Source: Pseudomonas paralcaligenes
Lineage (GTDB): Bacteria > Pseudomonadota > Gammaproteobacteria > Pseudomonadales > Pseudomonadaceae
Assembly: GCF_019655855.1 (NCBI RefSeq)
Contig: NZ_BPFX01000003.1
Span: 372,001-436,000, forward strand
DNA length: 64,000 nucleotides
Reading direction: 5' to 3'
Part shown: positions 1 through 64,000 of the stretch, piece by piece
Numbering within the stretch: the first letter of the stretch is position 1
How the letters are laid out: each line of letters begins with the position of its first letter
Program-made: the position numbers and the translations under genes
Notes under the pieces: generated by a model
Seen by the model: the letters and a program-made list of their open reading frames with translations, nothing else
The model's database searches: none
Told to the model about the DNA's origin: nothing

Positions 1-110
1 GCCTGCTGGGGGCGGAGGAGAAGCTCGATCAGCACTTCGTGCGCGACTGGCTGCTGCCCTTCGCGCCCTGGCGGGCGCTGGTGGCGGCCCATCTCTGGGC
101 CATGTCGTAA
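1..110 (+). CDS. C-terminal tail of a truncated gene, possibly a DNA-3-methyladenine glycosylase
   Basis: Only the last 35 codons are in the window; the frame begins at base 3 and ends at TAA 108-110. The peptide ends with PFAPWRALVAAHLWAMS. This resembles the PWRsyAalhLW ending of AlkA-type HhH-GPD glycosylases, which remove alkylated bases. That is a family resemblance from a very short piece, so the assignment is tentative. The gene converges on the transglycosylase at 186-1481, with about 75 bases between the stops. Confidence 0.35.
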   Translation, partial: LLGAEEKLDQHFVRDWLLPFAPWRALVAAHLWAMS

Positions 111-185
111 GCTCTCGGAAGTCGCCAAGGCCCGCGAGTCGGGCCTCTCTCCAACAGCGCCCGACCTACGCGCAGCAGCCTTTGC

Positions 186-1481
186 TCAGCGCAGCCGTTG
201 CAGCAGCGCCGGCGTCGGGTAGCCGTCGGCCGGCAGGCCCAGGCTCTGCTGGAAGGCGCGCACGGCACGGCGGGTGTTGGCGCCGATGATGCCGTCGGCC
301 GCGCCGGGCTCGTAGCCCTTGGCGGCCAGGCTTTCCTGCAGTTCGATGCGCTCGCTACGGCCCAGCGGGCGCTCGTCCTTCGGCCAGGTGGCCTGCAGCG
401 GCGCGGCGCCGTTCAGGCGCTGGCCGAGCAGGCCCACGGCCAGGGCATAGGATGACGAGTTGTTGTACTTGAGGATGGCGCCGAAGTTGCGGAACACCAG
501 GAAGGCTGGGCCGCGATGGCCGGCCGGCAGCAGCAGGTAGCCGGTGTCGTCCGGGGCGACGCTGGGTGGCGTGCCCTTCACACCGAGCGCTTGCCACTGG
601 GCGTAGGTCTTGCGGATCTCGGTGTCGGCCAGGGCGTAGTCGAAGCCGCTGGGCAGCGCCACCGGGATGCCCCAGGCGTGGCCCTTCTGCCAGCCGGAGG
701 CCTGCAGGTAATGGGCGGCCGAGGCCAGGGCGTCGGCGCTGGAGTTCCAGATGTCGCGGCGGCCGTCGCCGTCGAAGTCCACGGCATGGGTCAGGTAGGT
801 GGTGGGGATGAACTGGGTCTGGCCCATGGCACCCGCCCAGGAGCCGCGCAGGCCGGTGCTGGTGATGTCACCGCTCTGCAGGATCTGCAGAGCGGCCAGC
901 AACTGGTCCTCGGCGAACTGCGGGCGGCGCCCTTCGTAGGCCAGAGTGGCCAGGGAGCGGATCACCGACTGTTCGCCCATGAACTGGCCGAAGCTGCTCT
1001 CCATGCCCCAGATGGCGACCAGCGTCTCGCGGTCGACGCCGTAGCGCTCCTCGATGGCGTCCAGCGTGGCGGCATGCTGGGCCAGCAGGGCCTGGCCCTT
1101 GCGCACCCGCACCGGCGAGATGGCGCCGTCCAGGTACTCCCACACCGGCCGGCTGAACTCCGGCTGGGCACGGTCGGCAGTCACCACGCTCATGTCCGGC
1201 GTCACGCCGGCGAAGACCTGGTCGAACAGGTTTTCCGGAATGCCGCTGGCGAGGGCCTTGAGGCGGAAGCGGTCGCGCCAGTCGTCGAAGCTCAGGGCGG
1301 GGGCCGGTTCGGCTTCTTCCTTGGCCACGGGTGCACTCGGCTCGGCCTGCTGCGGCTGCGCGACGAGCTTGGCAGAGGTCAGCTGGGGGGCGGGATTCGG
1401 GGTCTCGGCGCAGGCGCCCAGGAAGATCGCGGCGCCGGCGAGCAGGCAGCTCAGGCGGCCATTGGCGGAAAGCTGGAACAT
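186..1481 (-). CDS. Lytic murein transglycosylase, MltB/SltB family, lipoprotein with C-terminal peptidoglycan-binding domain
   Basis: 431 residues. It cleaves the glycan strands of peptidoglycan to 1,6-anhydromuramic ends. The start at 1481 gives a lipoprotein signal (MFQLSANGRLSC...) with lipobox LGAC; an upstream in-frame ATG would bury that signal and is rejected. The central SLT_2 domain has the catalytic glutamate in IWGMESSFGQ and the family signature AGAMGQTQFIPTTY. The last 60 or so residues form a PG_binding_1 domain (DGIIGANTRRAVRAFQQ). As a lipoprotein it probably acts at the outer membrane. It is the last gene of the minus-strand group and corresponds, as I recall, to PA3992 of PAO1. 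Confidence 0.9.
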   Translation of the reverse strand: MFQLSANGRLSCLLAGAAIFLGACAETPNPAPQLTSAKLVAQPQQAEPSAPVAKEEAEPAPALSFDDWRDRFRLKALASGIPENLFDQVFAGVTPDMSVVTADRAQPEFSRPVWEYLDGAISPVRVRKGQALLAQHAATLDAIEERYGVDRETLVAIWGMESSFGQFMGEQSVIRSLATLAYEGRRPQFAEDQLLAALQILQSGDITSTGLRGSWAGAMGQTQFIPTTYLTHAVDFDGDGRRDIWNSSADALASAAHYLQASGWQKGHAWGIPVALPSGFDYALADTEIRKTYAQWQALGVKGTPPSVAPDDTGYLLLPAGHRGPAFLVFRNFGAILKYNNSSSYALAVGLLGQRLNGAAPLQATWPKDERPLGRSERIELQESLAAKGYEPGAADGIIGANTRRAVRAFQQSLGLPADGYPTPALLQRLR

Positions 1482-1565
1482 CGAGGCCTCTCGGTCTTGC
1501 CAATCAGACCGCGACCTTACCATGCCGGGCGGTTTTCAGAACCCCGTCGGCGTCTCGCGGGTGGA

Positions 1566-1733
1566 TCAGGCCGCGGATTTCACCAGGCCCAGAAAGCAGG
1601 AAGCCTCCCAGTGGGAGGCTTCGCGGCGGTAGCTGCCTTTGCCTTTCTTCGGCTGTTCCTGGCGGCTGCGGAACAGTGGCTGGGCGACGATGGACTTGGC
1701 CTTGTTCGGCCGCTTGGGGGCTTTCTTGCTCAT
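1566..1733 (-). CDS. arfA: Alternative ribosome-rescue factor ArfA
   Basis: 55 residues, highly basic. ArfA recruits RF2 to ribosomes stalled on mRNAs without a stop codon, as a backup for tmRNA. The N-terminal part carries the family pattern QPLFRSRQEQPKKGKGSY, followed by a short tail after WEAS. The start at 1733 has GTGAGGAT about 6 bases upstream. A perfect hairpin at 1600-1622 lies inside the coding region, at about codons 37-45. In known arfA genes such a hairpin causes truncated, non-stop mRNA, so that ArfA is made only when tmRNA fails. The gene lies downstream of holA. Confidence 0.88.
   Translation of the reverse strand: MSKKAPKRPNKAKSIVAQPLFRSRQEQPKKGKGSYRREASHWEASCFLGLVKSAA
1600..1622 (-). 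promoter_or_regulatory. Intragenic arfA hairpin (transcript truncation / RNase III site)
   Basis: A perfect inverted repeat with arms GAAGCCTCCC and GGGAGGCTTC and a 3-base loop, within arfA. Established work on E. coli arfA shows that terminator activity or RNase III cleavage at this place makes non-stop messages. The function here is inferred from that precedent. Confidence 0.75.
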
Positions 1734-1826
1734 CGGATGATCCTCACCTGGCCCGCGACGCTGCGGGCGGCGCGGACTATGCGCCGCTGTACGAATAATG
1801 TCCAGTGGGGCGTGGAGAAGAGACGT

Positions 1827-1848
1827 GGTGCGCACGGCGCACCCTACG
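1827..1848. repeat. REP-type palindrome (GTGCGC...GGCGCACCCTACG class)
   Basis: A short copy of the element whose other copies lie at 7733-7753, 42027-42086 and 49538-49557, all intergenic. It lies just downstream of holA. Confidence 0.6.
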
Positions 1849-1869
1849 GCGGCACGTATTACGTGGGGA

Positions 1870-2904
1870 TCATTCGCTCAGCGCCAGGCGCTGGCCGGCC
1901 ATCAGCAGGGCCAGGCGCGCCAGGCTGCTCCAGGGGTCGCCGGCGGCCTGGCCCTTGACCTGGGCGTCGATGCGCTGGGCGTCGATCAGCAGCTGGTTCC
2001 AGCGTGCCGCGGTGTGGCGTTGCAGCGCCTTGCCGACCAGCGGGCGGCGCTTGTCCCAGATCGGCGGGCGGGCCGCGGCGAAGGCTTTCTCCAGCGGTAC
2101 GCCCTGGCTGAATTGCAGGGCCAGGCCGGCCAGTTGGCGCAACTCGCGGGACAGCATGACGACGATGAACAGCGGCTCCACGCCTTCGCCGCGCAAGCCT
2201 TCGAGGATGCGCAGGGCGTGGCTGGCCTCGCCGTTCAGCACGGCGTCTACCAGGCCGAACACGTCGTAGCGGGCGCTGTCGGCCACCGCCGCCTGCACGG
2301 TGCCGGCGTCGATCTGGTTGCCCTCGGCCAGCAGCTTGAGCTTCTCGATTTCCTGGGCGGCGGCCAGCAGGTTGCCTTCCACCCGCGCGGCGATCAGTTC
2401 GACCGCTTCCTGGGTGGCCGCCAGGCCGGCCTGGGACAGGCGCTGGCGGACCCAGTTGGGCAACTGGGCGACCTCGACCGGCCAGATCTGCACGAACTGG
2501 CTGTGCGGCCCGTCGATCAGGGCCTTGGCCCACTTGGTCTTCTGCGTCGCGCCGTCGAGCTTGGGCAGGCTGATCAGCAGCACCGTGTCTTCCGGCGGGC
2601 GTCCCAGGTATTCGAGGATGGCGGCGGTGCCCTTGTCGCCGGGCTTGCCGTTGGCGATGCGCAGCTCGATCAGGCGCTTCTCGGCGAACAGCGACAGGCT
2701 GGCGCCGGCCTCGTAGAGCAGGCCCCAGTCGAAGCTGGCCTCGGCGTGGAACACCTGGCGCTCGCCAAAGCCCTGCTGGCGGGTGGCGGCGCGGATGGCG
2801 TCCTCGGCTTCCTGGCACAGCAGCGGCTCGTCGCCACTGACCACGTAGACCGGGGCGAGGCCGCCCTGCAGGTGTTTGCCGAGTTGTGCGCCGTTCAGTT
2901 TCAT
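1870..2904 (-). CDS. holA: DNA polymerase III subunit delta
   Basis: 344 residues, the usual length. HolA is the wrench subunit of the clamp loader that opens the beta clamp. The N-terminus MKLNGAQLGKHL and YVVSGDEPLLCQEAEDAIR match the DNA_pol3_delta N-terminal AAA-like fold; the C-terminal half matches the delta collar domain. It follows lptE by 44 bases on the same strand, the conserved leuS-lptE-holA operon order of gammaproteobacteria. The start at 2904 gives the standard N-terminus. Confidence 0.95.
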   Translation of the reverse strand: MKLNGAQLGKHLQGGLAPVYVVSGDEPLLCQEAEDAIRAATRQQGFGERQVFHAEASFDWGLLYEAGASLSLFAEKRLIELRIANGKPGDKGTAAILEYLGRPPEDTVLLISLPKLDGATQKTKWAKALIDGPHSQFVQIWPVEVAQLPNWVRQRLSQAGLAATQEAVELIAARVEGNLLAAAQEIEKLKLLAEGNQIDAGTVQAAVADSARYDVFGLVDAVLNGEASHALRILEGLRGEGVEPLFIVVMLSRELRQLAGLALQFSQGVPLEKAFAAARPPIWDKRRPLVGKALQRHTAARWNQLLIDAQRIDAQVKGQAAGDPWSSLARLALLMAGQRLALSE

Positions 2905-2948
2905 CGGAAGCGCTCGTGAAAAGGGCCGGTCGCCCGGCCCTTCTCGTC

Positions 2949-3560
2949 CTACTGGCTGATCGGCAGCTGGATCGGCGACTGCAGCGGCGCCGACTCCTGC
3001 TGGGCACGGCGCGCGGCGGCAGCGGCTTCCGCCTCGGCGGCGGCGCGGGCCTCGGCTTCCTGCTGCAGCTGCTCGAGCTGGGCCGGGGTCAGCTGCTGCA
3101 GGCGCAGGGACAGCTGCTGGATCAGTTCACGGCGCATTTCCTGGCGCAGCTGGCCGGACTCCTGGCTGGAGCCGATCAGGTTGTTCTCGTCGTGCACGTA
3201 GACGCTCTGCACGGCCAGCCAGTCCTTGAACAGCAGCAGGTTCTTCTCGCCACGCACTTCGTAGTCCAGGCGGGTGGTCAGCTGGTATTCGGCGCTGCGC
3301 GCGTTGCTGGTAAAGCTGGCGGTGCGCTGGGTTTCCTGCTCGTTGGCCAGGTACAGGCGGTAGGGGGCGCCGTTGTGGACCTTCACGCCGCTGTTCTCGA
3401 GGTACTGTTTCAGCTGCTTGGCGGTTTCGCCGTAGGCGTTGCGCGCCTGCAGGTCGATCTCCCCGAGGGCGAACTCGCCGCCGCCGGTGCCGCGCAACTG
3501 GAAGCCGCAGGCGCTGAGCAGGACGGTGAGGCCGATGACCAGCATGTTCCGTTTCATCAT
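2949..3560 (-). CDS. lptE: LPS-assembly lipoprotein LptE
   Basis: 203 residues. LptE plugs the LptD barrel and helps insert lipopolysaccharide into the outer leaflet. The start at 3560 is chosen because AGGGG lies about 8 bases upstream; the second codon is also ATG. The signal peptide ends at lipobox [11 protein letters not shown], with Cys about residue 18. The LptE fold region is followed by a long Gln/Ala-rich coiled tail (roughly residues 150-203) ending in proline-containing repeats, somewhat longer than the E. coli protein. It lies between leuS and holA in one minus-strand operon. Confidence 0.93.
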
Positions 3561-3619
3561 TGTGTTTCCCCTTGAGAAACCGGCGCCGCAGCGCCGGGCT
3601 GAATCAGTTGGCGACCGTT

Positions 3620-7771
<4,152 letters not shown>

Positions 7772-9283
7772 TCACCTTTTGCGGCGTGCCCACAAGGCCC
7801 AGCCCAGCAGCCCGACGCACAGCACCACCAGCGGCCAGGCGCGCCAGCGCAGGTAGGGCGTCAGCCCCTGCATCGGCTGCACGTCGCCATACAGGACGGC
7901 CTGCTGGAACTGCGGAATCTGCGCCGTGATGCGGCCCTGCGGGTCTATCAGCGCGGTGACCCCGTTGTTGGTGGCGCGGATCATCCAGCGGCCCGATTCC
8001 AGGGCGCGCATCTGCGCCATCTGCAGGTGCTGCAGGGGGCCGATGGAGGTGCCGAACCAGGTGTCGTTGCTCACCGTCAGCAGCAGGTCGCTGCGCGTGG
8101 CCAGGTCGGCGGCGAACTCCGGGTAGACCACCTCGTAGCAGATGAACGGCGCGATGCGCAGGCCCTTGGCCTGCAGCGGCGGCTGGTCGGCCGGGCCGCG
8201 GGCGAAGTCGGACATGGGCAGGTCGAAGAAGGCGATCAGGCCGCGCAGCATGTCCTGCAGCGGCACGTATTCGCCGAACGGCACCAGGCGCTGCTTCAGG
8301 TAGGTGCCTTCGCCCCAGCCGGTGACGGTGATCGCGTTGTAGTAGCGCTTCTCGCCGCGCTCGTTGGCCTGCCGCACCGGCACGCCGGTGATCAGCGCGG
8401 CGTCGCGGTCGGCGGCGACCCGGCCCATCACGCTCAGGTAGCCCTCGGCGAATTCCTTGAGGACCGGCACGGCGGTCTCCGGCCAGACGATCAGGTCGGC
8501 CGGTCGGCTGCTCAGGGTCATGTCGCGGTACAGGGCCAGCTGGGCGTCCAGCTGCGCCGGGTCCCACTTGAGGTTCTGCTCCACGTTACCCTGCAGCGCG
8601 GCGACCTTCAGTGGTTCGCCACTGGCTGCGGTCCAGGCGTGGCCGGAGAGGCCGAGGCCGACGAGCCACGGCGCCAGCAGCAGGGCCGTGCCGGCAGCGA
8701 GCCGCACCTTGTTGTGGCGCAGGCGCGCCAGGTTGATCAGCAGCGCCGCGCTCAGCGCCAGCACCAGAGACAGCAGCCACACCCCGCCGATGGGCGCCAG
8801 GCCGGCCAGCGGGCCGTGCAACTGGCTATAGCCGACGTAGAGCCAGGGGAAGCCGGTGAGGAACCAGCCGCGGAACGCTTCCTGGGCCAGCCACAGGGCG
8901 GCGAAGGCCAGGGCGTCGGCGATCGGCGAGTCGTTGCGACGCAGCCAGCGCACCCAGATCCAGCCGGTCAGGGCGAACAGCAGGGCGAGCCCGGCGCAGA
9001 AGCCGAAGGTCAGGAAACCGGCCAGGGCCGGTGAGGCGGCGCCATAGTCGTGGATGCTGACGTAGACCCAACTGGTGCCGCTGAGGAACAGGCCGAGCCC
9101 GTAGAGCCAGCCGCGCAGCAGAGCCTGGCGCGGCGACAGCCCGCGCATGCCGAGGTAGAACAGGGCGATGGCGACGATGGCCAGCGGCCAGATATCGAGG
9201 GGAGCCAGGGCCAGGGTGGTGCAGGCGCCGCCGGCGATGGCCAGCAGGTTGCCCGGCCAGCCGGGTTGAGTGATCCAGCGCAT
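7772..9283 (-). CDS. lnt: Apolipoprotein N-acyltransferase
   Basis: 503 residues. Lnt adds the third acyl chain to lipoproteins in the inner membrane, a step needed by the lipoproteins encoded elsewhere in the window. The N-terminal half has about six hydrophobic segments. The C-terminal nitrilase-type domain shows the expected triad: E269 in WPETAVP, K330 in YLKQRLVPFGEYVP and C382 in FICYEVVYPE. It is downstream of corC on the same strand, the usual ybeZ-ybeY-corC-lnt order. Here a 227-base gap rich in REP elements separates it from corC, so it may partly have its own promoter. Confidence 0.95.
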   Translation of the reverse strand: MRWITQPGWPGNLLAIAGGACTTLALAPLDIWPLAIVAIALFYLGMRGLSPRQALLRGWLYGLGLFLSGTSWVYVSIHDYGAASPALAGFLTFGFCAGLALLFALTGWIWVRWLRRNDSPIADALAFAALWLAQEAFRGWFLTGFPWLYVGYSQLHGPLAGLAPIGGVWLLSLVLALSAALLINLARLRHNKVRLAAGTALLLAPWLVGLGLSGHAWTAASGEPLKVAALQGNVEQNLKWDPAQLDAQLALYRDMTLSSRPADLIVWPETAVPVLKEFAEGYLSVMGRVAADRDAALITGVPVRQANERGEKRYYNAITVTGWGEGTYLKQRLVPFGEYVPLQDMLRGLIAFFDLPMSDFARGPADQPPLQAKGLRIAPFICYEVVYPEFAADLATRSDLLLTVSNDTWFGTSIGPLQHLQMAQMRALESGRWMIRATNNGVTALIDPQGRITAQIPQFQQAVLYGDVQPMQGLTPYLRWRAWPLVVLCVGLLGWALWARRKR

Positions 9284-9407
9284 CGTGCGTCCTTGATCGG
9301 GAAATCAGGCGGGCAAGGGTACTGGAAGGGCGGGAGGGCCGGAAGCGGGAGGCTGCGTGGGAGCGACCGGGCGGCATCCGGTTGGCCGCGATCTTCGCGG
9401 GTGCCCT

Positions 9408-9486
9408 GTGGGAGCGGACTTGTCCGCGAAGCCTTCTATGGCTCCATTCGCGGCCAAGGCCGCTCCCACAGAGGGGCCGCTCCCAC
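9408..9486. repeat. REP-type palindrome pair (GTGGGAGCGG class)
   Basis: GTGGGAGCGGACTTGTCCGC at 9408-9427 faces GCGGCCAAGGCCGCTCCCAC, ending at 9469. A partial third arm, GCCGCTCCCAC, lies at 9476-9486. The same family recurs at 51358-51419. It lies between corC and lnt. Confidence 0.75.
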
Positions 9487-9491
9487 AGGAG

Positions 9492-9511
9492 GAGGGCGCC
9501 CCAGCGCCCTC
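9492..9511 (-). terminator. Hairpin at the corC stop codon
   Basis: A perfect 8-bp inverted repeat, GAGGGCGC and GCGCCCTC, with loop CCCA touching the corC stop. It has no T-tract, so it is at best a weak terminator or an RNA-stabilising hairpin. Confidence 0.4.
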
Positions 9512-10347
9512 TAGCGCTCCAGCGGGGTCAGGCGCAGCAGGTGCACCCGGCGGCTGTCGGCGTTGAGCACGCGGAAGCGGAATTCGCCGATTTCGGTCAC
9601 CTCGTTGCGCTTGGGCAGGTGGCCGAAGGCGTTCATCACCAAGCCGCCGACGGTGTCGAACTCGCTGTCGGGGAACTCGCTGTCGAAGGCCTCGTTGAAG
9701 GCGTCGATCGGGGTCAGGGCCTTGACCAGGAAGTCGCCGGACGGCAGCGGCTTGATGTAGCTGTCCTCCTCGACGTCGTGCTCGTCCTCGATGTCGCCGA
9801 CGATCTGCTCCAGCACGTCCTCGATGGTCACCAGGCCGGCCACGCCGCCGTATTCGTCGATGACCACCGCCATGTGGTTGTGGTTGGCGCGGAACTCGCG
9901 CAGCAGCACGTTGAGGCGCTTGGACTCCGGCACGAAGGTGGCGGGGCGCAGCAGGTCCTTGATGTTGAACGGCTTGTCCCGGTCCAGGATCAGCGGCAGC
10001 AGGTCCTTGGCCAGGAGGATGCCGATCACCTCGTCGAGGCTCTCGCCGATCACCGGGTAGCGCGAGTGGGCGGAGTCGACGATGGCGGGCAGGAACTCGG
10101 CCGGCGTGTTGCAGGCCTTGATGCTGACCATCTGCGAGCGCGGCACCATGATGTCGCGCACCTGCAGGTCGGCGACCTGGATGGCGCCTTCGACGATGGT
10201 CAGGGCCTCGCTGTCGAGCAGCTTGTTCTGGTGGGCTTCGCGCAGGACTTCCAGCAGTTCCTGGCGGTTTCTCGGCTCATGAGCAAAAGCCTGGGTCAGC
10301 TTGTTGAACCATGACTTCTGCTCGTTGCTCGATCGGTCTTCGCTCAT
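9511..10347 (-). CDS. corC: CorC/YbeX family CBS-domain protein
   Basis: 278 residues. It was historically linked to cobalt and magnesium efflux (CorC); more recent E. coli work ties YbeX to ribosome metabolism. The N-terminus SSNEQKSWFNKLTQAF is followed by two CBS motifs (about residues 65-185, including VRDIMVPRSQMVSI and GLVTIEDVLEQIVGDI) and a C-terminal CorC_HlyC domain. It has no membrane segment. It is downstream of ybeY by 19 bases in the miaB-ybeZ-ybeY-corC operon. Confidence 0.92.
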   Translation of the reverse strand: MSEDRSSNEQKSWFNKLTQAFAHEPRNRQELLEVLREAHQNKLLDSEALTIVEGAIQVADLQVRDIMVPRSQMVSIKACNTPAEFLPAIVDSAHSRYPVIGESLDEVIGILLAKDLLPLILDRDKPFNIKDLLRPATFVPESKRLNVLLREFRANHNHMAVVIDEYGGVAGLVTIEDVLEQIVGDIEDEHDVEEDSYIKPLPSGDFLVKALTPIDAFNEAFDSEFPDSEFDTVGGLVMNAFGHLPKRNEVTEIGEFRFRVLNADSRRVHLLRLTPLER

Positions 10348-10366
10348 GATGAGTCTCGGTGTCTTC

Positions 10367-10825
10367 CTATTCTTGTTCGGCGTACGGGTCGGGATGACCC
10401 AGTTCGGCCAGCAATTCTCGTTCCAGCGCCTCCATCTCCTCGGCTTCCTCGTCTTCGAGGTGGTCGTAGCCGAGCAGGTGCAGGCAACCGTGGATGACCA
10501 GGTGGGCCCAGTGGGCCTCGGCGGTCTTGCCCTGTTCGCGGGCCTCGCGCTCGACCACCGGCACGCAGATCACCAGGTCGCCGAGCAGCGGGATGTCGAG
10601 GATGCCCTCCGGCACCTCGGCGGGGAAGGACAGCACGTTGGTGGCGTAGTCCTTGTGCCGCCAGGTGTGGTTCAGCTCGCGGCCTTCCAGCTCATCGACC
10701 AGGCGGATGGTCAGCTCGGAGTCGGCCGTGCGCTGGCGCAGCGCCAGCTCGCACCAGCGGCGCAGCTGCGCTTCGCTGGGCAGGTCGGTGGCGCTGGAGG
10801 CGTTCTGCAGGTCCAGTTCAAGCAT
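10367..10825 (-). CDS. ybeY: Endoribonuclease YbeY (rRNA maturation factor)
   Basis: 152 residues. YbeY is a metal-dependent endoribonuclease for 16S rRNA 3' end processing and quality control. The zinc-binding signature [11 protein letters not shown] is near the C-terminus. The start at 10825 ([10 protein letters not shown]) is chosen because it overlaps the ybeZ stop in ATGCTTGA, giving an 8-base overlap typical of translational coupling; the longer frame adds an unrelated prefix. Confidence 0.95.
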
Positions 10826-11909
10826 CGCGCGGGTTGTCCCTGGCCGGCTGGCGCTCCTCAAAGCGCTCGTAGGCCTCGACGATGCGCTGCACCAGCGGGT
10901 GGCGCACCACGTCCTTGGGCTTGAAGTGGGTGAAGCTGATGCCCGGTACGTCCTTCAGCACTTCCATCACGTGGCTGAGGCCGGACTTGGTGCCGCGCGG
11001 CAGGTCGACCTGGGTGATGTCGCCGGTGATCACGGCAGTGGAGCCGAAGCCGATACGAGTGAGGAACATCTTCATCTGCTCGAGGGTGGTGTTCTGACTC
11101 TCGTCGAGGATGATGAAGCTGTTGTTAAGGGTGCGCCCGCGCATGTAGGCCAGCGGGGCGATCTCGATCACCTGCTTCTCGATCAGCTTGGCCACGGTCT
11201 CGAAGCCGAGCATCTCGTACAGCGCGTCGTACAGCGGGCGCAGGTAGGGGTCGATCTTCTGCGCCAGATCGCCGGGCAGGAAGCCGAGCTTCTCGCCCGC
11301 TTCGACCGCCGGACGCACCAGCAGGATGCGTCGCACCTGCTCGCGCTCCAGGGCGTCCACCGCGCAGGCCACCGCCAGGTAGGTCTTGCCGGTGCCGGCC
11401 GGGCCGATGCCGAAGTTGATGTCGTTGTCGAGGATCGACTTGACGTAGCGCTGCTGGTTGGCGCCGCGCGGCTTGATCACGCCCTTCTTGGTGCGCAGGG
11501 CCACGCCGGCGTCGGCCTTGCCGCTGTCCAGCGCTTCCAGACCGGACTCCTGCAGGTACAGGTGGACCATCTCCGGCGACAGCTCGGCGCTCTTGGTCTC
11601 GCGGTACAGGCGGCGCAGCAGGTTCTCGGCGGACTGGGTGTGCTTGCTAGGGCCGACCAGTTCGAACTGGTTGCCGCGGTTGCGGATCTCGATGGACAGG
11701 CGTTGCTCGATCAGGCGCAGGTGCTCGTCGAATTGCCCGCAGAGATTGGCGAAGCGGTGAGCTTCGAAGGGTTCGAGGATGAAGCGATGCGGTTCTATGG
11801 GTGCGTTCAATGTGGTCTGTTGGCCGCCATTCGGCTGGGGGTGGTTGGCGAAGGATAACCCCACGCGCTCCGGGGTGAAAGTTCGGGCGGCGGGGTTGGC
11901 ATTGGCCAT
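10818..11909 (-). CDS. ybeZ: PhoH-like ATPase YbeZ
   Basis: 363 residues. This is a PhoH-family P-loop ATPase that works with YbeY in RNA metabolism. Walker A is [16 protein letters not shown]; a Walker B-like segment is [14 protein letters not shown]. An N-terminal KH-like region (about residues 40-130) precedes the ATPase. The start at 11909 lies 8 bases after the miaB stop. It has no strong Shine-Dalgarno sequence, so coupling to miaB is likely and a start further in (near [10 protein letters not shown]) cannot be excluded. Confidence 0.92.
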
Positions 11910-11916
11910 TGGTCGA

Positions 11917-13236
11917 TCAGTTGAGCTGGATCAGGCTGCCGCGCAGGGAGTGGGGCAGGGCACCGTCGATGTGCACGTCGACGAACTGGCCGATCAGCGC
12001 CGGGTTGTCCGAGCGGAAGTTGACGATGCGGTTGTTCTCGGTGCGGCCCTGGAGCATGCCCGGGTCCTTCTTCGAATAGTCGCTGACCAGAATGCGCTGG
12101 ATGCTGCCGGTCATCTTGTGGCTGATCTCGTAGCCCTGCTGGTGGATGCGGCTCTGCAGGATCTGCAGGCGCCGCTTCTTCACCTCGTCCGGGGTGTCGT
12201 CCACCAGGTCGGCGGCCGGGGTGCCAGGGCGCGAGCTGTAGATGAAGGAGAAGGAGAAGTCGAAGCCGACGTCCTCGATCAGCTTCATGGTCTGCTCGAA
12301 GTCCTTCTCGGTCTCGCCGGGGAAGCCGACGATGAAGTCCGAGCTGATGCAGATGTCCGGCACCGCGGCCTTCAGCCGGCGGATGCGCGACTTGTATTCC
12401 AGCGCGGTGTGGTTGCGCTTCATCGCCGCCAGCACGCGGTCCGAGCCGGACTGCACGGGCAGGTGGAGGAATTTGACCAGCTGCGGGATGTCGGCGTGGG
12501 CCTGGATGATGGCGTCGGAGAACTCCAGCGGGTGGCTGGTGGTGTAGCGGATGCGCTCGATGCCGTCGATGGTCGCCACCGCGTAGAGCAGGTCGGCGAA
12601 GTCGCTGCCGTCGTGGCGGTAGCCATTGACGTTCTGGCCGAGCAGGGTGACTTCCTTGACGCCCTTCTCCGCGAGCTGGGTGATCTCCAGCAGCACGTCG
12701 CCCAGCGGGCGGCTGACTTCCTCGCCGCGGGTGTAGGGCACCACGCAGAAGGTGCAGTACTTGCTGCAGCCTTCCATCACCGAGACGAAGGCGCTGGGGC
12801 CGTCGACGCGCGGTTCGGGCAGGCGGTCGAACTTCTCGATCTCGGGGAAGCTGATGTCGACCTGGGCCTTCCTGGTGCTGCGCGCGGCGTCGATCATCTC
12901 CGGCAGGCGGTGCAGGGTCTGCGGGCCGAACACCACGTCGACGTAGGGCGCGCGGTCGCGGATGGCGGCGCCCTCCTGGCTGGCCACGCAGCCACCGACG
13001 CCGATCACCAGGTTCGGATTCTCCAGCTTCAGCTCGCGCCACATGCCCAGTTTGGAGAACACCTTTTCCTGGGCTTTTTCGCGGATCGAGCAGGTATTGA
13101 GCAGGATCACGTCGGCTTCCGCCGGGTTTTCCGTGACTTCAAGAGCCTGGTGTTCGCCCAGCAGGTCGACCATGCGCGAGCTGTCGTACTCGTTCATCTG
13201 GCAACCGTGGGTCTCGATATAAAGCTTCTTGGCCAT
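11917..13236 (-). CDS. miaB: tRNA-2-methylthio-N6-dimethylallyladenosine synthase MiaB
   Basis: 439 residues. MiaB is a radical-SAM methylthiotransferase that modifies A37 of tRNAs. The N-terminal MTTase domain holds three cluster cysteines ([30 protein letters not shown]). The radical SAM CxxxCxxC is CSKYCTFC, and a TRAM domain ends the protein. It is first in the miaB-ybeZ-ybeY-corC operon and divergent from the DUF1820 gene. Confidence 0.97.
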
Positions 13237-13366
13237 CAGCGTGCATCGGGTGGTTCGAATGGACCGCGCATTATAGGGGGCGACCGACGAGCTTCCTAGC
13301 GTTGCCTGTCCGCACGCTGGTAAGATTCGCGCCCCCCGATTTCCAGCGGTCCTCTATCCTCCTTCT

Positions 13367-13690
13367 ATGAGCAAGCGCGAACCCATCTACAAGGTGATCT
13401 TCCTGAACCAGGGCCAGGTGTACGAGATGTACGCCAAGCAGATCTACCAGAGCGACCTGTGGGGCTTCCTGGAGGTGGAGGAGTTCGTCTTCGGCGAGCG
13501 CACCCAGGTGGTCGTCGACCCCAGCGAGGAAAAGCTCAAGGCCCAGTTCGAGGGTGTGGTGCGCAGCTTCGTGCCGATGCACTCCATCGTGCGTATCGAC
13601 GAGGTGGAGCGGCTGGGCACGCCGAAGATCAGCGAGGCCAGGGGCGGCGGCAACGTGATGCCGTTCCCCATGCCGATCCCCGAGAAGTAG
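13367..13690 (+). CDS. DUF1820 family protein
   Basis: 107 residues, function unknown, widespread in Pseudomonas and relatives. A recognisable N-terminus, REPIYKVIFLNQGQVYEMYA, leads into one compact domain; the tail is rich in Gly and Pro. It is divergent from miaB, with a 130-base shared promoter region, and converges with the Sel1-repeat gene 13 bases downstream. Confidence 0.85.
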   Translation: MSKREPIYKVIFLNQGQVYEMYAKQIYQSDLWGFLEVEEFVFGERTQVVVDPSEEKLKAQFEGVVRSFVPMHSIVRIDEVERLGTPKISEARGGGNVMPFPMPIPEK

Positions 13691-13703
13691 GGGCCGGCTG
13701 GCC

Positions 13704-14309
13704 TCAGTTGGGCGCGAAGGCCGGCACCTGCGGGCTGATGCCGGTGCCCGGCGAGCCGGGCGTGGGATTGAAGCCCGAGGGGTCTCTGTTGTCGAGGTTC
13801 TGCAGCTCCAGCAGGTAGCTGCGGAAGATCTGCCCCAGCACCTGGCTGGCGGCCTGCAACTCTTCCCTGCCCATGCGCTCGGCCACTTGGTCGGCGCTGT
13901 CCATGGCTTCGTCTGAGCCGTTCACCGCCGCCATCTTCAGCACGATATAGGCCTGCACGTTGTTGGCCTGCACGCCCTCGCCACGGAAGAACATGGTGCC
14001 CAGGCGCAGCTGGGCCTGGGCGTTGCCCTGCAGCGAGGACTGCTCGAACCAGTGCATGGCCTGGGGCAGGTCGCGCGGCACGCGCTGGCCTTCGTAATAG
14101 AGTTCGCCGAGTTCGTACTGGGCCTGGGCATCGCCCTGGCGGGCGACTTCCTGGCAGGCTTCCACGGCCTGGGGCAGGTCTTCGGGGGCGGTGTTCAGCG
14201 AGCAGGGGCCCATGGCCGGCACCAGCAGCGAGTTGTCGCCCGCCTGGGCCAGCAGTGGGGAAACGAGCAGCAGGCAGCCCATGAAGAGCTTGCGGCCGGT
14301 GCATGTCAT
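13704..14309 (-). CDS. Exported Sel1-repeat (TPR-like) protein
   Basis: 201 residues. An N-terminal signal peptide ends around LLAQAG. It is followed by about three Sel1-like repeats (AQYELGELYYEGQRVPRD, AQLRLGTMFFRGEGVQAN and a degenerate third). Such repeats are protein-binding scaffolds; no specific role is evident. Two in-frame ATG codons lie close together at 14309 and 14282; the first gives the better signal peptide. It matches the hypothetical between hemL and DUF1820 in PAO1. Confidence 0.8.
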   Translation of the reverse strand: MTCTGRKLFMGCLLLVSPLLAQAGDNSLLVPAMGPCSLNTAPEDLPQAVEACQEVARQGDAQAQYELGELYYEGQRVPRDLPQAMHWFEQSSLQGNAQAQLRLGTMFFRGEGVQANNVQAYIVLKMAAVNGSDEAMDSADQVAERMGREELQAASQVLGQIFRSYLLELQNLDNRDPSGFNPTPGSPGTGISPQVPAFAPN

Positions 14310-14462
14310 GAATCGGAACGCCTCGCGGAACGGTCGGGCCTCGTGCCCTGCCGGCGAAACGCGCCGGCCGTCACATTATGTATAAGCCGGAGCGTCGTTA
14401 CAAAGCCTTTGCCGGATTCGGCCGGATGGCCTGCGGCCAGGCGCGATGCTGGCCGGATGCCC

Positions 14463-15746
14463 TCAGGCGAGCCTGGCGAAGGCCCGCTCCGCGGCGGCGA
14501 AGGTGATTTCCAGTTCCCGGTCGCCGTGGGCGATGGAGGTGAAGCCGGCCTCGAAGGCGCTCGGCGCCAGGTACACGCCGCCTTCCAGCATCAGGTGGAA
14601 GAACCGCTTGAAGCGCTCGGCATCGCTGCCCATCACGTCGCCGAAGGTGATGATGTCGTCGGCGCCGCTGAAGTACAGGCCGAACATGGCGCCGGCCTGG
14701 GTGGTGACGAAGGGCACGCCGGCGGCATCGGCGCGTTCCTGCAGGCCGGCCAGCATGCGGCTGGTGAAGTCGGTCAGCTCGGCGTGGAAGCCCGGGCGGC
14801 TGATCAGCTTGAGGGTGGTCAGGCCGGCGACCATCGCCAGCGGGTTGCCCGACAGGGTGCCGGCCTGGTAGACCGGGCCGAGCGGGGCGACGCATTCCAT
14901 GATCGCGCGCTTGCCGCCGAAGCAGCCGACCGGCATGCCGCCACCGACGACCTTGCCGAAGGTCGACAGGTCCGGGGTGACGCCGTAGTGGGCCTGGGCG
15001 CCGCCGAGGGCGACGCGGAAGCCGGTCATCACCTCGTCGAAGATCAGCACCACGCCGTGCTTGTCGCACTGCTCGCGCAGACCCTGGAGGAAGCCGGGCG
15101 CCGGCGGCACGCAGTTCATGTTGCCGGCCACCGGCTCGACGATGATGCAGGCCACGGTCTTGCCGACCTCGGCCAGGGTCTGCTCGACGGCGGCCAGGTC
15201 GTTGTAGGGCAGGGTCAGGGTGTGCTTGGCGAAGTCCGCCGGCACCCCGGCCGAACTGGGCACGCCCTGGGTCAGCAGGCCGGAGCCGGCCTTGACCAGC
15301 AGGCTGTCGGAGTGGCCGTGGTAGCAGCCCTCGAACTTGATGATGGCGTCGCGCCCGGTATAGCCGCGGGCCAGGCGGATGGCGCTCATGGTCGCCTCGG
15401 TGCCGGAGCTGACCATGCGCACCAGCTCCATGGACGGCACGATGGAGCAGACCAGGTCGGCCATTTCCACTTCCAGCGCGGTCGGCGCGCCGTAGGACAG
15501 GCCGTGCTCCAGCTGCTTGCGCACCGCGTCGAGCACCTCGGGGTGGCCGTGGCCGAGGATCATCGGGCCCCAGGAGCCGACGTAGTCGACGTAGCGCTTG
15601 TCGTCCTCGTCGATCACGTAGGCGCCTTCGGCGTGCTTGAAGAACAGCGGGGTGCCGCCGACGCTGCGGAAGGCGCGCACCGGCGAGTTGACGCCGCCGG
15701 GGATGTGTTTCTGGGCGTTGGCGAACAGGGTTTCCGAACGGGACAT
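14463..15746 (-). CDS. hemL: Glutamate-1-semialdehyde 2,1-aminomutase
   Basis: 427 residues. It converts glutamate-1-semialdehyde to 5-aminolevulinate for heme and siroheme synthesis, using PLP. The PLP lysine is K265 in [12 protein letters not shown]. Other signatures are [23 protein letters not shown] and [10 protein letters not shown]. The start [12 protein letters not shown] at 15746 matches the family. It is followed upstream on the same strand by thiE and thiD (stop-to-start gap 31 bases), the conserved Pseudomonas thiD-thiE-hemL order. Confidence 0.97.
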
Positions 15747-15777
15747 GGCAGGTCTCTCTCGAATCAGCAATAGCGAA

Positions 15778-16413
15778 TCAGGATGTGGCGAACAGCGCGC
15801 CGAAGGCGCGGGCGCGGGCCTCCACCTCGGCGGCGGAGGGCGCGGAGAACAGGGCGTGGATCACCGCCAGCAGGTCGGCGCCACGGCGGATCAGGTCCGC
15901 GCCGTTGTCCAGGCTGACACCACCGATGGCGGTGATCGGCAGGGCGAAGCGGGCGCGGGCCTGTTCCAGCAGTTCGGGGGTGGCGCTCGGCGCGCCGGGC
16001 TTGGTCTGCGACGTGAAGAAGCGGCCGAAGGCGATGTAGCTGGCGCCCTCGGAGGCCACCTTCGCGGCCAGCTCCAGGCTGGCGTGGCAGGTGCCGCCGA
16101 TGACCGCGCGCGGACCGAGCAGGGCGCGGGCGGCGGCCAGGGAGCCGTCCTCCTGGCCCAGGTGCAGGCCGACGCCGAGGCGGGCGGCCAGTTCGGCGTC
16201 GTCGTTGATGATCAGGTCGGCACCGTGGCGGGCGCACAGCTCGGCCAGGGCCTCGGCCTCGCGCAGGCGGCAGGCGGCGTCGCCGGATTTGTCGCGGTAC
16301 TGCAGCAGGCGCGCGCCACCTTTCAGTGCCGCTTCCACGTAGGGCAGCAGCCTGCCGTCCGCCAGCAGCTGGCTGTCGGTGATGGCGTAGAGGCCGCGCA
16401 GTGGCCGGCTCAC
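15778..16413 (-). CDS. thiE: Thiamine-phosphate synthase
   Basis: 211 residues. It joins HMP-pyrophosphate and thiazole phosphate to make thiamine phosphate. Signatures are [52 protein letters not shown] and [12 protein letters not shown]. The start is the GTG at 16413 (reading [11 protein letters not shown]), with GAGG about 8 bases upstream; no ATG fits. It begins 10 bases after the thiD stop, so the two are probably co-transcribed. No TPP riboswitch was recognised upstream. Confidence 0.93.
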
Positions 16414-16423
16414 GAACGGCGCC

Positions 16424-17221
16424 TCACTGGCAGAAGTCCAGTGGCAGGCGGCGCGGCACGAACTGGCCGCGCCCCGGCTGCTCGGCGTCGCGCAGGGTGC
16501 GCCAGGTGTAGTCGAGGGCCGAGCGCACGGCGCTGACCATTTCCTCGCCCAGGGCCAGGCGGCCGGCCAGGGTGCTGGCCAGGGTGCAGCCGGAGCCGTG
16601 GTAGCTGCCCGGCAGGCGCGCGCAGGTGAAGGTGTGGCGTTCGCCGCCACGCACGTAGAGGCGGTTGTGCACTTCGGCCTCTTCGCCGTGGCCGCCGGTG
16701 ATCAGCAGGTTCCGGCAATAGGGGGAGAGCTTTTCGGCGCACTCGTCCGCGGTGCCCTCGGGCAGTTCGGCGAGGATGCGCGCCTCCGGCAGATTCGGCG
16801 TGGCCGCCGCGGCGATCGGCAGCAAGCGCTCGCGCATGGCGTAGCCGACGTCGTCCTTGCCCAGCGAGCCGCCGCCGCCGGCGCGCAGCACCGGGTCGCA
16901 GACCAGCGGCACGCCGGGCAGCGACTGCATGATCTCGACCACGGTGTCGACCATCTCCACCGAGCCGAGCATGCCCAGCTTGACGGCGGCCACCGGCAGG
17001 TCGGCGATGATGGCGCGGGCCTGGGCCAGCACCCAGTCGCGGTCGAGCACGCGGAAGTCGGAGACGTTGACGGTGTCCTGCACGGTCAGCGCGGTGACCG
17101 CCGGAGAGGCGTGGCAGCCCTGGGCGAGCAGGGCTTCGATGTCCGCCTGCAGGCCGGCACCACCGGAAGGGTCGTGGCCGGAGAGGCAGAGGACGACGGG
17201 ACGGGAGTTGTGTCTGTTCAT
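16424..17221 (-). CDS. thiD: Hydroxymethylpyrimidine/phosphomethylpyrimidine kinase
   Basis: 265 residues. ThiD phosphorylates hydroxymethylpyrimidine twice and supplies ThiE downstream. Ribokinase-like motifs are [25 protein letters not shown] and the C-terminal anion hole [14 protein letters not shown]. The start at 17221 ([15 protein letters not shown]) is preferred to an in-frame ATG six codons upstream. First gene of thiD-thiE-hemL. Confidence 0.95.
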
Positions 17222-17530
17222 GGCCGGCGAGCTTACCACCTGGCGGCGAGGTGGCCCAATCGGCGGGGCGCGACATCTTGCTCCGGGGCGGCGGATTTTT
17301 CCCCGGGGCCCTGTGATAGAGTGCCGCCCATACCAATTAGAAGGGTTACGCGCGCCGCGCCAAGAGCCTGCTCACGATCAGCTGCGTTTCGGCTGAGTGG
17401 CGTTGAAAACGGCTTCGGAATGCTCGTTTACACCACGTAAACGCTGCTTCCTCAGCCATTTCGCCACCCGCTCGCAAGATCGTGAACAGGCTCCCGGGAG
17501 AAGAGGGCTCCGGGCGGCCACGCGAGACCC
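17222..17530. other. Intergenic region between divergent thiD and ladS
   Basis: 309 bases without a gene. It holds the minus-strand promoter region for thiD, although no clear boxes could be assigned, and the 130-base palindromic element at 17364-17493. The element ends about 37 bases before the ladS start, so the ladS promoter lies within or before it. Confidence 0.6.
17364..17493. repeat. Long imperfect palindrome, copy A
   Basis: The outer arms GAGCCTGCTCACGATC (17364-17379) and GATCGTGAACAGGCTC (17478-17493) pair with one mismatch. Inside are GGCTGAG/CTCAGCC and GTTTAC/GTAAAC around a 5-base loop. The core TTCGGAATGCTC...CTGCTTCCTCAGCC recurs in copies B (22320-22456) and C (39661-39817). 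Confidence 0.75.
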
Positions 17531-19927
17531 ATGCGGGGCTGCATGCGTGTCTGCATTTTTCTCATCCTGTTCGCCTGGACCTGGCTGGCGCATGCCGTCT
17601 CGTTCGACGAGCGCACCCGCTACCTGGCGCTGGGCTCGGACATGCAGGTGTTCGAGGACGTGCGCGGCGACGCGAGCATCGAAGAGGTCGGCTCGGCGGC
17701 CCTGGACGCCGGCTTCCGCGACAACCCGGGGCCGGTGCTCAACGCTGGCTACTCGCGCTCGGTGTTCTGGCTGCGGGTCGATCTGACCTACGCGCCGACC
17801 GCCGCCTCCGGTCCCAAGGCATGGCTGCTGGAGCTGGCCTATCCGCCGCTCGACCACCTCGAGGTCTACCTGCCTGACGGTGCCGGCGGCTACCGGTTGA
17901 TCGCGCGCACCGGGGACGCGCAGCCCTTCTCCAGCCGGCAGATCAAGCAGAACAACTACCTGTTCAACCTCGAACTGATTCCCGGGCAGACCCAGCGCGT
18001 GTACCTGCGCGCGCAGAGCCAGGGCTCGATGCAGCTGCCGCTGGGGCTGTGGTCGCCGGACGCCTTCATCGAGGCGCAGCCGGCGCGGATCTACACCCTC
18101 GGAATCATCTACGGCGTGCTGCTGGCGATGCTGATCTACAACCTGTTCATCTTCCTCGCCGTCCGCGACACCAGTTACCTCTACTACATCCTCTATATCG
18201 CCTCCTTCGGCCTGTACCAGGTGTCGGTCAACGGCGCCGGCGTGCAGTACTTCTGGCCGGACAACCCCTGGTGGGCCAACGCGGTCACGCCTTTCCTGAT
18301 CGGCGCGGCGGCGCTGTTCGGCTGCCAGTTCGCCCGCAGCTTCCTGCAGACCCGGGCGCACAGCCCGTGGGTCGACCGCCTGCTGTGTCTGCTGATGGCG
18401 GTCGGCGCGCTGGTGATGGTGCTGGCCCTGACCAGCAGCTACGCCGTCGCCCTGCGCCTGGCCACCTCGCTGGCGCTGGCCTTCACCGTGGTGATCTTCA
18501 GCGCCGGTGTGCTGGCCTGGCTGCGCGGCATGCGCGTGGCGCGCTACTTCATCATCGCCTGGACGGCCTTCCTCGCCGGCGGGGTGATCAACACCCTGAT
18601 GGTGCTGGGCTTCCTGCCCTATACCTTCTTCACCATGTACGCCAGCCAGTTCGGTTCGGCGCTGGAGGTGGGGCTGCTGTCCCTGGCCCTGGCGGACCGC
18701 ATCAACGCGATGAAGGAGGAGCGCACGCGCATCCTCCAGGAGGCCGGGCGCGAACTGGAGTCGCTCAACCGCGAACTGGCCGACAGCAACCGGGTCAAGG
18801 ACGAGTTCCTCGCCACCGTCACCCACGAGCTGCGCACGCCGATGAACGGCGTGATCGGCTCGCTGGAGCTGATGCAGACGGTGCGGCTCGACGTGGAGCT
18901 GGAGCAGTACCAGCGCACCGCCTCCAGTTCGGCGCGCGACATGATGCACATGGTCGACGACATCCTCGCCCTCACCGAGCTGCAGGCCGGCAAGCTCCAC
19001 CTGCGGCGGGAGCCGTTCAGCCTGCGCGGCCTGGTCGACGGCCTGCGCGTGCAGTTCGCCGGCAGGGCGGAGGAGCGTGGGCTGGCCTTCGTGGTCGAGG
19101 TGGACGACAACCTGCCCGACACCCTGGAAGGCGATTCGGCCAGGCTGAGCCAGGCCGTGGGCTACCTGCTGGACAACGCCATCAAGTTCACCCACCAGGG
19201 CCAGGTCGCCCTGCGCATCGGCGCGGCCGGACCGCTGGCCGACAACGTACCGCTGCGCATCGAGGTGCGCGACACCGGCATTGGTTTCGTCGCCTCGGAC
19301 GAGGCCGGCCTGTACCAGCGCTTCCACCAGCTGGACGGCTCCACCACCCGGCAGTACGGCGGGCTGGGCATCGGCCTGGCGATCTGCCGCCAGCTGGTCG
19401 ACCTGCTCGGCGGCGACCTCCGGCACCAGTCGCAGCCGGGGCAGGGCAGTGTCTTCACCATCGCCGTTCCGCTCGACCTGCCGGCCCAGCGCCTGCCGGA
19501 CATCGTGGCCGCCTCCCGGCGCGCCGCCGGTCCGCCGCAGCGCCGGCCCGAGCAATGCACCGTGCTGGTGGTCGAGGACAACGCGATCAACCAGTTGGTG
19601 ACCCGCGGCATGCTGCTCAAGCTCGGCTACCGGGTGCGCACCGCCGACAACGGCGCCGAGGCCCTCGGCGTGGTGCGTGGCGAGCCGGTCGACGCGGTGC
19701 TGCTGGACTGCCAGATGCCGGTGATGGACGGCTTCGCCACCTGCCGCGCCCTGCGCAACCTGCCCGGCTGCGGCGAGATTCCGGTGCTGGCCATCACCGC
19801 CCACAGCCACAGCGGTGACCACGAGCGCTGCCTGGCGGCGGGCATGAGCGATTACCTGGTCAAGCCGGTGAAGTTCCTCGAACTCCAGGCCCTGCTGCAC
19901 GACTGGGTGCTGTGCCGGGCGCCTTGA
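17531..19927 (+). CDS. ladS: Hybrid sensor kinase LadS (7TMR-DISM, HisKA, HATPase, receiver)
   Basis: 798 residues. In P. aeruginosa LadS feeds the GacS/GacA cascade, raising RsmY/RsmZ and favouring biofilm over acute virulence. Order: signal peptide (1-22), 7TMR-DISMED2 sensory domain (about 25-175), seven membrane segments (about 185-395), a short coiled coil, HisKA with H432 in THELRTPMNG, HATPase (LLDNAIKFT, DTGIGF, GGLGIGLAI), and a receiver with D726 in LLDCQMPVMDG. There is no C-terminal Hpt, consistent with LadS relaying through GacS. The neighbours thiD upstream and TetR/acyl-CoA dehydrogenase downstream match the PAO1 PA3974 locus. A second ATG four codons in is an alternative start. 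Confidence 0.9.
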   Translation: MRGCMRVCIFLILFAWTWLAHAVSFDERTRYLALGSDMQVFEDVRGDASIEEVGSAALDAGFRDNPGPVLNAGYSRSVFWLRVDLTYAPTAASGPKAWLLELAYPPLDHLEVYLPDGAGGYRLIARTGDAQPFSSRQIKQNNYLFNLELIPGQTQRVYLRAQSQGSMQLPLGLWSPDAFIEAQPARIYTLGIIYGVLLAMLIYNLFIFLAVRDTSYLYYILYIASFGLYQVSVNGAGVQYFWPDNPWWANAVTPFLIGAAALFGCQFARSFLQTRAHSPWVDRLLCLLMAVGALVMVLALTSSYAVALRLATSLALAFTVVIFSAGVLAWLRGMRVARYFIIAWTAFLAGGVINTLMVLGFLPYTFFTMYASQFGSALEVGLLSLALADRINAMKEERTRILQEAGRELESLNRELADSNRVKDEFLATVTHELRTPMNGVIGSLELMQTVRLDVELEQYQRTASSSARDMMHMVDDILALTELQAGKLHLRREPFSLRGLVDGLRVQFAGRAEERGLAFVVEVDDNLPDTLEGDSARLSQAVGYLLDNAIKFTHQGQVALRIGAAGPLADNVPLRIEVRDTGIGFVASDEAGLYQRFHQLDGSTTRQYGGLGIGLAICRQLVDLLGGDLRHQSQPGQGSVFTIAVPLDLPAQRLPDIVAASRRAAGPPQRRPEQCTVLVVEDNAINQLVTRGMLLKLGYRVRTADNGAEALGVVRGEPVDAVLLDCQMPVMDGFATCRALRNLPGCGEIPVLAITAHSHSGDHERCLAAGMSDYLVKPVKFLELQALLHDWVLCRAP

Positions 19928-19984
19928 ACCGCTAACCACAATGATCTAGCCATGTTTTGGCCGAATCGTCGTTTTCATCAAGAA

Positions 19985-20002
19985 GTGAATCGTGATTCAC
20001 TG
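19985..20002. promoter_or_regulatory. Perfect 18-bp palindrome, likely operator of the TetR regulator
   Basis: AGTGAATCGTGATTCACT is exactly palindromic and ends 29 bases before the TetR start. Its size and symmetry fit a TetR dimer site. Autoregulation and control of the adjacent dehydrogenase are inferred. Confidence 0.6.
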
Positions 20003-20031
20003 GGCTGAATTCATGAACACGGACTCAGCTC

Positions 20032-20667
20032 ATGGCCTATCGCACCACCACCGCCCGCCTCGATCGCGCCCAGGAGCTACGCGAACGCATCCTCGTCTGC
20101 GCCCATGCCCGGGTCGCCGAGGGCGGCTTCGCCAGCCTCACCATGCAGGCCCTGGCCGAGGACGCGGGCATCGCCACCGGCAGCCTGTACCGCCACTTCA
20201 GCGGCAAGGGCGAGCTGGCGGCGGAAGTCTTCAGCAACGCCTGCCGCGTCGAGGTCGACGTGCTCGCCGAAATCCTCCGCGGCCCCGGCAGCGCGTCCAG
20301 ACGCCTGGCCGCGGGCCTGGAGCAGTTCGCCGCCCGCGCCTGGCACAGCCGGCGCCTGGCCTTCGCGCTGATCGCCGAACCGGTTGAGCCGGAAGTCGAC
20401 GAGCAGCGCCTGCTGTTCCGCGAATCCTACGCCGAGCTGTTCGTCGACCTGCTGGAGGAGGGCGTGCGCACCGGCGAATTCCGCGTCACCCAAGTGAACC
20501 TGGTGGCCGCCTGCCTGGTGGGCGCCATCGCCGAGGCCCTGGTCGGCCCGCTGTCCCCACCGGCCCGCGCGGCCCGCGACGCCGGCCTGCCGTCGGCGGA
20601 CCTGGCCACCGTCAGCCAAGCCCTGATTACCTTCTGCCTGCGCGCCGTCGGCGCCCCGGAGTCCTGA
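20032..20667 (+). CDS. TetR/AcrR family transcriptional regulator
   Basis: 211 residues. The N-terminal helix-turn-helix (about residues 20-65) includes LTMQALAEDAGIATGSLYRHFSGKGELAAEV. The C-terminal ligand domain is family-specific. The stop is 2 bases before the acyl-CoA dehydrogenase start, so the two are one operon. The 18-bp palindrome at 19985-20002 is the likely operator. It is equivalent, from gene order, to PA3973. By context the ligand may be an acyl-CoA. Confidence 0.88.
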   Translation: MAYRTTTARLDRAQELRERILVCAHARVAEGGFASLTMQALAEDAGIATGSLYRHFSGKGELAAEVFSNACRVEVDVLAEILRGPGSASRRLAAGLEQFAARAWHSRRLAFALIAEPVEPEVDEQRLLFRESYAELFVDLLEEGVRTGEFRVTQVNLVAACLVGAIAEALVGPLSPPARAARDAGLPSADLATVSQALITFCLRAVGAPES

Positions 20668-20669
20668 GC

Positions 20670-22319
20670 ATGTCCCTGCAGTCACTCGCCGAAACCCACG
20701 AAGTGTTCAACCAGGTGCCGTCGCTGGACGGCGCCAACCTGTACCGCACCGACCTGCCGCTGCAGGAGTGGATTCGCCGCTACGGCGGCGGCTGGGCGGA
20801 GGACCGCCTGGACACCTACGGTGCCCTGGCCGGCGGCCCGCTGATGCAGGCCGGCTTCCTGGCCAACGAGCACAAGCCGGAGTTCAAGAGCCACGACCGC
20901 TACGGCAACCGCATCGACCTGGTGGAGTTCCATCCGGCCTACCACGAGCTGATGCGCACCGCCGTCGAGCATGGCCTGCCGTCGCTGCCCTGGGTGGACC
21001 CGCGCGCCGGCGCCCACGTCGCCCGCGCCGGCCTCACCTACCTGCACAGCCAGGCCGAGGCCGCCAGCGGCTGCCCGCTGACCATGACCTTCGCCGCCGT
21101 GCCGGCGCTCAGGCTGCAGCCGAACGTCGCCGAGCAGTGGCTGCCGAAGGTCCTCGCCACCCAGTACGACCCGCGCAACGTGCCGATGGAGCAGAAGGCC
21201 GGCGTCACCATCGGCATGGCGATGACCGAGAAGCAGGGCGGCACCGACGTGCGCGCCAACACCACCCGCGCCTATCCCGTGGGTGTCGGCGGCCCGGGCG
21301 AGGCCTACGAACTGGTCGGCCACAAGTGGTTCTGCTCGGCGCCCATGTGCGACGCCTTCCTGACCCTGGCCTACACCGACAAGGGCCTGTCCTGCTTCCT
21401 GCTGCCGCGCCACCGCCCGGATGGCACGCGCAACCAGTTCTACGTGCAGCGCCTGAAGAACAAGCTGGGCAACTGGGCCAACGCCTCCAGCGAGGTGGAA
21501 TACCGCGGCGCCTTCGCCTGGATGCTCGGCGAAGAGGGCAGGGGCGTGCCGACCATCATCGAGATGGTGTCCATGACCCGCTTCGACTGCATGGTCGGCT
21601 CCAGCAGCCTGATGCGCCAGGCGCTGACCCAGGCCGCGCACCACTGCGCCCACCGCAAGGTCGGCGGCAAGCTGCTGGCCGACCAGCCGCTGATGCAGAA
21701 CGTGCTGGCCGACCTGGCCCTGGAGAGCGAGGCCGCGCTGGCCCTGTGTATGCGCATGGGCCGCGCCCTCGACCACCAGCACGACGAGCAGGAGGACAAG
21801 TTCGCCCGCCTGGTCACCGCCATCGGCAAGTACTGGATCTGCAAGCGCGCGCCGGAAATGGTCTACGAGGCCAGCGAATGCATGGGCGGCGCCGGCTACG
21901 TCGAGGAGACCATCATGCCGCGGCTGTACCGCGAGGCGCCGGTCAACTCGATCTGGGAAGGCTCGGGCAACGTGCAGTGCCTGGACGTGCTGCGCGCCCT
22001 GTCCAAGGAGCCGGGCGTGCTCGACGCGCTGTTCGTCGAGCTGGGCGATGGTCACGGCGACGCGCGCCTGAAGGCGCACATCCAGCAGCTCAGGAACGAC
22101 TTCGCCGACACCGCCGACATCCAGTTCCGCGCCCGCCAGCTCACCGAGGATGTGGCCGTGGCCCTGCAGGCCAAGCTGCTGCTGGAGGCCGGCAACAGCG
22201 TGGTGAGCGATGCCTTCATCGCCAGTCGCCTGACCGGACGCGGCCGGGTCTACGGCACCCTGCCGCGCGGCGCGGACGTCGAGGCGCTGGTGGCCCGCAG
22301 CACCCCGCACCTGGCCTGA
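20670..22319 (+). CDS. AidB-like acyl-CoA dehydrogenase
   Basis: 549 residues, close in length and sequence to E. coli AidB (541). AidB is an FAD-containing acyl-CoA dehydrogenase homologue that also binds DNA and responds to alkylation. Shared motifs are HxVFNQ near the N-terminus (HEVFNQVPSLDGANLY), PLTMTFAAVPAL, GMAMTEKQGGTDVRANTT, VGHKWFCSAPMCDA, LKNKLGNWANASSEVEY, MTRFDCMVGSS and LYREAPVNSIWEGSGN. It is probably cytosolic. Whether it is a true dehydrogenase or a damage-response protein cannot be decided here; the TetR partner and the nearby thioesterase favour acyl-CoA metabolism. Confidence 0.88.
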   Translation: MSLQSLAETHEVFNQVPSLDGANLYRTDLPLQEWIRRYGGGWAEDRLDTYGALAGGPLMQAGFLANEHKPEFKSHDRYGNRIDLVEFHPAYHELMRTAVEHGLPSLPWVDPRAGAHVARAGLTYLHSQAEAASGCPLTMTFAAVPALRLQPNVAEQWLPKVLATQYDPRNVPMEQKAGVTIGMAMTEKQGGTDVRANTTRAYPVGVGGPGEAYELVGHKWFCSAPMCDAFLTLAYTDKGLSCFLLPRHRPDGTRNQFYVQRLKNKLGNWANASSEVEYRGAFAWMLGEEGRGVPTIIEMVSMTRFDCMVGSSSLMRQALTQAAHHCAHRKVGGKLLADQPLMQNVLADLALESEAALALCMRMGRALDHQHDEQEDKFARLVTAIGKYWICKRAPEMVYEASECMGGAGYVEETIMPRLYREAPVNSIWEGSGNVQCLDVLRALSKEPGVLDALFVELGDGHGDARLKAHIQQLRNDFADTADIQFRARQLTEDVAVALQAKLLLEAGNSVVSDAFIASRLTGRGRVYGTLPRGADVEALVARSTPHLA

Positions 22320-22456
22320 GAACCTGCTTGCGATTGCTGCGCGTCGGAAAACTGCGTTGAAAGTGGCTGCGGAATGCCCATTGACCTCAGTCAACTCCGC
22401 TTCCTTAGCCACTTTCGCCTTGTTTTCCTCTAGCTCGCAAGATCGTAAGCAGGCTC
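22320..22456. repeat. Long imperfect palindrome, copy B
   Basis: It begins at the base after the dehydrogenase stop codon. Outer arms GAACCTGCTTGCGATT and GATCGTAAGCAGGCTC pair with about two mismatches. Inner pairs are AAAGTGGCT/AGCCACTTT and TTGAC/GTCAA. It has the same CGGAATG...CGCTTCCTnAGCC core as copy A. It may end the dehydrogenase transcript. Confidence 0.75.
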
Positions 22457-22493
22457 TAACCGCCCATTACTAGAACAAGAAAAGGACACCGCC

Positions 22494-22922
22494 ATGCAGG
22501 CCCATCCGCACTACCGCGAGCTGGTCGAACACGGCTTCGCCGCCGCCAACTTCATCCAGGACCTGGGCATCCGCCTGGCCGACTGCGGCCCCGGCTGGGT
22601 CGAGGCGGAACTGGACATCCTGTCCCGCCACCTGCAGCAGAACGGCTTCATCCACGCCGGCGTGCAGACCACCCTGGCCGACCACGCCGCCGGCGCCGCG
22701 GCCGCCACCCTGGTGGCCGACGGCCAGACGGTGCTGACCCTGGAGTTCAAGGTCAACCTGCTGCGCCCGGCGCGCAGCGAACGCCTGCTGTGCCGCGCCG
22801 AAGTGCTCAAGGCCGGCCGCCAGGCCACCGTGGTCGAGGCCGAGGTGTTCGGCTACGAGAACGGCGAGCGTCGGCTCTACAGCAAGGCTTCCGTGACCAT
22901 GGCCGTGGTGGCGATGCTCTGA
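22494..22922 (+). CDS. PaaI-family hotdog thioesterase
   Basis: 142 residues, a single hotdog domain that probably hydrolyses acyl-CoA thioesters. The active-site region is QNGFIHAGVQTTLADHAAGAAA, with the HAGV sequence and the Asp/His of the PaaI-type pocket, followed by FKVNLLRPARSERL. The start at 22494 has AAAGGA about 8 bases upstream. It lies behind copy B of the palindrome and may be co-regulated with the AidB-like gene. It is the last syntenic gene before the CRISPR-Cas insertion. Confidence 0.88.
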   Translation: MQAHPHYRELVEHGFAAANFIQDLGIRLADCGPGWVEAELDILSRHLQQNGFIHAGVQTTLADHAAGAAAATLVADGQTVLTLEFKVNLLRPARSERLLCRAEVLKAGRQATVVEAEVFGYENGERRLYSKASVTMAVVAML

Positions 22923-23183
22923 GGGGACGTACAGTTCGCGACCGGTAAGGCTAAGTGCGTCCACGCCAGTCATACCCAGCATCTGCCCAGCCAGTTGTGC
23001 GTGCTGGATGAAGTGAGCCAATCCCGATTGACCACAGGCTCTTCTTGCTGACACTGCAGCAGTTAACGCCGCTGTTCAGTTGTATGGCGATGTCCGTTTG
23101 GTGTGATGGCGCTGTGCGACTATTCTGATTCTGCTTTTCGTTATTCTTGAGCGACTTTGCTGTTGAAGCAGGATGCATAAACG
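22923..23183. other. Junction between core genes and the CRISPR-Cas locus
   Basis: 261 bases with lower GC toward its right end. The right part should hold the cas promoter, but no convincing -35/-10 pair was found. The left part, read on the minus strand, encodes a protein-like stretch (GLAHFIQHAQLAGQMLG) that could be a gene remnant. I could not identify it. No tRNA or obvious attachment site was seen. Confidence 0.4.
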
Positions 23184-25415
23184 ATGAAGGAGCACCACGG
23201 CAGCCGCTTCTTCGCGCATTCCACTGCGCGAGAGGATTGCAGCGACTGGCAGCCACTGGCCGAGCACCTGCAGGCCGTTGCCCACCTGGCGGGAGAGAAG
23301 GCGGCTATTTTCGGTGGTAGCGAGCTGGCCGCGCTGGCCGGCTTGTTGCACGACCTGGGCAAGTACACCGAGGAGTTCCAGCGGCGCATCGCGGGCGATG
23401 CCATCCGCGTCGATCATGCCACCCGCGGGGCCATGCTGGCGGTGGAGCGCTACGGGGCGCTCGGCCAGTTGCTGGCCTATGGCATCGCCGGCCACCATGC
23501 GGGCCTGGCCAATGGTCGCGAGGCTGGCGAGCGCACGGCCCTCGGCGATCGTCTCAAGGGGCTCGATCTGCCAAGGCTGCTGGAGGCCTGGCAGGCGGAA
23601 ATCGAACTGCCCGAGCGCCTGCAGCCGCCACCGCTCAAGCCGCGCCCGGAGCGCGGTTTCTTTCAGCTGGCCTTTCTCGGGCGGATGCTGTTCTCCTGCC
23701 TAGTCGATGCGGACTACCTGGATACCGAAGCCTTCTACGAGCGTATCGAGGGACGACAATCCCTGCGTGAGCAGTCACGGCCGTCCCTGGTCGAGCTGCG
23801 AGAGGCTCTCGACCGGCATCTGGCGGCATTCAAGGGCGATACGCCGGTCAATCGCCTGCGCGGGGAGATACTGGCCGGTGTGCGTGGCAAGGCGAGTGAG
23901 CAACCCGGGCTGTTTGCCCTGACGGTGCCCACGGGCGGCGGCAAGACCCTGGCCTCCCTGGCTTTCGCCCTGGATCACGCGCTGGCCCACGGTCTGCGCC
24001 GGATCATCTACGTGATCCCCTTCACCAGTATCGTCGAGCAGAACGCGGCCGTGTTCCGCCGGGCCCTGGGCGAGTTCGGCGAGCAGGCGGTGCTGGAGCA
24101 TCACAGTGCGTTTGTCGACGACCGGGGCAAGAGCCTGGAAGCGAAGCGCAAGCTGAGCCTGGCGATGGAAAACTGGGATGCGCCGATCGTGGTGACCACG
24201 GCGGTGCAATTCTTCGAGAGTCTGTTCGCAGACCGGCCGTCCAAGTGTCGCAAGCTGCACAACATTGCCGGCAGCGTGGTGATTCTGGACGAGGCGCAGA
24301 CCCTGCCGCTCAAGCTGCTGCGGCCCTGTGTCGCGGCTATCGACGAGCTGGCGCTCAACTACCGTTGTAGCCCCGTGCTCTGCACCGCCACCCAGCCGGC
24401 CCTGCAGGCGCCGGATTTCTCTGGTGGGTTGCAGGGCGTGCGTGAGCTGGCGCCCGAGCCGCAGCGGTTGTTCCGGGAGCTGGAGCGGGTGTGGGTGCGG
24501 TCACTGGGCGTGCTCGACGATGCGGCCCTGACCGCACAGATAGCCCGTCGCGAGCAGGTGTTGTGCATCGTCAATAACAGGCGACATGCCCGGGCGCTCT
24601 ACGAGTCGCTTGCCGATTTGCCCGGCGCCCGCCATCTCACCACCCTGATGTGCGCCAGGCACCGCAGCCAGGTGCTGGCCGAGGTTCGCCAACTATTGCT
24701 GGCAGGCGAGCCCTGTCGCCTGGTGGCCACTTCGCTGATCGAGGCCGGGGTGGACGTCGACTTCCCCGTGGTACTGCGCGCCGAGGCTGGGCTGGACTCC
24801 ATCGCCCAGGCCGCGGGGCGCTGCAACCGCGAAGGCCGGCGGCCACTGGCCGAGAGCGAGGTACTGGTGTTCGCCACGGCCAATCCCGACTGGGCTCCAC
24901 CCGAAGAACTCAGGCAATTTGCCCAGGCCGCCCGCGAAGTGATGCGCCTGCACCCGGACGATTGCCTGTCCATGGCGGCTATCGAGCGCTATTTCCGCCT
25001 GCTCTACTGGCAGAAAGGTGCGGCTGAGTTGGACGCCGGCAACCTGCTCGGTCTGATCGAGAACGGCCGGCTCGACGGCCTGCCCTACGAGACCCTGGCC
25101 AGCAGGTTCCGCATGATCGACAGCCTGCAACTGCCGGTGATTGTCCCTTTCGATGACGAGGCCAGAGCCGCCCTGCGTGAGCTGGCATTCGCCGATGGCT
25201 GCGCCGCCATCGCCCGTCGCCTGCAACCTTACCTGGTGCAGTTGCCGCGCCAGGGCTATCAGGCACTGCTGGAGGCTGGCGCGATCCAGCCGGTAGCCGG
25301 CGAGCGCTATGGCGAGCAGTTTATGGCGCTGGTCAACCCTGATCTGTATCACCAACGGTTCGGCCTGCACTGGGATAATCCAGCTTTTGTTAGCAGTGAG
25401 CGGCTATGTTGGTAG
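23184..25415 (+). CDS. cas3: CRISPR-associated helicase/nuclease Cas3, type I-C
   Basis: 743 residues. Cas3 is recruited by Cascade after target binding, and it nicks, unwinds and degrades the invading DNA. The N-terminal HD nuclease has H56-D57 (LLHDLGKYT) and H104-H105 (AGHHAG). The superfamily 2 helicase follows with Walker A PTGGGKT (residues 249-255), DEAQ at 369-372, motif III-like TATQPAL and motif VI AQAAGRCNREG. Length and domain order are normal for type I-C. It is first gene of the cas operon, about 50 bases before cas5c. Confidence 0.96.
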   Translation: MKEHHGSRFFAHSTAREDCSDWQPLAEHLQAVAHLAGEKAAIFGGSELAALAGLLHDLGKYTEEFQRRIAGDAIRVDHATRGAMLAVERYGALGQLLAYGIAGHHAGLANGREAGERTALGDRLKGLDLPRLLEAWQAEIELPERLQPPPLKPRPERGFFQLAFLGRMLFSCLVDADYLDTEAFYERIEGRQSLREQSRPSLVELREALDRHLAAFKGDTPVNRLRGEILAGVRGKASEQPGLFALTVPTGGGKTLASLAFALDHALAHGLRRIIYVIPFTSIVEQNAAVFRRALGEFGEQAVLEHHSAFVDDRGKSLEAKRKLSLAMENWDAPIVVTTAVQFFESLFADRPSKCRKLHNIAGSVVILDEAQTLPLKLLRPCVAAIDELALNYRCSPVLCTATQPALQAPDFSGGLQGVRELAPEPQRLFRELERVWVRSLGVLDDAALTAQIARREQVLCIVNNRRHARALYESLADLPGARHLTTLMCARHRSQVLAEVRQLLLAGEPCRLVATSLIEAGVDVDFPVVLRAEAGLDSIAQAAGRCNREGRRPLAESEVLVFATANPDWAPPEELRQFAQAAREVMRLHPDDCLSMAAIERYFRLLYWQKGAAELDAGNLLGLIENGRLDGLPYETLASRFRMIDSLQLPVIVPFDDEARAALRELAFADGCAAIARRLQPYLVQLPRQGYQALLEAGAIQPVAGERYGEQFMALVNPDLYHQRFGLHWDNPAFVSSERLCW

Positions 25416-25453
25416 TCGAGGCGTGTAGCAGCGGCTCGGCTTGGATGATGTGA

Positions 25454-27911
<2,458 letters not shown>

Positions 27912-27915
<4 letters not shown>

Positions 27916-28781
27916 CCGCCATCGCCAATCGCTACGAGTTCGTCTACCTGTTCGATGTCAGCAACGGCAATCCCAACGGCGACCCAGATGCCGGCAACAT
28001 GCCGCGCCTCGACCCGGAAACCAACCAGGGGCTGGTCACCGACGTTTGCCTCAAGCGCAAGATCCGCAACTACGTCAGCCTGGAACAGGAAGGCGCCCCC
28101 GGCTATGCCATCTACATGCAGGAAAAATCCGTGCTGAATAACCAGCACAAGCAGGCCTACGAGGCGCTCGGTATCGAGTCGGAGGCGAAGAAACTGCCCA
28201 AGGACGAAGCCAAGGCGCGCGAGCTGACCGCCTGGATGTGCAAGAACTTCTTCGATGTGCGCGCCTTCGGCGCGGTGATGACCACCGAGGTCAATGCCGG
28301 CCAGGTGCGGGGGCCGATCCAACTGGGGTTCGCCACCTCCATCGACCCGGTACTGCCGCTGGAGGTGTCCATCACCCGCATGGCGGTGACCAACGAAAGG
28401 GATCTGGAGAAGGAGCGCACCATGGGGCGCAAGCACATCGTGCCCTACGGCCTGTATCGCGCCCACGGTTTCATTTCCGCCAAGCTGGCCGAGCGCACCG
28501 GCTTTTCCGAGGACGATCTGGAGCTGCTGTGGCGTGCGCTGGGCAATATGTTCGAGCACGACCGCTCGGCGGCGCGTGGCGAGATGGCGGCGCGCAAGCT
28601 GATCGTCTTCAAGCACGAGCACGCCATGGGTAATGCTCCGGCTCACGTGCTGTTCGACAGCGTCAAGGTCGAGCGGGTGGAGGGGACGGCGGATACGCCG
28701 GCGCGCGGCTTCCAGGATTACCGCGTCAGCATCGATGCCGAAGCTCTGCCCCAGGGCGTCAGCGTGCGCGAGCACTTCTAG
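27912..28781 (+). CDS. cas7c: Cas7c (Csd2), backbone subunit of type I-C Cascade
   Basis: 289 residues. Several copies coat the crRNA spacer. The RAMP-type N-terminus [25 protein letters not shown] and a later [24 protein letters not shown] are typical of Csd2. The start overlaps the cas8c stop by 4 bases. The stop is 18 bases before cas4. Confidence 0.96.
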
Positions 28782-28799
28782 CCACGGGAGCGGGCGGCC

Positions 28800-29429
28800 A
28801 TGGAAGACGACGATCTCATCCCCCTGTCCGCCCTGCAGCACTACCTCTACTGCCCGCGCCAGTGCGCGCTGATCCATGTCGAGCGGCTGTGGGCGGAGAA
28901 CCGTCAGACCGCCGAAGGCCGGTTGCTTCACCAGCGCGCCGACCAGCCCCTGGTGGAGCAACGGCATGGTGTGCGTAGCGTTACCGCCATGCCCCTGCTC
29001 AACCTGGAACTGGGCATCACGGGTGTGGCCGATATGGTCGAGTTCCGTATTACTGACGATGGCGAGCGCGCCTACCCGGTGGAATACAAGCGCGGTCGGC
29101 CCAAGGCCCATCGCGCCGACGAGGTGCAGCTCTGCGCCCAGGCCCTGTGCCTGGAGACGATGCTCGGCAAGCCGCTGGCGGAGGGCGCGCTGTTCTATGG
29201 GAAGACCCGGCGGCGCAAGGTCGTCCCCTTCGACGACGAACTACGCCGGCTGACCCTGCAGGTCATCCAGGCGACGCGCGAGCTGTTGGCCGCAGGACGC
29301 ACGCCCTTGGCCGAGTACCAGGCCAAGCGTTGCGACGCCTGTTCGCTGATCGACCTGTGCCAGCCCAGGTTGCTCGAACGCAGCGCCAGCGTCGAAAGCT
29401 GGCTACGCCTGCAATTCAAGGAGGAGTGA
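28800..29429 (+). CDS. cas4: Cas4 nuclease, spacer acquisition
   Basis: 209 residues. Cas4 trims prespacers and fixes PAM selection together with Cas1-Cas2. Iron-sulfur cysteines are C18 and C22 (YCPRQC) and a C-terminal CDACSLIDLC. The RecB-like nuclease core shows GVADMVEF and PVEYKRGRPK, followed by QLCAQALCLE. Its stop is 3 bases before the cas1 start. Confidence 0.95.
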   Translation: MEDDDLIPLSALQHYLYCPRQCALIHVERLWAENRQTAEGRLLHQRADQPLVEQRHGVRSVTAMPLLNLELGITGVADMVEFRITDDGERAYPVEYKRGRPKAHRADEVQLCAQALCLETMLGKPLAEGALFYGKTRRRKVVPFDDELRRLTLQVIQATRELLAAGRTPLAEYQAKRCDACSLIDLCQPRLLERSASVESWLRLQFKEE

Positions 29430-29432
29430 GAG

Positions 29433-30473
29433 ATGCGGCGACAGCTCAATACCCTGTACGTCACCACCGAGGGTGCCTGGCTGAGGAAGGATGGCGCCAA
29501 TATCGTCATGGAGGTGGAGAGTGAAATCCGTGGGCGCCTGCCGGCCCATATGCTCGAAAGCCTGGTGTGCATCGGCCGTGTGCTGGTATCGCCGCCGCTG
29601 CTGGGATACTGCGCGGAGCAGGGCATCAGCGTCTGCTACCTGTCGCCCAACGGCAAGTTTCTGGCCCGCGTGGAAGGGCCGGTGTCCGGCAATGTCCTGC
29701 TGCGCCGCGAGCAGTATCGGCGCAGCGATGACCCACCCGGCTGTGCGGCGCTGGTGCGCAATCTGTTGCTGGGCAAGGTGCATAACCAGCGGGCTGTGTT
29801 GGGGCGGGCTCTGCGCGACCATGGCGAGGCCTTGTCCGAGGAGGCGCGAGCGGCTCTGGCACACAGCCACAAACGCTTGCGGCGAATTGCCGACAGGTTG
29901 CTCGAGGCGCATGGGCTGGAGCTGCTCAGAGGGCTGGAGGGTGAGGCCGCCCAGGCCTATTTCGGCGTGTTCGATCATCTGATCCGTATCGACAACCCGG
30001 CGCTGCGTTTCGCCGGGCGCAGTCGCCGGCCGCCTCTGGACGCGGTCAATGCACTGTTGTCCTTTCTCTACACATTGCTGACTCACGACTGCCGTTCGGC
30101 GTTGGAAACCGTGGGGCTTGACCCGGCTGTCGGCTTCCTGCACCGCGACCGTCCCGGCCGACCCAGCCTGGCATTGGATCTGGTCGAGGAGTTCCGTCCC
30201 GTGCTGGCGGATCGCCTGGCGCTGTCCCTGATCAACCGCAAGCAATTGGGCGAACGCGACTTTCGCAGGTTGGACAATGGCGCCGTGCTACTCAAGGACG
30301 AGGCGCGCAAGACGTTGCTGACGGCCTACCAGGAGCGCAAGCGTGAGGAAATACAACACAGCTTTCTGGGGGAGAAGGTAACGCTCGGTCTGTTCCCCTA
30401 TATCCAGGCGCAACTGCTTGCTCGCCACTTGCGTGGTGACCTGGAGGCTTATCCGCCATTTCTGTGGAAGTGA
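29433..30473 (+). CDS. cas1: Cas1 integrase, type I-C
   Basis: 346 residues. With Cas2 it inserts new spacers at the leader end of the array. Probable metal ligands are E171 (EGEAAQAYF), H237 (FLHRDRPGR) and D249 (LALDLVEEF), spaced as in E. coli Cas1. The N-terminal beta domain starts RRQLNTLYVTTEGAWL. It is intact, so adaptation is likely functional. The cas2 start follows 10 bases after the stop. Confidence 0.96.
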   Translation: MRRQLNTLYVTTEGAWLRKDGANIVMEVESEIRGRLPAHMLESLVCIGRVLVSPPLLGYCAEQGISVCYLSPNGKFLARVEGPVSGNVLLRREQYRRSDDPPGCAALVRNLLLGKVHNQRAVLGRALRDHGEALSEEARAALAHSHKRLRRIADRLLEAHGLELLRGLEGEAAQAYFGVFDHLIRIDNPALRFAGRSRRPPLDAVNALLSFLYTLLTHDCRSALETVGLDPAVGFLHRDRPGRPSLALDLVEEFRPVLADRLALSLINRKQLGERDFRRLDNGAVLLKDEARKTLLTAYQERKREEIQHSFLGEKVTLGLFPYIQAQLLARHLRGDLEAYPPFLWK

Positions 30474-30483
30474 GGTGTGCGAC

Positions 30484-30774
30484 ATGATGGTTCTGGTCAG
30501 CTATGACGTCAGCACCCAGGATGCTGCGGGCGACAAGCGCCTGCGCCGCCTGGCCAAGGCCTGTCGCGACTATGGTCAGCGAGTGCAGTACTCGGTATTC
30601 GAGATCGAAGTGGATGCCGCGCAATGGGCATTCCTCAAGCACCGGCTGTGCAACCTGATCGACCCGGAACAGGACAGTCTGCGCTTCTACTACCTGGGCA
30701 AGAACTGGCAGCATCGTGTGGAGCACGTTGGCGCCAAGGCTGTGCTCGACCTCAATGGCCCGCTGATTCTATAG
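30484..30774 (+). CDS. cas2: Cas2, type I-C
   Basis: 96 residues. It is the structural partner of Cas1 in spacer integration. The ferredoxin-like fold begins MMVLVSYDVSTQD with the conserved Asp at residue 8, then RVQYSVFEIEVD. The start at 30484 fits the family; the frame is open further upstream inside cas1. It is the last cas gene, followed after 181 bases by the first CRISPR repeat. Confidence 0.94.
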   Translation: MMVLVSYDVSTQDAAGDKRLRRLAKACRDYGQRVQYSVFEIEVDAAQWAFLKHRLCNLIDPEQDSLRFYYLGKNWQHRVEHVGAKAVLDLNGPLIL

Positions 30775-30955
30775 CGCCGCCGCGAACCTGAAGTGGCCGG
30801 CTAAATCCCGGGCGGTTCGCAATTCTCTAACATCCTGATTTATCTGAATCTCTCCTGAGTGCGGGGAAGGTCGGCGCTTGTGTTTTGCCAAAATCGATCC
30901 CTTTCGCCGGAGCGAAGGATTTTGCGCTTATTGAACAACGAGTTATAAGGGGACA
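30775..30955 (+). promoter_or_regulatory. CRISPR leader with candidate array promoter
   Basis: 181 bases that are more AT-rich than the surroundings and contain no gene. A candidate promoter is TTTTGC (30920-30925), 17 bases, TTATAA (30943-30948), which would start transcription at about the first base of repeat 1. Its position next to cas2 and the uniform repeats mark this as the acquisition end. Confidence 0.7.
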
Positions 30956-33361
<2,406 letters not shown>

Positions 33362-33446
33362 TACCACAATTGAAAAATCTCAGTCACCCCGCGCCGACCG
33401 AGGCCGCTGCCGCCAGCCTTCGGAGTGCCCGTCTGCCAGGGTGGCA

Positions 33447-34160
33447 TCACCGCCTCTGCCAGATCATCCGCCCCGTATTGCTCTCGGTGACCAGATAGGG
33501 CGCGCTGAAGTGGTAGCGGGCCGCGGGCTGGTAGCCGGCCGCACCGTTCAGTTGCACCAGCAGCAGGCCGTCGTCGCTGCGCCAGCGGCCGCTGTACTGC
33601 AGCTCGCCGGGGCGGTCGTAGCTCCATTCGCTGCCGCCGGCCACGGCGCGGCGCCATTGTTCGATGCTGCCGTCGGCGCGGATGCGCAGGGTGGTGACCG
33701 TGGTCATTGAGGCGAATTCGAGGCCCTGGCTGTTGATCATCTGTTCGTAGACCCAGGTGCCCACCAGGGCCGGGTCCTGGCCGGGAGCGGCCGGTGGGGG
33801 AGGCGGCCCGACCCGCTGGAACAGGGCTTCGCGCACCAGGGTTGCGCCGTTCTGCGGACTGCGCGCGGCCAGGCTGGCGGCGAGCATGCCGTCGGCGTAG
33901 TTGGCATTCATGTTGGCCAGGGGCTGGCCGGAGGCCGGGTCGCTGATCTGCGCCTGCAGGGCCTGGCCGTCGACGCGGCCGGTGAGCCTGAACCCGAGGC
34001 TTCCGTTCTCGATGTACTCGCCCTCGACCCGCTCACCCTGGCTGCGCAGGATCAGCTCGGCCGGCTGGCCGTCGAGGGTGGCCCGGTAGTGGCCGTCGAG
34101 TTCGCCGGCCAGGGCGTCGCCGGCGAGCAGCGCCAGCAGGAGCGGCAGGGCGTGGCGCAT
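33447..34160 (-). CDS. Exported protein of unknown function
   Basis: 237 residues. The start at 34160 gives a clear signal peptide (MRHALPLLLALLAGDALAG) cleaved before ELDGHY. The mature part seems to have two beta-rich halves: GHYRATLDGQPAELILRSQGE with EGEYIENGSLGFRLTGRV, and GTWVYEQMINSQGLEFASM with an IRADGSIEQWRR segment, separated by a proline-rich linker. This resembles lipocalin-like or extracellular beta-sandwich proteins; no function is claimed. It lies between the CRISPR array and amn, where PAO1 has a hypothetical gene (PA3971, as I recall). Confidence 0.75.
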   Translation of the reverse strand: MRHALPLLLALLAGDALAGELDGHYRATLDGQPAELILRSQGERVEGEYIENGSLGFRLTGRVDGQALQAQISDPASGQPLANMNANYADGMLAASLAARSPQNGATLVREALFQRVGPPPPPAAPGQDPALVGTWVYEQMINSQGLEFASMTTVTTLRIRADGSIEQWRRAVAGGSEWSYDRPGELQYSGRWRSDDGLLLVQLNGAAGYQPAARYHFSAPYLVTESNTGRMIWQRR

Positions 34161-34282
34161 GGCGGTTTCCTCGGCGGGGGTGTGAGCTAAGCCTAGATCG
34201 GCCGCCGCGCTTGCGCCTTCGGCTGGCAGGCGCGGGGGGATCGGCGCAAGATAGAGCGCGTCATTCGCCAGGAAGCCGTTTC

Positions 34283-35758
34283 GTGACTGCCATGTCTCAT
34301 TCCGATTTCGTCGTCGCCAGCACCGCCGAGGAGGCTGTCGACCGTCTCGCCGACCTGCACCGCCAGGCCACCGGTGCACTGAGCCTGGCGCTCAGGCAAT
34401 ACCTCAAGGAGCGCGTGCTGCCCGGCGAGGCCGAGCGTGCCCTGTTCCGCTACCCGGAGCTGCGCCTGACCTACCACTGGCAGGGCGAGGTGCCGAGCAC
34501 CGTGCGCGCCTATGCCAAGGTCCAGGTGCCGGGCACCTACCGCGGCACCGTGACCCAGCCGGAGGCCTTCCGAGGCTACCTGCTGGACCAGCTGCGGCCG
34601 CTGATGGAGGACTTCTCGGTCACCGTCGAGGTCGGCCTCAGCCAGCAGAACATCCCCTATCCCTATGTGGTCGACCAGGGCGACGAGCTGTCCGGCTCGG
34701 GGGTGACCGCCGCCGAGCTGGCGCGGGTGTTCCCCAGCACCGACCTGTCCGCCGCCACCGACTCGGTGGCCGACGGCCTGTATGGCTGGGGCGACAGCAG
34801 CGACCTGCCGCTGGCGCTGTTCGACGCGGCGCGCACCGACTTCTCGCTCAAGCGCATCCAGCACTACACCGGCAGCGACTGGCGCCACGTGCAGCCGTGG
34901 ATCCTGCTGACCAACTACCACCGCTACGTCGACCAGTTCATCCGCCATGGCCTGGAGCAGCTGCGCGAGAACCCGCGCTTCGTGCGCATGGTGCTGCCGG
35001 GCAACGTGATCATCGAGCGCGGCACCTCCGAGGAGGACGCCCAGGCGGTGGCCGACGCGGTGGTCTGGCACCGCTACCAGATGCCGGCCTACCACCTGAT
35101 CGCCAGCGACGGCCACGGCATCACCCTGGTGAACATCGGCGTCGGCCCGTCCAACGCGAAGAACATCACCGACCACCTGGCCGTGCTGCGCCCTCACTGC
35201 TGGCTGATGATCGGCCACTGCGGCGGCCTGCGGCAGTCGCAGACCATCGGTGACTACGTGCTGGCCCACGCCTACATGCGCAGGGATGGAATACTGGACC
35301 GGGTGCTGCCGCCGCACATCCCGATCCCCGCCCTGGCGGAGGTGCAGCAGGCATTGCAGGAAGCGGCCGCCACCGTCACCGGCGACAAGGGCGAGACGCT
35401 CAAGCGGCGCCTGCGCACCGGCACCGTGCTGACCTACGACGACCGCAACTGGGAGCTGCACTGGGCCCACGAGCGGCCGCTGATCAACCTGGCCCGGGCC
35501 GTGGCGGTGGACATGGAGAGCGGCACCATCGCCGCCCAGGGCTATCGCCTGCGGGTGCCCTACGGCACCCTGCTATGCGTGTCGGACAAGCCGCTGCACA
35601 GCGAGATCAAACTGCCCGGCTCGGCCACCGGCTTCTACCAGCGGGCGGTCAGCCAGCATCTGTCGATCGGCATCGCCGCCCTCGACCTGCTGCGCTGCCA
35701 GCTCGACTCGCTGCACTCGCGCAAGCTGCGCAGCTTCGACGAGCCGCCGTTCCGCTGA
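34283..35758 (+). CDS. amn: AMP nucleosidase
   Basis: 491 residues (E. coli Amn has 484). It hydrolyses AMP to adenine and ribose-5-phosphate. The N-terminal Amn-specific domain is followed by a nucleoside-phosphorylase fold with VNIGVGPSNAKNITDHLAVLRP, GHCGGLR and VDMESGTIAAQGYRLRVPYGTLL. The GTG at 34283 is preferred because AGGAAG lies 7 bases upstream; the ATG at 34292 is the alternative. It is divergent from the exported protein and, with it, resumes synteny with PAO1 after the CRISPR-Cas insertion. Confidence 0.92.
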   Translation: MTAMSHSDFVVASTAEEAVDRLADLHRQATGALSLALRQYLKERVLPGEAERALFRYPELRLTYHWQGEVPSTVRAYAKVQVPGTYRGTVTQPEAFRGYLLDQLRPLMEDFSVTVEVGLSQQNIPYPYVVDQGDELSGSGVTAAELARVFPSTDLSAATDSVADGLYGWGDSSDLPLALFDAARTDFSLKRIQHYTGSDWRHVQPWILLTNYHRYVDQFIRHGLEQLRENPRFVRMVLPGNVIIERGTSEEDAQAVADAVVWHRYQMPAYHLIASDGHGITLVNIGVGPSNAKNITDHLAVLRPHCWLMIGHCGGLRQSQTIGDYVLAHAYMRRDGILDRVLPPHIPIPALAEVQQALQEAAATVTGDKGETLKRRLRTGTVLTYDDRNWELHWAHERPLINLARAVAVDMESGTIAAQGYRLRVPYGTLLCVSDKPLHSEIKLPGSATGFYQRAVSQHLSIGIAALDLLRCQLDSLHSRKLRSFDEPPFR

Positions 35759-35768
35759 GCAGGTTTTG

Positions 35769-35815
35769 CGCGGGTTTCACCCGCCCTACTTCGCGTAGGG
35801 CGGGTGAAACCCGCG
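35769..35815. terminator. 21-bp perfect hairpin between convergent amn and GNAT genes
   Basis: Arms with GCGGGTTTCACCCGCCCTAC and its exact complement, plus one flanking C:G pair, enclose a 5-base loop TTCGC. This sequence is also a common Pseudomonas REP element. It probably stops or protects transcripts from both sides; there is no T-tract. Confidence 0.65.
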
Positions 35816-35819
35816 TGGG

Positions 35820-36269
35820 TCAGGCCCCTTCGCGCAAACGCAGGTGCAGCAGGGGGAAGGGCTTGTCGGCGCCGTCCAGGGGTGAACGGCCGATCCGCTC
35901 GAAGCCCTGGGCGAGGTAGAAGGCCACGGCGCCGGGGTTCTGCTCGTTGACATCGACCAGGCGTGTGCCGTGGTGTGCGATGGCGTCGCGCAGCAGCGCC
36001 TTGCCGAAGCCCCTGCCATGGCAGTCCGGGTGGACGAAGAGCATTTCCAGGCGGTCCTCGGCGGTGCCGGAGAAGCCCTGCACAGTGCCGTCGCCGTCGC
36101 GCAGGCAGATCAGCCGGACCAGGTCGAAGTACTGTTCGCGCAGCATGCGCTTGTAGAACTGCAGGTCCTCTTCCGGCAGGAAGTGGTGGGTGGCGCGCAC
36201 TGCCGCTTCCCACACCTCGACGAGGCGTGGGCGGTCGCTGGGCCGGGCGGGTTCGAGGCGAATACTCAT
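35820..36269 (-). CDS. GNAT-family N-acetyltransferase
   Basis: 149 residues. It transfers an acetyl group from acetyl-CoA to an unknown amine. The acetyl-CoA loop is HPDCHGRGFGKALL and the C-terminal motif is NEQNPGAVAFYLAQGFERIGR. The start at 36269 (MSIRLEPARPSDRP) fits the family. It lies 32 bases downstream of the alcohol dehydrogenase gene on the same strand. Confidence 0.88.
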   Translation of the reverse strand: MSIRLEPARPSDRPRLVEVWEAAVRATHHFLPEEDLQFYKRMLREQYFDLVRLICLRDGDGTVQGFSGTAEDRLEMLFVHPDCHGRGFGKALLRDAIAHHGTRLVDVNEQNPGAVAFYLAQGFERIGRSPLDGADKPFPLLHLRLREGA

Positions 36270-36301
36270 CGCGGCATCATGTCCGGGGCACGTGGCGGTT
36301 G

Positions 36302-37327
36302 TCACTGGCTGGCGTCCAGCACCACGCGGTAGCGCGCCTTGCCGGCGCGCAGGTGGTCCAGGGCGGCGTTCACCTCGCTCATGGGGAAGTGCTCCACCTG
36401 CGGCAGGATCTGGTGGCGGGCGCAGAATTCGAGCAGGGTCGCCATGCTCGCCGGCGAGCCCACCGGGGAGCCCGACAGGCTCTTCTGTTGCGGGATCAGG
36501 CTGAACACGTGGGTCGGAATGGCGCTCGGCACGATGCCGACGAAGTGCAGCCGGCCCTTGCCGCGCAGGGTGGCGAGCAGGGCGTTCCAGTCCAGGTCGG
36601 CACTGGCGGTGACCAGCAGGAAGTCGAGGCTGCCGGCGATGGCCTTGAGCGCGTCCCGGTCGGTGGAGGCCACCACCTTGTGCGCGCCGAGGCGCCTGGC
36701 CTCGTCCTGTTTGCTCAGCGACGAGGTGAAGGCGGTGACCTCGCAGCCCCAGGAATTGAGGAAGCGCAGCGCCAGGTGGCCGAGGCCGCCGATGCCGACC
36801 ACGCCGACCCGGTCGGTGGGCTTCACGTCGAATTCCAGCAGCGGCGAAAACACCGTGGAGCCGGCGCAGAACAGCGGGCCGACCAGCGCCGGGTCGAGCC
36901 CTTCCGGCAGCGGGATGGCCCAGGCCCAGTGCGCGCGCAGGCGATCGGCGAAGCCGCCGTGGCTGCCGACGATGGTCGGTTTCACCGCGCGGCACAGGTT
37001 GTGCGAGCCTTCCATGCAGGAGCCGCAGTGCATGCAGCTGCCCTTGTACCAGCCGATGCCGACCCGCTGGCCGAGCTTGAGGCCGCGCGCCTGCTCGCCG
37101 ACCCGGACGACGGTGCCGACCACCTCGTGGCCGGGGATGAAGGGATAGCGGGCATTGCCCCACTCGTTGTCGATCATCGACTGGTCGGAGTGGCAGATGC
37201 CGCAGTACTCCACGGCCACCTCCACGTCCTCGGCGCCCAGCGGGCCCGGGTCGTAGCTGTGGCGTTGCAGTGGCGCGCCCGGCGCGGTGGCGGCCCAGCC
37301 GGTGAAGGTGGCGAGTTCGTTGCTCAT
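36302..37327 (-). CDS. Zinc-dependent NAD(P) alcohol/aldehyde dehydrogenase, YahK type
   Basis: 341 residues of the medium-chain dehydrogenase family. Catalytic zinc ligands are in CGICHSD and GHEVVG; structural zinc cysteines are in GSCMHCGSCMEGSHNLC. The nucleotide-binding loop is GIGGLGHLA. The sequence is nearest the YahK/cinnamyl-alcohol-dehydrogenase-like aldehyde reductases. The substrate is unknown. Confidence 0.9.
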   Translation of the reverse strand: MSNELATFTGWAATAPGAPLQRHSYDPGPLGAEDVEVAVEYCGICHSDQSMIDNEWGNARYPFIPGHEVVGTVVRVGEQARGLKLGQRVGIGWYKGSCMHCGSCMEGSHNLCRAVKPTIVGSHGGFADRLRAHWAWAIPLPEGLDPALVGPLFCAGSTVFSPLLEFDVKPTDRVGVVGIGGLGHLALRFLNSWGCEVTAFTSSLSKQDEARRLGAHKVVASTDRDALKAIAGSLDFLLVTASADLDWNALLATLRGKGRLHFVGIVPSAIPTHVFSLIPQQKSLSGSPVGSPASMATLLEFCARHQILPQVEHFPMSEVNAALDHLRAGKARYRVVLDASQ

Positions 37328-37451
37328 GAGGTTCCCGATGCGCTGGTGAGATGGATGCAGAGTAGCCGGCCGGAGCGCCGAGCGGGGCATCATCAGCGCA
37401 GGTGATGATGCTCGGTTAAACTGGCGGCCCGATCAGCCCGCCGGATTTCGC

Positions 37452-38072
37452 ATGTCGCGCCCACCCCGTTCCCCCGCTCCCCGCCGTCCCGCGTCGCGCC
37501 GGGTGGCCAAGGCGCCGCCGGCCGAGCCGCGGCTGATCCTGCTGAACAAGCCGTTCGACGTGCTCACCCAGTTCCAGGACGACCAGGGCCGCGCCACGCT
37601 CAAGGATTTCGTCGACGTGCCCGGCGTCTACCCGGCCGGGCGCCTCGACCGCGACAGCGAGGGCCTGCTGTTGCTGACCAACGATGGCCGCCTGCAGGCA
37701 CGCATCGCCGATCCGAAGCACAAGCTGGCCAAGACCTATTGGGTGCAGGTGGAGGGCGAGCCGGACGAGGCCCAGCTGCGCCGGTTGCGCGACGGCGTGC
37801 AGCTCAACGACGGCCCGACCCTGCCGGCCGAGGCGCGGTTGCTGGAAGAACCGCAACTGTGGGAGCGCGATCCGCCGGTGCGCTTTCGCAAGAGCGTGCC
37901 GACCGCCTGGCTGGAGCTGGTGATCCGCGAGGGGCGCAATCGCCAGGTGCGGCGCATGACCGCCGCGGTCGGGCTGCCGACGCTCAGGCTGGTGCGGGTG
38001 CGCATCGGCCCCTGGGGCCTGGACGGCCTGCAGCCCGGCCAGTGGAAGGAAGTGCCGGCCCGGCTGGACTGA
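37452..38072 (+). CDS. rluE: 23S rRNA pseudouridine synthase RluE type
   Basis: 206 residues. RluE makes pseudouridine 2457 in E. coli 23S rRNA. The catalytic Asp is in [19 protein letters not shown]. Other motifs are [11 protein letters not shown] and [17 protein letters not shown] basic, proline-rich N-terminal 25 residues precede the domain. The stop directly abuts the convergent globin stop. Confidence 0.9.
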
Positions 38073-38465
38073 TCAGTAGTACGACTTGATCACGTTGATG
38101 CCCTTCTGCAGCACATCGCGCCAGGCGGCGCGGATTTCCTCGCCGTACTCGCCGTCGTGCTCGGCGATGGTGCGCAGCAGCGCTTCCTGCCACAGGTCGT
38201 AGAGTTCCGGGCGGATGTCCAGGCGTCCCCGCGAGTGGCTTTCGCCGAGCGCGCGCAGCTTGGTGTCGGGCATGCCGCGGGCGTACATCACCAGGTTGAG
38301 GATGCCCTGGCGCAGCAGGGTCTTCTGCGCCGTCATGTCGGTGCTGGCGAACTTGTCGCGCACCTGCGGCGAACTGGCGAGGAAGTGCCGGTAGAAGTCG
38401 TCGAAGAAGGCGGGGCTTACACAGCAGCGCCCATAGCTCTGCATGACCAGATTGGTGAGGTTCAT
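38073..38465 (-). CDS. Bacterial globin-like protein
   Basis: 130 residues with a single globin fold. It starts MNLTNLVMQSYGRCC. The likely proximal heme histidine is in LGESHSRGRLDI. The role in oxygen or NO handling is inferred from the fold only. Convergent with rluE with no bases between the stops. Confidence 0.75.
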   Translation of the reverse strand: MNLTNLVMQSYGRCCVSPAFFDDFYRHFLASSPQVRDKFASTDMTAQKTLLRQGILNLVMYARGMPDTKLRALGESHSRGRLDIRPELYDLWQEALLRTIAEHDGEYGEEIRAAWRDVLQKGINVIKSYY

Positions 38466-38560
38466 TTTTTCTCTGGGGAAGGCACGTAGGACGGGGCGAT
38501 TGTAGTGACTTTGCAGTCCCGTTGTAACCTGACCCGTGTCTCAGGATTTCAATCCCGACC

Positions 38561-38779
38561 TCAGCCGTGGATGCCGCGCGCCATCTCGATGATGTAGGTG
38601 ATCACGGGCTTGGCCAGGAAGGCGAACAGGCACAGGCCGAGGCCGAGGAACAGGATGGCGGTGCCGAGGCGGCCGGCCTTGGACTTCTTGGCCAGGTCCC
38701 AGATGATGAAGAACATGAACACGATCAGGCCGCCGACCAGGACGTACATCATCAGGGCTTCGAACTGTTCGGTTTCCAT
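38561..38779 (-). CDS. DUF2788 small membrane protein
   Basis: 72 residues with two membrane segments (about 10-28 and 38-60), separated by a basic loop (DLAKKSKAGRLG). Conserved in Pseudomonas, function unknown. Confidence 0.82.
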   Translation of the reverse strand: METEQFEALMMYVLVGGLIVFMFFIIWDLAKKSKAGRLGTAILFLGLGLCLFAFLAKPVITYIIEMARGIHG

Positions 38780-38860
38780 GGCGACCTCGCGAGGGGCTGC
38801 TGCGTTGCGGGGGCGCGATTATACGCGCTGGGCGACGCAGGTCGACCGCCACTGCGGCAA

Positions 38861-39340
38861 TCAGCCGCGCAGGTGCTCCAGGGGCAGCTCGGTGCTGGCG
38901 AGCACCTGGTCCAGCACGAAGCTGGAGCGGACGCTGGTCACGCCCTCGATGCGGGTCAGCTGGCCGAGCAGGAATTTCTGGTAGTGGTCCATGTCCGGCA
39001 CCACCACCTTGAGCTGGTAGTCGGCGTCCATCCCGGTCACCAGGCTGCATTCCAGCACCTCGGGGCACTGGCGGATCACCGACTGGAAGTGCTCGAAGCG
39101 CTCGGGGGTGTGGCGGTCCATGCCGATCAGGACGAAGGCGGTCAGCGACAGGCCGAGCTTCTTGCGGTCCAGCAGGGCCACCTGGCGGGCGATGTAGCCG
39201 TCGTCCTCCAGCTGCTTGACCCGCCGTGAGCAGGGCGAGGGCGAGAGGCCGATGCGTTCGGCCAGCTCCTGGTTGGAGATGCGCGCGTCGCGCTGCAGTT
39301 CGGCGAGGATGCGAAGGTCGTAGCGGTCCAGCTTGTTCAT
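38861..39340 (-). CDS. Lrp/AsnC family transcriptional regulator
   Basis: 159 residues. The N-terminal helix-turn-helix is LDRYDLRILAELQRDARISNQELAERIGLSPSPCSRRVKQLE. The C-terminal RAM domain (about residues 68-150) binds amino acids and mediates oligomerisation. Such regulators usually control a divergent amino-acid gene. Here the divergent side has no recognisable gene for about 800 bases, so the target is unknown. A symmetric site at 39364-39402 is a likely autoregulatory operator. Confidence 0.9.
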   Translation of the reverse strand: MNKLDRYDLRILAELQRDARISNQELAERIGLSPSPCSRRVKQLEDDGYIARQVALLDRKKLGLSLTAFVLIGMDRHTPERFEHFQSVIRQCPEVLECSLVTGMDADYQLKVVVPDMDHYQKFLLGQLTRIEGVTSVRSSFVLDQVLASTELPLEHLRG

Positions 39341-39363
39341 TGATCGGCTTCTTCGTTAATGGA

Positions 39364-39402
39364 TTGCGCTGATCAATCTATCAGTGATTGTAAATTGCGC
39401 AA
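39364..39402. promoter_or_regulatory. Symmetric site upstream of the Lrp-type regulator
   Basis: TTGCGC at 39364-39369 and GCGCAA at 39397-39402 flank an AT-rich centre with TGATCAATC repeats, 24 bases before the regulator start. This fits an Lrp/AsnC-type operator; inferred. Confidence 0.45.
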
Positions 39403-39614
39403 ACGTCATGTTGATCAGCAATATTCGCAATCCTGTGTCTCCTGCCGCCCGGTAAGCTTTCCCTCAGTTTCATGGCCCGGACGTTATGTCCATCCGCAAC
39501 GCCCAATCAGGTGTCGCGGCGCCGGCGGTCCTACCGGATCGTGCAGGCTCCCGGGTCCGCACCGCCCAACCAGGCGGGCGAAGAAGGCGGCGACACGATT
39601 GCCAGCGCCGGACA
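39403..39614 (+). other. Unassigned region ending in a strong terminator; possible orphan transcript
   Basis: Divergent from the Lrp-type gene, with no recognisable protein. Short open frames have no family features. The region leads directly into an intrinsic terminator at 39615-39648, so something is probably transcribed: a small RNA, a leader, or the remnant of a lost Lrp target. No promoter could be assigned with confidence. Confidence 0.35.
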
Positions 39615-39652
39615 AGAAAAAGGGGAGGCTTCGGCCTCCCCTTTTTCTTTGG
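39615..39652. terminator. Intrinsic terminator with UUCG tetraloop
   Basis: A 15-bp perfect stem, AGAAAAAGGGGAGGC and its complement, closes the stable C(TTCG)G loop. It has an A-tract before and a T-tract after, so it works in both directions. Confidence 0.9.
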
Positions 39653-39660
39653 CTATGTCC

Positions 39661-39817
39661 TACGAAAAGTGCCTGCGCTCGGTGATGCTTCGTTAAAAAC
39701 GGGTTCGGAATGCTCATTTACAGCTCGTAGACTCGCATGCGAGCCCAGTCCGCTTCCTCACCTGTTTTTGTGGGGGCGCCTAGCCCTCGCCTGACCTTCG
39801 CTCGACGACTTTTCGTA
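39661..39817. repeat. Long imperfect palindrome, copy C
   Basis: Outer arms TACGAAAAGT (39661-39670) and ACTTTTCGTA (39808-39817) are exact complements. The core TTCGGAATGCTCATTTAC...GTCCGCTTCCTCA matches copies A and B. It has a different outer arm and an inserted segment with GACTCGCATGCGAG. Confidence 0.7.
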
Positions 39818-39855
39818 CAGACCCTGGTTGGAATGGTGTAAGGCCCTGGCCCCTT

Positions 39856-39938
39856 CTGGATTCCCGCCTGCGCGGGAATGACGGTTCCGGCAGAAACGCC
39901 ACCCCTACCTCGTCATCCCCGCGCAGGCGGGGACCCAG
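39856..39938. repeat. Inverted repeat of the ATTCCCGCnTGCGCGGGAATGACG class
   Basis: CTGGATTCCCGCCTGCGCGG onward (39856-39883) faces a near-complement (39911-39938). This is a common proteobacterial intergenic repeat. The rest of the gap to 40160 holds nothing recognisable. Confidence 0.7.
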
Positions 39939-40160
39939 GGGCAGGCAACTGCAGCGTTCAGATAGCGGGGCTAGACCGCGCAACGCGCAGGGTGAGTCAG
40001 CCGCTTGCCGGCGTAGTCCACCGGCGGTGCCTCGGTCGATTGCGCTGGTGGGGTTTCTTATTGATATTGCAGGCAGGCCGTTTCCGCAGGGCGGCTGTGG
40101 CGTCTGCAACACGCAACGGGGACATGGCCTTTTTCCTTGCCGTTGCGGCAAGATCGCCCC

Positions 40161-40916
40161 ATGCACTTCGACGACGAGACTCGGCGCCGCGCCGGCCTGC
40201 TGCTGTGGGCATTCGCCCTCGCGGGCGCCTGCTGGATGGCGCTGCGGGCCGGCGAGCGGCCGCCACCGCCGCAGACCCGCGAGGCCCGGGTGGAGGCCGC
40301 GTTCGTCGCCCTGGGGCACAACCCGCGGCAGGCGCCGCTGGTGCTGCTGGGCGATTCGATCACCGCCGGCCACGGCTGGAGTGCCGGCGAGGGCTGCCGG
40401 GCGCCGCTGAACCTGGCGGTGTCGGGCGCGCGCAGCGACGATCTGCTGCGCCACCTGCCGCTGGTGGAAGCCGCCGGCGCTGATCAGGCGCTGCTGATGA
40501 TCGGCATCAACGACCTGCGCCACGGCGTGCCGCCCGCCACCTTGCTGGCCAACTACCGCGCCATCCTGGCCGGCCTGGAGCGGGCCGGGGTGGCGCCGGT
40601 GCTGCAGTCGACCCTGCGGGTCACGCCGCTGCACGCGGACCACCAGGCCATCAACCGGCAGGTGGACGAACTCAACCGCCACCTGCGCGAACTGGCGCAG
40701 CAGCACGGCTGGCGCTACCTGGACGTGCAGGCCGTGATCGGGCCGCGCGGCTATCGCGGCGACGGCCTGCACCTGACCGCCGAGGGCTACGGCGCCTGGC
40801 AGCGCCTGATCGGGCCGCTCATGCGCCGCCACCTGTGCCCCTCAGACGAGCCCGGCCAGGCGCAGCAGCCACCAGGCGAGGATCAGCATCTGCGCCAGCA
40901 GGCCGGCGAAGCGTAG
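40161..40916 (+). CDS. SGNH/GDSL-family hydrolase with N-terminal membrane anchor
   Basis: 251 residues. Block I is VLLGDSITAGHGW with the serine nucleophile. The Gly and Asn blocks are NLAVSGARSDDLL and MIGINDLRHG. The C-terminal DGLHLT supplies Asp and His. A hydrophobic segment at about residues 11-30 suggests a signal anchor, so the domain is periplasmic. The substrate is unknown; family members are esterases or deacetylases. The last 25 codons overlap the convergent MAPEG gene by 75 bases. Confidence 0.82.
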   Translation: MHFDDETRRRAGLLLWAFALAGACWMALRAGERPPPPQTREARVEAAFVALGHNPRQAPLVLLGDSITAGHGWSAGEGCRAPLNLAVSGARSDDLLRHLPLVEAAGADQALLMIGINDLRHGVPPATLLANYRAILAGLERAGVAPVLQSTLRVTPLHADHQAINRQVDELNRHLRELAQQHGWRYLDVQAVIGPRGYRGDGLHLTAEGYGAWQRLIGPLMRRHLCPSDEPGQAQQPPGEDQHLRQQAGEA

Positions 40917-41261
40917 CCAGACGAACAGCGCGCCGGTGCTGATCAGGTGCATCAGCGACTGGAACAGGCGCGCGCCGAGCAGCACCAAGGCCAGCGGATC
41001 GGTGATCGCCGTCTGCCCGGCGTGCATCGCATAGAGCAGAACGCCGAGCTGCAGCGGCAGGTTCTCCAGGCTGTTGGCATGGGCCCGCACCAGGCGCTGG
41101 GCGAAGCCGCCGGGGGTGTTGCTGCCGTCGGGGGCGAAGGCGTTCACCCGCATGCGCCCGCTCAGCACCAGCAGGCCGCGCTGGTTGATGATCAGGAACA
41201 GCAACAGCAGGGTCCAGGCGATCAGGCCGAGCAGGGCGATGGCAGAGGCGGAGAGGTTCAT
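40842..41261 (-). CDS. MAPEG-family membrane protein
   Basis: 139 residues with four membrane segments, the architecture of MAPEG proteins (glutathione-linked or eicosanoid enzymes in eukaryotes; unknown in bacteria). The loop NAFAPDGSNTPGGFAQRLVRAHANSLENLPL carries the conserved RaHaNxxEn motif. Divergent from azu. Confidence 0.85.
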   Translation of the reverse strand: MNLSASAIALLGLIAWTLLLLFLIINQRGLLVLSGRMRVNAFAPDGSNTPGGFAQRLVRAHANSLENLPLQLGVLLYAMHAGQTAITDPLALVLLGARLFQSLMHLISTGALFVWLRFAGLLAQMLILAWWLLRLAGLV

Positions 41262-41522
41262 GGCGCGTCCTTGTTGTTGTGGTAGGGCGCCAGTCTAGAT
41301 TTTCTAGAGTAAATGCTCTAGTTTTTGCCTGCGCGCTTTTGTCACGCGGCTGTCGCGGGGCCGCCGGGTGCGTTCCCGGGCCGGTGCCTGCAAGGGGTGG
41401 ACGCCTTTTCGTGGCCCACCGGTCCGCCTGTGACCGGTTGTCGCAACCTATGGGAAGCGGAGGCCCCGGGTGGCAGTCTTGAGCGGCCGAACATTTTGCA
41501 TACCTGCCCAAGGAGAAAGTCG

Positions 41523-41972
41523 ATGTTGCGTAAATTCGTAGTCGCTTCCGCAATCGCTCTGGCCAGCCTGCCGGCGTTTGCCGCCGAGTGCGCCGTGGAA
41601 GTCAACTCCACCGACCAGATGACCTTCGAGACCAAGTCGATCGACGTCAGCAAGAGCTGCAAGACCTTCACCGTCACCCTCAAGCACACCGGCACCATGC
41701 CCAAGCAGGTGATGGGCCACAACTGGGTGCTGAGCAAGACCGCCGATGCCCAGGCCATCGCCACCGACGGCATTGCCGCCGGCGTCGACAACGACTACAT
41801 CAAGGCCGGCGACGAGCGCGTGATCGCCCACACCAAGCTCATCGGCGGCGGCGAGACCGCGACCGTCAGCTTCGATGTCGCCAAGCTGGAAGCCGGCACC
41901 CCCTACGAGTTCTTCTGCTCCTTCCCCGGCCACATCGGCCTGATGAAGGGCGAACTCAAGCTGGTCGACTGA
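41523..41972 (+). CDS. azu: Azurin, periplasmic blue copper protein
   Basis: 149 residues: a 20-residue signal peptide, then mature [13 protein letters not shown]. Azurin shuttles electrons in the periplasm, for example around denitrification and peroxide detoxification. The copper ligands are present: His in MGHNWVL, and Cys, His and Met in [16 protein letters not shown]. The disulfide cysteines are near the mature N-terminus and at SKSCKTF. AAGGAGA precedes the start. No convincing ANR box was seen in the 261 bases upstream, which contain a CTAGAG/CTCTAG palindrome near 41303-41321. Confidence 0.97.
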
Positions 41973-41982
41973 TACACCCTCT

Positions 41983-42002
41983 GGCCCGGCGCTCGCCGGG
42001 CC
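41983..42002 (+). terminator. Hairpin downstream of azu
   Basis: GGCCCGGC, loop GCTC, GCCGGGCC, followed by TTCCCC. It starts 11 bases after the azu stop; a weak intrinsic terminator. Confidence 0.65.
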
Positions 42003-42026
42003 TTCCCCGTGGTTTCGTGGTTCCCT

Positions 42027-42086
42027 CGTAGGGTGCGCCGTGCGCACCGATCCCCGAGGCAAGTGGTGCGCGCGGCGCACCCTACG
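42027..42086. repeat. Inverted pair of REP-type palindromes
   Basis: CGTAGGGTGCGCCGTGCGCACC (42027-42048, 22 bases) faces a near-complement at 42065-42086. It lies between convergent azu and the cation-efflux gene. Confidence 0.75.
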
Positions 42087-42128
42087 AAATCTCCTGGGGC
42101 CGATTCCGGGCCCGTTCATTCGATGTCG

Positions 42129-43001
42129 TCAGGTCACCGGGTCCGCGTGGACCAGCACCTCGGTGCGCGGGAATTCGGCGCGGATCGCCTTTGCCACTTC
42201 CTCGCAGCGCTGGTGCGCCTCGCGCAGCGACAGCTCGCCGGGCAGCTCCAGGTGCAGCTGGACGAACCAGCGGGTGCCGGACACCCGGGTGCGCAGGTCG
42301 TGCACGCCGAGCACGCCCGGCACGGCGCGGGTCAGCGCCTGCATGCGCTCGGCGATGTCCGGCGTCAGCTCCTCGTCCATCAGCACGGCCACCGCCTCGC
42401 GCACGATGCCGATGGCGCTCCACAGGATATAGGCGGCGATGCCCAGGCCGAACACCGCGTCCAGCTGCTGCCAGCCGAACGCGGTCAACACCAGCGCGAG
42501 CAGGATGCCGCCGTTGAGCAGCAGGTCGGAGCGGTAGTGCAGCGAGTCCGCGCGGATCGCCGTGGAGCCGGTCACCCGCACGACGTGGCGCTGGAACAGC
42601 AGCAGGGCGACGGTCAGCGCCAGCGACAGCAGCATCACCGCGATGCCCAGCGCCGCGGCGCCGAGCGGTTCGGGATGGTGCAGCCGGTCCCAGGCCTGCA
42701 GTGCCACCAGCACGGCGCTGGCGCCGACGAACATGGCCTGGGCCAGGCCGGCCAGCGCTTCCGCCTTGCCGTGGCCGTAGCGGTGGTCGTCGTCCGCGGG
42801 ACGCAGGGAATAGTGGACGGCGATCAGGTTGAGCAACGAGGCGGCGCCGTCCAGCAGCGAGTCGGTGAGGCCGGCCAGCAGGCTGACCGAGCCGCTCAGC
42901 CACCAGGCCACGGCCTTGGCACCGGCCAGCAGCAGGGCCGTGGCCAGCGCCGCCGCGGTGGCCTGGCGCAACAGGCGGGCGTGCCGCGGCGAGACGGTCA
43001 T
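42129..43001 (-). CDS. Cation diffusion facilitator, FieF-like
   Basis: 290 residues. It is a proton-coupled efflux pump for divalent metals such as zinc or iron. Six membrane segments occupy residues 1-210. Metal-site motifs are DSLLDGAAS in TM2 and HYRSDLLLN in TM5. The C-terminal cytoplasmic domain (VLGVHDLRTRVSGTRWFVQLHLELP) is intact. The metal cannot be fixed from sequence alone. Confidence 0.9.
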   Translation of the reverse strand: MTVSPRHARLLRQATAAALATALLLAGAKAVAWWLSGSVSLLAGLTDSLLDGAASLLNLIAVHYSLRPADDDHRYGHGKAEALAGLAQAMFVGASAVLVALQAWDRLHHPEPLGAAALGIAVMLLSLALTVALLLFQRHVVRVTGSTAIRADSLHYRSDLLLNGGILLALVLTAFGWQQLDAVFGLGIAAYILWSAIGIVREAVAVLMDEELTPDIAERMQALTRAVPGVLGVHDLRTRVSGTRWFVQLHLELPGELSLREAHQRCEEVAKAIRAEFPRTEVLVHADPVT

Positions 43002-43038
43002 GGCCGTTGTGTAGGCCGGCGCGTGGCGCAGCGGGGCA

Positions 43039-43455
43039 TCAGGCCTGCGGGCGCAGACCGTAGGCGGCCAGCTGCTCGACGCCGCCGCTGTGCTGGATCA
43101 GGCGCGGATCGTCCAGCGGCAGGTCGCGGCCGAGTTCACGGTGGAGGATGGCCTTGAGCTTGTGGGTGTCGACCTTGCCGTCCTCGCCGATGGCTTCGCG
43201 GAGCTTTTCCGGGGCCACCGAGTACTGGTCGTTGGGCAGGTAGATGGCGCCGGTGGCGAAGTCGATGCCGAAGGCGATCAGGCCGGGGATGACGTAGAAC
43301 AGGATGCCGACGGCGTTCAGGCCGGCCACCAGCGGGTCGACACGGCCTTCGATCTGTCCGCGGCGGTCGGGGAAGAACAGGGTGCCGCAGGCGGCCACCT
43401 GGGTCAGCAGGGTCGCGGCGAGGACGCCGCCGATGATGCGAGAATGCTTGTGCAT
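43039..43455 (-). CDS. Small lipoprotein of unknown function
   Basis: 138 residues. The signal peptide ends at lipobox QVAACGTLF (Cys about residue 23). A hydrophobic segment (VGILFYVIPGLIAFGIDFATGAIYLP) follows, then a hydrophilic C-terminus. Homologues in Pseudomonas are annotated as hypothetical. Divergent from hrpB. Confidence 0.75.
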   Translation of the reverse strand: MHKHSRIIGGVLAATLLTQVAACGTLFFPDRRGQIEGRVDPLVAGLNAVGILFYVIPGLIAFGIDFATGAIYLPNDQYSVAPEKLREAIGEDGKVDTHKLKAILHRELGRDLPLDDPRLIQHSGGVEQLAAYGLRPQA

Positions 43456-43591
43456 GGGCACCTCCAGAAAATGATGCGGCACTATATCAAGGCCGTCATT
43501 GCAGTTGGATGCCTGACGCGGCGTTCCGTTTGCCTCGCGTGAGTTGGCGGCCCGGCGTTCCGTATAATCCGCCGCCGAATCCGGAGAAACC

Positions 43592-46111
43592 ATGACCCGC
43601 CTGCCCATCGACGAAGCCCTGCCGGCGCTGCGCGCCGCCCTGGCCGAACGCCACGAAGCCGTGCTGGAGGCGCCGCCCGGCGCCGGCAAGACCACCCGCG
43701 TGCCGCTGGCCCTGCTCGACGAACCGTGGCTGGCCGGGCAGCGCATCCTCATGCTCGAACCGCGCCGGCTGGCCGCCCGTGCCGCCGCCGAGCGCCTGGC
43801 CAGCGAGCTGGGCGAGCAGGTCGGCGAGACCGTCGGCTACCGCATCCGCCTGGACAGCAAGGTCGGCCCGGACACCCGCATCGAGGTGGTGACCGAGGGC
43901 ATCCTTGCCCGCCGCCTGCAGGACGACCCGGCGCTGGATGGCGTCGGCCTGGTGATCTTCGACGAATTCCACGAGCGCAGCCTGGACGCCGACCTGGCGC
44001 TGGCCCTGACCCTCAACGGCCGCGAGCTGTTGCGCGACGAGCCGCCGCTCAAGGTGCTGCTGATGTCCGCCACCCTGGAGGGCGAGCGCCTGTCCGCGCT
44101 GCTGGGCGACGCGCCGGTGGTGTCCAGCCAGGGCCGCATGCACCCGGTGGAGACGCGCTGGGGGGCGCCCTCGCAGCCGGGCGAGCGGATCGAGCCGCGG
44201 GTGGTGCAGACCGTGCTGCAGGCCCTGGCCGACGAGCCCGGCAGCCTGCTGGTGTTCCTCCCCGGTCAGGCGGAGATCCGCCGGGTCCACGAGCAGTTGG
44301 AGGAGAGCCTGGGGAGCCGTCCGGACATCCTGCTCTGCCCGCTGCACGGCGAGCTGGAGTTGAACGCCCAGCGCGCCGCCATCGAGCCGGCGCCGGGTGG
44401 CCGGCGCAAGGTGGTGCTGGCTACCAATATCGCCGAGACCAGCCTGACCATCGACGGCGTGCGCGTGGTGGTGGACGCCGGCCTGGCGCGGGTGCCGCGT
44501 TTCGACCCGGCCAGTGGCATGACCCGCCTGGACACCCAGCGCATCTCCCGCGCCTCGGCCACCCAGCGCGCCGGCCGTGCCGGGCGCCTGGAGCCCGGCG
44601 TGTGCTACCGCCTGTGGTCGCAGAGCCAGCACGAGCAACTGGCGGCCTACGGTGCGGCGGAAATCCTCCAGGCCGACCTGGCCGGCCTGGCCCTGCAGCT
44701 GGCGCGCTGGGGCGTGCGCCCAGGCGAGCTGGCCTGGCTGGACGAACCGCCGGCCGCCGCCTTCGCCCAGGGCCGCGACCTGCTCGCGCGCCTCGGCGCG
44801 CTGGACGAGCGGGGCGCGCTGAGCACCCACGGCCAGGCCATGGCCGAGCTGCCGGCGCACCCGCGCATCGCCCACCTGCTGATGCGCGGCCAGGCTCTGG
44901 GGCTCGGCGCGCTGGCGGCCGACCTGGCGGCCCTGCTCGGCGAGCGCGACATCCTGCGCGGTGGCGGCGCCGACCTGCACGGCCGCATGGCGCTGCTCAG
45001 CGGCGAGGAGCGCGGCCAGCGCGGCGCGCGGGGCGGCGTGCAGCGCGCCCGCCAGCTGGCCCGGCAGTTCCGCGGCTACCTGCGCGGCAAGGCGAGCGAG
45101 GCGGTGGCCGACCCGGAGCACCCGCGCTGGCTCGGTGCGCTGCTGGCCTTCGCCTACCCGGACCGGGTCGCCCGCCAGCGCGGCAAGGGCGGTGGCGACT
45201 ACCGCCTGGCCAACGGCCGGGCCGCGCTGTTCGCCGAGCCGGATGCACTGATGAAGCACGAATGGCTGGTGATCGCCGACCTCGGCAGCCGCCAGGGCCA
45301 GCGCGACGAGCGCATCTACCTGGCCGCTGATCTCGACCCGGCGCTGTTCGACTCGGTGCTGGCCGAGCAGGTGGCGCTGCGCGAGGAACTGGAGTGGGAC
45401 GAGCGCGAGGGCGTGCTGCGCGCCGAGCGCCAGCGCCGGGTCGGTGAGCTGGTGCTGAGCCGCGAGCCGCTGGTCGACCTCGACGAGGGCGCTCGTGGCC
45501 GCGCGCTGCTCGGCATGGTGCGACGCAAGGGCCTGGAACTGCTGACGTGGACGCCCGAGCTGCGCCAGTGGCAGGCGCGGGTGGCGCTGTTGCGCCGCCT
45601 GGACCTGGAGCGGCAGGGCGACAGCGAATGGCCGGACCTGAGCGACGCCGCCCTGCTGGCCTCGCTGGAGGACTGGCTGCTGCCGTACTTGGGCAAGGTC
45701 AGCCGGCTCAGCCACTTCGCCAGTCTCGACCTGCCGGGCATCCTCGCCGGCCGGCTGCCCTGGCCGCTGCCCCAGCGCCTGGACGAGCTGGCGCCCAGGC
45801 ACCTGCAGGTACCGTCCGGCTCGCGCATCGCCATCGACTACGCGGAGCACCCGCCGGTGCTGGCGGTGCGCCTGCAGGAACTGTTCGGCCTGGCCGAGAC
45901 GCCGCGCATCGCCGGCGGGCGGCAGGGCGTGCTGCTGCACCTGCTGTCGCCGGCGCGGCGGCCGGTGCAGGTGACCCAGGACCTGGCCAGCTTCTGGGCC
46001 AACACCTACGCGGAAGTGAAGAAGGACCTCAAGGGCCGCTATCCCAAGCACTACTGGCCGGACGACCCGCTGATCGCCGAGCCGACCGCCAGGGCCAAGC
46101 CCCGCCGCTGA
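43592..46111 (+). CDS. hrpB: ATP-dependent helicase HrpB
   Basis: 839 residues. This is a DEAH-type RNA/DNA helicase of uncertain cellular role. Motif I is APPGAGKTTRVPL, motif II DEFHERS, motif III SATLEG, and motif VI QRAGRAGR. The C-terminal HrpB-specific domain ends in VTQDLASFWANTYAEVKKDLKGRYPKHYWPDDP, the family signature. The start at 43592 has CGGAGAAA upstream. Confidence 0.95.
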   Translation: MTRLPIDEALPALRAALAERHEAVLEAPPGAGKTTRVPLALLDEPWLAGQRILMLEPRRLAARAAAERLASELGEQVGETVGYRIRLDSKVGPDTRIEVVTEGILARRLQDDPALDGVGLVIFDEFHERSLDADLALALTLNGRELLRDEPPLKVLLMSATLEGERLSALLGDAPVVSSQGRMHPVETRWGAPSQPGERIEPRVVQTVLQALADEPGSLLVFLPGQAEIRRVHEQLEESLGSRPDILLCPLHGELELNAQRAAIEPAPGGRRKVVLATNIAETSLTIDGVRVVVDAGLARVPRFDPASGMTRLDTQRISRASATQRAGRAGRLEPGVCYRLWSQSQHEQLAAYGAAEILQADLAGLALQLARWGVRPGELAWLDEPPAAAFAQGRDLLARLGALDERGALSTHGQAMAELPAHPRIAHLLMRGQALGLGALAADLAALLGERDILRGGGADLHGRMALLSGEERGQRGARGGVQRARQLARQFRGYLRGKASEAVADPEHPRWLGALLAFAYPDRVARQRGKGGGDYRLANGRAALFAEPDALMKHEWLVIADLGSRQGQRDERIYLAADLDPALFDSVLAEQVALREELEWDEREGVLRAERQRRVGELVLSREPLVDLDEGARGRALLGMVRRKGLELLTWTPELRQWQARVALLRRLDLERQGDSEWPDLSDAALLASLEDWLLPYLGKVSRLSHFASLDLPGILAGRLPWPLPQRLDELAPRHLQVPSGSRIAIDYAEHPPVLAVRLQELFGLAETPRIAGGRQGVLLHLLSPARRPVQVTQDLASFWANTYAEVKKDLKGRYPKHYWPDDPLIAEPTARAKPRR

Positions 46112-46127
46112 GCGGCGAGCGCCCGGC

Positions 46128-46868
46128 TCAATCCACCCGCAGGTCTTCCCCGGCCGCCTGCAGTTCTTCGTAGGCGCGGTCGAGCCTTTCCAGCAAGCGC
46201 TTGCCGCCGGGCCAGTGGCGCGAGGCGATCAACCTCGACTCGAAGCGCTGCAGCACGGTGTAGGGCAGGGGCGACAGGCCCAGCTCCTTGCGCACCTGCT
46301 CCACCGGGGCCTGGTAGTCGAGCAGGTAGTCGCCGCGCTTGCGCAGCAGCATGGCCAAGGCGGAGGCGTGGGTGCTGGTGCGGTGGGTACTGATGCCCAT
46401 GTGCGGCGCTTCCAGCAGGTCGTTGATCTGCTTCCAGTAGCTGTAGCCGCCGATCACGATCACGTCCTTGCCGCGCAGGCCGTCGGGGAGTTCCGGCGGT
46501 GGCGTGTCGTGGCGGTAGTAGAGGGCCAGGCTGAAGTGGCCCAGCGCATGGCGGGCCTCGTGGGTGTGGCCGATCAGCTCCGACTTGCCGCCGGCGCCGG
46601 GCCAGAGCTGCACGCTGCCGTCCTGCAGTCCGGCGTACAGCCGCGCGCCCGGCAGCGAGCGGTACTCGCCGCGGTAGCCGGCGTGACGCAGCAGGCGCTC
46701 GGTCAGGGCGAGGACCGAGCCGCGCGGCTCGCCGTTCTCGTCGGTCCAGGTGTAGGGGGGGAATTCGTAGTAACCGACCGAGATGACCGGTTCGGTGGCC
46801 TCATTCTGGGCCAGGGCGCCGGCACAGCAGAGCCACGCCAGGAGGGCAGGAAGAAGGGTTCTGCGCAT
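46128..46868 (-). CDS. Periplasmic substrate-binding-like protein (SBP family 3)
   Basis: 246 residues with a signal peptide ending ...GALAQ. The mature protein begins with ISVGYYEFPPYTWTDENGEPRG, the amino-acid-binding family pattern, then LALTERLLRHAGY. No transporter genes are nearby, so it is probably one of the many orphan periplasmic sensors or binding proteins of Pseudomonas. Confidence 0.82.
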   Translation of the reverse strand: MRRTLLPALLAWLCCAGALAQNEATEPVISVGYYEFPPYTWTDENGEPRGSVLALTERLLRHAGYRGEYRSLPGARLYAGLQDGSVQLWPGAGGKSELIGHTHEARHALGHFSLALYYRHDTPPPELPDGLRGKDVIVIGGYSYWKQINDLLEAPHMGISTHRTSTHASALAMLLRKRGDYLLDYQAPVEQVRKELGLSPLPYTVLQRFESRLIASRHWPGGKRLLERLDRAYEELQAAGEDLRVD

Positions 46869-46978
46869 CGTTTACCGCCGCGCGACTCGAGGCCGTCTTG
46901 TTGTTTCGTCACGGCTTCGAGCATGGCGGCAGGCGCAGGCTTTGTCCAGCGTACACCTGTGCGCTCTTGCGCCTCGGC

Positions 46979-47413
46979 TCAGCCCTGCTGGGGCTCGACG
47001 TACAGCTCGTAGATCAGCTCCATGTCCCAGTAGGCGGCCTCGATCTTGTGCCCGTCCAGGTCGCGCACGAAGCAGCCGTAGTAGGGCTCGCCGTAGTGCG
47101 GGCGTGGCCCGGGCGGGCCGTCCGGGCTGGCGCCAGCGGCCAGGGCGGCCTCGTAGAAGGCGTGCACCGCCTGCTTGTCCTGGGCGACGAAGCCGAAGTG
47201 GGTGCCGTTGCCGACGTTCGCCGGCTGGCCGTCGATGGGCGCCTGCACCCAGAACTCCGGGTATTCGCGGCCCCAGGCCACGGCGCCGGGGTGTTCGAGG
47301 ATGCGCTTGCAGCCCAGGGCGGGCATCACCTTGTCGTAGAAGGCCACGGCCTCGTCGAACCGGTTGGTGCCGATGGAGACGTGGGACAGGATGCTGGGGT
47401 TCTGCTCGGCCAT
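46979..47413 (-). CDS. VOC (glyoxalase-fold) family protein
   Basis: 144 residues with two beta-alpha-beta-beta-beta modules. The N-terminal module has HVSIGTNRFDEAVAFYDKV; the second has HFGFVAQDKQAVHAFYEAAL and ends with YGCFVRDLDGHKIEAAYW, carrying metal-binding His/Glu candidates. The reaction is unknown. The start at 47413 has GGAGGAAA upstream. Confidence 0.85.
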   Translation of the reverse strand: MAEQNPSILSHVSIGTNRFDEAVAFYDKVMPALGCKRILEHPGAVAWGREYPEFWVQAPIDGQPANVGNGTHFGFVAQDKQAVHAFYEAALAAGASPDGPPGPRPHYGEPYYGCFVRDLDGHKIEAAYWDMELIYELYVEPQQG

Positions 47414-47473
47414 CGTGTTTCCTCCCTGGAGTCGAAGTGCCAAGCCTAGCAGCTGCGCCGGTTTTTTCCCGGC

Positions 47474-48148
47474 TCAGCTGCTGTGGCTGTCCTCGGTGGG
47501 CCGAGGGCTGCACAGCATGAAGCAGCGGAACAGCACCACGCTGGAGAACAGCTGGAGGAAGCCGTTGATCACGTCGAGCAGCAGGCCGTCGATGGCGTCC
47601 GGCTGCTCGCCGAGCAGTTGCAGGGTCCAGTCGTCCAGCAGCCACAGCGGCACGATCACCAGCAGCACGCAGGCCAGCAGTGACCAGAAGTGGCCCACGC
47701 TCAGCGCGTAGCTCTCGCGCATGGCCTGCAGCGGCGACAGCCCGCGCAGCACCAGCAGGTATTCGGCGAAGGCCAGCTTGACCATCAGCCACAGCGCCAG
47801 CGGCAGGAACAGGGCGCCGCCGAGCATGATCAGAAGCGTGCTCAGGGCCGTCAGCACGGCGAGGGACGGCCACAGCGGCAGGCTGGCGGCCAGCAGGTTG
47901 ATCAACGCGGGGCGCTGGCCCTGGCTGCGGGAGTCGAGGTAGAGGATCAGCGCCGCGCTGTACAGCGGATAGAAGAACAGCCCCACCAGCAGCTCGTAGG
48001 CCGGCGCGTGCGACGGCTCCACCATGGCCGAGACCAGGGCGCGCACCAGGCATTCGGCGGCGATCAGCGGCAGGCACAGCGGGGCGATGCGGGCCAGGTG
48101 GCGAGTGAAGAAGTAGAAGGAGTCACGCAGGATGCTGAGCGGGTTCAT
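47474..48148 (-). CDS. UPF0259/YciC-like inner-membrane protein
   Basis: 224 residues with about six hydrophobic segments. It begins MNPLSILRDSFYFFTRHL, the family pattern, and has LRGLSPLQAMRESYALSVGHFW in the middle. Function unknown. Divergent from the NYN gene. Confidence 0.8.
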   Translation of the reverse strand: MNPLSILRDSFYFFTRHLARIAPLCLPLIAAECLVRALVSAMVEPSHAPAYELLVGLFFYPLYSAALILYLDSRSQGQRPALINLLAASLPLWPSLAVLTALSTLLIMLGGALFLPLALWLMVKLAFAEYLLVLRGLSPLQAMRESYALSVGHFWSLLACVLLVIVPLWLLDDWTLQLLGEQPDAIDGLLLDVINGFLQLFSSVVLFRCFMLCSPRPTEDSHSS

Positions 48149-48290
48149 CGGCAGGTATCGCGGCAGTACGTCTGCCTCACTTTAGCCGATGGGCGGGGCG
48201 GGGAACATGCCCGGCGCCTGCGCACGCATTAATGTCCCCGGTTGCCGGGCGGCAGGTCATAATGGCGGCCTTTTCCATGCGAGCCCAGCC

Positions 48291-48770
48291 GTGCGCAGAA
48301 TCGCCTTGTTCGCCGACGTGCAGAACCTCTACTACACCGTTCGCCAGATCCATCGTTGCCACTTCGACTACGCCGCGCTGTGGCGCCGGCTCTCCGCCGA
48401 TGGCGAGATCGTCGAGGCGCGTGCCTACGCCATCGACCGTGGTGACGCCAGGCAGCAGCAGTTCCAGCAGATCCTCCGTGGCCTGGGCTTCCAGGTGATG
48501 CTCAAGCCCTACATCCAGCGCAGCGACGGCTCGGCCAAGGGCGACTGGGACGTGGGCATCGCCCTGGACGTGATGGAGGCGGCCGAGCGGGTGGACGAGA
48601 TCGTCCTGGCCTCCGGCGACGGCGATTTCGACCTGCTGCTGGAGCGGGCGCGGACCCGCCACGGGGTGACCTGTACCGTGTACGGCGTGGACGGTCTCAC
48701 CGCCCACTCCCTGATCCGCGCCGCCGACCGCTTCGTGCCGGTCGAAGGCTCCCTGCTGCTGAAGCACTAG
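48291..48770 (+). CDS. NYN-domain (LabA-like) putative ribonuclease
   Basis: 159 residues. The PIN-like fold has acidic residues in ALFADVQNLYYT, DWDVGIALDV and LASGDGDFDLLLE, the expected metal-binding positions. The start is taken as GTG at 48291 because the family begins RIALFADVQN; the upstream open frame has no similarity. It is 3 bases ahead of a DnaQ-like exonuclease, so the two nucleases form one unit. Confidence 0.85.
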   Translation: MRRIALFADVQNLYYTVRQIHRCHFDYAALWRRLSADGEIVEARAYAIDRGDARQQQFQQILRGLGFQVMLKPYIQRSDGSAKGDWDVGIALDVMEAAERVDEIVLASGDGDFDLLLERARTRHGVTCTVYGVDGLTAHSLIRAADRFVPVEGSLLLKH

Positions 48771-48773
48771 CCG

Positions 48774-49379
48774 ATGACGGAACGCATCGCCGTAATCGAC
48801 TTCGAGACCACCGGCATGTCGCCGGCCCAGGGCGCGCGGCCGACCGAGGTCGGCGTGGCGATGATCGAGGGCGGGCGCATCGTCGCGCGCTACCAGAGCC
48901 TGATGAACGCCGGCGCCTGGGTGCCGCCGTTCATCGAGCAGCTCACCGGCATCAGCAATGCCATGGTCCGCCGTGCACCGCCGGTGGCCGAGGTGATGGC
49001 CGAGGTGGCCGGGTTCGTCGACGACGCGCCGCTGCTGGCACACAACGCGGCCTTCGACGCGAAGCTCTGGGATGCCGAACTGGGCCTGCTCGGTCGCCGC
49101 CGGGCGCGCGACTTCGCCTGCTCGCTGCTGCTCTCGCGGCGCCTGCTGCCGGAGGCGCCCAGCCACGCCCTGGGCAACCTCAACCGCTGGGCCGGGCTGC
49201 CCGACACCGGCCAGGCCCACCGCGCCCTGGCCGACGCCGAGATGGCGGCCAACCTGGCCCTGCACCTGCAGGCGCTGCTGTGGGAGCGCCACGACATCCG
49301 GGCGGACCACGCCTACCTGTGCGGCCTGCAGAAGCTTTCCGCGGCCAAGGTGCGGGCGCTGCTGCGCGCATCGGTGTAG
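48774..49379 (+). CDS. DnaQ-like 3'-5' exonuclease (DEDDh)
   Basis: 201 residues. Motif Exo I is AVIDFETTGMSP, Exo II HNAAFDAKLWD, Exo III HRALADAEM with the DEDDh histidine. It may be a proofreading-like or RNA-trimming exonuclease; not the replicative epsilon subunit, which is longer and elsewhere. It is coupled to the NYN gene. Confidence 0.88.
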   Translation: MTERIAVIDFETTGMSPAQGARPTEVGVAMIEGGRIVARYQSLMNAGAWVPPFIEQLTGISNAMVRRAPPVAEVMAEVAGFVDDAPLLAHNAAFDAKLWDAELGLLGRRRARDFACSLLLSRRLLPEAPSHALGNLNRWAGLPDTGQAHRALADAEMAANLALHLQALLWERHDIRADHAYLCGLQKLSAAKVRALLRASV

Positions 49380-49392
49380 AAGAGCAGGAGTC

Positions 49393-49557
49393 TCCCCTCT
49401 CTCCGTGGGAGAGGGGCCGGGGGTGAGGGTCTTCCAGGCCGCTCCGAGTTGCCTATGGCACCCTCACCCTACGCGGTCCGCCCCAACCCTCTCCCAAAGG
49501 GAGAGGGAGTCAGCTCTGTAGCGGCAGAGGAGCACCTGTGCGCACGGCGCACCCTAC
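49393..49557. repeat. Composite repeat region (GGAGAGGG and GTGCGCACGGCGC classes)
   Basis: A CTCTCCGTGGGAGAGG hairpin with GGGTGAGGG (49393-49429) faces a related copy at 49461-49508. A REP-type GTGCGCACGGCGCACCCTAC lies at 49538-49557. It fills the gap between the convergent exonuclease and prfC. Confidence 0.7.
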
Positions 49558-49598
49558 CCGGCGCCGGATGCGCAACGGGATTGTGCAGTTGACCCGAA

Positions 49599-49632
49599 CG
49601 AAAACGCCCCGGCAGTGGCCGGGGCGTTTTCG
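49599..49632 (-). terminator. prfC intrinsic terminator
   Basis: Arms CGAAAACGCCCCGG and its exact complement (14 bp) around a 6-base loop. It lies 14 bases past the prfC stop and is followed on the minus strand by GTTCGGG. Confidence 0.85.
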
Positions 49633-49645
49633 GATCAGCCGCGCA

Positions 49646-51229
<1,584 letters not shown>

Positions 51230-51357
51230 GGGTCTGTGCCTGCGGGAGAGCGGTGGCGGGCGCGGGGCGCCCGGAAAAGCGCGGGATTATAACGGCAACC
51301 GGCCCGCCAAGGCAGGCCGGGTGTCGCCGGCGCGGAAGCGGCCCTGTGGGAGAGCGG

Positions 51358-51419
51358 TGGGAGCGGCCTTGGCCGCGGTGGGGCCGGTGCGAGGTTTTCG
51401 CGGCCAAGGCCGCTCCCAC
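51358..51419. repeat. REP-type inverted pair (GTGGGAGCGGCC class)
   Basis: GTGGGAGCGGCCTTGGCCGC (51358-51377) and its complement (51400-51419) face each other. Same family as 9408-9486. Confidence 0.8.
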
Positions 51420-51692
51420 ATAGAGCAAAAGCACCGCATGGGGATGGCAGGTGGGGGCGGGCTAGCTCGGTGCCCCTTCGCCCCCAAGGCGCCAGCCCAT
51501 ATCTGAGCGGACCATCCCGGACGCTTCTTGAAGCCCCGTTTCATCGCCATCGCAGGGCGGCTGCGGACCCGAATAGCGGGTGGCAGGTGGCCTCCGTAGC
51601 ATTTTGAGCCAGGCACCGCCGAGGGGGCGTTTGGGGTTCCGTCACGCTCAGCTAAGCAGCCCAGCCAACGCTAAATAACAAGAAAGGCAGAT
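51420..51692. other. Non-coding region ahead of the outer-membrane channel gene
   Basis: 273 bases with no recognisable gene or repeat. With the preceding REP pair it makes a 463-base gap after prfC. It should contain the promoter for 51693-54446, but no clear boxes were found. It marks the start of the accessory-looking part of the window. Confidence 0.4.
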
Positions 51693-52595
51693 ATGACAAT
51701 GGCGATTTCCAGGTCCTCGCTCACAGGTGCTTGTCTGGCAGCATGTGTATTGTCCATGACCCACTCGGTGGGCGCACATGCGGTTCAGGCCAGGGACTAC
51801 ATCCCGTTGCCGGACGGCACGGCGGCAATGCAGTTCCTGCATACGTACGGTACCGGCAACGAGCTGTATTCGCGCGGCCACAAGGTGTCGGATGACTTCG
51901 ACCTGAGCAGCAACATCAACGTGTTGCTACCGGTCTATTACTCGACCCTGTTCGGCATGCCGGCCGTCTATGAGGCCATCATTCCGTTTGGCCGCGCCAG
52001 CGCCAGTGGCGATGCCGTCGCCGCCGTCGATGCACAGTACAAGCGCAGCTCGGGGCTGGCGGACCCCAGTTTCCTGGTGGGGTTCTGGCCGATCCATGAC
52101 GAGGCCTCGAAGACCTGGTTTGGCGTCAGTGGCTGGGTGACTGCGCCGCTGGGCGAATACGACGGGGACAATATCGTCAACCTGGGGCGCAATCAGTGGG
52201 CGTTCAAGGCCCAGGTGGGGCTGGTCAAGGGCTTCGGCGATTTCCGCGCCGAGGTGATCCCCTCGGTGGAGTTCTATTCGCGCAACAATGACCTCGGCGG
52301 GAACGGCGGCACCCTGAAGCGCAAACCGCTTTACGCCGTGGAAACCCATTTCAGCTATGACGTGAACCCATCGTTGCTGGTGTCTCTGGACGCGTTCCAC
52401 TTCCGTGGCGGCGCGACCGAGGTGTCCGGGGTGACCTGGGATCGCCGCCTCGATTCCACGTCCGTGCAGCTGACCTCGCGTTTCGCCCTGGCCCCCAACC
52501 AGTTCCTGCACGTGCAATACCTGCAGGACGTTCGCGTCAAGGAAGGCCCGAAGATCGATAACCGTTTCAGCGTCCAGTTCACGCACGCCTTCTGA
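51693..52595 (+). CDS. Outer-membrane transporter, SphA/phenol MetA-degradation family
   Basis: 300 residues with a signal peptide (about 1-30), then a beta-barrel of the PF13557 type. Members include SphA of the sphingosine response and channels of aromatic degradation, thought to admit hydrophobic substrates. Typical features are the opening RDYIPLPDGTAAMQFLHTYGTG, LADPSFLVGFWPI and a C-terminal aromatic residue (QFTHAF) for barrel insertion. It is 60 bases ahead of the membrane hydrolase, probably one operon. Confidence 0.85.
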   Translation: MTMAISRSSLTGACLAACVLSMTHSVGAHAVQARDYIPLPDGTAAMQFLHTYGTGNELYSRGHKVSDDFDLSSNINVLLPVYYSTLFGMPAVYEAIIPFGRASASGDAVAAVDAQYKRSSGLADPSFLVGFWPIHDEASKTWFGVSGWVTAPLGEYDGDNIVNLGRNQWAFKAQVGLVKGFGDFRAEVIPSVEFYSRNNDLGGNGGTLKRKPLYAVETHFSYDVNPSLLVSLDAFHFRGGATEVSGVTWDRRLDSTSVQLTSRFALAPNQFLHVQYLQDVRVKEGPKIDNRFSVQFTHAF

Positions 52596-52655
52596 CCCGG
52601 CCACCGGCCGCGGCAGGTGAAGAAACGTCACGATGTCATTGGGTGAAAACCGATC

Positions 52656-54446
52656 ATGAAGAATTCCAGGCTACTCGTATTGGGCTTGCTGCTCGTGCTG
52701 CTGGGCAGTTTTGCCGCTTCGCGCCTCCAGTCGGGCAACGGCGCGATAGAGGTCGTCGATGTGGTAATCGCCGGCAAGAACGGCGCCCGCCTCAGCGCGC
52801 TGATGTTCATTCCCAAGGGTGTCAGCGATCGCGCGCCGGCACCGGCGGTGGTGATTGCCCACGGCTATGTGAACCAGAAGGAGGTCATGACCAATTTCAG
52901 CCTCGAGTTCGCCAGGCGGGGCTACGTGGTGCTGGCTCCCGACCTGTCCGGCCATGGCGGCTCGCAGGTCATTCCCGGGGACGGCAGCAGGGGCGTCGGC
53001 GATATGCTGCGCTATGTCCATGGCCTGCCATTCGTCGACCGCAACAACGTCGGCCTGCTCGGGCATTCCATGGGCGGCTGGTCGGTGATCACGGCGGCCA
53101 TGGAGAATCGCGGGATGGCCAGGACCGTGGTGGTGGCGGGATCGTCCCAGGGCGGCCACGAGGCCGGGTTCATGCTCGGCGCGCCGACCATCCCGATGGA
53201 TGCGGGCTTCAACTTCGGCGTCGAGTTCGGCAAGTACGACGAGTTCGTGGGGATCAACTACTTCGACCGCAAGAAGGCGGCCGACTTCGTCGACAGCCAC
53301 TGGCTGAAGGGACCGTTCGGCACGGAGGAGCGGGTCGTGCTGGGCCGGGCCTATGGCGACTTCGCCAACGGCACGGGGCGCATCGCCACCCAGTCGGCCG
53401 AGACCCATGCGGGGGTGCACCAGTCCGGCACGGCCATCGCCAACGTCCTGCGCATGTTCCAGTTGTCTTCGCCGGCCCCGTTGGCAATGGACCCGATGGA
53501 CCAGGTGTGGCCCTACAAGGAGGCCGCCAGCCTGGTGGCCTATGTCGGCCTGATCCTGTTCATGCTGGGCCTGCTGATCCGGCTGCTGGCGACGGCGCCG
53601 TTCGCGGCCATCGTCCAGCCGGCCAGCGCCAGGAAGGCGCAGTCGCCGTGGGTGTATGCCGTCTGCGTGACCCTCGTCATCACGGCAGTGGCCCTGCTGC
53701 TGGTGCCGCTGCAGATGTGGGCGATGCATCACCTGGGAGTCAGCGAGACCTTCCCCCTGATGTTCGCCAATACCTCGATCGTCTATTTCGGTGCGATCCA
53801 GGCGGGGTTCCTCGGCCTGTTCGTCCTCTGGCACTTCCTGGTCGGCCGCAAGCGTGGCGAGACATTGCTGAGCTACGGGCTGTCCACCCATCCCACGGTC
53901 ATGGCGTTCAGTTGGCGCTACCTGGCCAGGGCGCTGGCGCTGGCGGCGATCACGGTGGCGGGCGGCTATGCGCTCCTGGCCTGGGTCTACGGCTTCTGGC
54001 ACGTGGATGTGCGCTGGTGGATGCTGCTGATCAGGCCGATGGAGCCCCATCGCTTGGTCACCGCGCTCGTCTATGTCATCCCCTTCACTGCGATCTTCTT
54101 CGTCAACAACCTGCTGGCGTTCGGCTGGCTGCGCCTGAAGGATTTCGGCAGCGACCTGCGCAACAACCTGTTCTGGACGCTGGCGCTGTTCGGGGTGAAT
54201 GCCCTGGGGGTGGTACTGGTCATCTCCGCGCAGATGGGTTCCCTGTATCTCACCGGCCAGCCCTACATCGGCGAGGTGGGCTACGACACCTTGATGGTCA
54301 TCCTGGGCAACGGCTACCTGCCGCTGTTCGCCGTGACCAGCGTGGTGTCGACCTACTGCTACCGACGCACGGGCAATGTCTACACCGGCTCGCTGCTGTG
54401 CGGCCTGCTGGCCACCTGGATGATCGTCTGCTACCAGCCGTACTGA
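52656..54446 (+). CDS. Membrane-anchored alpha/beta hydrolase with a multi-pass C-terminal domain
   Basis: 596 residues. An N-terminal signal anchor (about 5-22) leads into an alpha/beta-hydrolase domain (about 30-220) with oxyanion motif VVIAHGYVNQKEV and nucleophile S138 in LGHSMGGWS. The C-terminal half (about 285-596) has roughly eight hydrophobic segments without a family I recognise. The fusion suggests hydrolysis of an ester on the periplasmic face coupled to a membrane function. The neighbouring outer-membrane channel may supply the substrate. The reaction is not known. Confidence 0.75.
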   Translation: MKNSRLLVLGLLLVLLGSFAASRLQSGNGAIEVVDVVIAGKNGARLSALMFIPKGVSDRAPAPAVVIAHGYVNQKEVMTNFSLEFARRGYVVLAPDLSGHGGSQVIPGDGSRGVGDMLRYVHGLPFVDRNNVGLLGHSMGGWSVITAAMENRGMARTVVVAGSSQGGHEAGFMLGAPTIPMDAGFNFGVEFGKYDEFVGINYFDRKKAADFVDSHWLKGPFGTEERVVLGRAYGDFANGTGRIATQSAETHAGVHQSGTAIANVLRMFQLSSPAPLAMDPMDQVWPYKEAASLVAYVGLILFMLGLLIRLLATAPFAAIVQPASARKAQSPWVYAVCVTLVITAVALLLVPLQMWAMHHLGVSETFPLMFANTSIVYFGAIQAGFLGLFVLWHFLVGRKRGETLLSYGLSTHPTVMAFSWRYLARALALAAITVAGGYALLAWVYGFWHVDVRWWMLLIRPMEPHRLVTALVYVIPFTAIFFVNNLLAFGWLRLKDFGSDLRNNLFWTLALFGVNALGVVLVISAQMGSLYLTGQPYIGEVGYDTLMVILGNGYLPLFAVTSVVSTYCYRRTGNVYTGSLLCGLLATWMIVCYQPY

Positions 54447-54454
54447 GGCACCGT

Positions 54455-54490
54455 GACAAGGCCGGTCCTGGCGACAGGGCCGGCCTTGTC
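54455..54490. terminator. Bidirectional terminator between hydrolase and AraC genes
   Basis: Arms GACAAGGCCGG and CCGGCCTTGTC pair perfectly around a 14-base loop, followed by GTTTC. It lies between convergent stops. Confidence 0.75.
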
Positions 54491-54506
54491 GTTTCAGCGG
54501 CGCCGC

Positions 54507-55316
54507 TCAGGCGGCGTCGTGCCCGGACGGCAGGAAGATCCTCGCATGCATGCCCTTGCCGAACAGGCGGCTGGGCGGCAGGCCCCACATGGAGCAGAAA
54601 TAGTTGCTGTAGTGGGGCAGGTCGGAGAATCCCGCGTTCAGTGCCGCATCCGTGAAGTTCTCGCCTCGCCCGATCGAGATCACGGACTCGTACATCCGGT
54701 GCCAGAGACGGAAGCGGCGAATGGGCACGCCCGTCTGCAGCTTGAACAGCTGCACCAGCCTGGGCACCGACAGTTCCGTCATCTCGGCCAGCGCCGCCAC
54801 GGGCAGGTTCTCCTGAAAGCTCTGCCTGATGCGCGCGACCACGTGGGTGATACGCCCGTCGATGGCCGAGGCGGCATCGCCGTTCGCGTAGCCGTATTCG
54901 AGCAGGCGATCCAGGCGCCGATAGGCATCGTCGGAGCCGGCCGGCTGGTTGTACAGGGAGCTGAACTGGTCCCTGAAGTCCGCTTCGTCGCGCAGCTCGA
55001 TACCGACCCCCTCGGACTCGTCCCGCAGGCAGCCGCTGATGCGCAGGTAGTCCTCGCCCAGGACATCCAGGTGGCAGATGGCGACCACCTCGCTGCGGGC
55101 GTCGATCGTCACGCACAAGCCTGCCGGAATCACGAAGCTGTGGCAGCGCACGACGCGCTTGCCGGCGCTGAAGCAGATCGCGTCGCCCAGGCTGACCACC
55201 AGGGTGGCGGCGCCGTAGGCCACCTGGACCGGCGCGGGCAGCGGTCCGAGGAACAGGGTGCGCTTGCTCCAGGGATACATGAGCGCGTCTTTGAGGTGGC
55301 GATGATAGGCATGCAT
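54507..55316 (-). CDS. AraC-family transcriptional regulator
   Basis: 269 residues. The N-terminal ligand domain (about 1-160) has no clear subfamily. The C-terminal AraC double helix-turn-helix (about 165-265) contains VAALAEMTELSVPRLVQLFKLQTGVPIRRFRLWHRM and AALNAGFSDLPHYSNYFCSMWGLPPSRLF. It is convergent with the hydrolase operon and divergent from the TetR gene. Control of the channel/hydrolase operon is inferred from position. Confidence 0.88.
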   Translation of the reverse strand: MHAYHRHLKDALMYPWSKRTLFLGPLPAPVQVAYGAATLVVSLGDAICFSAGKRVVRCHSFVIPAGLCVTIDARSEVVAICHLDVLGEDYLRISGCLRDESEGVGIELRDEADFRDQFSSLYNQPAGSDDAYRRLDRLLEYGYANGDAASAIDGRITHVVARIRQSFQENLPVAALAEMTELSVPRLVQLFKLQTGVPIRRFRLWHRMYESVISIGRGENFTDAALNAGFSDLPHYSNYFCSMWGLPPSRLFGKGMHARIFLPSGHDAA

Positions 55317-55527
55317 CTATGTTGACTGTCCTGGCGGAAGTGGTCGTGTCTGGAATGTACCCCACGTGGCTGGTGGCCAGTAGCCATCCGCGGCTGTTTT
55401 GCCGCCATCTGGGAGTGGATCATCAAAAATTACAATCTCTGTTTTTCCCCGCCGGGTAAGGTGGCGCCGCAAGGGCGATGGCGGTTGCCGCCGGCCGAAC
55501 AACAAGAAGAACCATGCGGGTATTTTC

Positions 55528-56166
55528 ATGACTTTCAGCCGTCCCCGGCCTGACCCCAGGTCGCGCCGCACGCCCCGGCAGCATCGTTCGATGATGACCG
55601 TCGACGCCATTCTGGAAGCCGCCGCCATCCTGTTCGCCCGCGATGGATTCGAGAAGACCAGCACCACCCGGATCGCCGAACTGGCGGGTGTCAGCGTCGG
55701 CTCGCTGTACGAGTATTTCTCCAACAAGGACGCCTTGCTGGCCTGCCTGATCAAGCGCCACTGTGACTGGATGCTGGAGCATGTCGCGCAGCGGCTGCGG
55801 GCATCGCAGGACTGCGAGGTGATGACCGCGCTGGCGGTTTTCGTCGACTCGATCCACGAAAGCTATGCGATGAACATTCCTCTGCAGCGGGTGCTGATCG
55901 AGCACCTGGGCAGGCTCAGCAAGCCGCATCACTTCGAGCGCGTCTCCGGCGCGCTGATCAGCGTGCTGGAAGCGCATCTGCATGCGTGCGGCCAGGAGGT
56001 GCCCCGGCCCGATGTGCGCCAGGCGCTGTATGTCGTCGAATGCATCGTCGAGTCGCTGATCCACCGTTCGATCCTGTTCGATCCGCACTTCTTCCACGAC
56101 AAGCTCAGGGACGAACTGCTGACCGTGTCTGCCAACTGCCTCGGGCTGCCCGCGGAGCGGGACTGA
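55528..56166 (+). CDS. TetR/AcrR family transcriptional regulator
   Basis: 212 residues. HTH at about residues 20-65: ILEAAAILFARDGFEKTSTTRIAELAGVSVGSLYEYFSNKDALLACL. The start at 55528 (MTFSRPRPDPRSRR) is used; the longer frame upstream lacks similarity. Its stop is 47 bases before the convergent chemoreceptor stop. The target is unknown. Confidence 0.87.
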   Translation: MTFSRPRPDPRSRRTPRQHRSMMTVDAILEAAAILFARDGFEKTSTTRIAELAGVSVGSLYEYFSNKDALLACLIKRHCDWMLEHVAQRLRASQDCEVMTALAVFVDSIHESYAMNIPLQRVLIEHLGRLSKPHHFERVSGALISVLEAHLHACGQEVPRPDVRQALYVVECIVESLIHRSILFDPHFFHDKLRDELLTVSANCLGLPAERD

Positions 56167-56213
56167 ACCGGTAGGGCCATCCCCGCGGCGCCGCCCATCG
56201 ACGATGCCGCGTT

Positions 56214-57848
56214 TCAGACCTTCAGCTTGTCGACCTGGCCGTGCAGGCGGTGGGAGAGTTCGAGCAGCTCGGTGCAGGATTGGCGGGTCTGCTGCAGCGC
56301 GTCGACGCCGACGATGGTCGCATCGTGGATGCGGGTGATGCTGCGGTTGATCTCTTCGGCGGTGGCCGCCTGCTGCTCCGCCGCGCTGGCGATCTGCAGG
56401 GTCATCTGGTTGACGGTCGTCACCGAGTCGATGATCTGCTCCAGCGCCTGGCCGGCGCGGGCCGAATCCTGTACCGGCCGTTCCGCGGCGTCGACGTTGG
56501 CCGAGAGCTGCTCGGTCGCCCGGCGCGCGCCATGCTGCACGCGCTCGATGATTTCCTTGATCTCCAGGGTCGATGCCTGGGTGCGCATGGCCAGGGTGCG
56601 CACCTCGTCGGCCACCACGGCGAAGCCCCGGCCATGCTCGCCGGCCCTGGCCGCCTCGATGGCGGCATTGAGGGCCAGCAGGTTGGTCTGTTCGGCGATG
56701 GACGTGATGACATCCAGCACCCTCTCGACCCTGGCGGAGTCCCCCGCCAGTTGCTCGACGACGGAGGCGCTGCCGGCCAGGGCGCGGGTGAGGTCCTGGA
56801 TCGAGCCGATCGTCGCCTTCACGACTTCGTGCCCATGGATGGCCTGCTGTTCGGCCGTCTGTGTGGCGGTGGCGGCCGTCGAGGTGTTCTGGGCCACCTC
56901 CTGCACCGTCGCCACCATCTGGCTCATGGCGGTCGCCAGGCTGTCCGTCTCGCCTTGCTGGTTCTCCATGCCCTGCCTGGCCTGGGACGTGATCGCCTCG
57001 AGCCTGTCGCTGGTCGCCGAGACGTGGTTGCTGGCCTCGGCCATGCCGCAGGTTATCTGGTGCGCGGCCTGCATCAGGTGGTTGAAGCTCTCGGACATTC
57101 GGGTCAGTTCGTCGTCACCCGTGACCGGCAGGCGCAGGCTCAGGTCGGTCACGCCCCGGGTGGCGCCCGCCAGCGCGCCCGCGGTGTCGGCCAGTGGCCG
57201 CACGATGCTGCTGGCGAACAGCCAGGCGAGGAGGCCGATGGCCGCCAGGGCCAGGCCGGCGGCGACGGCCGGGCCGACCAGCACCTGGTTGACGATGTCC
57301 CGGACGTCCTGCGGGTGGAGACCGCTGACCAGCACCCAGCCCCAGGGCGCGAACAGGCGGGCCTCCGAAACCTTGTGTTCGGCCACGGTCGAGCCCGGGC
57401 GCGGGAACGAATATTCGACGAGGGTGCTGCCGTGTGCCTTGACGCCGCTGATGATGTCACGGACGAACAGGCGGCCTTCGGCGTCCTTGAAGTCGAAGAC
57501 CTCCCGGCCGTTCAGGTTGGGGGAGGTGGGGTGCATCACCACCACGTGATCGAGGTTGGTCACCCACAGGTAGTGGTCGCCCAGGTAGCGGATGGTGCCG
57601 ATCACCTCGGCCGCCTGCTGCTGCGCCTCGGCGAGGTCTATCTGCCCGAGCCGGACCTGCCGCTCGTAGTGCTCCAGGATGTTGGAGGCGGTATTGAGCG
57701 CCGTCGCCACGCCCGCCATCTTTTCCTGGTACAGGCTCCGCTGCAGCACGCTGCTGAACCACAGGCTCAGGATCACCAGGAGCATGGCCATGGCGCTGAC
57801 CAGCAGGGTCACTCGGGTACTGATGCGGAGGTTTCTCAGTGCTGACAT
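56214..57848 (-). CDS. Methyl-accepting chemotaxis protein with single Cache domain
   Basis: 544 residues: TM1 (about 10-32), a periplasmic sCache_2-type domain (about 35-185) with [26 protein letters not shown]2 (about 190-212), HAMP, and the signalling domain with the hairpin tip [32 protein letters not shown]. It senses an unknown small ligand, perhaps a carboxylate. The start is [13 protein letters not shown] at 57848. Its 5' region contains a GGCAGACCC/GGGTCTGCC hairpin (57878-57903) without a T-tract. Confidence 0.92.
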
Positions 57849-57957
57849 CGGAGGCCTCTTTCTTGTTTTTGTTGATTGGCAGACCCCGTATCCCGGGTCT
57901 GCCCTTCGGCCGATTGCGGTTGGCACTGAAATTCTAGGAAGTCTCCCCCTGAGCCCG

Positions 57958-59220
57958 CTATTCGGATTGTGCCGGTGGCGGTGTGTGGCCCTTGTAGATG
58001 TGCTTGACCAGCGGCCCGATGGACAGGCCCTGCAGCAGGATCGACACCAGCACCACGATGTAGGTCAGGGTCAGCAGCAGGTCGCGCTCCGGGCCCAGCG
58101 GCAGGGACAGCGCCAGCGCCACCGAGACGCCGCCGCGCAGGCCGCCCCAGGCCAGGATGCGGATGGTGCCCAGCGGTGCCGGGTGGCCGAGCCGGCGCAG
58201 CAGGAAGATCGGCGGTGCCACGGTGACCAGGCGCGAGGCGAGCACGGCGGCGCCGAGCAGGCAGGCGGCGCCGATGTGCAGCCAGGAGAACGGCAACAGC
58301 AGCAGCTCCAGGCCGATCAGGGCGAACAGCAGGGCGTTGAGGATTTCGTCGATCAGCTCCCAGAACTTGTCGATGTAGCGCCGCGTCTCGTCGGACATGA
58401 TGTGCTGGCGGCCGTAGTTGCCGATGATCAGGCCGGCCACCACCATGGCGATCGGGCCGGACACGTGCAGCGCCCTGGCCAGCGCCGCGCCGCCGAACAC
58501 CAGGGCGATGGTCAGCATGACCTCCACCTGGTACTGATCGATGCCGCGCATCATCAGCAGGGTCGCGCCACCGATGGCCATGCCGAACAGCACGCCGCCG
58601 ATGGCCTCCTTGGCGAACATCCAGCTCACCTCGCCGAAGGTCGGCGTGTGGCCGCTGAGCAGGATCGCCAGGAGGATGCTGAACACCACCACGGCGGTGC
58701 CGTCGTTGAACAGCGACTCGCCGACGATGGTGGTCGCCAGCGGCTTGGGCGCGCCGGCGGACTTGAGGATGCCCATCACCGCGATGGGGTCGGTCGGCGA
58801 GATCAGTGCGCCGAACAGCAGGCAGTAGAGCAGGGGAATCTGCCAGCCCATCAGGTCGAAGATGAACCAGGCCAGGCCGCCGATGATGGCGGTCGCCAGC
58901 AGCACGCCGAAGGTCGCCAGCAGGCCGATCGGCCACTTGTAGCTGCGCAGGTCGTTGAGGTTGACGTGCAGCGCGCCGGCGAACAGCAGGGCCGGCAGGA
59001 ACCAGGTCATGAGGATTTCGGAGAAGTCGATGTCGCGGATGAGCCGCTGCATCTCCAGCTCCAGCACCGGGAAGCCGGCCAGGCTGACCACCTGCAGCAG
59101 GGCCGAGAAGACCAGCGCGGTGGCCATCACGCCGATGGTCGGGGGCAGCCTGATGAACCGGTAGTTCACGTAGGTGAGCAGGGTGGTCAGGCTGATGAAG
59201 GCGGCGACGAGGTTGAGCAT
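57958..59220 (-). CDS. CPA1-type Na+(K+)/H+ antiporter
   Basis: 420 residues with about 12 membrane segments. The ion-site motifs are [12 protein letters not shown] and [15 protein letters not shown]. The start [15 protein letters not shown] at 59220 has AGGAG upstream. It would exchange cytoplasmic sodium or potassium for protons. It has no long C-terminal regulatory domain. Confidence 0.9.
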
Positions 59221-59383
59221 CGGCGGGCTCCTGAAAAACGGGGCGGGCATCATCGCTTCCCGCACCCGCATCGGACAAGCCGAAACGCCCCGCGCCGGCC
59301 CGCCCGGCGGCCAGCCTGTGTGCCGGCTCACACTGCCCGGCCCCGCTGTGGCGGGGCAGGCGAGCCGGCGTGCGCCGCGGCCG

Positions 59384-60616
59384 TCAGCGCGTGCGCCGGG
59401 CCATCCAGCGCCGGTACTGGCGGGTGCGCGAGGCGTTGGCCAGCTGCTGCATGATCAGCGCGCGCAACGGCGACACCCCGGGATTGGGTGTCTTGTCCAG
59501 GCTGAGCTTGCGCAGCTGGAACTTGACCACCGCCATGTTGGCCAGGGACGCCAGGGTCTTGTTCTTCCAGGTGATGGGCGGCAGCTGCGGGGCGCTGTCC
59601 TTGCCCTGGCGCCAGTCGCGTGGCAGGTCCGGGTCGATGGCCAGGGCCGTGCCGATGCCGACCATGGCGACGCCGCTGTCGATCACCTGTTCGGCCACCG
59701 GCCGGCGGCGGATGCCGCCGGTGACCATCACCGGCATCGTCGCGACCCTCTGGATATCGCGGGCGAACTCCAGGAAGTAGGCCTCCCGCGCCAGGGTGCG
59801 GCCGTCGCGGGCCTCGCCCTGCATGGCCGGCGCCTCGTAGCTGCCGCCCGACAGCTCGACCAGGTCGACGCCCTGGCCATTGAGCAGCCGTACCACCTGC
59901 TCGGCGTCCTCGGCGCTGAAGCCGCCGCGCTGGAAATCCGCGGAGTTGAGCTTGACGGCCACCGAGAACCCGGGGGAAACCTCGGCCCGCACCGCCCTGA
60001 CGATCTCCAGCAGCAGGCGCGCCCGGTTCTCCAGGGAGCCGCCCCACTCGTCCGTCCGCCGGTTGGTCAAGGGCGACAGGAACTGGCTCAGCAGGTAGCC
60101 GTGGGCCGCGTGGATCTCCACGCCGGTGAAGCCGGCCAGTTCGCCGAGCCGGGCGGTGCGGGCGAAGCGGCGGATCAACTCATGGATGACTTCCGGCGTC
60201 ATCGCGTAGGGGGTGTTGAAGTGCTTCGACATCATGCCCAGGTCCAGCGGGATGGCCGAGGGCGCCCAGGTCTTCTGCCCGAGGTTGGCCTGCATCTGGC
60301 GCCCGGGATGGTTGATCTGCAGCCAGAACTGCGCGCCCCTGGAGCGGCCGATCCGGGCCCAGCGCTTGAACTTCTCCAGCTGCCGGTCATCTTCCAGCAC
60401 CACGCCGCCGGGACCGGTCATGGCGCGGCCGTCGACCATCACGTTGCCGGTGATGATCAGGCCGGCGCCGCCATCGGCCCAGGCCTGGTACAGGCGCATC
60501 AGCTTCTCGGATGGCGCCTGGTCGTCGTCGGCCATGTTCTCTTCCATGGCGGCCTTGGCGATACGGTTCGGCATGCGCGAGCCGTTGGGGAGGGTTAACT
60601 CGTCGAAAACGCCCAT
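59384..60616 (-). CDS. Old Yellow Enzyme-family NADH:flavin oxidoreductase
   Basis: 410 residues. FMN-dependent reductases of this family reduce activated C=C bonds. The TIM-barrel signatures are NRIAKAAMEENMA, QINHPGRQ, the active-site GVEIHAAHGYLLSQFLSPLTNRR, DEWGGSLENR and the phosphate loop VMVTGGIRRR. There is no C-terminal FAD/Fe-S module. The 5' leader from the MerR-type promoter at 60646-60676 would be only about 20-25 bases. Confidence 0.9.
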   Translation of the reverse strand: MGVFDELTLPNGSRMPNRIAKAAMEENMADDDQAPSEKLMRLYQAWADGGAGLIITGNVMVDGRAMTGPGGVVLEDDRQLEKFKRWARIGRSRGAQFWLQINHPGRQMQANLGQKTWAPSAIPLDLGMMSKHFNTPYAMTPEVIHELIRRFARTARLGELAGFTGVEIHAAHGYLLSQFLSPLTNRRTDEWGGSLENRARLLLEIVRAVRAEVSPGFSVAVKLNSADFQRGGFSAEDAEQVVRLLNGQGVDLVELSGGSYEAPAMQGEARDGRTLAREAYFLEFARDIQRVATMPVMVTGGIRRRPVAEQVIDSGVAMVGIGTALAIDPDLPRDWRQGKDSAPQLPPITWKNKTLASLANMAVVKFQLRKLSLDKTPNPGVSPLRALIMQQLANASRTRQYRRWMARRTR

Positions 60617-60645
60617 GAAGCACTACCTCGTGTGATGGTGGTGCG

Positions 60646-60676
60646 ACCTTAAGATTAAAGTTTACTTGAATGTCAA
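60646..60676 (-). promoter_or_regulatory. MerR-type promoter of the Old Yellow Enzyme gene
   Basis: Read on the minus strand: -35 TTGACA (60671-60676), a 19-base spacer with TTCAAGTAAACTTTAA, -10 TAAGGT (60646-60651). An over-long 19-base spacer with a central palindrome is the hallmark of MerR-activated promoters. Confidence 0.7.
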
Positions 60677-60725
60677 GGCCTTCTTCACGGCCCGGACGGC
60701 GGCATCCACGCGCCGGGGGCGTGCC

Positions 60726-61787
60726 TCACTCGATGCGCAGTTCGCCGGACCCGGGCAGGCTGGTCACCAGGTCGGGGCCCAGCAGCCTGGCCGGGGTGTA
60801 TGCGCCGCCGGCCGGCCGCATCTGCATCAGGTAGCCGATCACCGCCAGCGCGCCGGTGACGGTCAGGCTGTAGACATTGACCGTGCGCAGCCGGGCCACC
60901 TTGCGCTCGCCACGGGCGTTGCGCGCCTCGCCCCAGACCCAGGTGCCCGACCCGGCGCGCTTGCCGTCGTCCGGCCCGGTGACCTTCCTGCCGATGCGGG
61001 CCTTCAGCTGCCGCTGTACCCAGGGCAGCCCCAGCAGCGGCCGGATCAGGTTGGCGAACCTGGCGCCGCGGATCATGCCCGGGGAGCCGGGCACGAACAC
61101 CTCGATGTTGGGGATGCCGGTGGTGTGGTAGGCGGTGGAGACATCGCCCCACGGTATGGTCATGGCGGGCTTCTCGCCGTCGCCGAAGTCGATGCGGCGC
61201 ACCCGGTAGGCCAGCGGCACCTGGACGATCCTGCCGTCGCGGCGCACCTTGCCGCCCTGCGCCAGCCCCTCGATGGAAGTCTTGGCGGTGCCGGGCGACA
61301 TGCTGGAGCGGGTGTCGAAGCCCAGCGCCAGATGGGTCGCATCGGGCAGGGCGGCCTTGAGCGCGGCGGCCACGCAGTCGGTGGGGATCACGTCGAATCC
61401 CACGCCAGGGCAGATCACCACGCCGGCGGAGCGCGCAAGTTCGTTCAGCGTCTGGGCGTGCTCGAACACCGGGATCTCGCCGGTGATGTCCAGGTAATGG
61501 GCGCGGGCGCGCAGGCAGGCCTCCATCATCGGCGCCGCGGTGGCGGAGAAGGGGCCGGCGCAGTGCATCACCAGTTCGCAGCCCGCGAGCTGCGCGTCCA
61601 GCCGCGCCGCGTCGTCGAGGTCGAAGTGGCGCGCTTCGAGGCCGAGTTCGCCGGCCAGCGCCTCGACCTTGGCGCGGCTGCGGCCGGCCAGCACCGGCCG
61701 GTAGCCGCGCCGCACCGCTTCGCGGGCGATCAGCTCGCCGGTGTAGCCGTACGCGCCGTAGATCATCCAGTTCATCTGCTTTTCCAT
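60726..61787 (-). CDS. Rossmann-fold reductase of the saccharopine dehydrogenase / trans-acting enoyl reductase type
   Basis: 353 residues. The NADP-binding loop is YGAYGYTGELIA at the N-terminus, then RPVLAGRSRAKVEAL and VMHCAGPFSATAAPMMEACL, the pattern of the saccharopine-dehydrogenase-like family. A hydrophobic C-terminal stretch (SLTVTGALAVIGYLMQM) suggests membrane contact. The start at 61787 (MEKQMNWMIYG) has GGAGCC upstream. The substrate is unknown. It lies in the MerR-linked cluster. Confidence 0.85.
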   Translation of the reverse strand: MEKQMNWMIYGAYGYTGELIAREAVRRGYRPVLAGRSRAKVEALAGELGLEARHFDLDDAARLDAQLAGCELVMHCAGPFSATAAPMMEACLRARAHYLDITGEIPVFEHAQTLNELARSAGVVICPGVGFDVIPTDCVAAALKAALPDATHLALGFDTRSSMSPGTAKTSIEGLAQGGKVRRDGRIVQVPLAYRVRRIDFGDGEKPAMTIPWGDVSTAYHTTGIPNIEVFVPGSPGMIRGARFANLIRPLLGLPWVQRQLKARIGRKVTGPDDGKRAGSGTWVWGEARNARGERKVARLRTVNVYSLTVTGALAVIGYLMQMRPAGGAYTPARLLGPDLVTSLPGSGELRIE

Positions 61788-61841
61788 GGGAGGCTCCTGC
61801 ATGGCCAAGGGCGTGCCGCTGCCCGCCCGGGTAGGTGCCGG

Positions 61842-61872
61842 ACGGTAACCTTGAAGTTTGATTCAATGTCAA
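61842..61872 (-). promoter_or_regulatory. MerR-type promoter of the Rossmann reductase gene
   Basis: Minus strand: -35 TTGACA (61867-61872), 19-base spacer with TTGAATCAAACTTCAA, -10 TACCGT (61842-61847). The start codon follows about 50 bases after the expected transcript start. Confidence 0.7.
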
Positions 61873-61968
61873 TGGCGTCCCCGGAGCCGGCACGGGCGCT
61901 CCGGGTGCGTCGTTCCCGGTCGTTCATCGCTGACACGAATCGCAATGAATAAAGCCCCAGGCATACGC

Positions 61969-61999
61969 TTGACCTTGAAGTTCAGTTCAACGTTAGGGT
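61969..61999 (+). promoter_or_regulatory. MerR-type promoter of the acetoacetate-decarboxylase-like gene
   Basis: -35 TTGACC (61969-61974), 19-base spacer with TTGAAGTTCAGTTCAA, -10 TAGGGT (61994-61999). It would give a leader of about 85 bases. Confidence 0.68.
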
Positions 62000-62091
62000 G
62001 CGCGCAGCTGGCCTCTCACGGGTGTGCCAGGGCGACGCAGACAACCTGGTTTCTGCTCGCATATCAGCCATAGCGCAAGCGGAGACAGAGA

Positions 62092-63096
62092 ATGAAACTC
62101 GGAAATATTGCGGTGATCACGGGCGTGCTGCTGAGTGCCTTTGCAGCCTCCTCATGGGCGGAAGGCTCCCTCGAGGCCGCCCAGCTCGACGGTAGGACCA
62201 ACCTCGGCGGCCGTGAAGTGAGTGTGGTGGCGGGCGGGCTGTACGACCGCTATGAGTCGAACCCGCCGCTGTCGGTGATCGCCGCCGAGGCCCCGGACAT
62301 CGACCTGAGCTGGTTCCGGGAACTGAAGAAGACCAAGGTCGACATGGGCTTCGAGTCGTATTCGCCCAACTTCTACTACAAGAACAACCGGGTGACGGCG
62401 GTGTTCACGGCGGACATCGACAGGCTGAGGGAGCTGATGCCCGCCGAGGTCCTGGAGCAGGTCCAGCCGCTTCAGGTGTGGCCGGGCCGGGGCCTGGTGG
62501 CGTTCACCGCCTACGCCTACGAATACTGCGACAACGACAGCTACAACGAGATCGCGCTGTCGATCGTCACCAACAAGCCCGGCAACTCCAACCTGGGGCC
62601 CGTCACCCTGGTCGGCCAGGCCATGTCCAAGGACTTCTGGGGCTACGTGCTCAAGCTGCCGGTGAACACGGAGCTGGCCGAGGTGCGGGGCGTGGTCGGC
62701 TACAACCTGCCGAAGTGGCTGACCGAGATCAACTACCGCGAGACCGACAAGTCGGTCGTCTTCGAGATCATCGACAAGGAGACGGGGAAGGTCGACGTCA
62801 CCTTCGAGGGCGAGAAGCTCGACGACCTCTCGGACGAGATCGAGATGGTCACCAACAGCTTCACCAACATCGGCCACGACGGCGAACTGGCCTACGGCTA
62901 TGCGATTTCGCGCCAGCAGCGCCATGCGTCGAGTTCGAGCGAGGAGGCGGTGAAGCTCACCCTGAACGACGGCAGCCTGTCCGCCTACATCGAGTCCCTG
63001 GATCTGGGGAAAATGATGAAGTACGAGTATGTGCCGGCATTCCAGAGCGCTCTGTATTCCCCGGAGCCCCTGAAGGCCATGCTGGAACGCGATTGA
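62092..63096 (+). CDS. Exported acetoacetate decarboxylase-family protein
   Basis: 334 residues. A signal peptide (MKLGNIAVITGVLLSAFAASSWA) is followed by an ADC-type domain with VWPGRGLVAFTAYAYEYCDNDSYNE and GVVGYNLPKWLTEI. K208 in the PKW sequence aligns with the Schiff-base lysine of acetoacetate decarboxylase. Classical ADC is cytosolic, so export is unusual; many relatives use the fold for other hydration or aldol chemistry. The function is not known. It lies in the MerR-linked cluster, convergent with merR. Confidence 0.78.
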   Translation: MKLGNIAVITGVLLSAFAASSWAEGSLEAAQLDGRTNLGGREVSVVAGGLYDRYESNPPLSVIAAEAPDIDLSWFRELKKTKVDMGFESYSPNFYYKNNRVTAVFTADIDRLRELMPAEVLEQVQPLQVWPGRGLVAFTAYAYEYCDNDSYNEIALSIVTNKPGNSNLGPVTLVGQAMSKDFWGYVLKLPVNTELAEVRGVVGYNLPKWLTEINYRETDKSVVFEIIDKETGKVDVTFEGEKLDDLSDEIEMVTNSFTNIGHDGELAYGYAISRQQRHASSSSEEAVKLTLNDGSLSAYIESLDLGKMMKYEYVPAFQSALYSPEPLKAMLERD

Positions 63097-63115
63097 GTCT
63101 GCACGGATTCGAGGA

Positions 63116-63140
63116 AGGTCAGGCCATGATGGCCTGACCT
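63116..63140. terminator. Hairpin between the ADC-like gene and merR
   Basis: AGGTCAGGCCAT and its exact complement separated by one base (a 25-base palindrome), between convergent stops; it acts in both directions if it terminates. No T-tract. Confidence 0.6.
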
Positions 63141-63149
63141 GATCGCGCT

Positions 63150-63596
63150 TCAGACCGGGGTCGAGCTTTCGCCCGTCGCCTTTTCCTCCTGCCCGTCTTC
63201 GCGAAAGCGGTTCAGCAGCCGTTGCGTGTTGTCGGCGCAGCGCATTCCCTCGGGCTTGGTCTCGATGCCCTCGATGACGATGAGCAGTTGCGCCTTGTTC
63301 TGCTCCAGGCGCTTCTGCAGCATTTCGATCTCGCCCACCTTGCGCTTGAGGCTCTCCAGCAGCTCGTCATGCCGCCAGGCATCGGAACTGACCGGCAGCA
63401 GGTTGCGAATCTCCTCCAGCGAGAAGCCGGCGTTCTGCGCGCCGGCGATGATCTCCAGGATCCACACCGCTTCGGGACCGTAATCACGGTAGCCGTTCGC
63501 CTTGCGCTCCACCGACCTGATCAGGCCGCTCGACTCGTAGAAGCGGATGCGCGAAGCCGTCAGGCCGCTGAGCTTCGCCAGTTCTCCGATTTTCAT
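63150..63596 (-). CDS. MerR-family transcriptional regulator
   Basis: 148 residues. The N-terminal winged helix begins [26 protein letters not shown], followed by [31 protein letters not shown] and a long coiled-coil dimer helix (about 80-115). The C-terminal effector part is short with one cysteine, so it is not a mercury- or copper-type sensor; an organic ligand is more likely. Divergent from the hydrolase at 63854, whose promoter has the same architecture as three others in the cluster. The regulon is inferred from these sites. Confidence 0.92.
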
Positions 63597-63617
63597 ATCC
63601 CACACTCTCGAAAGGCG

Positions 63618-63648
63618 TTGACGTTAAAGTTTACTTTAAACCTACAGT
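63618..63648 (+). promoter_or_regulatory. MerR-type promoter of the alpha/beta hydrolase gene
   Basis: -35 TTGACG (63618-63623), 19-base spacer with the perfect palindrome TTAAAGTTTACTTTAA, -10 TACAGT (63643-63648). It lies 21 bases from the merR start, so it can also serve merR autoregulation. The leader to 63854 would be about 200 bases. Confidence 0.72.
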
Positions 63649-63853
63649 CGAAACGCGGCCAAGTGCGCAAGCGCTTCGGGAAGCCCGGAGCGGATCGCCG
63701 GGGCCATGGCGGATGGGCGGGGCGGGCAGCGATGCCTTCTGCGGCGTTCCCATCCAGACCCAGCGCAGGAGCGACCGCTCGGACCATGAGCGAAACACGA
63801 TCGGCCAGCATGCTGTCGATCGTTTGTCTCCACATCACATGGGAGAAACGACT

Positions 63854-64000
63854 ATGGGATACGTCACAACGCAGGACGGGGTTGAGATCTTCTACAAGGA
63901 CTGGGGCCCACGCGACGCCCAGGTGATCTACTTCCACCACGGCTGGCCGCTCAGCGCCGACGACTGGGATGCGCAGATGCTCTTCTTCCTGGCGCAGGGC
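63854..64000 (+). CDS. Alpha/beta hydrolase (chloroperoxidase-like), truncated by the window end
   Basis: The first 49 codons are present. [18 protein letters not shown] and [19 protein letters not shown] match the start of the non-heme chloroperoxidase/esterase group, with HHGWP forming the oxyanion region. The catalytic Ser, Asp and His lie beyond the window. Confidence 0.85.

Follow-up and report, generated by a model that had tools for sequence, protein, structure and literature searches.

Long-spacer promoters and a lone-cysteine MerR-family regulator mark a candidate enzyme regulon in Pseudomonas

The DNA analysed here (the window) was a stretch of 64,000 nucleotides from Pseudomonas paralcaligenes, near the end of which enzyme genes, a merR-type gene and four promoter-like sites lie close together (Table 1). 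The Old Yellow Enzyme (OYE) contains a HAAHGYL stretch that lined up with solved structures of this family. The start codon of the reductase gene was picked by eye. The open reading frame of the hydrolase runs past the edge of the window and ends at L002:6685; the 25 of its 31 NCBIfam matches that were listed were all below the cut-offs and mostly alpha/beta hydrolases.

Table 1. Genes and putative promoter/operator sites of the cluster (positions in the window)
Feature	Position	Strand	Evidence or sequence
Old Yellow Enzyme family NADH:flavin oxidoreductase, 410 aa	59384..60616	-	PF00724, E 8e-52
Site 1, MerR-type promoter/operator	60646..60676	-	TTGACA-19-TAAGGT, before OYE gene
Rossmann reductase, saccharopine-dehydrogenase NADP-binding domain	60726..61787	-	PF03435, E 9e-15
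Site 2, MerR-type promoter/operator	61842..61872	-	TTGACA-19-TACCGT, before PF03435 reductase gene
Site 3, MerR-type promoter/operator	61969..61999	+	TTGACC-19-TAGGGT, before ADC-like gene
ADC-superfamily protein, N-terminal signal-like sequence (by eye)	62092..63096	+	Predicted fold
MerR-family regulator, 148 aa, one cysteine (Cys120)	63150..63596	-	PF13411, E 2e-16; PF09278, E 3e-11
Site 4, MerR-type promoter/operator	63618..63648	+	TTGACG-19-TACAGT, before alpha/beta hydrolase gene
Alpha/beta-fold hydrolase, N-terminal part	63854..64000	+	ORF; 276 aa whole, L002:5855-6685

The assignment of the ADC-like protein was settled by fold prediction. Its PF06314 match was below the cut-off, and sequence searches against solved structures did not find an ADC relative. 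The best of five AlphaFold2 models had a pLDDT of 87.9, and all nine Foldseek matches of this model with E≤0.001 were chains of the ADC superfamily (TM-score to the query, 0.46-0.52), so that the predicted fold is that of this superfamily. Lys208 was invariant in an alignment of 30 sequences chosen by the analyst (the window protein, 22 of 120 listed proteins and 7 from other loci); given this invariance and the ADC mechanism, it is the putative catalytic lysine.

An earlier note on this DNA had claimed a promoter of the form TTGAC[ACG]-19-TA, with a dyad in the spacer, before each enzyme gene of the cluster. All four promoters were present, facing the genes named in Table 1, and sequence reading placed a TTnAAGTnnACTTnAA-like dyad in every spacer, although those of site 2 (TTGAATCAAACTTCAA) and site 3 (TTGAAGTTCAGTTCAA) matched TTnAAGTnnACTTnAA less well than those of sites 1 and 4. 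A search of the window with TTGACNTTNAANTNNACTTNAA, allowing up to 3 mismatches, gave six matches, which were the four sites with sites 1 and 3 found on both strands; the expectation from shuffled sequence was 0.01, and none of 100 shuffles reached six. When the pattern including the -10 element was run against the organism's own 5.47-Mb genome with up to 2 mismatches, it matched in five places, namely sites 1, 3 and 4 (no mismatch), site 2 (one) and C3:322569 (two), while the reversed-pattern control gave one match. The gene after the weak fifth site, C3:322569, is a decayed relative of one in the regulon. Site 4 is upstream of merR as well, 21 bp from the start of this gene on the opposite strand, and is therefore likely to be an operator for its autoregulation. 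The four sites are probably operators of the single MerR-family regulator encoded at 63150-63596.

All genome scans were based on patterns rather than on a matrix, and allowed up to 2 mismatches for the organism's own genome and up to 1 for the genus. The motif was present in 83 of 199 genomes of the genus, the own genome included, and the reversed control in none. An orthologue of the MerR protein was encoded in 82 of these 83 genomes vs 8 of the 116 site-free ones (Fisher p 3e-45, phylogeny ignored). Part of this co-occurrence is trivial, as 86 of the 114 sites are within 1 kb of a gene for the MerR orthologue. The species behind it are related and hence not independent. Eight of 90 MerR-bearing genomes had no site at the threshold used; the two of them that were inspected (G006 and G082) have a weaker site before the OYE gene. 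At the MerR locus of G101 (L220) no site was found with up to 3 mismatches, and in Pseudoalteromonas (L224) a MerR relative was present with neither a site nor a gene of the families. In a class-wide sample the exact 31-base motif occurred in one of 368 other genomes.

The individual sites differed in their conservation. Equivalents of site 1 stand before the OYE gene in relatives, and equivalents of site 4 were found in L038 and L040. Site 2 was poorly conserved, with 2 mismatches in its L040 counterpart and no counterpart with up to 1 mismatch in L216. The ADC gene of L040 has no site of its own at up to 2 mismatches.

Twelve of the 114 sites had no MerR orthologue within 5 kb, and all 12 regions were examined. 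Eleven of these sites precede a gene of the regulon families (ADC 6, alpha/beta hydrolase 2, OYE 2 and epimerase-like 1); the other, in G119, has neither regulator nor target. Distant members were found in 11 genomes, with distant site-bearing ADC genes in six. The sites had been proposed as a local regulon and were expected to be conserved next to orthologous genes. Such conservation was seen among genomes of the genus, at positions that are unlinked, and in further genera of Proteobacteria. The reading as a regulon is supported beyond the window, and the regulon is more than a local one.

The commonest unit was a divergent merR-OYE pair, which genes for ADC-like, saccharopine-dehydrogenase-like, alpha/beta-hydrolase, DJ-1/PfpI and epimerase-like proteins join, usually each with its own site. 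When 16 loci were queried with six proteins, merR and OYE alone were found in 11. The regulon is, with good confidence, a conserved modular set with an OYE core, most members of which have an operator of their own whatever their place in the genome.

A scan of named genomes gave at least 122 exact sites in at least 117 stretches among the matches listed, counts that are not frequencies. The final T of the -10 element, which lay outside the search pattern, was present in 121 of the 122 listed sites. Taking as target a same-strand homologue of the regulon families with its start no more than 400 bases away, 97 of the 122 precede such a gene; 14 adjoin metal systems, and 11 are without an assigned target or branch.

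The spacing was also assessed with the palindrome core only, in 16 loci picked by similarity of MerR and not by the motif. Fifteen palindromes were found, and all 14 with a full TTGAC had TAnnnT at 19 bp. None of these 14 had TAnnnT at 16-18 or 20-23 bp, and one had an extra match at 24. The 19-bp spacing, which had been called diagnostic of MerR activation, is indeed characteristic of MerR-type activators but does not single out this one. The same operator is used in Halomonas and relatives by a metal-type branch, whose MerR is a different, two-cysteine protein. The motif alone therefore names neither regulator nor signal. Its core, AAGTnnACTT, presumably differs from the operators of other members of the MerR family.

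The MerR protein matched PF13411, PF00376 and PF09278 above their cut-offs. The best NCBIfam model was CueR (75.8 bits, cut-off 147.4), and CueR was also the nearest solved structure. The models for ZntR (56.5 bits, cut-off 167.95), MerR (57.7, 150.85), CadR-PbrR (50.8, 151.45), SoxR (42.6, 116.9) and NmlR (45.4, 175) were likewise below cut-off, and with its single cysteine the protein lacks the [2Fe-2S] cysteine cluster of SoxR. For a survey of cysteines, duplicates and proteins shorter than 110 or longer than 220 were discarded, which left 143 MerR-type proteins. A midpoint-rooted FastTree tree was also built. Cys120 was kept in 108 of the 109 proteins scoring at least 100 bits, the sole exception stopping at the end of its stretch, and all 17 regulon-linked proteins below 100 bits also have a cysteine in this column. 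Cys120 aligns with the second metal cysteine of CueR, whose ligands we take to be Cys112 and Cys120; an equivalent of Cys112 is absent. Cys52 occurs in 24 of the 109 proteins and is absent from the window MerR; the conserved cysteine of NmlR/AdhR presumably also lies in the DNA-binding half.

By analogy with the MerR family, activation is expected to occur by distortion of DNA. An apo or repressing MerR dimer would sit in the over-long 19-bp spacer, and the activated protein would kink the DNA so that RNA polymerase with sigma-70 can use the -35 and -10 elements. Each enzyme gene would be switched on separately, and merR itself would be controlled from site 4. The most likely signal, at about an even chance, would be an electrophile that attacks thiols or a reactive carbonyl (enone, enal, quinone or dicarbonyl), caught by the lone Cys120, with the enzymes reducing or otherwise converting compounds of this kind. 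Sensing by the cysteine is suggested by its conservation, a ligand pocket or metal ligands other than cysteine being the alternatives. The joint conservation of MerR and the promoters in many Pseudomonas and in certain other bacteria suggests a defence or clean-up system, so far uncharacterised, that acts against reactive organic compounds.

Several known systems resemble parts of this one. The review PMC9909328 gives spacers of 19-20 bp for MerR-family activators (MerR, CueR, SoxR) and describes NmlR/AdhR regulators as redox-responsive. The window shares with such activators the helix-turn-helix and dimerisation domains, a dyad in the 19-bp spacer and a regulator gene beside its target, and differs in having a lone cysteine and targets of the enone/carbonyl type instead of metal export or soxS. 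NmlR/AdhR are formaldehyde-responsive MerR proteins linked to carbonyl detoxification, with suspected cysteine chemistry. They resemble the proposed system in tying a MerR protein to carbonyl detoxification, but the low NmlR score, the invariant cysteine at 120 and the missing Cys52 set the window protein apart, and neither adhC nor estD turned up among the regulon genes recognised. In E. coli, NemR-nemA is a TetR regulator with an OYE; we take it to share the regulator beside an OYE and the electrophile theme, and to differ as a TetR repressor rather than a MerR activator, with another operator and gene set. LiuR/GnyR is a MerR-type regulator of leucine and acyclic terpene (liu/gny) genes, with an operator of its own. 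No description of the regulon was found in the CC-licensed PMC literature; the HMRTR matrices of PMC5045206 (S1 File), which may hold a related operator, lay outside this comparison.

Detoxification is favoured over catabolism as the role of the regulon. It is unlikely that the genes serve the breakdown of one compound, such as a plant enone, an aromatic aldehyde or a lipid-derived keto acid, bound in a pocket of MerR. Multi-gene clusters with ADC-like, hydrolase and reductase genes would fit this, as would the coniferyl aldehyde dehydrogenase nearby on Agrobacterium, Shinella and Roseateles plasmids and the exported look (by eye) of the window ADC-like protein, as if its substrate were external. 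Against it, merR and OYE stand alone in most of the queried loci, the genes differ from locus to locus and lie scattered, no transporter, CoA ligase or thiolase is among the families so far recognised in an unsystematic survey of neighbours, and a MerR of only 148 aa is without a large ligand domain.

Quite improbable is a CueR/HMRTR-type metal sensor whose enzymes answer metal-linked oxidative damage. The top-scoring model, the closest structure and the operator common to a metal-type branch recall such sensors, but the CueR score is far under the cut-off, the protein has only one of the two thiolate ligands, no copper genes are among the recognised targets, no metal transporter is among the families behind the 97 sites, and the 14 sites by metal systems pair with a different, two-cysteine MerR. 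A metal regulon was rejected, as cysteines, model scores and targets do not support it. That four sigma-70-like promoters or repeats came about by coincidence, with no common regulator, is barely credible despite the departure of sites 2 and 3 from the dyad consensus, and chance promoters were rejected on the shuffles, the reversed pattern, conservation and the exact 19-bp spacing, besides the distant targets.

Tentatively, and at slightly less than an even chance, the regulators may form a new MerR subfamily in which a CueR-like two-cysteine site became a one-cysteine electrophile sensor, governing enone, aldehyde and dicarbonyl enzymes of Proteobacteria gene by gene in a dispersed regulon, with an operator code common to a separate metal-sensing branch. 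If the lone-cysteine reading is true, it would offer an example of a metal sensor fold turned electrophile sensor and a ready biosensor. The target enzymes (OYE ene-reductase, DJ-1/PfpI, ADC-like and PF03435 reductase) occur widely and are of interest for biocatalysis, and to our knowledge their physiological roles are mostly unassigned. The 31-bp promoter signature finds targets with very little background, which makes the regulon sharply testable.

Four promoters with 19-bp spacers, proposed in an earlier note as a local regulon of the MerR type, were found where that note had placed them, and the spacer was exactly 19 bases long in all four (see table). A degenerate pattern allowing up to three mismatches gave six matches in the 64-kb window, which fell at these four places only, two sites being read on both strands; the shuffle expectation for this pattern was 0.01. 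When the whole 5.47-Mb genome was searched with a pattern including the -10 element, the same four sites were recovered at 0 to 1 mismatch, together with one site at 2 mismatches, while the reversed-pattern control gave 1 match.

Table. Operators of the window and features behind operators elsewhere (L, DNA regions fetched for comparison; C3, contig of the same genome)
Feature	Position	Strand	Description
Promoter 1	60676-60646	-	TTGACA-19-TAAGGT
Promoter 2	61872-61842	-	TTGACA-19-TACCGT
Promoter 3	61969-61999	+	TTGACC-19-TAGGGT
Promoter 4	63618-63648	+	TTGACG-19-TACAGT
Decayed ADC-type gene	L007:1489-2061 (C3 near 322569), outside window		behind 2-mismatch operator
Epimerase-like NAD-binding protein	L204:2881-3975, L091:1867-2808, L225:4940-5893		operator target, found solely by following sites
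1-Cys-type peroxiredoxin gene, then two-cysteine metal-type merR, then heavy-metal P-type ATPase	L149:3668-7409; similar L104, L105, L111, L124, L162, L163, L190		operator precedes peroxiredoxin

As the scan patterns include the -10 element, spacing was tested separately on 16 loci chosen by MerR similarity (about 240 kb), with a query that consisted of the palindrome core and left out both -35 and -10. The core occurred at 15 places in 13 of the 16 loci; L046, L050 and L053 had 1-mismatch sites only. At all 14 core places with a full TTGAC, TAnnnT followed at a 19-bp spacer, never at 16-18 or 20-23, and in one case also at 24. The last T of the -10, which lies outside the pattern, was present in 121 of 122 exact sites among the named-genome matches listed.

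The rest of the genome and related Pseudomonas were scanned, as the earlier note had proposed, and the sites proved to be conserved. The motif occurred at ≤1 mismatch in 83 of 199 genomes of the genus (own included) and the reversed control in none of them. MerR was present at E≤1e-24 in 90 of the 199, and motif and MerR occurred together in 82 (Fisher p 3e-45, relatedness and linkage ignored). A site without MerR was found only in genome G119; MerR without a site at ≤1 mismatch was found in eight genomes, two of which (G006, G082) had a weaker site ahead of the Old Yellow Enzyme (OYE) gene. The MerR matches in 57 genomes (own included) formed two groups, strong (≥126 bits) and weak (≤63 bits), the former from 16 genomes, one of which had two copies. 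All 16 strong-group loci (L008-L023) had a site at ≤1 mismatch; among 14 weak-group loci (L024-L037) one did (L025) and another had a 2-mismatch site (L028). The 16 longer loci (L038-L053) contained a close OYE homologue in 15 cases and a divergent merR-OYE pair in 12, and 11 held merR and OYE only, among six queried proteins. In the others, most genes for the ADC-like protein, the alpha/beta hydrolase and the PF03435 reductase had their own site, the ADC gene of L040 being an exception.

Of 114 sites in the genus, 102 had a MerR orthologue at a distance of no more than 5 kb. The remaining 12 were on the contig of the MerR gene but 40-861 kb from it (four), on another contig (seven) or in the MerR-less genome (one). 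All these regions were fetched, and the genes behind the sites encoded ADC-like proteins (six), alpha/beta hydrolases (two), OYEs (two) and an epimerase-like protein (one); the twelfth site, in G119, had no regulon-family gene behind it. Linkage to merR cannot explain such distant sites. Relatives of the epimerase-like target in Ralstonia and Pantoea were 68-76% identical and also had the site. Near the MerR gene of G101 (L220), where OYE is distant, no site was found at ≤3 mismatches. The 2-mismatch site of the own genome (C3:322569) lies 110 kb from the cluster. Downstream of it, a 64-residue stretch matches the N-terminal region of an Acinetobacter ADC-family regulon member at 58% identity, so even the weak genome match adjoins a family gene. 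Past these residues the ADC similarity stops and the open frame goes on as what was, by eye, hydrolase-like sequence; the ADC-type stretch therefore looks like a relic. A short-chain dehydrogenase-like gene was seen upstream by eye.

In named genomes the pattern was found in at least 117 stretches, including Acinetobacter, Serratia, Ralstonia, Cupriavidus, Burkholderia, Pandoraea, Halomonas, Marinobacter, Bradyrhizobium and Pseudomonas. Among the matches listed, 97 of 122 sites preceded regulon-family genes (OYE 79, ADC 7, alpha/beta hydrolase 4, DJ-1/PfpI 3, PF03435 2, epimerase-like 2), 14 belonged to a peroxiredoxin/metal-type merR system and 11 could not be assigned to either. At the Acinetobacter locus L129 there were six sites (≤1 mismatch), oriented towards two DJ-1/PfpI genes and the genes for ADC, OYE, alpha/beta hydrolase and PF03435, the last about 450 bases from its site. 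The system is patchy, since the exact 31-base motif occurred in only one genome besides the window's own in a class-wide sample of 369. Of eight plasmid-record regions with related clusters, three contained a coniferyl aldehyde dehydrogenase and six a site at ≤1 mismatch; Agrobacterium (L223) had 2-mismatch sites only, and Pseudoalteromonas (L224) had MerR with no site and no family gene. A record labelled as an Acinetobacter baumannii plasmid (L227, NZ_CP064203.1) is 3.97 Mb long, a chromosome-like size, and carries the DJ-1/PfpI, OYE, PF03435 and ADC-type genes with sites.

Copies of the same operator in Halomonas, Salinicola, Marinobacter and relatives lay, among the matches listed, ahead of a peroxiredoxin gene at 10 sites and ahead of a metal-type merR at 4. 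Of 14 listed loci that have a merR of this type, 10 also contained a heavy-metal ATPase. The operator is therefore common to two MerR branches, and outside Pseudomonas the motif alone cannot identify the regulator. The coupling of a peroxiredoxin to metal export is an odd pairing.

Sites, spacing, specificity, conservation and co-occurrence with MerR were shown by computation. In the alignment with E. coli CueR, which has two metal cysteines, Cys120 of the window's MerR corresponds to the second and the first is missing; the metal-type MerRs of Halomonas and relatives included in that alignment have both. A cysteine at this position was found in 108 of 109 MerR relatives (≥100 bits), the exception being a protein whose sequence ends where its stretch ends. 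Of the 144 sequences in a tree, 126 clustered with the window's MerR (support 0.79; inner group of 110, 0.98), with no CueR or metal-type sequence among them. Scores of the CueR, ZntR, MerR, CadR, SoxR and NmlR models were all far below their cut-offs. Passages of PMC9909328 describe 19-20 bp spacers in MerR-type promoters and DNA kinking as the mode of activation; by analogy with the family, the window's MerR would kink its 19-bp-spacer promoters. Judging by the enzyme set (ene-reductase, DJ-1/PfpI, neighbouring aldehyde dehydrogenases) and by a metal site of which only one half is present, the lone cysteine might act as sensor, with a reactive carbonyl or electrophile as the signal, a reading to which we give about even chances. 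The main rival is a regulon for the catabolism of one specific compound. PMC5045206 built matrices for five metal subfamilies, one of them an HMRTR group whose motifs are 22 bp long; no description of the regulon was found in the CC-licensed PMC literature, a search outside which the supplementary matrices of that paper lay. We class the system as a new regulon and subfamily within a well-known kind of regulator.

The targets in the window are an OYE (PF00724), in which HAAHGYL is kept as in OYE-family proteins of solved structure, a Rossmann reductase whose NADP domain is of the saccharopine-dehydrogenase kind (PF03435), the ADC-like protein (PF06314 match below cut-off) and an alpha/beta hydrolase, whose gene extends beyond the window end. 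Beside the latter and shortly past the window end, L002:6810-9647 contains by eye a LysR-type gene, a WrbA-like quinone reductase and an MFS-like transporter, with no MerR-type site at ≤3 mismatches. For the ADC-like protein the best structure model had a pLDDT of 87.9 (other four, 62.0-78.2), and all nine Foldseek hits at E≤0.001 were ADC-superfamily chains (acetoacetate decarboxylases, MppR; TM-score to query 0.46-0.52). Lys208 in GYxLPKW, which would be the Schiff-base lysine, was invariant in an alignment of 30 chosen relatives. By eye, ADC-like members (alignment A1; L095:1310-2347, L091:756-1673, L098:6479-7390) differ in that some have an N-terminal signal-like sequence and some do not, so that related enzymes may work in different compartments.
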